From positions 11,021 to 48,196 of the forward strand of contig MKRX01000001.1 in assembly GCA_001898035.1 (NCBI GenBank): a stretch of 37,176 nucleotides of DNA, in the 5' to 3' direction. The notes under the pieces are model-generated. The model worked only from the letters and a program-made list of their open reading frames with translations. It was not told the DNA's origin and did not search any database. The translations under genes and the position numbers were made by a program. Below, piece after piece: positions 1 through 37,176 of this stretch (position 1 is the stretch's first letter; each line of letters begins with the position of its first letter). This stretch comes from Armatimonadetes bacterium 55-13. Its GTDB lineage: Bacteria > Armatimonadota > Fimbriimonadia > Fimbriimonadales > Fimbriimonadaceae.

Positions 1-585
1 CGTCAAGTGGTCCACCACAATCGAATCCCCTTCCAGTACGTCCAGTGTAATGGAGTGAATGTTCGGGCCAAAGATCTCGAAGTAACCATCTCGCTGGTAT
101 TCACCAGTGAGCAGTGAGGAGAATTTGGGCAGAAACTCCCCCTGATCGGTTCCGTTGATCTTCAGGCGAGCGCCCGGAGCCATGTTCCCCAGCGAGAATC
201 CTACGCGCTCAACCGCCGTGGTGAAAGTAAACGTCAAATCGCCAACCATGCTCGGGTCCCAAACGTCGTCCGAACTGTTGCTGCTCGTATTGAGAAGTGC
301 GCAACTCCCGTCGTAGCGACCCATCGAGAAGACAGTCCCGTCAAAAGTCGTGTTAAAAACCCTTGGCAAAACCGCCGTCGGACCGTAAGCGCCCGTCGGG
401 GAATCCACCGACACCAAAACTCCGTTCGGAAGGTTTACCGATTCAAAAGACCCCAAAATGGTGTCCGCCGTATAGTGGGGGGCTCCCCAGTTAGCCGGGT
501 GATACCAAAAATAGGAGTACTGAGCATGTGCCAGAACCGGGCATGCCCCAACGAAGATCGCGAGATTGCGGATAAACCTTTTCAT
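1..585 (-). CDS. Exported protein, N-terminal fragment (cut by left edge)
   Basis: An open frame runs from an ATG at 585 to the left edge with no stop, giving about 195 residues. It begins MKRFIRNLAIFVGACPVLAHAQ, a clear signal peptide with a basic start, a hydrophobic core and an AHA-Q cleavage-like site, so the protein is probably exported. The mature part is rich in Asn, Ser, Thr, Asp and Gly and has short alternating hydrophobic stretches (for example DLTFTFTTAVERVGFSLGNM), which suggests a beta-rich secreted domain. Two other genes here encode PEP-CTERM proteins of similar flavour, and this one may also end in such a tail, but its C-terminus lies outside the window. The family is not identified. 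The gene is real on frame length, signal peptide and composition; function is unknown. Confidence 0.75.
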   Translation of the reverse strand, partial: MKRFIRNLAIFVGACPVLAHAQYSYFWYHPANWGAPHYTADTILGSFESVNLPNGVLVSVDSPTGAYGPTAVLPRVFNTTFDGTVFSMGRYDGSCALLNTSSNSSDDVWDPSMVGDLTFTFTTAVERVGFSLGNMAPGARLKINGTDQGEFLPKFSSLLTGEYQRDGYFEIFGPNIHSITLDVLEGDSIVVDHLT

Positions 586-674
586 GAAAGCACCTGGTCG
601 GACTCGGCCCTCAGTCTTGGCCCAAACTCCGACGCGACAGATGCATAATATGAACCGACCGTATCGGCATCGTA

Positions 675-3431
675 TCAAGCCCCGTGGGTGCTCAATCTCT
701 CAAGTCGAGAGAGGATGTCCGAAGTAGACAGCGTCCGTCCAACCGCCCGGTCCCCGCGGTCCTTGAGCCCTCCCAATGCCCCGCGGAAGAACGCTTCCTC
801 CTGCTCGGCGATGGGCGGAAACTTCACGGCCCTTTGCCGTCCCTGCCACCGGTCCCCCACCCCCAGCAGTTGCCACGCCAATCCCCATTCTTCCGAGGCC
901 GCCGCCAGCGCCGCTCCGGCACGTGTCGCCAGACTTAGCGAAGCCGCCAGAGGACGGCTCTCCAGTCCCGCCAAGATCAGCTTCATCGCCTCACTCGCCA
1001 TAGGAATCTCGCCTTTCATGATCCGAGCCCAAGCCGCCATGCTCGCCGCCTCCACCGCTCGCAAGTGTTCGTGGAGCCCCTGTGAGATCTCCCAAGCGCG
1101 CATCGCCCAAACATCTGCCCCTCCGTGCCGGCCTTCTCCGAACTCAACTTCCGCCACTCGAAAGGTCGCGACTCCCAACCACGGTCGCAAGGTCTCCACC
1201 TCAATGCAAGCGTCAACCGCCCCCTGCACCGTCTCCCGAGCTTCGCCAAAGCGACTCAACCCCAAGTAAGCCCCCGAGAGGTTGATCTTCGCCGTCACCG
1301 CTTGCCGAGGAAGGCCCTTCTCCTGGAGGATCGGAAGGGCGTCGCGGTAGAACTCCAGAGCCGAGGCATAGTCGCCCATCTCTGCCGCCGCTAGGCCCAA
1401 ATTGCACTCTGCGCTGGCCAAAAGAAGCGGATCTTCATGTGAACGAATCGCCTCTAATCGATGCCCATACCAGACCCGCGCGATCTCGGGCTCGCGCCGA
1501 AAGAAAGCGAGGTAGCCACGGGCGTTGGCGACCCGTGACCGCAGGAGATCATCGCCTCCAGAAAGCGATTGATAGAGCGACTCTAGGGCCGCCTCACCAT
1601 GAGGTGCGCTCCGCTCGCTCGCCCAAAGAATGGCGAGCCCCGTCGTCATTTGGGCGGCCAAATCGGTGTTCCCGGACCGAACTAGATAATCAAACGCCGA
1701 TTCCAAATGAGCGAGATCGGGAATCAAAGCCCGTTTCTCAGTCGCCTCACCCGTCGCCCCGAATCGAATCACCCCGTCCGCAAAGTGCCGGGAGAACGCC
1801 TCCTCGGACTCCGCGCTGGGCTCTTCGAAAAGAACGTGGCGAACGGGTTCTAGCATCCTGAAACGCCCTGGCCCCAAGTCCAAAGCTCGGGCAAGCAAGG
1901 ATCGATCGACCAACTCTTCCAAAATCGATTCTGCCGATTCGCCAATCACCGCGGAAAACGCTGACCGAGTGAAACTTCCTTGAAAGATCGTCGCCTTCTT
2001 CAGTGCCTCCCGTACCGGAGCTTCAAGCAGGCCGACGCTCCATCGAATCGCGGAAGCCATCGTCCTTTCGTTCGAAGTCGATTCCACCGTCGAAGGAAAT
2101 TTCTCCTTCGCCAAGTGCTCCAAGCTAACACGATCTAGCGCCCTCGCCGCAAGCTCGATCGCTAACGGTAAGCCATCCAAACGAGAGCAGATATCGGTAA
2201 CAAGCTGATGACTGCGTCGAGTGAGATCCCCATCCGCCAGATAGTCTCGGGCGCGAGAGAGAAACAGCCGTTCGCGAGGTGAAGGAACCTGACTGTTGCG
2301 GCTCGCCGGTAAAGGCTCAACCGTCCAAAGCTCCTCGCCGTCATATCCCAAAGGCCGCTGGGAGGTCGAAATCACTCGCAAGGCGCTCCCAACCGGAGTC
2401 ATCCTCTTGATGATCTCCCCTGCCCCTTTGTCGATCAGGTGCTCCAAGTTGTCAAGTACCACTAGCGTCGCCGGCAGGTCCAGAATCGCCGTTTCCGATA
2501 ATTCCGAATCGCCATCCTCCGCTTCCAACCCCAGCGCCAGTCGGATCAGGTCAACCATCGCTTGCCGATTCGAGCAACCGGCAAGGGGAACGAATACCGG
2601 AAGGATTTCTGCTTCTGGCGCTCTGCGAAGAACCTCTTGGGCCAGTCGTGTCTTCCCAATCCCTGGCGCCCCAACAAACGTCATTCGCCGGGGTTCCGCC
2701 GCGCCAAGCATGGACGCGGTGATCGCCTCTAACTCGATTTCGCGCCCAACGAATAAGTTGTTTGGAAGGACCAACGGGTTCGGGCGCGCTTCCGGCTCGC
2801 CAAGAAGCGTTGCCCACTCCGGGGGCAAGTGGTCCCAAGTCTCCAGATGTCGCCGAATATCTGCCGTTCGTCCGAGTTCTTGCAGACTCTTCAGTAGCCG
2901 CCGATGGTCGCTAAGGGACATCGGTTCAACGTCCAAGATCCGATAGCGCAGTTGGACTGCCTCGGAGACCTGCCCTCGATGGTCGGCTTCCTCGGCCCGT
3001 TCGCGCAAACGCGCGGCAACCGCCAACGAAAACTCCTGACGAAACGCCATCGCCCAATCCTCATCCGAGGCGGCTAACGGCTCGGGAGTGTTCGGAAAGC
3101 GTTCAGGCGACTGCATCGCTTCTCTCGCATCGATCGGAATATCCAGCAGCCTGACTTGCTCCCGGTCAGACTCGAGCCGATCCCCGACCCCCGAACGAAT
3201 AGAAGTAAGCGCCATACGCAACTTCTGTCGAGAAACTTCCGCCGAGTCCTGTGGCCAGAACCGATCCGCGAGTTCGGATCGAGAGTGAAACCGAGGGTGG
3301 AGCGCCAGAAAACAGAATAGGTCTTCGGTGCGGCGGGTTCGAAGCCGGTGGATTCGTCCGCCGACCCAAAGCGCAAACCCTCCCAGAATCTCTAAGCGGA
3401 CATCGGATTCAGGGGTCTGCTCGGCGGCCAT
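675..3431 (-). CDS. SARP/AfsR-like regulator: winged helix, BTAD, NB-ARC ATPase, TPR
   Basis: This 918-residue cytoplasmic protein has the layout of a large signal-transducing ATPase regulator. Residues 10-100 resemble the OmpR/SARP winged-helix DNA-binding domain (LEILGGFALWVGG, then SRQKLRMALTSIR). Residues 120-210 fit a bacterial transcriptional activator (BTAD) helical domain. Residues 225-450 are an NB-ARC/STAND ATPase with Walker A GAPGIGKT at 254-261, Walker B LVVLDNLEH near 323-331, a sensor stretch VISTSQRP near 353, and a GLPLAIELAA motif. The rest is TPR-like helical repeats (ASAECNLGLAAAEMGDYASALEFYRDAL). Such proteins usually bind a ligand or partner through the repeats and switch transcription by nucleotide exchange; the signal here is unknown. 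A TATGAT hexamer and a GAGG lie just upstream of the ATG. It is last in a run of minus-strand genes. Confidence 0.85.
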   Translation of the reverse strand: MAAEQTPESDVRLEILGGFALWVGGRIHRLRTRRTEDLFCFLALHPRFHSRSELADRFWPQDSAEVSRQKLRMALTSIRSGVGDRLESDREQVRLLDIPIDAREAMQSPERFPNTPEPLAASDEDWAMAFRQEFSLAVAARLRERAEEADHRGQVSEAVQLRYRILDVEPMSLSDHRRLLKSLQELGRTADIRRHLETWDHLPPEWATLLGEPEARPNPLVLPNNLFVGREIELEAITASMLGAAEPRRMTFVGAPGIGKTRLAQEVLRRAPEAEILPVFVPLAGCSNRQAMVDLIRLALGLEAEDGDSELSETAILDLPATLVVLDNLEHLIDKGAGEIIKRMTPVGSALRVISTSQRPLGYDGEELWTVEPLPASRNSQVPSPRERLFLSRARDYLADGDLTRRSHQLVTDICSRLDGLPLAIELAARALDRVSLEHLAKEKFPSTVESTSNERTMASAIRWSVGLLEAPVREALKKATIFQGSFTRSAFSAVIGESAESILEELVDRSLLARALDLGPGRFRMLEPVRHVLFEEPSAESEEAFSRHFADGVIRFGATGEATEKRALIPDLAHLESAFDYLVRSGNTDLAAQMTTGLAILWASERSAPHGEAALESLYQSLSGGDDLLRSRVANARGYLAFFRREPEIARVWYGHRLEAIRSHEDPLLLASAECNLGLAAAEMGDYASALEFYRDALPILQEKGLPRQAVTAKINLSGAYLGLSRFGEARETVQGAVDACIEVETLRPWLGVATFRVAEVEFGEGRHGGADVWAMRAWEISQGLHEHLRAVEAASMAAWARIMKGEIPMASEAMKLILAGLESRPLAASLSLATRAGAALAAASEEWGLAWQLLGVGDRWQGRQRAVKFPPIAEQEEAFFRGALGGLKDRGDRAVGRTLSTSDILSRLERLSTHGA

Positions 3432-3479
3432 GGATTCCTCACCATCATATCCGCTCCCTTACGCAAACATGCGCTTTCG

Positions 3480-4331
3480 TCAGGTTCCGCGCGGAAGATC
3501 GGCATACAGAATTTCCGAACCGTACAACCGATGAGAGGTCGCTAAGATCTCTCCCTTCGGTCCGTAGATCGTCGAGAACCCATAACCAAACCAAGACTCC
3601 TCGCGGTCCACGCTCCAATTCGCCCCGATCACATAGTGTCCGTAGCGAGCAATCCGCTCCGGCAACTTGTGCCAGAACCAGTCCGCCGGATGACTCTCAT
3701 AGACCCAAGCGATGGGATAAAGCAGCGCCCACAGGTGCTTCGGCTTGTACTTGTCCAGAATCGAGTGGATGTCGAAGCAGATCGCCAATCCGACCCGGCC
3801 ATATTCCGTGTCGTAAGTCTGCACATCCCGATCCCCCTTCGTCGCCCAAGATTTCTCGGGATAAGGCCAAGGCGTGAGCTTCCGGTAGTGGGCCACAATC
3901 TCCCCATTCGGGGCCGCCAAGCAAACCGTGTTGTAATACTTGCCCTCCGCCTTCTCCACCAGCGGAACCGTCACATAGATCCCAAGCCGCTTGGAAAGCG
4001 CGGTGAACTCCTTGGTCGAGTCCCCCGGCACCGTCTCCGCAAAGGCCTTCGGATCCTTCCCTTGGAATCCCGGCTCAATCGGCCACCCGCTCAGTTGCCA
4101 GTTCGTCTTCAAATCCTGCGAGAGATAGCCCGTAATCGCCGCCTCCGGCAAAACCACTATCTTCGCCCCGTGCGCCGCTGCTTCTTCTACCAGACCAATG
4201 ATCTTCCGTCGATTCTTGGCTACTGCCCCCAAATCCGAAGAACATTGCACGGCCGCCACCTTGACCGTAGTTGGCGGACGAGTCGTCTCTGGAACTTGCC
4301 CAAGTGCTACCGCCAAATAAAGAGCATTCAT
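3480..4331 (-). CDS. Carbon-nitrogen hydrolase (nitrilase superfamily)
   Basis: A 283-residue member of the nitrilase/amidase superfamily, which hydrolyses non-peptide C-N bonds through a Glu-Lys-Cys triad. All three residues are present: Glu63 in VLPEAAITGYL, Lys151 in HYRKLTPW and Cys185 in LAICFDIHS. The core VKVAAVQCSSDLGAVAKNRR is typical. The first 20 residues (ALYLAVALGQ) look like the end of a signal peptide, and the frame upstream of the ATG continues with hydrophobic codons (TIVFVYIC) but has no conventional start before a stop, so either the leader is short or an unusual start is used. A periplasmic location is therefore possible and would be uncommon in the superfamily. The substrate cannot be read from sequence. 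It sits 69 bases downstream of an exported protein of unknown function. Confidence 0.88.
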   Translation of the reverse strand: MNALYLAVALGQVPETTRPPTTVKVAAVQCSSDLGAVAKNRRKIIGLVEEAAAHGAKIVVLPEAAITGYLSQDLKTNWQLSGWPIEPGFQGKDPKAFAETVPGDSTKEFTALSKRLGIYVTVPLVEKAEGKYYNTVCLAAPNGEIVAHYRKLTPWPYPEKSWATKGDRDVQTYDTEYGRVGLAICFDIHSILDKYKPKHLWALLYPIAWVYESHPADWFWHKLPERIARYGHYVIGANWSVDREESWFGYGFSTIYGPKGEILATSHRLYGSEILYADLPRGT

Positions 4332-4400
4332 GCAAATGTAAACGAAGACGATCGTGCAGAGTTTTGAAAAGACGTGGGGAATCTGATTCCGTCAGCGGAA

Positions 4401-5321
4401 TCAATGGCCGTCCTGGTTCAGCAAGGCCCTTAAGGTTGCTTCTGCGGCCTCCCGAATGGCGCCGACCGAATGGTTTGATAAGTACCTAACGGCGTTCGTA
4501 GTCGAGGGCGTTGGAAATTCTCTGAGCGCCTTGAGACTCGATTTGACTACTTCATCGCGATATGAGTCAGTATTCGGAGTATTCATCCGCTGAGTGATCC
4601 GTTCGGGATGTTTCAACAGATTGAGCAGCGTTTGCTCGGTCTCCGAACAAATTGGAAGCTTTATTCCGCAGAAGGCGTTTGGGTCCCCAACCAACTCCCC
4701 AAATGGATTCGGTACGGGCAGCCAGACGTCCCTCAACATCTTTGGATATTTCTTGGCAAATGTCCGTGCTCGTTGAAGAATGGCCCCTCGGCCTTTGACC
4801 ACGTCCAGTTCGAGTGTGAACATTCGACCCTCATCATAGTAAACCGCCAATTGTTCTAGGATTGTCCGGTCGCCTGGCTTAGTTTTTGGCAAGGACGAGA
4901 GCACCCGAAACTGATAAAAGTCGCCATCCACCCGCTTCCCCTGCTCTTCCACCCCCGGAAATGGCATCGGGAAGTGATCGATCCGATTCGGTCCGCTGAC
5001 CAACATGATCTCAAACTTGTTGTCCAGCATGCACTGAAGGTTGAAGTAGTGCTGAGGTGATAAAACGAGGTCCAGCATTTTGGCCGGGGCGCCCTTTATC
5101 GTCTCCGACACCTCAAAGACAACACGGCAAGGTGTCCCCCATCCCTGCTCTTCGGTGCGCAGCTCTACGCCGTCGATCTTGTCTAGGCTGACAATACGGC
5201 CCACTCGAACATCGCGAGCGAGACCAACATAAGCCTCAACAGAGACAAAACCACGTCCGGTTTGACCAAGGGCCGAGAGAGCCGAAACCAGAAAAAGTCC
5301 AAGACCGATGCCCAGTTTCAT
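4401..5321 (-). CDS. Exported protein of unknown function
   Basis: 306 residues beginning with a good signal peptide (MKLGIGLGLFLVSALSALGQ). The mature part has a beta-rich N-terminal half (RVGRIVSLDKIDGVELRTEE, then CRVVFEVSETIKG), a motif reminiscent of small exported proteins that measure or bind a ligand, and a Cys pair CGIKLPIC near residue 220. The last 80 residues are helical with a HEAT-like pattern (SLKALREFPTPSTTNAVRYL, then SVGAIREAAEATLRALL), which suggests one or two HEAT repeats. I do not recognise a named family. It follows the aldo/keto reductase by 34 bases and may be co-transcribed with it. Base use matches the neighbours. Confidence 0.75.
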   Translation of the reverse strand: MKLGIGLGLFLVSALSALGQTGRGFVSVEAYVGLARDVRVGRIVSLDKIDGVELRTEEQGWGTPCRVVFEVSETIKGAPAKMLDLVLSPQHYFNLQCMLDNKFEIMLVSGPNRIDHFPMPFPGVEEQGKRVDGDFYQFRVLSSLPKTKPGDRTILEQLAVYYDEGRMFTLELDVVKGRGAILQRARTFAKKYPKMLRDVWLPVPNPFGELVGDPNAFCGIKLPICSETEQTLLNLLKHPERITQRMNTPNTDSYRDEVVKSSLKALREFPTPSTTNAVRYLSNHSVGAIREAAEATLRALLNQDGH

Positions 5322-5355
5322 GCTCTTTTGACGAGGCGGTTGGATAAGTCGTTAC

Positions 5356-6357
5356 CTATCCGCCAACGTTGGCCATCATCACTTCGTTATAGCGGTCTCC
5401 CGCCGTCGGGGCCAACGCCGAAAGCTCGGCCAAATCCTCCGCCGAAAGTGTCACCGTCGTGGCCGCCACGTTCTGCTCCAAGTACTTGACCCGCTTCGTC
5501 CCCGGGATCGGCAAGATATCTTCGCCCTGTGCCAAGACCCAAGCCAGCGCCACCTGCGCGGGCGTCGCCCCCTTCCGTGTGGCCAGGTTCCGAACCGTCG
5601 CTACCATTTCCAAATTCTTAGTGAAGTTCTCCCCCTGGAATCGAGGGTTGTTTCGCCGCCAATCCCCTTCCGGCAGATCCGCCTCTGATTTCAGCTCGCC
5701 GGTCAAGAAACCACGGCCAAGGGGGCTGTAGCCAACGATCTTGATCCCAAGCTCCCGGCACACCGGAAACGCCCGTGTCTCATGCTCGCGAGTCCACAAT
5801 GAGTACTCATTCTGAAGCGCCGTAATCGGATGAACCGCGTGCGCTCGCCGCAACGTCTCCGGACTCGCCTCGGAGAGGCCCAAGTGCTTCACCTTTCCCG
5901 CCTTCACCAGATCGGCCATCGCCCCTACCGTTTCCTCGATGGGAGTCCGCCGGTCAACACGGTGCAAGTAGTAAAGATCGACATGATCGACCCCCAGCCG
6001 CTGCAACGAGAGGTCGATCGCTTTCTTTACGTAGGCGGGGGTGCCATCGATAAACAGCGGCGCATTCTCGGCCACCAAATCCTGATGCGAAGTCAACGAC
6101 CGGTCATGAACGATCCCAAACTTCGTCGCTAGAAACACGTCGTCGCGACGATCCTTCAGAACCAGAGCGAGCAGTTCTTCGTTGGTTCGCGGACCATAAA
6201 CGTCCGCCGTGTCCCAATGGTTCACGCGCAGCTCCAACGCTCGATGGAGAACTCGAATTGATTCTTCGTTATCGGGCTGTCCATAGGCATAGGTCATCCC
6301 CATGCAACCCAACCCCAATACTCCCACTTCGCGATCGCCAATCTTCGTTGTCTTCAT
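5356..6357 (-). CDS. Aldo/keto reductase
   Basis: 333 residues, the usual length for an NADPH-dependent aldo/keto reductase of the single-domain TIM-barrel type that reduces aldehydes or ketones in the cytoplasm. The catalytic tetrad is visible: Asp49 and Tyr54 in [10 protein letters not shown], Lys79 in LATKFG and His132 in DLYYLHRVD. The C-terminal cofactor loop [13 protein letters not shown] is present, typical of the subgroup close to E. coli YajO/YakC-type enzymes. It is a paralogue of the gene immediately upstream (45 bases apart), with near-identical wording throughout, so the two arose by tandem duplication. The MerR regulator at the head of the run probably controls both, as MerR regulators often govern carbonyl or electrophile detoxification reductases. 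Substrate unknown. Confidence 0.93.
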
Positions 6358-6402
6358 GTCTAATCCCGATCCCGGGCAACCCGCCCGGGACCAGCATATT
6401 CC

Positions 6403-7407
6403 TTATCGCTTGGTAAAGGCCATCATTGATTCAGGGTATCGGCTACCCGCTGCCGCCTGAACCTCATTCAGGGATTTCAGTTCTTCAGGCGTTAGCGTAA
6501 CCTCCGCCGCGCCGGCGTTATCTTCCAGGTACTTAACGCGTTTGGTCCCCGGGATCGGAACCACATTCTCACCTTGGGCCAGGACCCACGCGAGGGCCAC
6601 CTGGGCGGGCGTCGCCCCCTTCGGGCCGGCAATTTCTTTGACCTTGTCTACAATCGCGAGATTGATGGCGAGGGCTTCTTCCTGGAATCTGGGGTTTTGC
6701 CGTCGCCAGTCGTTTTCCGCCATGTCTGATACGGATGTGATCTGACCGGTTAAGAACCCGCGTCCGAGAGGAGAATAGGGAACGAATGCGATGCCCAACT
6801 TTTCGCAAAGGGGCAGTTCTTCTTCCCGGTAGTCCTGTGTCCATAGCGAGAGCTCGTTTTGAACCGCCGCGATCGGATGCGTTGCATTGGCGCGTCGAAT
6901 TGTGTCGGCGGCGGCCTCGGAGATTCCTAGGTGTTTTACTTTGCCTTCCTTCACGAATTCCGCCATCGCGCCAATCGTTTCCTCGATGGGGACTCGGTCA
7001 TCTATCCGGTGAAGGTAGTAGAGATCGACGTGGTCGGTTCCCAGTCGCTTCAGGGACAGGTCGATGCACTTTCGTGCGTATGCGGGGGTGCCATCGACGA
7101 TCCAGGGCGCATTAGATGCGACAAGATCTTGGTGGGTCGTAAGGGTTCGGTCAAAGACGTTTCCGAACTTGGTGGCAAGGAACACTTCTTCACGCCTTTC
7201 CTTAATGATCGGTGCTATTAAGCTCTCGTTTTTCCCCGCTCCGTAGAGGTCAGCGGTATCCCAGTGGTTCACGCCTAACTCTAGGGCCCGCCGGAGGACG
7301 GCGTAAGAATCTTCCGTGGACGAGCCATCGCCGTACGCGTAGCTCATTCCCATGCAACCCAATCCGATTTCGCCGACAAGTCGGTCGCCAATTTTACGTT
7401 GTTTCAA
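6403..7407 (-). CDS. Aldo/keto reductase, TTG start coupled to merR
   Basis: A second NADPH-dependent aldo/keto reductase, 334 residues from the chosen start. It has [25 protein letters not shown] and [13 protein letters not shown], the same catalytic and cofactor motifs as its downstream paralogue. An in-frame extension reaches 7476, but I place the start at TTG 7407: it is preceded by GGAG with good spacing, its TTG overlaps the TGA stop of the MerR gene (TTGA), and the resulting N-terminus [13 protein letters not shown] aligns with [13 protein letters not shown] of the paralogue. The extension is basic and without similarity. The overlap implies translational coupling with the regulator, so reductase and regulator are made together. 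The role is probably reduction of reactive carbonyls; this is inference from family and context. Confidence 0.92.
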
Positions 7408-7832
7408 TTCTTTCTCTCCAAGAGTCCGCGCAGTTTCTCCGCGCAAGGATCGCCGGGGGCGCTTAACGGTGTGCATCCTCGGCTGTACATTTCGATTTTC
7501 AGGTCCAGCACTTCAAGGTTTCGCTGGAGTTCTTCAATACGAGCGATCACTTCGCTTCGATGTTTGGTTAACAGTTCGCCTCGAGCTTCAAAGGTGTCCC
7601 TACCGCTTCGAGCTAACTCGGCATATTCGCGAATTTGGTGGATAGGCATTCCCATCAACCGAAGCCGAGCCAGGAACCGAAGCATCTCGACGTCCTGCTC
7701 CTGATAACGACGAATGCCTCCCTCAGTTCGAGGGATGGGCCTCAAGAGGCCGGCGCGCTCGTAATAGCGGAGCGTGTGAGAGGACATGCCCAGTTTTCCC
7801 GAAACCTCTCCAATCGTCAGGCCTTCTTGCAT
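7404..7832 (-). CDS. MerR-family transcriptional regulator
   Basis: 142 residues from ATG 7832 (a GTG at 7841 would add three residues). The N-terminus [26 protein letters not shown] is the MerR winged helix-turn-helix, followed by [20 protein letters not shown] and a long coiled dimerisation helix ([20 protein letters not shown]). The C-terminal tail holds two Cys ([17 protein letters not shown]), which may sense metal, thiol stress or an electrophile. MerR proteins bind stretched promoters and untwist them on effector binding; such a promoter with a 22-base perfect palindrome lies directly upstream and probably is the target, so autoregulation with the two reductases is likely. The ATG start is preferred because the predicted -10 overlaps the GTG. 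The nearest functional group is probably the AdhR/NmlR type, not proven. Confidence 0.9.
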
Positions 7833-7839
7833 GCCTTTC

Positions 7840-7871
7840 ACTGTACAGACTTAGAGCGCGCTCTAAGTCAA
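7840..7871 (-). promoter_or_regulatory. MerR-type stretched promoter with 22-bp palindrome
   Basis: On the minus strand TTGACT (7871-7866) and TACAGT (7845-7840) are separated by 20 bases, longer than the standard 17 and typical of MerR-regulated promoters. A perfect 22-base palindrome at 7848-7869 with half-site GACTTAGAGCG fills the spacer. The distance from the -10 to ATG 7832 is only 7 bases, so the transcript may be leaderless. Confidence 0.8.
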
Positions 7872-7936
7872 GCACAAACGCAAAAAAACACGAATTTCAC
7901 CAAAATTTTACATTTGTGTAACTTAAATCGTGAAAC

Positions 7937-7965
7937 TTGGCATTGATGTGAAAGGCCTATATACT
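7937..7965 (+). promoter_or_regulatory. Sigma-70-type promoter of prepilin gene
   Basis: TTGGCA (7937-7942), a 17-base spacer and TATACT (7960-7965) form a close match to a housekeeping promoter, about 65 bases before the prepilin start. The spacer includes GTGAAAGGCC, similar to sequences near the second prepilin promoter. Confidence 0.65.
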
Positions 7966-8019
7966 CTGACTGTTCTCTGCTGGCTCATTTGGGAGATTTT
8001 CCAAGGGCCAGAAATATAC

Positions 8020-8025
8020 GGAGGT
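8020..8025 (+). promoter_or_regulatory. Strong SD deciding a TTG start
   Basis: GGAGGT lies 5 bases before TTG 8031 and fixes this as the prepilin start rather than earlier in-frame codons. Confidence 0.75.
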
Positions 8026-8030
8026 ATTCA

Positions 8031-8912
8031 TTGGCCAACTTAAATAGAAGAGCGTTTACGCTCATCGAACTCTTAGTCGTGATTGCGATTATCGCAATCC
8101 TCGCCGCGATTCTTTTTCCGGTGTTCGCCCAAGCCAAGGGCGCGGCAAAGAAAACCGCCTGTCTCTCCAATGCCAAGCAATACATCTTGGCAAACATGCA
8201 GTACCACGCCGACTACGACGACATGGCTCCCCCTTCCCAGACGGTGGGAAGTTACGATGCTAATCCGACCAATCCGGATCAGGCCGTCGGAAATGTGGTC
8301 ATGCCCTACATGAAGAACTTTGACATTCTCAGGTCGCCCGCAGACCCTGCTGGCGATTCTGAGCGAGACGCCGATCTCATCAATCCCGCAAGCGTTTCTT
8401 ATGGCAAGGCCCAGCACCAGTTGAATTTGGCGCTGAAAGCCAACTACGGCTACAACGTCGAGTACTTCAGCGTGATGTGCTACGACCCATCGGCACCTAA
8501 TGCATTTAGGGCGGTGCCTCAATCCATGGGTTCTCCGGCGCAGCCCGCGAGTACCATCTATGCCATCAACAGCGTCTGGGACCGGACCTCCAGCGGATCT
8601 CCGCGCGGTGGTGGCAACTGGGCGCTTGACATGCCCTGCCGACGCTATACGGACGGTTCGGACAGCCTTCCGGCCAGTCCAACCGGAAGCCGTTGGTGGT
8701 TTGGCGGCTGGAACCCCTCTAATCCCAATGCCTGGAACGTCTTTGGTGGCGTCTGGCCATGGCACACCAGTGGCCAAATTGCCAACACCGTGTTTGCCGA
8801 CGGTCACGCAAAGGGACTTCGCACGTCTGCGGTCAGCGCAGGTTGTGACGTTCAAAACGCTTGGGCCGGTCAGATCTTTGACGCAGACAAGTATCTGTGG
8901 GATCTGAAGTAA
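8031..8912 (+). CDS. DUF1559-like prepilin (type IV pilin/pseudopilin leader)
   Basis: 293 residues from TTG 8031, chosen because GGAGGT lies 5 bases upstream. The start [20 protein letters not shown] is a short prepilin leader: basic residues, then cleavage before Phe in RA-FTLIE, with the conserved Glu5 and a hydrophobic helix reaching [10 protein letters not shown] prepilin peptidase would cut and methylate it, and the helix packs into a pilus or type II secretion pseudopilus. The body is Gly, Asn, Pro and Trp rich with paired Cys and ends with [10 protein letters not shown], the H/DG-type C-terminal motif of the DUF1559 group that is multiplied in Planctomycetes and Armatimonadetes. It is followed by a small membrane protein and a hairpin. 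A second such cassette lies at 20551-21732. Its role (surface display or pseudopilus) is not known. Confidence 0.9.
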
Positions 8913-8974
8913 ACAACCGAAAGTGACCTCTGGATGATTGAATCTGGGGGTCGTTTCTTTCAGGAGGCTTTCCT

Positions 8975-9214
8975 ATGAAGAAAGAATTATCTACAGGCGG
9001 AATCGTCGTTGCGGTTGTGGCAGGGATCGCGATTTTGGGAGGTGTAGCCTACTTCGCGATGTCGGGAGGTCCGAGCAACGTTTCCAACGATCAAGTTAAG
9101 GCGATGCAGAACGAAGCGAGGTCCGATGTTCCAAAAGGGCTGAAACCGCTTACCAAAGAAGAGGCTCAGGAGGGCTTGATGACCATGGGGGGCGCTGGCA
9201 AAGGTAAGCACTAG
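8975..9214 (+). CDS. Small single-pass membrane protein, prepilin partner
   Basis: 79 residues with AGGAGG just before the ATG. Residues 8-28 form one transmembrane segment (GGIVVAVVAGIAILGGVAYF), preceded by two Lys. The remaining 50 residues are polar (SNDQVKAMQNEARSDVPKGL, then TKEEAQEGLMTMGGAGKGKH) and probably lie outside the cytoplasmic membrane. No known family is recognised. It starts 62 bases after the prepilin, shares its promoter and is followed by a long hairpin, so it is likely to work with the pilin-like protein, for example as an assembly or stability factor (inference from position only). Confidence 0.8.
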   Translation: MKKELSTGGIVVAVVAGIAILGGVAYFAMSGGPSNVSNDQVKAMQNEARSDVPKGLKPLTKEEAQEGLMTMGGAGKGKH

Positions 9215-9226
9215 ATTGCTTGGTTA

Positions 9227-9270
9227 GCACACGGTAAAGGGGCGTCCAAGGACGCCCCTTTACCGTGTGC
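9227..9270 (+). terminator. Perfect 21-bp stem hairpin, terminator-like without U-tract
   Basis: Arms 9227-9247 and 9250-9270 are perfectly complementary over 21 bases, separated by only AA. The stem holds GGGGCGTCC at its tip. No T-run follows (CTTGCG), so it is not a textbook intrinsic terminator; it may stop transcription, protect the 3' end of the prepilin mRNA, or act on both strands. Confidence 0.6.
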
Positions 9271-9298
9271 CTTGCGCTCTGCGCCATACTAGTCTTTA

Positions 9299-9880
9299 AT
9301 GCTCAGCGCCTCCAACCTCGGCAAGCGTTTCGGTCGCCGTTGGCTGTTCCGTGGGTTGGAATTTGAATTGGAACGTCGAGATCGGCTTGCCGTGATTGGG
9401 CGCAATGGGGCCGGGAAATCGACTCTCCTCAAGGTTCTTGCCGGGCTCATCCCGCCAAGTGAAGGCAAGATCCGCAACACGGGTGACGATCCCCGACGAT
9501 CTATTGGCTATGCCGCCTTAGATATGGCACTCTATCCTGCCTTGACGGTGGGGGAACATCTGGAACTGACGGCGGAACTTCGAGAGTGTGAATCCCGAAC
9601 CGAGGAATTGCTGGAAGAGGTTGGTCTGCTTTACGCGATCCGGCAGCCTACTTCCGAACTCTCGACTGGCATGAGAGCCCGTCTCAAGCTGGCGATTGCC
9701 GTTCAATCCTTGCCGACGGTTCTTCTCTTGGATGAACCGGGGGCGGGTTTGGATGAAGCGGGGCGGCAAGTGGTCGAAAGGTTGATCGAACAACAGTCTA
9801 TGAGAGGCGCCGTGGTGATTGCCACGAACGACCCCCTTGAGCGAAGATTCGCCACCCACGAGATGGAGATTTTAGGATGA
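9299..9880 (+). CDS. ccmA: Heme exporter ATP-binding protein CcmA-like
   Basis: 193-residue ABC ATPase of the short CcmA type. Walker A is GRNGAGKST, the signature is LSTGMRARLKLA and Walker B is TVLLLDEPG. With CcmB it drives the CcmC/CcmD complex that loads or releases heme for cytochrome c maturation system I at the inner membrane. Its stop overlaps the ccmB start (ATGA). Oddities: the switch region reads VVIATNDPLE, with Asn where ABC proteins have a His, and no clear Q-loop Gln is seen in IGYAALDMALYPALTV. These changes may lower hydrolysis or mark a lineage-specific variant. No SD precedes the ATG; TACTAG lies 6 bases upstream, suggesting a leaderless start. CcmA is favoured over a generic ABC protein by the cluster. 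Confidence 0.85.
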   Translation: MLSASNLGKRFGRRWLFRGLEFELERRDRLAVIGRNGAGKSTLLKVLAGLIPPSEGKIRNTGDDPRRSIGYAALDMALYPALTVGEHLELTAELRECESRTEELLEEVGLLYAIRQPTSELSTGMRARLKLAIAVQSLPTVLLLDEPGAGLDEAGRQVVERLIEQQSMRGAVVIATNDPLERRFATHEMEILG

Positions 9881-10548
9881 ACCGACGGATCCGAGCCATC
9901 TTCCTCAAAGAGGTCCGTAGCGAGATGCGAACGAAAAGTGGGCTGACCACCACTGTCCTCTTCAGCCTCTTCACCGTCGTCACTATCTCCCTCGCCACTT
10001 TCGATCTCCAAATCAGCCCCCAACTCGGCGCTGGACTACTCTGCGTCGCCCTCCTTTTCGCCGCCATCGTTGCCCTCCCTCGTACCCTAATCATTGAGGA
10101 AGAGCAGGGAACGGGCGACCTCCTGCGTCTCGTCGCGAAGTCGGAAGATGTTTTCTGGGGCAAGGTCCTTTACAACCTCGTTCTCATGCTCATTACCGGA
10201 CTTGTTTTGAGTCTGCTTTTCCTTGGCTTCACCCACATTGGCGTGGCCCACCTTTGGCTCTACCTGGTCTGCCTCTTTGGGTCCTGTTGTTCCTTCTCTG
10301 GCGCGGTAACCTTATGCGGAGCATTGGTTGCCCAAGCTTCAAATCGTTCGGCTCTGGTCGGTGTCCTTTCGGTCCCCCTCCTCCTTCCGCTGACGTTCTT
10401 AGCCGTTAGTGGTCTCCGGGTCGCCTTCGATACGAAGTTCGGGTTCAATCAAATGAATGGATTTATCGCCGGGGGTGGACTGGTTTGCTACGGCATCGCC
10501 AGCCTCGCCGGAGGACAATATCTCTTCGCGGCAGTGTGGAAGCGATGA
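9877..10548 (+). CDS. ccmB: Heme exporter permease CcmB-like
   Basis: 223 residues, the normal CcmB length. It starts NRRIRAIFLKEVRSEMRTKS, the cytoplasmic lead typical of CcmB, followed by about six hydrophobic segments (for example LGAGLLCVALLFAAIVALP, LVLMLITGLVLSLLFLGF, LLLPLTFLAVSGLRVAF). It is the membrane part of the CcmAB transporter that releases holo-CcmE from CcmC during cytochrome c maturation. The start overlaps the ccmA stop by four bases and its own stop overlaps the ccmC start the same way, so the three are translationally coupled. Confidence 0.88.
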   Translation: MNRRIRAIFLKEVRSEMRTKSGLTTTVLFSLFTVVTISLATFDLQISPQLGAGLLCVALLFAAIVALPRTLIIEEEQGTGDLLRLVAKSEDVFWGKVLYNLVLMLITGLVLSLLFLGFTHIGVAHLWLYLVCLFGSCCSFSGAVTLCGALVAQASNRSALVGVLSVPLLLPLTFLAVSGLRVAFDTKFGFNQMNGFIAGGGLVCYGIASLAGGQYLFAAVWKR

Positions 10549-11291
10549 CAAACCGATCAACCAGCACGATCCTTAAGGCGGCATTCGCGCTTGCCGTGGG
10601 CGTGGTGACCATCTGGAGCTTTGAGGTCCCAGACGCCGAAGGATTCCAGTTTCCCGCCCTTGCCCGCATCTTCTTCTGGCACTTCCCATGCCCCATGATC
10701 GCCACCACCCTGCTTTTCTTGGGTGCTTGGTTCAGCTACCGCTACATCAAAACCGGCGATCTTAAAGCTGATGTACGAGCCATCGCCAGCATGGAACTCG
10801 GATACCTCTTCTGTATCCTCACCATGCTTACCGGCATCGTCTTCTCCCAAGCCCAATGGGGATCCTGGTGGCAAAACGACCCCCGGCAGACCTCCTTCCT
10901 GATGGTCCTGCTCATCTATGCCGCCTACTTCGCCCTGCGGACTGCCCTCGCCGACGAACATCGCCGCGCCGCTAATAGCGCTATCTACGCCCTTTCCGCG
11001 TTGCTGCCGGTCTTGTTTCTCATCTTCGTCTTCCCACGATTGCCCCAAGTGCAGTCGTTCCACCCCAACACCTCAATCATGGGTGGACAAATCAAGGGAC
11101 CTTACGCCTATGTCGTCACCGCGGTATTGGCCCTCGTCACCGTATTAACTGTCTGGCTTTACCGACTTCGAGTGAAAGTCGGCCTGCTGGAACTTCTCGT
11201 GGAGGATAAAAACGATGGATTGGAAACTGCTGGCGGCCATACCCCCGCTGCTCCTGTGGTGCGGCCTGTTCGCGTATCTCGCGATCGTTGA
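10545..11291 (+). CDS. ccmC: Heme-handling protein CcmC-like
   Basis: 248 residues from ATG 10545, chosen because it overlaps the ccmB stop as ATGA; an in-frame extension to 10485 lies inside ccmB and is rejected. It has about six membrane segments and the tryptophan-rich heme-handling motif WGSWWQNDPRQTS, a variant of the WGxWWxWDxR motif. Candidate heme-ligand His residues flank it: one in FFWHFPCPM and one in SFHPNTSIMGG. CcmC receives heme and transfers it to CcmE. The C-terminal 25 residues are low-complexity, and the last 77 bases overlap the small ccmD-like gene in another frame. No ccmE, ccmF or ccmH is in the window, so the rest of the pathway must be elsewhere. Confidence 0.9.
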   Translation: MTNRSTSTILKAAFALAVGVVTIWSFEVPDAEGFQFPALARIFFWHFPCPMIATTLLFLGAWFSYRYIKTGDLKADVRAIASMELGYLFCILTMLTGIVFSQAQWGSWWQNDPRQTSFLMVLLIYAAYFALRTALADEHRRAANSAIYALSALLPVLFLIFVFPRLPQVQSFHPNTSIMGGQIKGPYAYVVTAVLALVTVLTVWLYRLRVKVGLLELLVEDKNDGLETAGGHTPAAPVVRPVRVSRDR

Positions 11292-11331
11292 CGCCCGTGT
11301 CAAGAAAGCCGAGGAAAAGCTCAACTCCTAA
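11215..11331 (+). CDS. ccmD: CcmD-like small membrane protein
   Basis: A 38-codon frame starts at ATG 11215 with GGAGG nine bases upstream (11201-11205). It encodes one membrane helix (IPPLLLWCGLFAYLAI) preceded by MDWKLLAA and followed by a short basic and charged tail (DARVKKAEEKLNS). This is the size and shape of CcmD, the small protein that stabilises CcmC/CcmAB for holo-CcmE release, and its place directly after ccmC is the usual one. It overlaps the end of ccmC by 77 bases in another frame, which is unusually long. Sequence similarity in CcmD is weak everywhere, so the call depends mainly on topology and position. Confidence 0.75.
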   Translation: MDWKLLAAIPPLLLWCGLFAYLAIVDARVKKAEEKLNS

Positions 11332-11352
11332 CCGGAAGTTGAGCGTCGTCGC

Positions 11353-12105
11353 GTGAGTTCTACCGAGAACCCAACCACCTCGTTTACGGCCGTCGCGCCG
11401 TTCTATGACGAGTTAATGAAGCAAGTCCCCTACCGAATGTGGGTGGGCTATTACTTGCTACTTCTTTCCCACCAAAACGCCCATCCCAAGACCATCTTGG
11501 ACGTTTGCTGTGGCACCGGCACCATGTGCGAAATGCTCACCCAAGAGGGCTACGAGATGGCCGGGGTCGATCTCGCCGCCGAAATGATCCGGATCGCCAA
11601 GAAGAAGGCGAGCCGAAAACGCCTCAATATCCATTACGAATGCGCCGATGCCGCGGAGTTTGAGATGGGAGACACCTACGATGCCGCCTACAGCTTCTTC
11701 GATAGTCTTAACAACATTCTCGACGCCGATCAACTCCAACGCGCCTTCATCCAAGTCGCCAAGCACATCAAACCCGGCGGCTCGTTCATCTTCGACGTCA
11801 ACACCGCCTACGCCTTCGAGACCCAGCTCTTCGACCAAGAAGACCTCAAGCAGCGATCCAAGCTCAAGTACAAGTGGAACGGCGATTGGGACCCCGAAAA
11901 GCGCATCATCACCGTCAATATGAAGTTCTGGCGCAACGGGGAAGAGTTCACCGAGACCCACCGCCAGCGGGCTTATACCGACGAAGAACTAATCGGCATG
12001 CTCGTACAGGCCGGGTTTAAGGATATTCAGCGGTTCCACAGCTACACCCTCAACCCGCCCCGTTTCAAAAGCGATCGCCTGCACTACACCGCGATCAAAG
12101 CCTAG
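11353..12105 (+). CDS. Class I SAM-dependent methyltransferase
   Basis: 250 residues with a GTG start at 11353, 21 bases after ccmD. The Rossmann methyltransferase motifs are clear: motif I ILDVCCGTGTMCEMLT, the acidic end of strand 2 in MAGVDLAAEMIRIA, motif II region YECADAAEFEMGDTYDAA and then FFDSLNNILD. The C-terminal half is beta-rich (KRIITVNMKFWRNGEEF), as in the YjjT/Methyltransf_25 style small-molecule enzymes. The substrate is unknown. It may be co-transcribed with the ccm cluster, but no functional link is evident. Confidence 0.88.
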   Translation: MSSTENPTTSFTAVAPFYDELMKQVPYRMWVGYYLLLLSHQNAHPKTILDVCCGTGTMCEMLTQEGYEMAGVDLAAEMIRIAKKKASRKRLNIHYECADAAEFEMGDTYDAAYSFFDSLNNILDADQLQRAFIQVAKHIKPGGSFIFDVNTAYAFETQLFDQEDLKQRSKLKYKWNGDWDPEKRIITVNMKFWRNGEEFTETHRQRAYTDEELIGMLVQAGFKDIQRFHSYTLNPPRFKSDRLHYTAIKA

Positions 12106-12107
12106 CT

Positions 12108-13277
12108 CTATTTACCATCCTGAAGGAATTTCAAAGCGCGCGCCAGCACCAGATCCTTCCCGCTCTTGTCGTACTCCGGCTTGACCTCGATATTCGGCGA
12201 AACCCCAACCTTCTCCAACTTTTCCCCGTCGGCCGTCACTTCCACGATCGGGATCTCTAGAAACGCCCATTCGTTCAACCGTGAAGGGGTAGTCCCCAAG
12301 ACATGCCCTGCCGTCGTTGTGCCAATCAGAGTGGCCCTGCCCGACTTCTTCAGCATGTAACTGGAAATCTCCTTGGCGCTTCGTGACCCCTCGTTGATCA
12401 AAACCACCAACGGCTTCTTCGTCCCGTAGCCAAACGGAACCTGCTGCGTAAATCCCGTCAAACCATAGCTGACATTCACGTCCGGCATAAAGAACGGCTC
12501 AAAGAAGTTCTCGGGCCGACCGCCAAAGCCGTCCCGCAAATCCAAAATGAACGCGTCGGTATTGCGAAGCTGCCCCATCACCGCCGACTTAAGGGCATTT
12601 CGAAAACTGTCGTTCGCCTGCGTCCAAAGGTGAAAATAACCGATCTTCTTTCCACCCTGCTCAATCACCCGTGTGCTCCTTCGGGAAGCTTGGACGAACA
12701 TATCCAGCGCCTTTTCTGAAGTCACCGTCACCTGCTTGGAGGAAGTCGCCCCATCGCGCTCAATTTCCAAAGTGACCTTCTTGTTCACCTTGTCCTTAAG
12801 CGAACTCACCGGCGAGAACGGCTTGCCATCCACCGTCTTGATCACGTCGCCCTTTCGAATATCCGCGTCCGCCGCTTCTGAACCCTCCAGAACCATCGTA
12901 ACGACAAATCCCTTCGCCGTCTGCTTGAACCACAAGCCAATCTCCGGCATCGCCGCCGCCTTGTCTGGGTTGGCCAGGTTATCCATCATGTAATAGGCTT
13001 GATCTTCGTCGGTCAACAGCGCGAAGTGGGAATCTCCAAATTCGGCGATCATGTCGTTAACCGTCTTGTTGAACTCTCCCTTGGTCTTCGCCGCCGAAGC
13101 CAAAGGTCCATATTTGGCGAAGAGCTTGTCCATCTCGTCTTTGCGGCTTGTCCGAGCATAGAAGCGTTGGCTGATCGAGGTTTCGATTCGAGACCATGCT
13201 TCCTTAAAGTTTAGGTCGGCAGACGGGGCGCCTTGGAACGACACCAGAGCCCAGGCGAGCAAGGGAAGACAGTTCAT
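12108..13277 (-). CDS. Exported S41-family (CTP/Tsp-like) peptidase homologue
   Basis: 389 residues with a short signal peptide (MNCLPLLAWALVSFQGAPSA). Residues 20-100 are a helical N-terminal domain, 110-190 a PDZ domain (IRKGDVIKTVDGKPFSPVSS) and 210-385 the S41 protease fold (FILDLRDGFGGRPENFFEPF, then LVVLINEGSRSAKEISSYML). S41 enzymes use a Ser-Lys dyad. The candidate Ser is Ser300 in GSRSAKEI. At the spacing of the E. coli Tsp dyad (25 residues) this protein has His325 in GTTTAGHVLG where Tsp has Lys. It may therefore be inactive as a CTP, or use a different arrangement as in other S41 subgroups. It ends 2 bases from the methyltransferase stop, converging on it. Confidence 0.85.
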   Translation of the reverse strand: MNCLPLLAWALVSFQGAPSADLNFKEAWSRIETSISQRFYARTSRKDEMDKLFAKYGPLASAAKTKGEFNKTVNDMIAEFGDSHFALLTDEDQAYYMMDNLANPDKAAAMPEIGLWFKQTAKGFVVTMVLEGSEAADADIRKGDVIKTVDGKPFSPVSSLKDKVNKKVTLEIERDGATSSKQVTVTSEKALDMFVQASRRSTRVIEQGGKKIGYFHLWTQANDSFRNALKSAVMGQLRNTDAFILDLRDGFGGRPENFFEPFFMPDVNVSYGLTGFTQQVPFGYGTKKPLVVLINEGSRSAKEISSYMLKKSGRATLIGTTTAGHVLGTTPSRLNEWAFLEIPIVEVTADGEKLEKVGVSPNIEVKPEYDKSGKDLVLARALKFLQDGK

Positions 13278-13340
13278 GTGACCTTTCTACCCTGATGACC
13301 TGCCCCCCAAGTTCCCGATTAAGGTATCATCCCTAAATCT

Positions 13341-13373
13341 CGTGGGAGGCTCTTTGAGCCGCCTGCACCACAG
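13341..13373 (+). promoter_or_regulatory. Ribosomal protein L1 binding site in rplA leader
   Basis: The 33 bases before the rplA start fold as GTGG (13342-13345) paired with CCAC, an asymmetric internal loop, and an inner stem GGCTC/GAGCC closed by TTT. The stretch GTGGGAGGC resembles the L1 site in 23S rRNA (helix 76 region), and L1 is known to repress its own operon through such a mimic. A TATCAT hexamer at 13325-13330 could be the -10, giving a transcript that begins at this structure. Autoregulation by L1 is inferred. Confidence 0.6.
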
Positions 13374-14102
13374 GTGAACAATTTGAGAAAGAACATCCGC
13401 AAGAACCCGCAGTCGCCGCGGTACGTCGAGATTGCCAAGCAAGTCGACCAAGATGCCACCCTGGACATCAACAGCGCGATCGCCCTCGTAAAGAAGACCG
13501 CCACCGCCAAGTTCGTTGAGAGCGTAGACCTCGCGATCCGACTCGGCATCGATCCTCGAAAGAGTGATCAGAACGTTCGCGGCCTCACCAACCTCCCCCA
13601 CGGAACCGGCAAGATCAAGAAGGTCGCCGTCCTTGCGAAGGGAGACCTCGCCGCCGAAGCCGAAAAGGCTGGCGCCGACATCGTCGGTGCGGATGATCTC
13701 ATCGCCAAGATTCAAGCCGGTGAGCGAGACTTCGACGTAATCCTCGCCACGGAAGAGATGGCCCCCCAAATCGGTAAGATCGGTCGAGCCCTCGGTCCCA
13801 AGACGCCCAACAAGCGAAACGGAACCGTCACCAACAACATCGCCACCGCCGTTAAGGAAATCAAAGCCGCGACCCGTGTCGAGTACCGAACCGACAAAGC
13901 CGGCGTCGTTCACATGTCCATCGGAAAGGTCAACTTCACCGATGAGCAGCTTCTGGAGAACTTCAAAGCTGGCTTCGGCGCCGTCCTGAAGGCCAAGCCC
14001 AGCAGCGCAAAGGGCAAGTACGTGGAGTCGCTCACCGTCAGCGCCACCATGGGCCCCGGCATCTCCCTCGATATCAACCTCGCCTCCAAGTTCGCCAGCT
14101 AA
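13374..14102 (+). CDS. rplA: 50S ribosomal protein L1
   Basis: 242 residues with a GTG start at 13374. L1 is the protein of the mobile stalk of the large subunit and aids exit of deacylated tRNA. Family motifs are present: SVDLAIRLGIDPRKSDQNVR, LPHGTGKIKKVAVLAKGD, the GRALGPKTPNKRNGTV signature, and VEYRTDKAGVVHMSIGKVNF near the C-terminus. Length is as expected for L1. It stands alone, with an S41 protease on the other strand upstream and no rplK or rplJ beside it, which is unusual because rplK-rplA are normally adjacent. An L1-binding leader before it and a strong terminator after it make it a self-contained single-gene unit. Confidence 0.97.
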   Translation: MNNLRKNIRKNPQSPRYVEIAKQVDQDATLDINSAIALVKKTATAKFVESVDLAIRLGIDPRKSDQNVRGLTNLPHGTGKIKKVAVLAKGDLAAEAEKAGADIVGADDLIAKIQAGERDFDVILATEEMAPQIGKIGRALGPKTPNKRNGTVTNNIATAVKEIKAATRVEYRTDKAGVVHMSIGKVNFTDEQLLENFKAGFGAVLKAKPSSAKGKYVESLTVSATMGPGISLDINLASKFAS

Positions 14103-14113
14103 GTCGAACGGAG

Positions 14114-14162
14114 GATAAAGAAAGAGGGCGAAAGCAACTAGCTTTCGCCCTCTTTCTTTATC
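14114..14162 (+). terminator. Intrinsic terminator after rplA (bidirectional)
   Basis: Arms 14114-14135 and 14141-14162 form a perfect 22-base stem with loop AACTA; the core is GAGGGCGAAAGC. The outer part of the stem is A-rich on the left and T-rich on the right, so it supplies a U-tract in both directions and separates rplA from the convergent cupin gene. Confidence 0.85.
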
Positions 14163-14208
14163 GAGATTGAGTACGCTCCATCAAGCACCAAAGAAACTCT
14201 CAGAAATC

Positions 14209-14571
14209 TTAAATCCGATCCGGATTCGCGACCGTCAACACGCTCGCCGCATCGCCTGTATTCAGTGTGGAAGCAGGCTCAAAGAGCATCACTTCCACTT
14301 CATCTTCGGCAAATGGCTTATGCTCCACACCCCGAGGCACAATTACAAACTCACCCGCCTCGATCCATTCCGCCCGATCCCGAAAATCCATCCGAAACCG
14401 TCCCCGAACCACATAGAACATCTCGTCTTCCGCCTCATGGGAGTGCCAAACAAAGTCCCCCACAAACTTCACGAGCTTCACATGCTGCCCATTCAACTCC
14501 CCCACAATCTTGGGAGTCCAATGCTCGGCAAACGAGTCCAGCTTCGACCGTAAATTGACCTTATCGCCCAT
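14209..14571 (-). CDS. Single-domain cupin protein
   Basis: 120 residues folding as one cupin beta-barrel. Metal-binding residues are seen in motif 1, WHSHEAEDEMFYVVRG (two His and a Glu) and in motif 2, PRGVEHKPFAEDEVEVMLFE (one His). This is the small mannose-6-phosphate-isomerase-like cupin type; many of these bind a divalent metal and a small ligand. It starts three bases after the VOC gene stop and is surely co-transcribed with it. The pair may act on the same small molecule, but no substrate can be named. Expression probably depends on the operator-like promoter at 14979-15021. Confidence 0.88.
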   Translation of the reverse strand: MGDKVNLRSKLDSFAEHWTPKIVGELNGQHVKLVKFVGDFVWHSHEAEDEMFYVVRGRFRMDFRDRAEWIEAGEFVIVPRGVEHKPFAEDEVEVMLFEPASTLNTGDAASVLTVANPDRI

Positions 14572-14574
14572 GGT

Positions 14575-14964
14575 CTATCCTAAAGGAGCGAACAGGTCCA
14601 CCAAGTTGCCATCGGGATCGACCACCTGCGCGTACCGCTGTCCCCAAAAAGCGTCCCAAGGCGCCTTATGCCCCTCATATCCCGCCCCGGTCAAAACCGA
14701 ATACCGCTCATCCACCGTCGCCGGACTGTCGCAAAGATAGGCTAACCCAATCCGATGCCCCACCGGAGCGACCCACTCAGGATCGATCTGCTTCATCATC
14801 TCCACCGAGTTCCAAGAAAGCCGTATCCCGCCCGGCAGGGTGATTTCGACATAAGGCTCCCCACCAGAAGACTCCGGCACATCCAATCCCAGGGTCTTGT
14901 AGAACTTCAAAGAAGCATCCACATCCTCCGCCACGATCCCAATCATGTCCAACTTCACACTCAT
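14575..14964 (-). CDS. VOC (glyoxalase/bleomycin resistance) protein
   Basis: 129 residues from ATG 14964, which has GGAG six bases upstream; an in-frame ATG at 14988 falls inside the promoter and is rejected. The fold is the paired beta-alpha-beta-beta-beta VOC module: LDMIGIVAEDVDASLKFYKT begins the first half and QRYAQVVDPDGNLVDLFAPL closes the second. VOC proteins bind metal or small ligands and include glyoxalases, dioxygenases and antibiotic-binding proteins. Sequence does not separate these. It is first of a two-gene operon with the cupin. Confidence 0.88.
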   Translation of the reverse strand: MSVKLDMIGIVAEDVDASLKFYKTLGLDVPESSGGEPYVEITLPGGIRLSWNSVEMMKQIDPEWVAPVGHRIGLAYLCDSPATVDERYSVLTGAGYEGHKAPWDAFWGQRYAQVVDPDGNLVDLFAPLG

Positions 14965-14978
14965 TGCTCGCTCCAAAA

Positions 14979-15021
14979 AGTAGATCAATGTCTACTATAT
15001 CACGCCCGCCCGCAATTACAA
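14979..15021 (-). promoter_or_regulatory. Promoter with inverted-repeat operator before VOC-cupin operon
   Basis: On the minus strand TTGTAA (15021-15016), a 16-base spacer and TATAGT (14999-14994) form a plausible promoter. An inverted repeat AGTAGA-N6-TCTACT at 14979-14996 overlaps the -10 and start region, the place for a repressor. It recalls BlaI/MecI-type GTAGAC half-sites, but no matching regulator is in the window. Confidence 0.55.
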
Positions 15022-15103
15022 TACATTTTCGCCACGCCCAACGCCCTTCCGAAGGGAGCCTAACACCTCGCGCGAAGCGCCCTAAAACCTATCACAATGA
15101 TCT

Positions 15104-16468
15104 ATGCCCGAGATCATCGAGCCGTTTCGTATCAAGAGCGTAGAACCGATCCGATTCACCACCCGTGAAGACCGCGAACGCATCCTGCGAGACGCCAAAT
15201 ATAACCCCTTCCTCATCGACGCGGATGATGTCTTGATCGACCTCCTGACTGACTCCGGCACCAGCGCCATGTCTGCCGCCCAATGGGGCGCGATCATGAC
15301 GGGAGACGAATCCTATGCTGGTTCCCGCTCGTTCCGAAGGTTCGAGGCCAAGATTCAGGAGATCTTCGGGTTCAAGCATGTGATTCCCACCCACCAAGGT
15401 CGGGCCGCCGAAAAGATTCTCATGGCGATTGCTGGGGGGAGCGGCAAAATCATTCCCAATAACAATCACTTCGATACCACCCGAGCCAATGTTGAATTTA
15501 CAGGCGCCGAAGCCCTTGATCTCGTGATCGAAGAAGGCAAGGACCCTGATCATCTCCATCCCTTCAAAGGCAACCTTGATTTGGAGAAGCTCAAGACTCT
15601 GCTGAGCCGTTCCCGGGATCAGATTCCTCTCGGTATGGTTACCGTAACTAATAACACGGGGGGCGGACAGCCGGTCTCAATGGCCAACATCAAAGCCATT
15701 GCCGAGACCCTTCACGCGAACGGCAAGCCGTTTATTATCGACAGCTGTCGCTTTGCCGAGAATGCCTGGTTCATTAAGCAGCGAGAAGACGGCTACCAAG
15801 ACAAGACTCCGCTGGAAATCGCTCAAGAGATGTTCTCCCATGCGGACGGGGCAACCATGAGCCTCAAGAAAGATGGCTTCGGCAACATCGGTGGATTTCT
15901 CGCCTTAAACGATGACGCTTTGGCTGAGCAAGCGCGCAACATCCTCATCCTCACCGAAGGTTTCCCAACCTACGGCGGTCTCGCCGGCCGCGACCTCGAG
16001 GCCCTTGCCCAAGGTCTCGATGAGGTCCTCGATCCCCACTATCTCGAATACCGCGTCGCCACCGTCCGCTACCTGGCCAACAAACTCATCGAAACTGGCG
16101 TCAAGATCGTCCAACCGCCCGGCGGCCACGCCGTCTATATCGACGCCAAGCGCTTCTACTCCCAAATACCCGCCGAGCAATTCCCCGCTCAGGTGTTCGT
16201 CAATGAGCTCTATGTTGCGGGCGGAATACGAGGCGTTGAAATTGGGTCGGTCATGTTTGGCAGGTGCATCGACGGCGTAGAGCATCCGGCAGACCGAGAA
16301 CTCGTAAGGCTTGCCCTACCAAGGAGGGTCTACACGCAAGCCCATGTGAACTATGTGGCCGATGTCATCGCGGAAATGTTCGGAAGAAGAGATGAAGCAA
16401 CGGGGTTAAGAATCACCAAGCAGGCTCCTTTCCTGCGGCACTTCACGGCCGAATTGTCGCCGCTCTAG
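15104..16468 (+). CDS. tnaA: Tryptophanase (tryptophan indole-lyase)
   Basis: 454 residues of the beta-eliminating lyase family, which uses pyridoxal phosphate to cleave L-tryptophan to indole, pyruvate and ammonia, or L-tyrosine to phenol. The PLP lysine is expected at Lys256 in TMSLKKDGFGNIGG; other motifs are DLLTDSGTSAMS, PTHQGRAAEKI, TGGGQPVSMANI and DSCRFAENAWFIKQRE. Residues that separate the two enzymes all match tryptophanase: Asp124 (HFDTT; tyrosine phenol-lyase has Thr), Ile380 (VEIGS; Arg in the phenol-lyase) and His446 (RHFTA; Phe in the phenol-lyase). The first half otherwise reads closer to phenol-lyases, so biochemical proof is desirable. No tnaC-like leader or tnaB permease is visible. 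No clear SD precedes the ATG. The gene is alone. Confidence 0.9.
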   Translation: MPEIIEPFRIKSVEPIRFTTREDRERILRDAKYNPFLIDADDVLIDLLTDSGTSAMSAAQWGAIMTGDESYAGSRSFRRFEAKIQEIFGFKHVIPTHQGRAAEKILMAIAGGSGKIIPNNNHFDTTRANVEFTGAEALDLVIEEGKDPDHLHPFKGNLDLEKLKTLLSRSRDQIPLGMVTVTNNTGGGQPVSMANIKAIAETLHANGKPFIIDSCRFAENAWFIKQREDGYQDKTPLEIAQEMFSHADGATMSLKKDGFGNIGGFLALNDDALAEQARNILILTEGFPTYGGLAGRDLEALAQGLDEVLDPHYLEYRVATVRYLANKLIETGVKIVQPPGGHAVYIDAKRFYSQIPAEQFPAQVFVNELYVAGGIRGVEIGSVMFGRCIDGVEHPADRELVRLALPRRVYTQAHVNYVADVIAEMFGRRDEATGLRITKQAPFLRHFTAELSPL

Positions 16469-16523
16469 CGGGTCCGTGTCATTGAGGAGTTCCGATATGG
16501 GAGCGGGACTCCAGTGTGGCCGA

Positions 16524-17402
16524 CTATGAGCCCCCTAGGAAGCTCAGCAATTCTTGGTCCGACGCGGAGTTGGCATCGGTCAAGTCTTTGGGTACGGAGG
16601 GTTTTGTAAATCGAACGTAGTCAAACATGGCGAGCAAATCTGGGCGTCCAGTTCGAATGATCGATCCGTTATGTTGGTCGGGAGGCATTTGGCTGGCGGT
16701 GGGCCAGTCCGTGTAACAAGTGAGGCCCACCTGCAGAGTTTGAGGAAAGTCGGGTCTAGAGTAACGACGGTGGACGCTCCATTTACCTTCCACATTCTTG
16801 AGCATGACCATGGTCGCTCCAATACGGGCGACGCGAATGATGGCGTCACCTGTCGAGGCGGGTTCGGTTACCAACTGTGAGTCGCTGTTCGTTGTGGATT
16901 TGACCTCAAATTGGAACTGTCCCGGTCGGTCAGCCGAACCAAGGGAGAGGAAGACATAGTTTTCCTGCCCGCGTCGCCAGCTTGAAGCGGAGTCTGTGCG
17001 AGGCGCCCGGGCCATGATCCCAGCCAGCGAGAACTGGGATTGAGGCGCACCCGTTCCCTGTCTTCGACTTACTTTCAAGTGGGTCGTGACGATAAAATCG
17101 CCGGTTAACAACTTGAAGGCGAGGACGCCTCGATAGTCTTGGTACCAGGTGCTGGCATACGGCATCATCGTCATCCAGCCCATTTGAGTTTTGCCGATGT
17201 CAAAGCGTTCCAGTTGATCAGCGTTCCATCCCTCGACTTTGTTGGCGCGACTCCATTTCGAAAGAGATTGAGGGTTATCGAATTCATCACTCATATCTGC
17301 AAATGAGGTTTGGATTGCAGGTTGAACGTTTGGCATCGGCTTGGATACACATCCCAACCCGAGGACGAAAAAAGCGACAACTCCTATCATTAGCATCCTC
17401 AT
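16524..17402 (-). CDS. Lipoprotein with DUF1349/concanavalin-like fold (probable)
   Basis: 292 residues beginning MRMLMIGVVAFFVLGLGC, a lipoprotein signal with lipobox LGLGC, so it is likely membrane-anchored outside the cytoplasm. The body starts FADMSDEFDNPQSLSKWSRA and contains GDFIVTTHLKVSRR, FSLAGIMARAPRT, ENYVFLSLGS and IIRVARIGATMVMLK. This order (DEFD opening, LLTGDF, AGIMAR) is the pattern of DUF1349 and related concanavalin-A-like sandwich domains seen in bacterial surface carbohydrate-binding proteins. No catalytic residues are claimed. It stands alone, and the end of the SDR gene lies about 140 bases further on. Confidence 0.8.
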   Translation of the reverse strand: MRMLMIGVVAFFVLGLGCVSKPMPNVQPAIQTSFADMSDEFDNPQSLSKWSRANKVEGWNADQLERFDIGKTQMGWMTMMPYASTWYQDYRGVLAFKLLTGDFIVTTHLKVSRRQGTGAPQSQFSLAGIMARAPRTDSASSWRRGQENYVFLSLGSADRPGQFQFEVKSTTNSDSQLVTEPASTGDAIIRVARIGATMVMLKNVEGKWSVHRRYSRPDFPQTLQVGLTCYTDWPTASQMPPDQHNGSIIRTGRPDLLAMFDYVRFTKPSVPKDLTDANSASDQELLSFLGGS

Positions 17403-17543
17403 TGCAATACTTTAACATTCTATTCCACGAGCCAGATATTGCCACTTCCCCCCGAGCTCAATCGGTGTTTGCCAAGCAATTTGCGACGGGAAATCTGCTG
17501 CTGGATCAGGCGTCCCGTCGCTTTGCGGGCAGTTTTTGAGATT

Positions 17544-18311
17544 TCAGATATTCATGCCGCCTGAAACTTCGATTCTTTGAGCATTGATCCAGCGGTTGTC
17601 TTCCGAGAGAAGGGAAGCGATCATGGGGCCGATATCATCGGGAAGACCGACGCGTCCGAGGGCGGTGAGGCTGGCGATGGTTTGATTCATGTTGGCATCG
17701 TCTCTCACTCTTCCGCCACCGAAGTCAGTTGCGATCGCTCCGGGCGCGACGGTGTTGACGGCGATACCGCGACTGCCAAGCTCTTTTGCGAGATAGCGGG
17801 TTAGAACCTCGATTGCGCCCTTCATGGAGGCGTAGGCGGAACTGCCGGGAAAGGAAAACCGCGCGAGTCCGCTGGACACGTTGACGATTCGACCGCCGTC
17901 GGAGATAAGAGGCAAGAGCGCTTGGGTCAAGAAGAAGACACCTTTGAAGTGAATGTTGTAGAGGGCATCCACCTCTTCCTCCGTGGTTTCGGCGAAGAGC
18001 TTGTAGAGTGCGGTACCGGCGTTATTGACGAGGTAGTCAAATCGGTCGGCTTGGAGAGACTGAAGCGCGCCCTGGACTTCTTGGACGAAGGCGGGGAACT
18101 TTGAGACGTTGCCAGCATCCAGTTGGAGGGCGATGGCGCGTTGACCCAGGGCGGCCACTTCGGCAACGACTTTGGTGGCTGCCTCCTGGTTTGAGTGGTA
18201 GGTGAAGATGGAACTCACGCCACGACGGGCGAGGCTGAGGACGACATTTCGACCGAGTCCTCGGCTGCCGCCGGTGACGATGGCGATTTTGGTGGCTTGA
18301 CCGTTTTCCAT
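17544..18311 (-). CDS. Short-chain dehydrogenase/reductase
   Basis: 255 residues, a classical SDR. NAD(P) binding is shown by TGGSRGLG near residue 14 and NNAG in DYLVNNAGTALYK; the catalytic Ser-Tyr-Lys lie in GRIVNVSSGLARFSFPGSSAYASMKG. PG motif AVNTVAPGAIATDF follows. The typical arrangement suggests NADP use (Ser and Arg in the glycine-rich loop). It is divergent from the AraC regulator at 18443, a common pairing in which the regulator controls the oxidoreductase. The start has TAACTT six bases upstream and only a close GAGG, hinting at a leaderless transcript. Substrate unknown. Confidence 0.93.
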   Translation of the reverse strand: MENGQATKIAIVTGGSRGLGRNVVLSLARRGVSSIFTYHSNQEAATKVVAEVAALGQRAIALQLDAGNVSKFPAFVQEVQGALQSLQADRFDYLVNNAGTALYKLFAETTEEEVDALYNIHFKGVFFLTQALLPLISDGGRIVNVSSGLARFSFPGSSAYASMKGAIEVLTRYLAKELGSRGIAVNTVAPGAIATDFGGGRVRDDANMNQTIASLTALGRVGLPDDIGPMIASLLSEDNRWINAQRIEVSGGMNI

Positions 18312-18442
18312 ACCTCAAAGTTACCGGCGAACATAGGGGGCGGTCCAGATCAAATGTTCTCGATTTCTTGCCTATTTCTCCTGGGAAATGTTCAGGAGAC
18401 TCGTTTCGTTGTATTAACATGTAGGATTGCAAGGTTAGAAAA

Positions 18443-19342
18443 ATGTCGGAATCTTTGATTGATGCAGTGGCGAGATGGACAAAAGCTGGAGGCGACCAGG
18501 TGGCGTTTCCAACCGATGTCCCGGGCTTGATCTTGTTGCGAAGCGATGTGACGAGGCGACCCAATTTGGTCCGCTATAACCCGACGCTTTGCGTAGTTTT
18601 GCAGGGGCGGAAGCAGACTTCGTTTGGCGATTTGGCCTTCGACTGTGGGCCAGGGGTAGCCGTTTTGGTCGGGGTCTCCACGCTGGGGTTGGGCCGGGTC
18701 GTGGAGGCGAGTCATGAAGCGCCCTACTTGGGGCTGGTCATTGAGCTGGACCTTGCAATATTGAGGAGTGTGCTGGAGGAGATCGAGCTCCCGGCGCTGG
18801 AGGCCAACGAGATTCCCACCGCCATCTTCCGGATTCCATTCGAGGGTGAACTCGAGGATTGCGCGCGGCGAATGGTTCGCCTGCTGGATACCCCAAAGGC
18901 GATTTCAGCACTGACGAACTCGGTCATGCGAGAGATCTGCTACTGGCTTTTGACGGGCCCATACGGGCGGGAGGTCGTTCAGATGGCACGGGTAATGGGC
19001 CCGGCGCAGGAGATTGTGCGTTCCATCCAGACCCTACGAGAGCGATTCGCGGAAACCGTGAGGGTGGAAGATCTTGCGCGCGAGGCGAATATGAGTCCTT
19101 CGACATTTCATCTTCGGTTTAAGGCGCTAACAGCGACAAGTCCCCTCCAGTATCAGAAGCAGCTTCGGCTTCATGAGGCGCGCCGACTCTTGGTGACAGG
19201 GGAGGCGAATGTGGAATCGGCAGCGTTTCTGGTGGGATATCAGAGCCCTTCTCAGTTCAGCCGGGAGTATTCACGAACATTTGGGCTTTCTCCGAAGCGA
19301 GATGCCACCCAGCTTTCGACTCGGCACGCGGCTGAAGTCTGA
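18443..19342 (+). CDS. AraC-family transcriptional regulator
   Basis: 299 residues. The N-terminal 180 residues match the AraC_N/cupin ligand domain (RPNLVRYNPTLCVVLQGRKQ, then APYLGLVIELDLAILRSVLE). The C-terminal double helix-turn-helix is clear: VEDLAREANMSPSTFHLRFK, then SPLQYQKQLRLHEARRLL and AAFLVGYQSPSQFSREYSRT, ending FGLSPKRD. AAGG lies eight bases before the ATG. It is transcribed away from the SDR gene over a 131-base gap, and this group often regulates a divergent aldehyde or alcohol oxidoreductase; control of the SDR gene is the likely job. Confidence 0.93.
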   Translation: MSESLIDAVARWTKAGGDQVAFPTDVPGLILLRSDVTRRPNLVRYNPTLCVVLQGRKQTSFGDLAFDCGPGVAVLVGVSTLGLGRVVEASHEAPYLGLVIELDLAILRSVLEEIELPALEANEIPTAIFRIPFEGELEDCARRMVRLLDTPKAISALTNSVMREICYWLLTGPYGREVVQMARVMGPAQEIVRSIQTLRERFAETVRVEDLAREANMSPSTFHLRFKALTATSPLQYQKQLRLHEARRLLVTGEANVESAAFLVGYQSPSQFSREYSRTFGLSPKRDATQLSTRHAAEV

Positions 19343-19380
19343 GGTCTTTTGCCTTGCCGGGGGGCGGTCATTCGGCCAGA

Positions 19381-20247
19381 TTAGGCGTTTGGTGGTTCTA
19401 GCAGGTGAACTATCTCGGGAAGGCGGCCGGCGATCCCTTTATAGCTTTGTTCTTGCGGCGACATGCCGTTGAGGGCTTGAAGCAATGGCAGGCGGAGTTC
19501 CGGGGTTGCCCGCACTTCCTCCATGGTCCACCAAAACAAGCGGATGGTGAAGAGGGCAGCATTTACGCTGGGAAGTGGAATCAGGCATTGACGCTCAACT
19601 CGCACGAGGAAGCGACCTTCTTCGGAGAATCTCCTGCCCCACCATTCATCTTGATCGACACCCTGCGGGGCGACAGGGTGGTGATTAGGGCGGTCATCCG
19701 ATTCCATTCCCCAGACGAAACGGACGAATGGGCCACGCTGAGTCATGGTCTCAATCATCTTTTGAGCCACGTTCGCGGTCTTTTCAAATCCGGGAACAGG
19801 TTGATGGACGGCGGTGAAGGATTTGCCGATTTTTTCTTCCGGAGACCAATGAGATGGGGCGCATAGGTGGGTGTACGCGAGCCAATCGATCCCGTTTTCG
19901 ACGGCGACGATCGCGAGGTCTTCGGGAATGTGCAAGGCGTAGGCATCGAGTCGATCAATGGGAGTGGACCGTGTGGGGAGATCGACGTGGGGGGCGTCTA
20001 GGGCGAGTCTTTGTTGGATCACGTTTGCAGCCGCCTCGGCGACTTGCGTCCGGAGGTGGTGCACTTGGCGGTATTTCGACTCGCGTTCTTTCAGCGATTC
20101 TCGCTTGGCGGCGATGAGGCGGGGGGCGGTTTCGTCCAGGATGAAAACGCAGTTATCCCAGTGGCCGTTGCCGAAGTCGGTGCCTAGTGGTTTGAGTCCT
20201 GGCGATGTCTCATATCGGCCGTTTTTCCAGGGAGTGAAGATGGGCAT
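19381..20247 (-). CDS. DUF3445 / heme-dependent oxidative N-demethylase alpha-like protein
   Basis: 288 residues. The stretch IDWLAYTHLCAPSHWSPEEK, then IGKSFTAVHQPVPGFEKTAN, followed by FVRFVWGMESDDRPNHH, fits the DUF3445 (PF11927) family, the alpha subunit type of heme-dependent oxidative N-demethylases that remove methyl groups from secondary amines using O2. Later motifs (FLVRVERQCLIPLPSVNAAL, FTIRLFWWTMEEV) also match. The known multi-subunit enzyme has reductase partners, none of which is encoded nearby, so this copy may act with unlinked partners or on a different substrate. It is single and converges on the araC-like gene. The assignment rests on remembered family motifs. Confidence 0.75.
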   Translation of the reverse strand: MPIFTPWKNGRYETSPGLKPLGTDFGNGHWDNCVFILDETAPRLIAAKRESLKERESKYRQVHHLRTQVAEAAANVIQQRLALDAPHVDLPTRSTPIDRLDAYALHIPEDLAIVAVENGIDWLAYTHLCAPSHWSPEEKIGKSFTAVHQPVPGFEKTANVAQKMIETMTQRGPFVRFVWGMESDDRPNHHPVAPQGVDQDEWWGRRFSEEGRFLVRVERQCLIPLPSVNAALFTIRLFWWTMEEVRATPELRLPLLQALNGMSPQEQSYKGIAGRLPEIVHLLEPPNA

Positions 20248-20424
20248 ATCGGAAGAGAGACCCGTCTGGGTTATCGTCTATATCCAACATCAAATGGACA
20301 GTGAATCTCGGAGGATTCGGGAATTTGAACCTCGCTTTCCAATGTCATGATGGACAAGGCTTTATAGTACAAATTTTGATCCAAACATTGTGGTGAAATG
20401 GCCCTGAGAATAGCAAAAAAAGAC
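20248..20424 (+). other. Intergenic region upstream of second prepilin promoter
   Basis: Part of a 303-base gap between the divergent N-demethylase-like gene and the prepilin. I see no gene or RNA. It turns AT-rich toward the right. A sequence TGGTGAAATGGCC at 20391-20403 recurs as TGGTGAAATGACC at 20426-20438, where it overlaps the prepilin -35. Confidence 0.5.
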
Positions 20425-20453
20425 TTGGTGAAATGACCAATCTGTGCTTTAAT
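20425..20453 (+). promoter_or_regulatory. Probable promoter of second prepilin gene
   Basis: TTGGTG (20425-20430), a 17-base spacer and TTTAAT (20448-20453) form a moderate sigma-70 match. The leader to the GTG start is about 90 bases; no riboswitch fold is recognised in it. Confidence 0.5.
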
Positions 20454-20538
20454 GCTTCAATGTCCGCGACACGCTGGAATTAGCATGTCTTATTATTTAT
20501 TCGCCAGAACAACTAAAGCGATTCGCGGCCATTTGTCT

Positions 20539-20543
20539 GGAGG
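20539..20543 (+). promoter_or_regulatory. SD deciding a GTG start
   Basis: GGAGG lies seven bases before GTG 20551 and selects it over in-frame ATG codons further upstream. Confidence 0.7.
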
Positions 20544-20550
20544 TTTTATT

Positions 20551-21477
20551 GTGAATCGATCCATTCGCCGATCAGGTTTTACTTTGATTGAGCTTCTCGT
20601 CGTCATTGCCATTATTGCAATTCTTGCTGCCATCCTTTTCCCTGTATTTGCTCAGGCCAAGGAAGCCGCCAAAAAGGCTTCGGCTATCTCCGAGCTCAAG
20701 CAGGTCAACACCGGCATGGTTATCTACATGTCGGACTACGATGATCTATTCCCGTTTGGCATTTCTCAGCGAACCGCAGGAAGCTGGCGCTACAGCAACC
20801 TTCATCCGTTCCCTCAAGACGCCATTGTCGGCGGCGGCTGGGATTCAGCTGGAGTTCCGGAGACGGTCGCCAATATGTGGGCCAACTCAACTCAGCCCTA
20901 TATTAAGAACTATGACCTGCACAAGCCGGCGGGCATGACTTACATCGACTATGTCGCTCAGGCAGGTTTTACTTACAAACCCGGTGTGCTTCATACCTCG
21001 AGCGGCATTCACTTCAACGGTCTGTTGCAGTTCTTGTCCAGTTCGCAAATTGAGCAGCCGTCAGTCGTTCCAATGGTTTGGTCGGCTGGAGATACTGCCC
21101 TAGGCGGTTACGCATCATCGAAGCCCACGCTACGCTGCGACTTGACGTCGACACCGGGCGATGGAAATTGTCGATTCAATGCTGGTGGGCCTGCTCAGAC
21201 CGGTCGTGCCGCTGGAAACCAATCGTTCTTCGCGTCCCCGAGTGCCGGTAAGGTATGGGAGTTTGGAAAAGGCAACTTGATCGGCCGAACCGACACCTCT
21301 GTCAAATATCGCCGAACCGGGTTCGCCGTATTACCCAACTTGGTCCAGGATGCTTACTCTGACCCCTATGCTGGTGTAGCAACCGATGGCAAATCGTTTA
21401 GCTATTACGTTTGCGATACCGGTGGCGGCTATCAGTATGTTTGCTTCTTCCGACCTGATCGAACGGCTCCATGGTAA
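20551..21477 (+). CDS. DUF1559-like prepilin, second copy
   Basis: 308 residues from GTG 20551, chosen by the GGAGG at 20539; earlier in-frame ATGs lack an SD. The start [20 protein letters not shown] is a prepilin leader with cleavage before Phe, Glu5 and a long hydrophobic helix ending [15 protein letters not shown]. The body is Gly/Ser/Tyr rich with MVIYMSDYDDLFPFG, the DUF1559 style aspartate-rich stretch after the helix, and four Cys in the second half. Its N-terminal 45 residues are nearly identical to the copy at 8031, while the rest differs, so the family shares a secretion leader with variable surface domains. A small lipoprotein gene overlaps its stop by seven bases. Confidence 0.9.
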   Translation: MNRSIRRSGFTLIELLVVIAIIAILAAILFPVFAQAKEAAKKASAISELKQVNTGMVIYMSDYDDLFPFGISQRTAGSWRYSNLHPFPQDAIVGGGWDSAGVPETVANMWANSTQPYIKNYDLHKPAGMTYIDYVAQAGFTYKPGVLHTSSGIHFNGLLQFLSSSQIEQPSVVPMVWSAGDTALGGYASSKPTLRCDLTSTPGDGNCRFNAGGPAQTGRAAGNQSFFASPSAGKVWEFGKGNLIGRTDTSVKYRRTGFAVLPNLVQDAYSDPYAGVATDGKSFSYYVCDTGGGYQYVCFFRPDRTAPW

Positions 21478-21683
21478 AAATTGATATGATGAAAATCATT
21501 CTTTGTTTAGCAGTTATTAGCTCGGCACTCTTTGTTGTGGGCTGTGGTTCCAGCGAGGAAACTCCTTCCGATCAGAAGGCTCCTGCTGTCGGAAGCACGC
21601 CAGCTCCGGGAACTTCCGTAGCGGCCGATGGTGCGGCTGGCGGTGGCGCCCCCCAGAAGGCAAACCCTAGCGAAGGCGGTTAA
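21471..21683 (+). CDS. Small lipoprotein, prepilin partner
   Basis: 70 residues from ATG 21471 or 64 from ATG 21489. The sequence MKIILCLAVISSALFVVGC has a lipobox VVGC; from the ATG at 21489 the lipidated Cys is residue 19, a more normal position. The mature part is only about 45 residues, low complexity and Ala/Gly/Pro/Ser rich (GSTPAPGTSVAADGAAGGG), probably disordered at the cell surface. It overlaps the prepilin stop and precedes a clear terminator, so the two form one operon. It parallels the 79-residue membrane protein that follows the first prepilin. No family recognised. Confidence 0.8.
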   Translation: MVKIDMMKIILCLAVISSALFVVGCGSSEETPSDQKAPAVGSTPAPGTSVAADGAAGGGAPQKANPSEGG

Positions 21684-21704
21684 GCTTTTCGCATCAAAGA
21701 AGGA

Positions 21705-21732
21705 AACGCCCCCAGACCCGTCTGGGGGCGTT
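21705..21732 (+). terminator. Intrinsic terminator after second prepilin operon
   Basis: A 13-base perfect stem (arms 21705-21717 and 21720-21732, core GCCCCCAGAC) with a CC loop is followed by TTTATTTG. Confidence 0.9.
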
Positions 21733-21779
21733 TTTATTTGTTTCATGCCTGATCTTTGTTGCCGATCTGGGCACTTGGA

Positions 21780-22514
21780 CTAGGTGGGGATCTTGCGCCG
21801 GTTTGTTCTGGCGGTTACGTCAACGTAAATGAGGATGGGAGGCGGAAGCCCCGGGGCGACTGCGACGGCGGGTTCTAGCCAGGCGGGGGATTCCATTTGT
21901 GCCTGAAAAGCGTCGCCTTCATTAACCTCATAAGTGTTTTGGCCGACATGAAATCTGAATGCCCCTCTGACGGCATAGAAGTAGGCGAGGCGGCCGTTTG
22001 GGAGTTCGCTGTCGATTCTGCCATAGACCTCAAGGACGCTGGAGATGATGGAGCCGGACTGGAGGTGGGCGGTGGTGACGCGGACGAAGCCTTTGGCGAG
22101 GCCGCTCCAACCCATGCGTTGGCGTTCTGACTCCTCTTGGATGCCATCGGGATCGAATCGGATAACTTCGCTCGTCTCTTGGTCTCCGTGGCGTTGCCAA
22201 TAGCGTTCACCTTCTTCCGGACCAGAAAAGTACCAACGGTCCGTTTCGGGACGACGGACGAGTTGGTGGGGGAGTTCTTGCCGTTCCCAGAGACGACCGA
22301 CGACGGTGCCGACGGCAGCAGCGAGCTTGGCCTCCACCCCGGGGGTGCAGCCCTGGCCGTTTTCAATCTTGGTAAGCGTTTGGGGGCTGATGTTTGCCGC
22401 CTGGCACAGTTGCTGGCGGGTCCATCCCAGGCTCTCGCGGGCCCTTTTGACGTTGCGGGCGAAGATGTTGGGATCGCGTCCTTCGATGATCTCGGCGATG
22501 CGGCGGCGGGACAT
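21780..22514 (-). CDS. XRE-family regulator with C-terminal cupin domain
   Basis: 244 residues. The N-terminal 75 residues are a Cro/C1 helix-turn-helix (FARNVKRARESLGWTRQQLC, then ANISPQTLTKIENGQG). The C-terminal third is a cupin barrel (LAYFYAVRGAFRFHVGQNTY, then EVNEGDAFQAQMESPAW), a layout used by PuuR/SutR-like regulators that sense small molecules. The cupin lacks a clear set of metal His residues. The gene is divergent from the HAF/PEP-CTERM gene, and an 11-base inverted repeat lies between them at 22539-22575, a good candidate operator for self-control and for the neighbour. Confidence 0.88.
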   Translation of the reverse strand: MSRRRIAEIIEGRDPNIFARNVKRARESLGWTRQQLCQAANISPQTLTKIENGQGCTPGVEAKLAAAVGTVVGRLWERQELPHQLVRRPETDRWYFSGPEEGERYWQRHGDQETSEVIRFDPDGIQEESERQRMGWSGLAKGFVRVTTAHLQSGSIISSVLEVYGRIDSELPNGRLAYFYAVRGAFRFHVGQNTYEVNEGDAFQAQMESPAWLEPAVAVAPGLPPPILIYVDVTARTNRRKIPT

Positions 22515-22538
22515 GGCTCAACGTACAACAATCTTCCC

Positions 22539-22575
22539 AATTTTGAGAACGGGCGGGGGATGAATTCTCAAAATT
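22539..22575. promoter_or_regulatory. Inverted repeat operator candidate
   Basis: Perfect 11-base arms AATTTTGAGAA (22539-22549) and TTCTCAAAATT (22565-22575) are separated by 15 bases of GC-rich sequence. It lies 25 bases before the XRE regulator start and about 100 before the divergent gene. Confidence 0.6.
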
Positions 22576-22674
22576 CGGTGGGTACCAGTTGCCGGCGGAG
22601 CGATTGGCACGAATACTTAGTATCCAGAAATCGCGGACGGGACTCGGCGCCGAGGCTCTCGATTTCCGCGGGAT

Positions 22675-23793
22675 ATGAGTAAGCCTATGAATCGAACCTA
22701 TCTTTCGTTTGCGCTCTTGAGCGCTGCACTTGGCGCGCTTCCCGTCTTGGCGTCCGCCGATCCTCAGTATCAGATTCGGTCGATCGACTATGCCGGGGCC
22801 GACTTCGTTTCGGCGACGGCGATCGCAGGGGGATACATTTCTGGCAACGCCTATATGCCGAGCGGTCTGCAAGGGGCGCGCTGGACGGGGGGAAGCCCGT
22901 ATGACCTTATGGGACCGGCTGGTGCTACCGTCTTGGGTGTGTCGAGTATTAATCGGCTTGGCGATGCGGTGGGGACGGCGGGGGGCGGACGTAGCGCGCC
23001 TCAGGGCGTTTTATGGAAGTCCGGGGTGGCAGAATATCTTCCGACCGAGGATGGCGACGCCGATGATACGGAAACCCTTTATGGCTCCCGAGCGATCGGC
23101 ATTAACGACGCCGGGGTGATCGCAGGAAACGCGGAGACCCAGTACGGCACCCAAGGTGTGATCTGGGAGCCAGGCAACATTCGACTTCTCATGAGTCTCG
23201 ATCCCATCGACGAGTATCAGGACTCGGTTGCGATGGCGATTAATGGTTTGGGTCAAGTGGCGGGCGCAGCAGCACAGGGCGCATTTAAGCGAGCAGTCAT
23301 TTGGGAAGGCGACACCATTCGAGTTCTTGGAGGGCTTGGAGACGTTGCGGGAGCAGAGGACATCAACGACTTCGGGAAGTCAGTTGGTTGGACCGCAAAT
23401 AGCGATGGATCCACCAGCGGGTTCTATAACGACGGCACCGACACATTCTTGCTGCCGACCCTGACGGGGATGTTCTATGGAGACGCGAGCGCGATCAATA
23501 ACGATGGGATCATCGTTGGATACTCGGCTCCCGATGGCATTGGCGAGGGCCGGGCGACGATGTGGAAGGACGGAGTTGCTTATGACCTCAACGATTTGCT
23601 TGGTCCCGATGCAGCCGACTGGACCCTGATTGGGGCGACGGGGATCGACGACGACGGCTCGATCATTGGTTATGGCTACTACAACGGCGAAGGTCGAGCG
23701 TTCCTGCTTCGACCGGTTCCAGAACCGGCGAGCATGCTGGCTCTAGCGGGTGGCCTGGCCGCCCTACTGCGACGGCGCAAGCGTTCTGCGTAA
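22675..23793 (+). CDS. HAF-repeat extracellular protein with PEP-CTERM tail
   Basis: 372 residues from ATG 22675, or 368 from ATG 22687, which gives a cleaner signal peptide (RTYLSFALLSAALGALPVLA). The body is a series of HAF-type repeats of 35-50 residues, each with an INxxG turn and a G(V/I)IWE strand: SSINRLGDAVGTAGG, IGINDAGVIAGNAET, MAINGLGQVAGAAAQ, DINDFGKSVGWTANS, AINNDGIIVGYSAPD, GIDDDGSIIGYGYYN. The C-terminus has the sorting signal VPEPASMLALAGGLAALLRR, the PEP-CTERM signal recognised by exosortase, with an Arg-rich end. It should be exported and processed at the envelope. Exosortase is not encoded in the window. The specific role is unknown. Confidence 0.88.
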   Translation: MSKPMNRTYLSFALLSAALGALPVLASADPQYQIRSIDYAGADFVSATAIAGGYISGNAYMPSGLQGARWTGGSPYDLMGPAGATVLGVSSINRLGDAVGTAGGGRSAPQGVLWKSGVAEYLPTEDGDADDTETLYGSRAIGINDAGVIAGNAETQYGTQGVIWEPGNIRLLMSLDPIDEYQDSVAMAINGLGQVAGAAAQGAFKRAVIWEGDTIRVLGGLGDVAGAEDINDFGKSVGWTANSDGSTSGFYNDGTDTFLLPTLTGMFYGDASAINNDGIIVGYSAPDGIGEGRATMWKDGVAYDLNDLLGPDAADWTLIGATGIDDDGSIIGYGYYNGEGRAFLLRPVPEPASMLALAGGLAALLRRRKRSA

Positions 23794-23805
23794 GTCTTAG
23801 GATCG

Positions 23806-23836
23806 TGGCCCCGGTGAGTTTGGCTCATCGGGGCCA
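23806..23836 (+). terminator. Intrinsic terminator, convergent genes
   Basis: Arms 23806-23818 and 23824-23836 form a 13-base stem (one G-T pair) around TTTGG, core GGCCCCGGTGAG, followed by ATTTGTTT. It lies between the convergent PEP-CTERM and PPC-like genes. Confidence 0.8.
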
Positions 23837-23844
23837 ATTTGTTT

Positions 23845-25662
23845 CTAGGAACCTCCAATCGAGGGTGGGGTGTGGAGTTCGAATTTGAAGTGGCGTTCTC
23901 CGGGGGCGCCTCTTAGCCAGAGACGGTGGCGGCCGGAGCGGGTGGGGACGAAGTATTGGACTTCGACCTTATCGAATTGAATTCGTTGGCTGATCAGGAA
24001 TTGGCCGTCGTCGTCGAGAAGGTCGGCTCGGAGGGGGTTCCCGGGTTGGTCGGTCATGAGGACGTAACGTTTGCCTGCCTCTAGGTTGACCGAATACAGG
24101 CCAAAGTTGATGCCGTCTAGCTTGAGTACTTGGGCAGCGCCAAGGGTATAGGGGGCGGGGGTGAGAAGGTCTCGAGCCATGACGAACTCGCCAGAGCCAC
24201 CGTGACCGTCACAGGAGAGGCGGACGATGAAGGTTCCTTCTTCGGGGAAGTAGAGGTCGTCGGCAGATTTGTGCTTGGTTCGATCACAGAGCGAGTTTGC
24301 GAGGTCTCCGGCAAGGGTGAAGATGTCGAGGCGAGTCTGGAAGTGGCTGGCGGATGCCTGGACTCGCATGAGTTCGGATTTGGACGACTTGATGAGGAAA
24401 AGTCGGGAATCCCCGATTTCCAGGGAGTCTTTAACGTCCGCGCCAGGGGTCCAGGTCGGTAGGCCCTCGGTGTTCTTAAAGGTGACTTTTCGGGGCGAAG
24501 AGGCGATTGCACGGATGGCGACGCGGGCCGTCCCTTCGCCGTGATAGACTCGGACGACGTCGTCATCCGAGTCGCAGTTCATCCTGAACCAGAGCCAATT
24601 CGCGGCGTTTCCGTAGGATCGGCCATCGGTTCCGCCGATGTCGGCACCGACTTTCGAAGGGGCGCTGACTTGGGTGAGCAAGGAGCCGCCACCGATGATG
24701 GTGCGGACAATCAGATCGGGCTTGACGGGAAATTCGACGACTTTTAGCTCTCCGGGTTGGAGGTCGAAGGTCTTTTCGAAGGTGGAAGAAGCGGCGATGG
24801 TTTCAACCGGACTGAATTCGGTCTCATAGGTTTGATCTCCGCCTTGGTATTCGCAGTAGAAGTCTCCGTCTTGTTTGGCTTTGAATACGGGAACGCCGTT
24901 TGCGACGCCGATACGCTCGAAGTCTTCGGCTTCGACTCCGGTGGGACCGACGATACGCAGAAAGCCGATGGGATAGGAACCCCTGGGTTGGATCGCCCTT
25001 ACGGTTCGGAGATCGTAGACCGCACCCTTTTTCCCTTGGAGGCGAAAGACAACTCGGTCATAGCTGTTCCGGAGGTCTTGATAGGTCGGTTTCTCATGGC
25101 GCGTCTTTCCGAGGGGAGCGTCATTGGCGATGAACGTACGCATTTTGAGCGTGAATTTCCCGCCGGAGACGGCACGGTAGCTTAGAACTTTGAGCGTGTA
25201 TGTGCCTTCGGCGGGTACTCGGAAGATGAGAAAGGGCGATTGATCGCCGTCGGAACGGTCGTCGTTTTTCTTGAGTTCGTGCTTTTGGTCGTCCTCGATG
25301 GAGAGGGCGGGATCGAAAGCATCACTGGTGGCGGCGGCGAAGACCGTCTCGCCTTTTTTCATTTTGAGCTTGTATTCGACTCGATCGCCCGGGGTGAGGA
25401 TCGCGGTTTTGGTTTCCCAAATCTCATCTTGCTGCTCATCGTCGGGTCGGGCGTTTTTGTCGTCCTTCGAGCGGTTGATCTCGGCGGGGGCTCCCCGACC
25501 GCCGCCCATGCCCCCTCCGCCAAAGCCACCGGGAGCGCCCTGGCCTCCTTGTCCGTAGCCGCCGGCGCTGCCCTGGGCAAAGGTCAGGGGCGTGACGCCG
25601 ACGAGTAGAAGTAGGGATAAAAGCCTTCCGAACCGCAACATGTTGTTACGACGTTGTTGCAT
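23845..25662 (-). CDS. Exported protein with PPC-like beta domains
   Basis: 605 residues with a signal peptide (FGRLLSLLLLVGVTPLTFAQ) and then a Gly-rich linker (GGYGQGGQGAPGGFGGGGMG). The rest is beta-rich and built from several modules like bacterial pre-peptidase C-terminal domains: DRVEYKLKMKKGETVFAAAT, then DPALSIEDDQKHELKKNDDR and FRVPAEGTYTLKVLSYRA is one full copy; ESR-type copies near residues 420-500 (RLFLIKSSKSELMRVQASAS, then LYFPEEGTFIVRLSCDGHGG) and 520-600 (GLYSVNLEAGKRYVLMTDQP, then YFVPTRSGRHRLWLRGAPGE) follow. No peptidase domain is attached. It is probably a surface or periplasmic binding protein. ATG 25641 is an alternative start. Confidence 0.82.
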   Translation of the reverse strand: MQQRRNNMLRFGRLLSLLLLVGVTPLTFAQGSAGGYGQGGQGAPGGFGGGGMGGGRGAPAEINRSKDDKNARPDDEQQDEIWETKTAILTPGDRVEYKLKMKKGETVFAAATSDAFDPALSIEDDQKHELKKNDDRSDGDQSPFLIFRVPAEGTYTLKVLSYRAVSGGKFTLKMRTFIANDAPLGKTRHEKPTYQDLRNSYDRVVFRLQGKKGAVYDLRTVRAIQPRGSYPIGFLRIVGPTGVEAEDFERIGVANGVPVFKAKQDGDFYCEYQGGDQTYETEFSPVETIAASSTFEKTFDLQPGELKVVEFPVKPDLIVRTIIGGGSLLTQVSAPSKVGADIGGTDGRSYGNAANWLWFRMNCDSDDDVVRVYHGEGTARVAIRAIASSPRKVTFKNTEGLPTWTPGADVKDSLEIGDSRLFLIKSSKSELMRVQASASHFQTRLDIFTLAGDLANSLCDRTKHKSADDLYFPEEGTFIVRLSCDGHGGSGEFVMARDLLTPAPYTLGAAQVLKLDGINFGLYSVNLEAGKRYVLMTDQPGNPLRADLLDDDGQFLISQRIQFDKVEVQYFVPTRSGRHRLWLRGAPGERHFKFELHTPPSIGGS

Positions 25663-25750
25663 GTGCTTGGGTTACTGCTTGATGTTACGCGGCAGCGCGC
25701 TTTGCGCAGGACGAGGTATTGGGGCTCTGGTTCTGGGAGCCCCGACGGGG

Positions 25751-28222
25751 TTACTCGTTGACCTTCCACTCCAGGATTCCTCCAGAGTAATTGGGTTGGA
25801 GCTTCACTTTTAGGCGGAGGGTTTTGGTATCGGTGGGGGTGAAGGAAAGGTGGTTGTATTCGTCCACCGTGGTTCGGCTGGAGTTGGCGAGGGTTTGCCA
25901 GGTGTTGCCCACTTTGGCCTCGACCGACCATGAGGCGGGGATGCGGCATTCGCCGTGGCCGGTGTCATCGAACCAATAGACGGAGACGCCTTTGACCTTT
26001 TTGGGAGTGGTGAAGTTGTATTCGATCCACTCTTCGGAACCCTTTCTGGGCCACCAGGTGAAGCGGTTGACGCTTTCGTCGCTGCTGGACTTGGGCTCCA
26101 TTTGGTCACAGGGGGCAAAAATGTCATCGCTTTCGAAGACATGGGACGCTTTTGGGTTATAGGGGAGCGGCTCGGGAGGAGCGGCCCAGGTTTTGCCGGT
26201 TTCGCTAAGCCAAGGAAACGCACTGATGCGGAGGCGAGCGGCGCCCATAGGGACGAGGGTGATGGATTCGAGCGGCTTCGTGCTCTTAACGGGGCCGTTT
26301 TGGAGTACCGAGACAAGTCCGGTGCGGTCGATCTTCCACTGAGGCAGGATCTTGCCTTTGGCTCTGATCTCGATGGGGACCTCAGAAAGAGTGAATGGGA
26401 AATTGGACTTGGGCCACGCCTTTCGCTTGATCTCCAGGGAGGCTCCGGGGTTGGCGGGGTCGACTTTGAGGGCGTAATTCCAAGGTGTAGTGGGCGTTAG
26501 CTCGTAGGCGGGCCACTTGTTCTTATCGATCTTGTCGTTCCAGCCCGAATCGGAAAGAGCGGTGGCGGCGGGGTCGGCCTTGACGACTTTCTCTCCGATT
26601 TTGAGGGAGAAAGTGAGGGGGCCGTAATCGACACTGACACTGTCATGGCGATCGGTCCAGGTATCGACCTTGAGGGCCATGGGAAGTTTGAGCGCAATCT
26701 GATCGCCCTTCTTCCAGGTTCGAGACAACTTAACGAACGCACCGTTTCCGGCAAGAACGACTTGCTTGCCATTCAGGTTCAATTCCGGTCGTTTGCACCA
26801 TGCTGGGATACGTAGGTACAGAGGGAACTGGGTGGGTGAGGCGACCTTTACTTCGAAGCGCAGGGTTTCCTCGAATGGGTAGTTCGTCGTCTCCGTGATC
26901 GTTGCTTGGGTTCCGTTGCCGACTTTGGCGCTGACTTCACCGGCGCTATAGATGGTTGCGGCGAGACCGTTGTCGTTCGTGGCCATCCATAGGTTTTCGG
27001 TGAAGAACGGCCATCCATGGCTATGATTGTGCTGACAGCAGCGGTGGCTGAGCGGGTTCATCATGGTCATGGGACCGCCATTTTGGTAGCCGGGGGCATG
27101 GTTGTATCGATCCGAGGTGACCATATTGGGGCTGGTCAGGTAGCGAAGCGCCTTGAAATCCGGCATAACGGCAGCGGGATAGGTGTTGAAGGCGACGTTT
27201 TCGCAGTGGTCCGCCCATTTGATGTCGCCGGTGATAGCGAGGAGTTCCTCGTCGGAGAGCATCTGTTCGACGATGCCGCATGTTTCTATGGCTTGGCGGG
27301 GGTCATTTTTGCCAGGACGAGCGTTCTCGTCGGCGCCGTACATACCGCCGGGGACTTCGCCGTAGAGTTTGCGCATAGTAGCGAAATTGTCGTAGGCGGC
27401 TTTGACGTCCGATTTGTCCTTGGTTTGCTGGGAGTAAATGGCAGGTTCATCGAAGCTTTGGGCGACGTTGACGTTGTGCCAGTCCGGTAGGGTGCCTTTC
27501 ATTGACCAGTCGGCCGTGCTGGCGTGGTTCTTTTTGGCTAAATCCAGGAGGAACGCGTCTCCGGTACGGTTATAGAGCCAGTAAATGCTGGCGAGGTTAT
27601 CTCCACCTCGGATGTGTTGCCAGTATTCGGTCAGGAACTCATTGTCCGGGAGGGCGAGCTGATACCGGAAGTACTTTGTCATCAGGTCGATGACTCTTTG
27701 GTCGTGCGAATACTCATAGTAAGACTGCAGGCAATTCAGCATCAGCATGTTCGCCCAGTAGTCTCGTAGGCCATTCTTGAATCGCAGGTCAGGGCCGAAA
27801 TCTCCGTTTGGACGTTGGCTATGGAGAGCGGCTTCGATCCAGACTTTGGATTCTTTGATCATCGTCTTGTCTTCAAGTAGATAGCTGAGAGCGCCGTAAC
27901 CCTTGAGCCAGTAAGGAACCTCTTCCCAGCCCCATTTGCCCTTGCCATCCTTCGCGAGCCATGCGTTGCCATCCTTCTGGAGCCACGCGCTGATTTCTGT
28001 CAGGTGCCCCGTCATGCCGTTCTTTTGTCGCTTGAGATACTCCTGAAGCCAGCCCTTGGCGCGGACGGAGCCAACGGGAAGCTTAATGAGGGGCGTGCGG
28101 GCGAGAGGGGCTCGGTTGCCGACGTAGAACTTATTTGCCTGATTGGTGGGCAGGCTGTCGACACGCTCCGCGCGAGCCGTCTGCGACATTGCGGTGAGGA
28201 TAAGGACACTTAGCATGGGCAT
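25751..28222 (-). CDS. GH127-type (DUF1680) glycoside hydrolase
   Basis: 823 residues with a short signal-like start (MLSVLILTAMSQTARA). The (alpha/alpha)6 barrel of the GH127 beta-L-arabinofuranosidase family is recognised by GWLQEYLKRQKNGMTGHL, WWE-like GWEEVPYWLKGYGALSY, RDYWANMLMLNCLQSYYEY and the Zn/catalytic motifs. Glu313 and Cys315 (ETCGIVEQM) with Cys395-Cys396 (HRCCQHNH) fit the Glu-Cys-Cys-Cys zinc site and Cys nucleophile of HypBA1; Glu299 in GADENARPG is the candidate acid/base. Beta domains follow, and the last 130 residues (KGSEEWIEYNFTTPKKVKGV) look like a F5/8C-like carbohydrate-binding sandwich. It probably releases L-arabinofuranose or a related sugar from glycans. A LacI-family regulator is divergent. 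Confidence 0.88.
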   Translation of the reverse strand: MPMLSVLILTAMSQTARAERVDSLPTNQANKFYVGNRAPLARTPLIKLPVGSVRAKGWLQEYLKRQKNGMTGHLTEISAWLQKDGNAWLAKDGKGKWGWEEVPYWLKGYGALSYLLEDKTMIKESKVWIEAALHSQRPNGDFGPDLRFKNGLRDYWANMLMLNCLQSYYEYSHDQRVIDLMTKYFRYQLALPDNEFLTEYWQHIRGGDNLASIYWLYNRTGDAFLLDLAKKNHASTADWSMKGTLPDWHNVNVAQSFDEPAIYSQQTKDKSDVKAAYDNFATMRKLYGEVPGGMYGADENARPGKNDPRQAIETCGIVEQMLSDEELLAITGDIKWADHCENVAFNTYPAAVMPDFKALRYLTSPNMVTSDRYNHAPGYQNGGPMTMMNPLSHRCCQHNHSHGWPFFTENLWMATNDNGLAATIYSAGEVSAKVGNGTQATITETTNYPFEETLRFEVKVASPTQFPLYLRIPAWCKRPELNLNGKQVVLAGNGAFVKLSRTWKKGDQIALKLPMALKVDTWTDRHDSVSVDYGPLTFSLKIGEKVVKADPAATALSDSGWNDKIDKNKWPAYELTPTTPWNYALKVDPANPGASLEIKRKAWPKSNFPFTLSEVPIEIRAKGKILPQWKIDRTGLVSVLQNGPVKSTKPLESITLVPMGAARLRISAFPWLSETGKTWAAPPEPLPYNPKASHVFESDDIFAPCDQMEPKSSSDESVNRFTWWPRKGSEEWIEYNFTTPKKVKGVSVYWFDDTGHGECRIPASWSVEAKVGNTWQTLANSSRTTVDEYNHLSFTPTDTKTLRLKVKLQPNYSGGILEWKVNE

Positions 28223-28410
28223 TCTTTCTTACGCCGGAGTATGGCGCGATTTGAATTTACAGCGGGAGTTTGACGGACCGGCGACTCGGTTTTGATTTGG
28301 CGAATGGGAAATGGTCAACATCTGGGGTTTATGCACCAGAGAATGGGAGGCACAAAGGTCTTGCTGAGGCATTCGGGGGCCGTGATATTCTCTCACGGGG
28401 TGTTTTTTTT

Positions 28411-29436
28411 ATGGGTCTTAGTGAACGAAGTAAGCGAGCAACGCTCGCCGATGTTGCGCGTGAAGCAGGGGTCTCCATCCAGACGGCCTCTCATGTTTTG
28501 TCGGGAACCGAGACGGCTCGGGTAGCGGAGGCGACTCGCGTCAGGGTTAAGGAGGCGGCGGCCAAGGTTCGATATCAGCCAAACATGGTGGCGCAAGCAA
28601 TGCGGTATGGCAAGACCAACGTGGTTTCTATTTGGATGCCGTTGGATCGTCCCATTTTGACGTATCTGCGCTATCTCCACATGTTTCAGGAGTTGAGCGA
28701 GCAGGAGGGATATCAGATCATGGTGATGGGTCTGAATACGAAATCGGCGCTCACCAATGAGGGCGAGATTCCTCGAATGTGGCCAGTCGATGGCATTATT
28801 TCCGTCGATGCGGGAAAGGCGATCGGACTCTTGCGGGAAGATCCTCAATACGATTCGATTCCGGCAGTGGTGTTAGGCTACGAGTCTTATAAGAATACAG
28901 ACTCGGTGGCCTGGGACCTCTTGGGAGCAGCTCGGGAAGCGGTACGGAGAATGATCCGCGCGGGGCGGAAAGAGATCGCATTCGTTGCGCCGCAGCGGAT
29001 ATTGGACGACTTTCCGAATGAGCGCCGGAGACGGGGTTATAACGAGGCGATGGAGGAGGCGGGATTGAAGCCTCGTTACATTGGAATCGCCCAGGATACA
29101 AGTGAAGTGGCCGAGCTAGGCGTCTTGGCAGACTTTGAGAAAAATGGAGTTCCCCAGGGAGTCTTAGCGTTTACGGACGCGGTTTCGATCGGGGTTGCAC
29201 GAGCCGCATTGCACCTGAAGCGGAGGATTCCCGATGATTGCCAGATTTGGGGGTTGGGCGATTATCCAGAATCAGCGGACTTTCGCATTCCACTCTCCAC
29301 CATTCGCCCGCCGCGGGAGAAGATCGTGAACCAAGCTTGGAAATGGTTAGGGGAGCGGATGGACAATATTGCCTTGGAGCCTCGATTCGTTGAGTATGAG
29401 ATGGAGTTGATCGAGCGCGAGTCAACTCGCACCTGA
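28411..29436 (+). CDS. LacI-family transcriptional regulator
   Basis: 341 residues from ATG 28411, chosen because the helix-turn-helix starts soon after (ATLADVAREAGVSIQTASHV, then LSGTETARVAEATR); the in-frame extension to 28270 has no similarity. The hinge RVKEAAAKVRYQPNMVAQAM is followed by a periplasmic-binding-protein fold with PVDGIISVDAGKAIGLLRED, IPAVVLGYESYKNTDSVAWD, KEIAFVAPQRILDDFPNERR, VLAFTDAVSIGVARAALHLK and IWGLGDYPESADFRIPLSTI. It is divergent from the GH127 gene and precedes a PEP-CTERM gene whose promoter contains a LacI-type palindrome. Sugar-responsive repression of one or both is probable. Confidence 0.92.
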   Translation: MGLSERSKRATLADVAREAGVSIQTASHVLSGTETARVAEATRVRVKEAAAKVRYQPNMVAQAMRYGKTNVVSIWMPLDRPILTYLRYLHMFQELSEQEGYQIMVMGLNTKSALTNEGEIPRMWPVDGIISVDAGKAIGLLREDPQYDSIPAVVLGYESYKNTDSVAWDLLGAAREAVRRMIRAGRKEIAFVAPQRILDDFPNERRRRGYNEAMEEAGLKPRYIGIAQDTSEVAELGVLADFEKNGVPQGVLAFTDAVSIGVARAALHLKRRIPDDCQIWGLGDYPESADFRIPLSTIRPPREKIVNQAWKWLGERMDNIALEPRFVEYEMELIERESTRT

Positions 29437-29488
29437 GCAGCCCCCCAGCCTGCAAATTTGCCTGAAAATGTCGCAATTTTCTTTTTAT

Positions 29489-29519
29489 TTGACGTTGCCG
29501 TAACGTTATGGCATACAAT
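29489..29519 (+). promoter_or_regulatory. Promoter with LacI-type operator
   Basis: TTGACG (29489-29494) and TACAAT (29514-29519) flank a 19-base spacer almost filled by the 18-base palindrome TGCCGTAAC|GTTATGGCA (29496-29513), which has one mismatched pair and the central CG typical of LacI-family operators. The LacI-type gene ends 52 bases upstream, so repression of the PEP-CTERM gene by it is likely. Confidence 0.6.
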
Positions 29520-29556
29520 TCTCTCGCGAATCGATAGGAGTTTGTGGGAAGAGACT

Positions 29557-30660
29557 ATGAAGAGAATTTTGTTTGTAGGGCTTGGGCTTTGCGCCTTCGG
29601 AAGCGCCTTTGCCGATTGGACTTTTCACCGGATCGACTTGGATAATGCGTATGCCACCGACCTAACGCCAGATGGGAAATATGCGGCAGTTCAGGCGGGT
29701 ACCAACGTCTATCGATGGTCGGAAGCGTTAGGACTGGAAGGGATCGGAGGATCCATTTCCGGCGGGCAGGCTTACATCAGCGCCGACGGTCAACGGATAG
29801 CGGCGGAGTCTTTGGATGGCGCTGGAAAGCGACACGCGAGTTATTACGATTTTGGGGCTGGGACTTGGACGGTCATGCCCCAGCCTGCCGGTTTTTCAAC
29901 GACCGGATCGGGGAGCAACCTCAGCACGATGTGGGGCATGGACGATTCTGGGAACTATTTGGCGACAGCGGTTTACAACACGGGCCTCAAGTATCGACCT
30001 GTTGTCTACGATATCGCCAATGGCACTTACTCTTATTCATCCACCATGGCGGAAGGAACGACCACCGCACACGCTCGGCCCAACAATCTTTCAGGCGATG
30101 GATTGACGATGGTGGGCTGGGATTCCAGTTCTTCGACCCGGCGGGCGGCAGTATGGCGAAGCGGCGCAGAAATTTACTACGATGGGGATGCACCGAGTGA
30201 GATCAACGCAACGAACACCCATGGCACCCGCTACTTCGGCGTGCGTTCAAACCTTCCCACAGTTTGGGACAACGACTTCAACATCACGACCTTATCCCTG
30301 CCCACGGGCTTCAATCGCGGCGCGGTCGCTTCAGGTTCCGACGACGGTTCTATCTTGGTTGGTTACGCTCAAGTTGGTACAAGCACGGGGTCTCGACGTT
30401 CGGTTATTTGGATCGACGGCGAGGTGAAGTTGATGAGCGATTGGGCGCTCGAGGAGGGCGTGGATATTCAGGATTACGTTCTCTACACCGGCATCAACAT
30501 CACTGCCGATGGACAATCGATTTCAGGCTGGGGGGCCGTTGGCAACAAGATTCGATCCTTTATTATCACCAGTCCCCATCCGGTACCGGAACCCGCGAGC
30601 ATGTTTGCGATGGGAGCAGGGTTAGTCGGCGTTTTTGCCCGGCGGCGCAGGAAGAATTAA
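29557..30660 (+). CDS. HAF-like repeat protein with PEP-CTERM tail
   Basis: 367 residues from ATG 29557; a longer frame from 29458 would include the promoter and is rejected. The signal peptide is MKRILFVGLGLCAFGSAFA. Repeats similar to those of the 22675 protein follow: ATDLTPDGKYAAVQAG, YISADGQRIAAES, WGMDDSGNYLATAV, NNLSGDGLTMVGWDS, SGSDDGSILVGYAQV and NITADGQSISGWGAV. The C-terminus VPEPASMFAMGAGLVGVFAR ends in an Arg-rich stretch, an exosortase signal. It is expressed from a promoter with a LacI-type operator, so its production may follow sugar supply. A terminator follows 27 bases later. Confidence 0.88.
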   Translation: MKRILFVGLGLCAFGSAFADWTFHRIDLDNAYATDLTPDGKYAAVQAGTNVYRWSEALGLEGIGGSISGGQAYISADGQRIAAESLDGAGKRHASYYDFGAGTWTVMPQPAGFSTTGSGSNLSTMWGMDDSGNYLATAVYNTGLKYRPVVYDIANGTYSYSSTMAEGTTTAHARPNNLSGDGLTMVGWDSSSSTRRAAVWRSGAEIYYDGDAPSEINATNTHGTRYFGVRSNLPTVWDNDFNITTLSLPTGFNRGAVASGSDDGSILVGYAQVGTSTGSRRSVIWIDGEVKLMSDWALEEGVDIQDYVLYTGINITADGQSISGWGAVGNKIRSFIITSPHPVPEPASMFAMGAGLVGVFARRRRKN

Positions 30661-30687
30661 AAGCTCTCTCAAGAGAATGAAGCAATG

Positions 30688-30720
30688 GCCTCGCCGCATC
30701 AGTCGGCGGGGCATTTTTTT
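30688..30720 (+). terminator. Intrinsic terminator
   Basis: Stem GCCTCGCCG (30688-30696) with CGGCGGGGC (30704-30712), one G-T pair, loop CATCAGT, followed by ATTTTTTT. It touches the end of the convergent phosphatase gene. Confidence 0.88.
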
Positions 30721-31204
30721 AGAGCTTGACGAATTGATCCAGCCAGTCGATCTGTTGCGATGTATCGGGAACCTGAATTCCCCTCGCTCTCGAAATTGCC
30801 GGGTAGATATCGCGATGCGAGATGCCAAGTTGGTGAAGCGTGCAAGCGGCGATAAGACTGGCACGGCCGATACCAGCCCGGCAGTGGACGCCAACCGAAG
30901 TTCCCGCGCGCAGTTGGGCGGTGATCTCTTGGACGAGGGCAATGGTTTCCTTGACAGATGTTGGGACTCCACGATCTGTGATGGGGAAATGGATAAAGTC
31001 TCCTCCCATTTCGGCCCACAGGCGCCCCTCTGATTTTAGGCCAAGGTCTTTGACTTCATCGTGAGCGAGAAGGCAGACGATCGTTTCCAGTCCTTCTAGA
31101 CGCCAATACTGCAGATCCTGGCCTAGGCGATCCCCCGAGTGAGGACGAGGCATGGTAGCCAGCCGGTGTGGATTAGCTTCTGGGATCCAGTGGAGGGAAG
31201 TCAT
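30719..31204 (-). CDS. Cys-dependent (dual-specificity type) phosphatase
   Basis: 161 residues from ATG 31204; an in-frame extension to 31264 starts inside repeat sequence and is rejected. The active-site loop HCRAGIGRAS carries Cys108 and Arg114 of the HCX5R motif, and Asp77 in FPITDRGVP is the probable general acid. The fold start (WIPEANPHRLATMPRPHSGD) and IVCLLAHDEV fit the small bacterial protein-tyrosine/dual-specificity type enzymes that remove phosphate from proteins, inositides or nucleotides. No SD is seen. The next gene upstream is transcribed away across a repeat tract. Substrate not known. Confidence 0.87.
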   Translation of the reverse strand: MTSLHWIPEANPHRLATMPRPHSGDRLGQDLQYWRLEGLETIVCLLAHDEVKDLGLKSEGRLWAEMGGDFIHFPITDRGVPTSVKETIALVQEITAQLRAGTSVGVHCRAGIGRASLIAACTLHQLGISHRDIYPAISRARGIQVPDTSQQIDWLDQFVKL

Positions 31205-31245
31205 TTTGGGGAAGGGACTGCGCCGCTTTGCGGCTTCGCGGCAGC

Positions 31246-31307
31246 GACGAGGGACAAGGGACAAGGGACGAGGGACGAGGTGTTAGGTGTTAGGGTCGCT
31301 TCGCGAC
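31246..31307 (+). repeat. Heptanucleotide tandem repeats plus small hairpin
   Basis: Seven head-to-tail 7-base units at 31246-31294: GACGAGG, GACAAGG twice, GACGAGG twice, TGTTAGG twice. A hairpin GTCGC-TTC-GCGAC follows at 31295-31307. This recalls the short tandem heptamer repeats (STRR) of cyanobacteria and other bacteria. It lies in the gap between the phosphatase and asparaginase genes. Confidence 0.85.
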
Positions 31308-31368
31308 GTGGGCGTTGGGTGAGTATTTGCTACCGGTGCTCTTCGGTGGCGGCTCATAATTTTGGGCG

Positions 31369-31848
31369 ATGATTCGGATTCTTACGACGGGTGGGACGAT
31401 TGATAAGATTTATTTCGATGCTTTGAGCGAGTATCAGGTGGGTAATCCTACCGTCGAGCAGATTCTGCGGGAGGGTGGGGTTACGGTTCCGTATGTGGTC
31501 GAGTCACTGATGCGAAAGGATAGTTTGGAATTGACGGATGAGGATCGGGCTTTGATTCGTCAACGGATCGAAGAGTGCGAAGAATCAAAGGTCTTGGTCA
31601 CGCATGGGACGGACACGATGGCAGTGACGGCCCGGTTCGTGCAGGGGATTCCTGACAAGGCTGTGGTCTTTACGGGTTCGTTGCAGCCGGCAGGATTTCG
31701 ATTTACCGATGCCGTCTTCAACGTAGCCTTTGCGCTTGGGGTGTTGCAGGCGAGTTCGGGAGGGGTTTTCGTGGCGATGAATGGGCAGGCCTTCTTGCCC
31801 GAAGGAGTCCGGAAGAATCGCGCGGCTAATCGATTTGAAGCGATTTAG
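31369..31848 (+). CDS. Single-domain type I asparaginase-like protein
   Basis: 159 residues, about half a normal L-asparaginase (about 330). It contains both catalytic threonine motifs of the N-terminal domain: TTGGTIDK at the start and VLVTHGTDTMAVTARFVQ near residue 80, followed by KAVVFTGSLQPAGFRFTDAV. It ends cleanly at NRAANRFEAI, where the N-domain normally ends, so it is a one-domain family member rather than a broken gene. Such short proteins are known in bacteria; whether they hydrolyse asparagine is unclear. A CATAAT lies eight bases before the ATG and there is no SD, which hints at a leaderless transcript. Its stop overlaps the next convergent gene by four bases. Confidence 0.87.
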   Translation: MIRILTTGGTIDKIYFDALSEYQVGNPTVEQILREGGVTVPYVVESLMRKDSLELTDEDRALIRQRIEECEESKVLVTHGTDTMAVTARFVQGIPDKAVVFTGSLQPAGFRFTDAVFNVAFALGVLQASSGGVFVAMNGQAFLPEGVRKNRAANRFEAI

Positions 31849-32036
31849 TTCAGCCAGTCGCCCAAAATTCTAAGGCCCACCGCCGTGACGCATGCGATCA
31901 ACGCCATCAGGGCAGTGGCGCGAATGAGTCTGATTTGCGAGGAAGGACTTCGGTGATGGGAGAGGATTAATGCCACCAACGATACGGCAACGATCAACAC
32001 TTCAACCGAAGATGGCGTTACCACCTTCAAGACCAT
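31845..32036 (-). CDS. Small two-helix membrane protein
   Basis: 63 residues from ATG 32036, which has GGTGA close upstream; an ATG at 32057 would add seven residues. It has two hydrophobic segments, VEVLIVAVSLVALIL and ATALMALIACVTAVGLRIL, linked by a basic loop (SHHRSPSSQIRLIR). It overlaps the asparaginase stop by four bases on the opposite strand and lies after the vWA gene in the same direction. No family is recognised. It may be the last gene of the MoxR/vWA operon. Confidence 0.5.
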   Translation of the reverse strand: MVLKVVTPSSVEVLIVAVSLVALILSHHRSPSSQIRLIRATALMALIACVTAVGLRILGDWLN

Positions 32037-32090
32037 AAATTCACCAGACGACTCCATTTGTGAAGGGGACTGCGATTTGTTGACTCGGTT

Positions 32091-33665
32091 TCAGGGTTTT
32101 GAGCGTGCCTTCTTTGCGGTTTCGAGTGCCTTCCTCAATCTGGTTCGGAGGCGAACTTTCGCTCGGGCTCGGGCGATGAGGGACTCGATGAGCATGATCA
32201 TCGCGCGCCAAGGACTGACAAATGTTTCCGGGACGACCTTGAGCGTCCACTTGGCTTCAAGATTCTCGGGTTGGTCGATGAGGCTACGCAACTCCCTGGT
32301 TTCGAGAGCGAGGGTGAGCTCACGATCGATGGGAGTCCAATGAGCGGCGTTCTTCATCGAAATTTCGATGGGGTCGGCGGTTCCGAGTTCCGTTTGAGTG
32401 GTTTGCGCCTCTTTCCAAAGCCGCTCGACTTCGTCATCTTCCGTCCCGTGGTAATTACGGTAGCGCTCAAGGGCATGGATGTAATTGGCGAGGCGGTTTT
32501 GGAGACGGCGAATCTTATCGGCCGAAGCGGCCCCGGCAAATTCATCTCGCAGTCCATACATGATTCGGGAGAAATCCAGCACGTCTTCCCGTCGAGGGAC
32601 GGTGGCAGAGTCCATGACCTCGGGGTTGATCTTGAAGAGAGATTCACTCCAGGACTGAAGTTTGAGGAACGACTCTTGATATTGTTCGCCCCCAACTTTA
32701 TCGAATTCCTCCGGGCGGGCACCAACGAAGAAGGTGTGAAGGTGACAATCCGGGACGGGGTTCTCAGTAAGGCGAGTAATGCCGTCGGTGATCAGAGCGA
32801 TGTCGATACGGGCGCTACGGGATTTCATCGCTCCGGCTAGGAGCTTGAGTGCGCCTTGGAGATTGGTCATGCCTTCATGCGAGTGGGCGAGGGTGGCGGC
32901 GACAGCATTTTCAAAGGCTCGACGGGTTTCGCCGCCAAATTCCGAACTTAGCTCATGTCGGAATAGGTAAAGGACCGTAGGATTTCCGGCTTCATATTGG
33001 GAGAGCAGGTAGGCAAGAGACAGCCCTCGGGCGACTTCATCTCGCCGGTCCCTCCCACTTCCCATGGATTCGCTGGCATCCAGGAGAAGATAGCCGAATG
33101 GGCGACCATCTTCAGGGCTGGCGACCTGATCGTATCGGGTTTCCTCGTCGGGGACTTCGACTGGGTTGTTAAGCGTCTCGTCAAAGTCTTCTTGTATCCA
33201 GGCCGACCGAATGAGTTCGCCTTCCGTCAGGCGACGGAGGAACTCCTTTGGAGCCAGTCTCCTAAGCAAGAGGTCTTCTGGGATTGCTTGCGGGATGTCT
33301 TCGGGGTCTCGAAGGACTTCCCATTCCTGTTCGTTGTTCGGAATCGAAGCGAGATAAGACTGGACGGCGGGGCCGAGAGAGGTTTTAGGCCGATGGAGAT
33401 CGTAAGTCGCGTAGGCAGACGCGGAGGCGAGATCCCGTCCGCGAGGGATGCGGAGAAGATCGACGATGGGGGCGGTGTTTCGGGCAGCGACGAGGGCGAA
33501 TAGCTGGCTCTTTGAGACTTCTCCCAAATCATGAATGCCGAATTTGGCCGCGTAATCTCGGAAGCCGACGCGTGACCGTTGGTGTTCGGCTCGCCGCAGG
33601 TGATCTTTGATTCGCTCGTCGGCGATGAGGTAAGAGACGACCGACTCGGGATTTAGCAGCGGCAC
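32091..33665 (-). CDS. vWA-domain protein (MoxR partner, ViaA/CoxE-like)
   Basis: 524 residues. A von Willebrand factor A domain spans about residues 188-345, with the whole metal site: DASES at 196-200 (DxSxS), Thr in HEGMTNLQGAL and Asp in ALITDGI. The flanks are helical: 1-185 (PPEDL-type LLRRLAPKEFLRRLTEGELI) and 370-524 (helical, with basic RARAKVRLRTRLRKALETAK at the end). There is no signal peptide, so it is cytoplasmic. It follows the MoxR ATPase gene by 13 bases. MoxR/vWA pairs such as RavA-ViaA or CbbQ-CbbO act as chaperones that mature or insert metal into target enzymes. The target here is unknown. Confidence 0.88.
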   Translation of the reverse strand: MPLLNPESVVSYLIADERIKDHLRRAEHQRSRVGFRDYAAKFGIHDLGEVSKSQLFALVAARNTAPIVDLLRIPRGRDLASASAYATYDLHRPKTSLGPAVQSYLASIPNNEQEWEVLRDPEDIPQAIPEDLLLRRLAPKEFLRRLTEGELIRSAWIQEDFDETLNNPVEVPDEETRYDQVASPEDGRPFGYLLLDASESMGSGRDRRDEVARGLSLAYLLSQYEAGNPTVLYLFRHELSSEFGGETRRAFENAVAATLAHSHEGMTNLQGALKLLAGAMKSRSARIDIALITDGITRLTENPVPDCHLHTFFVGARPEEFDKVGGEQYQESFLKLQSWSESLFKINPEVMDSATVPRREDVLDFSRIMYGLRDEFAGAASADKIRRLQNRLANYIHALERYRNYHGTEDDEVERLWKEAQTTQTELGTADPIEISMKNAAHWTPIDRELTLALETRELRSLIDQPENLEAKWTLKVVPETFVSPWRAMIMLIESLIARARAKVRLRTRLRKALETAKKARSKP

Positions 33666-33678
33666 CGTTCGTTCTCCG

Positions 33679-35067
33679 TCATAGCTTCTGCTCGAACGCG
33701 ATATGGTGGCGTTCGTGAGCTTCTCGGATGGTGGCTAGGACCTCGTCTTTCAGTTTGAGGGTGACGCTGTGGTCGGCATGGAGTTCACGCGCCTCTTCCA
33801 GGAGGGAGCCGAGGGTCACGCCCGAATCACGGTGCATCCAACGCCCAATTCGGGTCTTCATACGTTCGGACCAATTTGGTTCGTTGAGGGTGCCTTCCCG
33901 GTGTCTTTCTACGGCCTCATTGACGAGATCAACGATGGCGGCGGCGTGGTCGATCGATTCGCGGTCTCTTGTCGTGATGGCCTTGAGGGTCATATCGAGA
34001 GCGTGATCGAAGACTTCTTCCTCGTCTGGGCTTCCCACCGTAGGGATGAGGAAACGCATGGCGGCGAGGTCTTTCACTTCGGCGGTGTTTCTACCTCCGC
34101 GAAGGGCGGAGGCCATGATGACGTGAATGGCTTTGTTCTTGGAGCGGTCGCTGTAGACAAAGCGCTCATCGGATCGTTTTTCGCTGACCTCGCGTTCGAA
34201 ATCGCTGATGATTTGGTCGAGCATGACGAGAACGTGCGGGGGGACGGCGATCAACTGATCGGGGAGTTCTCCAGTAATGATCTTACTGAGCTTGTTGAGA
34301 TAGGCGTATGGGATGGCCTTGCCGGAGAGAGGGCCGACGGTGCCTCCATGCGAGGTGATGAACTCGCGCCGGATGGCGAATCTTTGCAGAGTGCTTTCTG
34401 CCCGATGGACGACGCACTTGAACAGGAGCCGATCCAGAACGGCGCGGCTTTCGCGGGTGTCTCGAATGTAGTTCGTGGTGGCGATAGCGGTATGAAGCGC
34501 GGCGGGTTCGATTTGAGGACCGTTGAGGAACTCGCGCTCATTCATGATGCCGTTGAGGGCTCGGAGGACGAAGTCGTTGGCGTCGAACAGTTCGTCCAGA
34601 AAGGCGAAGTGGGCGCGGACGATGTAGCCATCGAGATTGTGAACGTAGGTTCCGCGTTCAAACTGCTTGAGGTCAAGACCGCCGACGAGTTGCCCTACGG
34701 ACGTGGAACGGGTGAGCTGGAGCGAAAAAGGGGGTTGAGCGTCCTCGAACTGAGCGAAAACGCTTCTTGCGAGGCGTGACTTCGCGAGTCCTCGGTCTCC
34801 GATGATGAGCGCATGCTCTCGGGTGAGGAGGGCGTACAGGATTTGCTCCAAGACAGCGTCGCGTCCGATGAAGTGGGCGCGAAGATGGGCGAAGGCGGTT
34901 TCGATACACGTCAACGCCTGCTGCGGGTCTATTTTTACGGGAGTCGAATCCACCTCGATTTTCCTTCCCAGGTGAGCGGCGCCGGTGGCCCACTCATCCA
35001 AACAAATGATCTTATTCTTTGACGAACCAAAAGAATCCTTCTGAAGTTCTAGTCGCTGCGGTTTCAT
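33679..35067 (-). CDS. MoxR-family AAA+ ATPase
   Basis: 462 residues from ATG 35067, chosen for the AAGGA five bases upstream; an ATG at 35187 would share bases with the divergent start and is rejected. It has Walker A GDRGLAKS (residues 90-97), Walker B FAFLDE (154-159), sensor Asn199 in IATTNYIRD and Arg213 in RAVLDRLLFK as the arginine finger. The lid is LIPTVGSPDEEEVFDHALD and further helices end the protein. This is the MoxR/RavA type that remodels or activates protein complexes with a vWA partner, here encoded 13 bases downstream. The 118-base gap to the divergent FG-GAP gene may hold promoters for both. Function by family only. Confidence 0.92.
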   Translation of the reverse strand: MKPQRLELQKDSFGSSKNKIICLDEWATGAAHLGRKIEVDSTPVKIDPQQALTCIETAFAHLRAHFIGRDAVLEQILYALLTREHALIIGDRGLAKSRLARSVFAQFEDAQPPFSLQLTRSTSVGQLVGGLDLKQFERGTYVHNLDGYIVRAHFAFLDELFDANDFVLRALNGIMNEREFLNGPQIEPAALHTAIATTNYIRDTRESRAVLDRLLFKCVVHRAESTLQRFAIRREFITSHGGTVGPLSGKAIPYAYLNKLSKIITGELPDQLIAVPPHVLVMLDQIISDFEREVSEKRSDERFVYSDRSKNKAIHVIMASALRGGRNTAEVKDLAAMRFLIPTVGSPDEEEVFDHALDMTLKAITTRDRESIDHAAAIVDLVNEAVERHREGTLNEPNWSERMKTRIGRWMHRDSGVTLGSLLEEARELHADHSVTLKLKDEVLATIREAHERHHIAFEQKL

Positions 35068-35185
35068 CTCAGTCCTTTGGAGACTTCGGTGAAATTGGCG
35101 GTGATCCGTAGGAGGTTTTGGTTGATAGGTTAGCGCATTTACGGAAGGGCGAGGGATGCGGATGGTCTTGGGGGTATAGAGGGGC

Positions 35186-36574
35186 ATGATTTGGGTTTTG
35201 GGATTGGTAGTTGGATTGGCCGACGTTTCGTTCGCCGACCGGACGTCGGCGGTTGGACTTACGCTAGCGGGTGATGGGGTTTGTTGGGTGGATTTGGACC
35301 GTGATGGTTGGGTGGACCTTTGCGCTTCCGGGGTGGCCTGGCGAAACGTTAAGGGGAAGAAGTTTGAGAAGATGGCGGACGTGGGAGCGGTGGTTGCGGC
35401 GGATTTCGATAACGATGGCTATCCCGATCTCTTCTCATGGTCCTCGATGACCCTTTGGAAGAACGAGAAGGGAAGAAGCTTTTCGCGGTTTTCCTTGCCG
35501 GAATTGCCGAAGACGGTTTCCCGCGGAGCTTGTTGGGGAGACTTCGATGGGGATGGGTTTGCGGATCTTTATGTGGGCGGATATGAGGACTGGAACGCCG
35601 GGATTACCTATCCGAGCCTACGGCTAAAGAATGTGGGAGGCAAGTCTTTTTCTTTGGCGTGGAGCGCCAGTCAGTTTCGATCCCGGGGAGTGACGGCGTG
35701 TGACTTCGACCGAGATGGGGACCTAGACGTTTATGTTTCAAATTATCGCCTTCAGCCGAACAACCTATGGCTCAACGATGGGAAGGGTGGTTTTCAGGAT
35801 GTGGCGAGTGAGCGAGGGGCTTTGGGCACTTCCGCCGGGTTCGGAGGTGGGCACTCGATAGGGGCTGCTTGGGGGGATTTCGATGGGGATGGGGAGATCG
35901 ATCTCTTTGCCGGCAATTTTGCGCATGTGGACGATCGAGGCGATCAGCCCAAGTCTCGTTTTTTGAAGAATCTGAGTGCCGCGGGGCAGTATCGCTTTGA
36001 GGATAAAGGCACCTGCGGGATTTTTTACCAGGAGTCCTACGCGAGTCCGGCCGCAGGAGACTACGACAACGACGGCGATCTCGATCTGTTCTTGACGACG
36101 GTTTATCCCGTGGCCTCCTTTGGGAAAAAGAACTATCCGGTTCTGTTTCGGAATGAAGGGGCTTGGAAGTTTGCGGACGTTTCGGCGGGGGCTAAGTTAG
36201 GAGAGCTGGGGGCGACCTATCAGGCGGCGTGGGCGGATTACGATCACGATGGCGATTTGGATTTGGTAACGGCAGGGAAGCTTTTTGAGAACCAGGGCGC
36301 TCCGGGGCATTGGTTGGAGGTTCGGCTGGAGGGAGATGGAAAGCGTGTAAATCGCTCGGCGATTGGAGCCCAGGTGCGGATCAAATTGAAGGATCGAATC
36401 CTCGTGCGGCAGGTGGAGGCAGGGACGGGCGAGGGGAACCAGAATGATCTGATGTTGCACTTTGGACTTGGCGACACGACGGGGCGGGTGGATTTGGAAG
36501 TGACGTGGCCCGACGGGAAACGGCAGACGGTTCGGCGAGTGGCCGTGAATTCGCTTCGGACGGTTCGACGTTAG
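35186..36574 (+). CDS. Exported FG-GAP/VCBS repeat protein with ASPIC/UnbV domain
   Basis: 462 residues with a signal peptide (WVLGLVVGLADVSFADRTSA). Seven calcium-binding style repeats are seen: DRDGWVDLCASG, DFDNDGYPDLFSW, DFDGDGFADLYVGG, DFDRDGDLDVYVSN, DFDGDGEIDLFAGN, DYDNDGDLDLFLTT and DYDHDGDLDLVTAG. These form a beta-propeller of the integrin FG-GAP type. The C-terminal 95 residues match the ASPIC/UnbV domain (HWLEVRLEGDGKRVNRSAIG, then AQVRIKLKDRILVRQVEAGT and LHFGLGDTTGRVDLEVTWPD). It is likely exported and surface-bound; ASPIC proteins have unknown ligands. It is divergent from the MoxR/vWA operon. Confidence 0.92.
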   Translation: MIWVLGLVVGLADVSFADRTSAVGLTLAGDGVCWVDLDRDGWVDLCASGVAWRNVKGKKFEKMADVGAVVAADFDNDGYPDLFSWSSMTLWKNEKGRSFSRFSLPELPKTVSRGACWGDFDGDGFADLYVGGYEDWNAGITYPSLRLKNVGGKSFSLAWSASQFRSRGVTACDFDRDGDLDVYVSNYRLQPNNLWLNDGKGGFQDVASERGALGTSAGFGGGHSIGAAWGDFDGDGEIDLFAGNFAHVDDRGDQPKSRFLKNLSAAGQYRFEDKGTCGIFYQESYASPAAGDYDNDGDLDLFLTTVYPVASFGKKNYPVLFRNEGAWKFADVSAGAKLGELGATYQAAWADYDHDGDLDLVTAGKLFENQGAPGHWLEVRLEGDGKRVNRSAIGAQVRIKLKDRILVRQVEAGTGEGNQNDLMLHFGLGDTTGRVDLEVTWPDGKRQTVRRVAVNSLRTVRR

Positions 36575-36682
36575 GGTTGGATTCCCGGTAATGCGGTGGG
36601 GCTTTTGGGGAGTAGAATTTTTATGGGAACTCGCCGCTGAGAAGGAAACGTACAACTTCTCGGAACACAGGGTTTGCACGTG

Positions 36683-37176
36683 ATGCTATTTGCCATCTCT
36701 AAAGACAACACAGGATCGAAGGTCGATCAGTCGGCGCTTTTCGAGGGACTGATGCGGAAGTCGCATCGGCAGGCTTATAGTCTCGCGTATCGATTGACGG
36801 GCAACTCGGCGGAGGCGGAGGACTTGGTTCAAGAGTCGTTCGTTCGCGCCTATCGATTCTTTTCGAAATACGACCCGTCAATGCCATTCTCGTCTTGGCT
36901 TTACCGGATCATGACCAATGCTCATATCGATTCAGTGCGCCGCAAAGGCAAGCTGAAGACGACGAGCTTGGAACAAGGTGGAGCCGACGGTAACACGACT
37001 TGGGATGTGCCGGATTTGGAATCCACGCCGGACCGAGCGATGTTGCAGGACGCCTTGGACGAGCCGGTGCAGAAAGCGCTTAGTGCGATGACGCCGGAAT
37101 TTCGTATGGCGGTTTTGCTCGCAGACGTAGAAGGAATGGCGTATGAAGAGATTGCGGACGTGATGCGGACGTCGGT
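36683..37176 (+). CDS. ECF-type RNA polymerase sigma factor, N-terminal part (cut by right edge)
   Basis: An open frame from ATG 36683 to the right edge gives 164 residues with no stop. Region 2 of ECF sigma factors is visible (RQAYSLAYRLTGNSAEAEDL, then VQESFVRAYRFFSKYDPSMP and FSSWLYRIMTNAHIDSVRRK), and the start of region 4 (QKALSAMTPEFRMAVLLADV, then EGMAYEEIADVMRTS). It would direct RNA polymerase to alternative promoters. The C-terminal end of region 4 and any anti-sigma gene lie outside. A GGAAC (36626-36630) and CGTA (36649-36652), 18 bases apart, upstream could be an ECF promoter (autoregulation), but the spacing is slightly long. Confidence 0.88.
   Translation, partial: MLFAISKDNTGSKVDQSALFEGLMRKSHRQAYSLAYRLTGNSAEAEDLVQESFVRAYRFFSKYDPSMPFSSWLYRIMTNAHIDSVRRKGKLKTTSLEQGGADGNTTWDVPDLESTPDRAMLQDALDEPVQKALSAMTPEFRMAVLLADVEGMAYEEIADVMRTS

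Follow-up and report, generated by a model that had tools for sequence, protein, structure and literature searches.

A probable uL1 operator in the leader of the stand-alone rplA gene of Fimbriimonadaceae, and a candidate leader before the separated rplK

Expression of rplK-rplA is repressed by the ribosomal protein uL1, which acts on sites in the mRNA that look like its binding site on 23S rRNA (PMC10931766, section 3.1). According to that section, the sites precede rplK in Proteobacteria, and rplA in Actinobacteria and Cyanobacteria; in Firmicutes, Thermus thermophilus and Thermotoga maritima they are found before both genes. Section 3.1 of this source does not name Armatimonadota.

We analyzed a 37,176-nt stretch of DNA from Armatimonadetes bacterium 55-13 (contig MKRX01000001.1, positions 11,021 to 48,196), hereafter the window, which carries rplA. 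The rplA product matches Pfam Ribosomal_L1 (E 4.7e-59), and as this domain has one match in the whole 4.5-Mb genome, the gene is single-copy. The encoded protein is a typical bacterial L1 and contains the TMGPG stretch, which has a role in RNA contact. Among the best matches of this rplA, those with names come from Armatimonadetes, many of them labeled Fimbriimonadaceae or Fimbriimonas, and we read the window's own family (f1) as Fimbriimonadaceae. The ORF tool starts the frame at GTG 13374, which falls inside the ribosome-binding sequence AGGTGA. Because the GTG frame hits a TGA in a congener (G001), while TTG-AGA-AAG is common to both, TTG 13383 is probably the true start. The features of the locus are collected in Table 1.

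Table 1 Features of the rplA locus and of related sites elsewhere in the same genome
Feature	Position	Strand	Basis
S41/PDZ peptidase-like gene, divergent neighbor	12108..13277	-	ORF list, Pfam
TATCAT, possible promoter -10-like box of the rplA unit	13325..13330	+	sequence reading; no -35 seen
L1-site-like element	13342..13371	+	model R1 match, covariation; inner helix also in predicted fold
Outer helix GUGG/CCAC of the element	13342-13345/13368-13371	+	sequence comparison; absent from predicted fold
Inner helix GGCUC/GAGCC of the element	13348-13352/13356-13360	+	covariation and predicted fold
Right loop GCCUGCA of the element	13361-13367	+	sequence
AGGTGA, ribosome-binding sequence	13372..13377	+	sequence; abuts the 3′ end of the L1-like site
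rplA ORF, tool start GTG	13374-14102	+	ORF list
rplA, ribosomal protein uL1, probable TTG start	13383..14102	+	Pfam; start by comparison
22-pair hairpin, probable bidirectional terminator	14114..14162	.	fold -39 kcal/mol, z -9.9
Cupin-domain gene, convergent neighbor	14209..14571	-	ORF list, Pfam
rplK leader hairpin, GCUUCC loop	L121:3660-3696 (contig C3), outside the window		sequence, covariation
Own 23S L1 stalk region	L234:3660-3760 (contig C5, 23S gene)		

As the original prediction held, rplA stands alone, without a co-oriented partner gene upstream. The bidirectional terminator that it proposed is borne out as probable: between the convergent rplA and cupin genes lies a hairpin of 22 perfect pairs, T-rich on both strands, which would serve both genes. 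A terminator pattern scan did not list this hairpin, and a promoter scan called nothing upstream of rplA, with no -35 box seen in the window; we therefore treat promoter and terminator as readings of the sequence. TATCAT could be the -10 box of rplA. In 29 of the 33 family rplA leaders a -10-like box begins 14-35 nt upstream of the hairpin (3.0 expected from mononucleotide shuffles); among 15 leaders from intact operons, 2 have such a box (1.05 expected). The box pattern was picked only after the leaders had been inspected. Boxes like GGTATNNT or GGTACAAT recur shortly upstream of the leader hairpins of both rplA and rplK in the family.

The L1-site-like element before rplA

The L1 stalk of the genome's own 23S rRNA reads GUGGGAGCUUCGGCGCCAAUGGAACACCAC, and the rplA leader reads GUGGGAGGCUCUUUGAGCCGCCUGCACCAC. 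By this likeness, the leader contains an outer and an inner helix separated by an asymmetric internal loop, with GA on one side and GCCUGCA opposite. The element lies directly before the uL1 cistron, at the ribosome-binding site, as is characteristic of a uL1 operator; a purine-rich stretch directly 3′ of CCAC is seen in most of the relatives whose rplA leaders we compared. A second hallmark, a 23S-like stem-loop with an asymmetric loop, is recognized by sequence comparison; folding of the window leader by itself does not predict the outer helix.

We found the motif in 32 of 33 family rplA leaders, compared with a mean of 0.06 in shuffles, and the L1-like site in all 33 family genomes that have rplA. 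A covariance model (R1) was built on 50 rplA leaders (set A1: 55 rplA places, minus 4 without a match and G051, dropped as doubtful). R1 gives one match in the window, at 13340-13380 (E 6.3e-8). In the whole genome the rplA leader is its sole match at E ≤ 10 (E 7.7e-6; 150 of 1802 first-look candidates were scored). None of the 4227 covariance models of Rfam reaches its gathering score anywhere in the window, and none matches at E ≤ 5 within 13200-13500 around the rplA leader.

Compensatory changes were read from 32 leaders (31 loci and the window; set A5). The two helices pair in 95.7% of cells, compared with 37-61% when partners are slid, and double-changed cells number 43 against 9.9 in shuffles. 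In the inner helix, both sides have changed in 4 of 5 pairs. In the outer helix this holds for 2 of 4 pairs, contributed by 3 of the 32 sequences: UCGG/CCGA in L007, and CUGG/CCAG in L008 and L015. The selection of A5 fixed mainly GGNAG and ACC, and its 3′ ends were picked by best pairing, which biases it towards the outer helix. The rows of L003, L006, L010 and L011 were corrected by eye, and the set omits L021, which lies at a contig edge, and L022, whose stem is very long. The earlier set A1 backs the inner helix; the outer helix is nearly invariant there and says little, since the pattern by which these leaders were chosen fixed most of GUGG/CCAC. The two sets share genomes (e.g. G025:C1 and L012) and are thus not independent. 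A lack of compensatory changes in the stems was what the original prediction had named as evidence against itself; both helices carry them, and the predicted 23S-like L1 site with its asymmetric loop stands on this and on the likeness in sequence.

We also checked the rRNA side of the likeness. H78 of the own genome is a mini-hairpin, GCUUCGGC, and the same short form occurs in 23 of the 24 Armatimonadota genomes read (27 were queried, 4 without a match); the exception is G145, where H78 is long. A compensatory change in an H77 pair (GUAGG/CUACC) is seen in G030. A short H78 is reported for Patescibacteria (PMC12641178), in the main text of which neither Armatimonadota nor Armatimonadetes occurs. 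Among the literature matches listed, we recognized no title reporting a short H78 in Armatimonadota. The short H78 brings the rRNA target near the mRNA copy in size, which may aid structural work.

We put at roughly 85%, slightly lowered by the folding predictions below, the probability that the rplA leader is an autogenous uL1 operator, which copies the L1-binding H77/H78 junction of 23S rRNA.

Predicted folding and a model of control

The outer helix rests on sequence comparison, because the best predicted fold of the window leader replaces GUGG/CCAC by GUGGG/CCUGC. The competing form is predicted at -15.2 kcal/mol and the 23S-like form at -10.0 kcal/mol, with an outer-helix probability of 0.001. 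At least three of the four outer pairs survive in the best fold of only 12 of the 33 family leaders, and of 3 among 18 others. The folding energy of the rplA leader is unremarkable (z -0.9, -1.8, -0.9). In many rplA leaders GUGGG can pair with either CCYGC or CCAC, the former giving a competing hairpin that excludes the L1-like form, and 13342-13366 of the window is predicted to take the competing hairpin. On these predictions, the competing hairpins could be a switch.

Two readings can be given. In one, binding of L1 pays the cost of the 23S-like form, perhaps in a two-state switch; in the other, the outer helix is unimportant in these species. The compensatory changes favor the former. The fold also bears on a different role, in which the element would be a general 5′ stabilizer of the mRNA in its GUGGG/CCUGC form, without any L1 binding. 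The predicted stability of the competing fold, far higher in the window leader, and a presumed transcription start that would put the hairpin at the extreme 5′ end both suit such a role. A stabilizer does not explain why GGNAG and ACC are kept in 32 of 32 leaders of A5 (both partly fixed by selection) or why compensatory changes track GUGG/CCAC; moreover, in relatives the same element lies within an operon and not at a 5′ end. We consider the stabilizer unlikely.

As an operator, the leader may work as follows. When L1 is in excess over free 23S rRNA, it would bind the rplA leader and fix the GUGG/CCAC form, the 3′ strand of which touches the ribosome-binding sequence, so that ribosome entry would be blocked. 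Since the last base of the element touches that sequence, bound L1 should block initiation directly. New 23S rRNA would draw L1 off the leader. In the unbound leader, the GUGGG/CCUGC fold may free CCAC and the ribosome-binding sequence, giving a two-state switch in the window's species. L1 binding could instead act on transcription, by choosing between the element hairpin and a terminator; attenuation is known for another ribosomal leader, that of B. subtilis rplJL (PMC4538822). We see neither a U tract nor a terminator between the element and the start codon, and contact of the element with the ribosome-binding sequence argues for translation, which makes an attenuator highly improbable, the least credible of the readings weighed here.

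Separation of rplA from rplK

The original prediction asked for rplK elsewhere in the genome. We find it once, on a contig separate from that of rplA (C3:3742), with a PEP-CTERM protein gene and a 5′-nucleotidase-like gene as neighbors; the rplK/rplA adjacency of an L1-controlled operon is absent from the window's genome. We compared 61 genomes (the own genome and 60 relatives). All 33 f1 genomes with both genes have them apart, either on separate contigs or at least 14 kb from each other on the same contig (least in G017). Within the same order, 19 of the 22 genomes from families f2-f5 have the two genes side by side; G043 and G059 are split, and G052 is not judgeable at its contig edges. An even draw of 161 genomes from the phylum, with both gene places listed for 145, gave the same picture: the genes are separated in all 22 f1 genomes (10 on one contig and 12 on different contigs, the edges of which were not checked singly) and adjacent in 123 of 123 outside f1, with 472-1554 nt between domain starts. 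A single loss of linkage at the base of f1 would explain the split of this family, that of genus g37 probably being a separate event.

The covariance search of Armatimonadota leaders that the original prediction called for yielded 35 R1 matches at E < 0.01 in the 161 genomes, 25 of them in genomes outside the training set. Of these matches, 32 sit 94-213 nt upstream of the rplA domain start, one lies before rplK, and two (G138, G179) could not be placed. The 13 matches in f1 are all before rplA; 18 of the 22 outside f1 lie between rplK and rplA, and another, in G161, precedes an rplA whose rplK place is not listed. In 79 of the 161 genomes R1 has no match at E ≤ 1, with strict filters that lose some sites (e.g. 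in G016, which has one), and the weaker matches in this draw are probably mostly chance. The lone match before rplK is in G141 (L225), the only one of the 35 with an L1-like site at that gene.

Among the 19 f2-f5 genomes with adjacent genes, the site before rplA is clear in 14, doubtful in one (G051) and not recognizable in four. Relatives with rplK next to rplA and the leader lost, which were to count against the original prediction, therefore exist as a minority. The four genomes also lend something to the view that the element is a relic of an ancestral operon site which no longer works in the split family. A relic would hardly be kept, with compensatory changes, in 33 of 33 family genomes while adjacent genomes keep it in 14 clear cases and one doubtful case out of 19, and we regard this view as very unlikely, more so than the stabilizer.

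As the site lies in the rplK-rplA gap of many other Armatimonadota and the genes are apart throughout f1, the comparison indicates that the site is older than the one-gene unit, and that rplA parted from rplK taking an existing L1 site along. The idea that the operon split marks an ancestral rearrangement agrees with a split found throughout the family, but the history differs from the one first supposed: the leader did not arise with the split and is not its product.

The genus g37, in a sister family, shows several arrangements side by side. The gap element has no box upstream in G041, G053, G055 and G057; a TATAAT box precedes it in G056 and G058 (L171, L174), where rplK is still adjacent; and in G043 and G059 (L177, L179) the genes are apart, each also with a TATAAT box. 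These may be possible stages of fission, from a site in the gap, through a promoter box, to separation. A tree built from f2 and the g37 genomes, in which 6 of the 10 inner branches are open, does not order the steps.

The rplK leader and comparison with known operators

The original prediction also claimed autoregulation by L1 of rplA only. Control of rplA alone by L1 is likely from the comparisons, and we found no convincing L1 site before rplK; L1 binding itself is what we infer from the likeness to rRNA. Searching for the L1 motif before rplK in 59 relatives gave one literal match, in G018; this GTGG match lies 315 nt upstream of the rplK domain and was taken as chance. The best E-value of R1 across the 35 family rplK loci is 0.14, and two of its weak matches overlap rplK leaders on the opposite strand (L152, E 0.14; L133, E 4.8).

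In the own genome, the rplK leader has a GGGTACAAT box and about 60 nt before the ATG (L121 3718); the gene is followed by a terminator-like hairpin (L121 4162-4195). GCTTC(C/T) occurs within 220 nt of the rplK start in 33 of 35 f1 leaders. In comparison, we found it in 1 of 24 f2-f5 leaders, in 1 of 35 on the reverse strand and in 5 of 33 before rplA, and shuffles gave a mean of 5.75 and a maximum of 11. The flanks of this sequence pair as a hairpin in 67.4% of cells (35-50% when slid), in an alignment (A3) whose GCTTCY columns are invariant by selection. The covariation score is 0.405, compared with at most 0.275 for slid versions. Double changes number 32 against 19.5 in shuffles, and because slid versions reach 29, this covariation is weaker than that of the rplA element. 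An Rfam scan of the rplK leader gave no match.

A model of this leader (R2) has its best match directly before rplK in G210 and G211, family genomes outside its training set whose genera are also represented in that set. The model is only modestly specific: the own rplK leader scores E 0.05, and unrelated matches in other genomes are equally good. Five other R2 places (L276, L279, L283, L287 and L290) were judged by eye to have no common gene behind them and were set aside as chance. In the 24 f2-f5 loci R2 found nothing better than E 0.32; there rplK comes after what reads as the end of nusG, without a leader of its own. We rejected, as a general mechanism, pairing of the GCUUCC loop with its own ribosome-binding region, an idea from the fold of the own genome's leader; over 33 genomes the mean pairing energy was -4.7, compared with -4.4 for shuffled targets and -4.7 for shuffled loops.

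By its sequence, the rplK hairpin is a candidate new ribosomal leader, and uL11 as its ligand is a guess. In the main text of a leader survey (PMC7247131), a term search for rplK, uL11 and rplA returned nothing. Tentatively, and with well under even odds in our view, fission would have left two one-gene units with structured leaders, rplA with the old L1 operator and rplK with a new GCUUCC regulatory RNA, perhaps a uL11 operator. Of the present findings, the rplK leader most deserves further work.

The family can serve as a natural experiment on what keeps rplK and rplA together. An L1-like site stayed with rplA (33/33) and rplK has a conserved leader of its own (33/35), which makes it testable whether L1 and L11 can be kept in balance by a switch on each gene or require one that the genes share. 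Among the literature matches listed, no title concerns an rplK-rplA split in Armatimonadota, which is not proof of absence.

Autoregulation by L1 is well supported by the comparison, not by folding energy, and the one-gene setting is common to the whole family. The mechanism itself is known from sites before rplA in other phyla, and the gene arrangement is new. Like the uL1 operators described before rplA (PMC10931766, section 3.1), the element is an irregular, 23S-like stem-loop with an internal bulge in front of the L1 cistron. Those operators are described within an rplK-rplA operon, whereas here rplA forms a unit by itself and its leader consists mostly of the site. The operator of Proteobacteria shares the protein and the principle of 23S mimicry but exerts L1 control from in front of rplK, where no L1 site was found here. 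R1 does not match the gammaproteobacterial loci. Among 47 loci (L036-L082, mostly gammaproteobacteria), only L049 (E 1.7e-5) and L070 (E 5.7e-4) fall below E 0.1, with L043 at 0.37; R1 thus misses the rplK-leader sites described for Proteobacteria, and its two matches lie directly upstream of rplA, one in a genome from Sumerlaeota and one in Hydrogenibacillus. The 23S L1 junction (H76-H78) and the rplA leader have GUGGGAG, ACCAC and an asymmetric junction in common, and differ in the right-hand loop, which is 12 nt in 23S rRNA and about 7 nt in the rplA mRNA.
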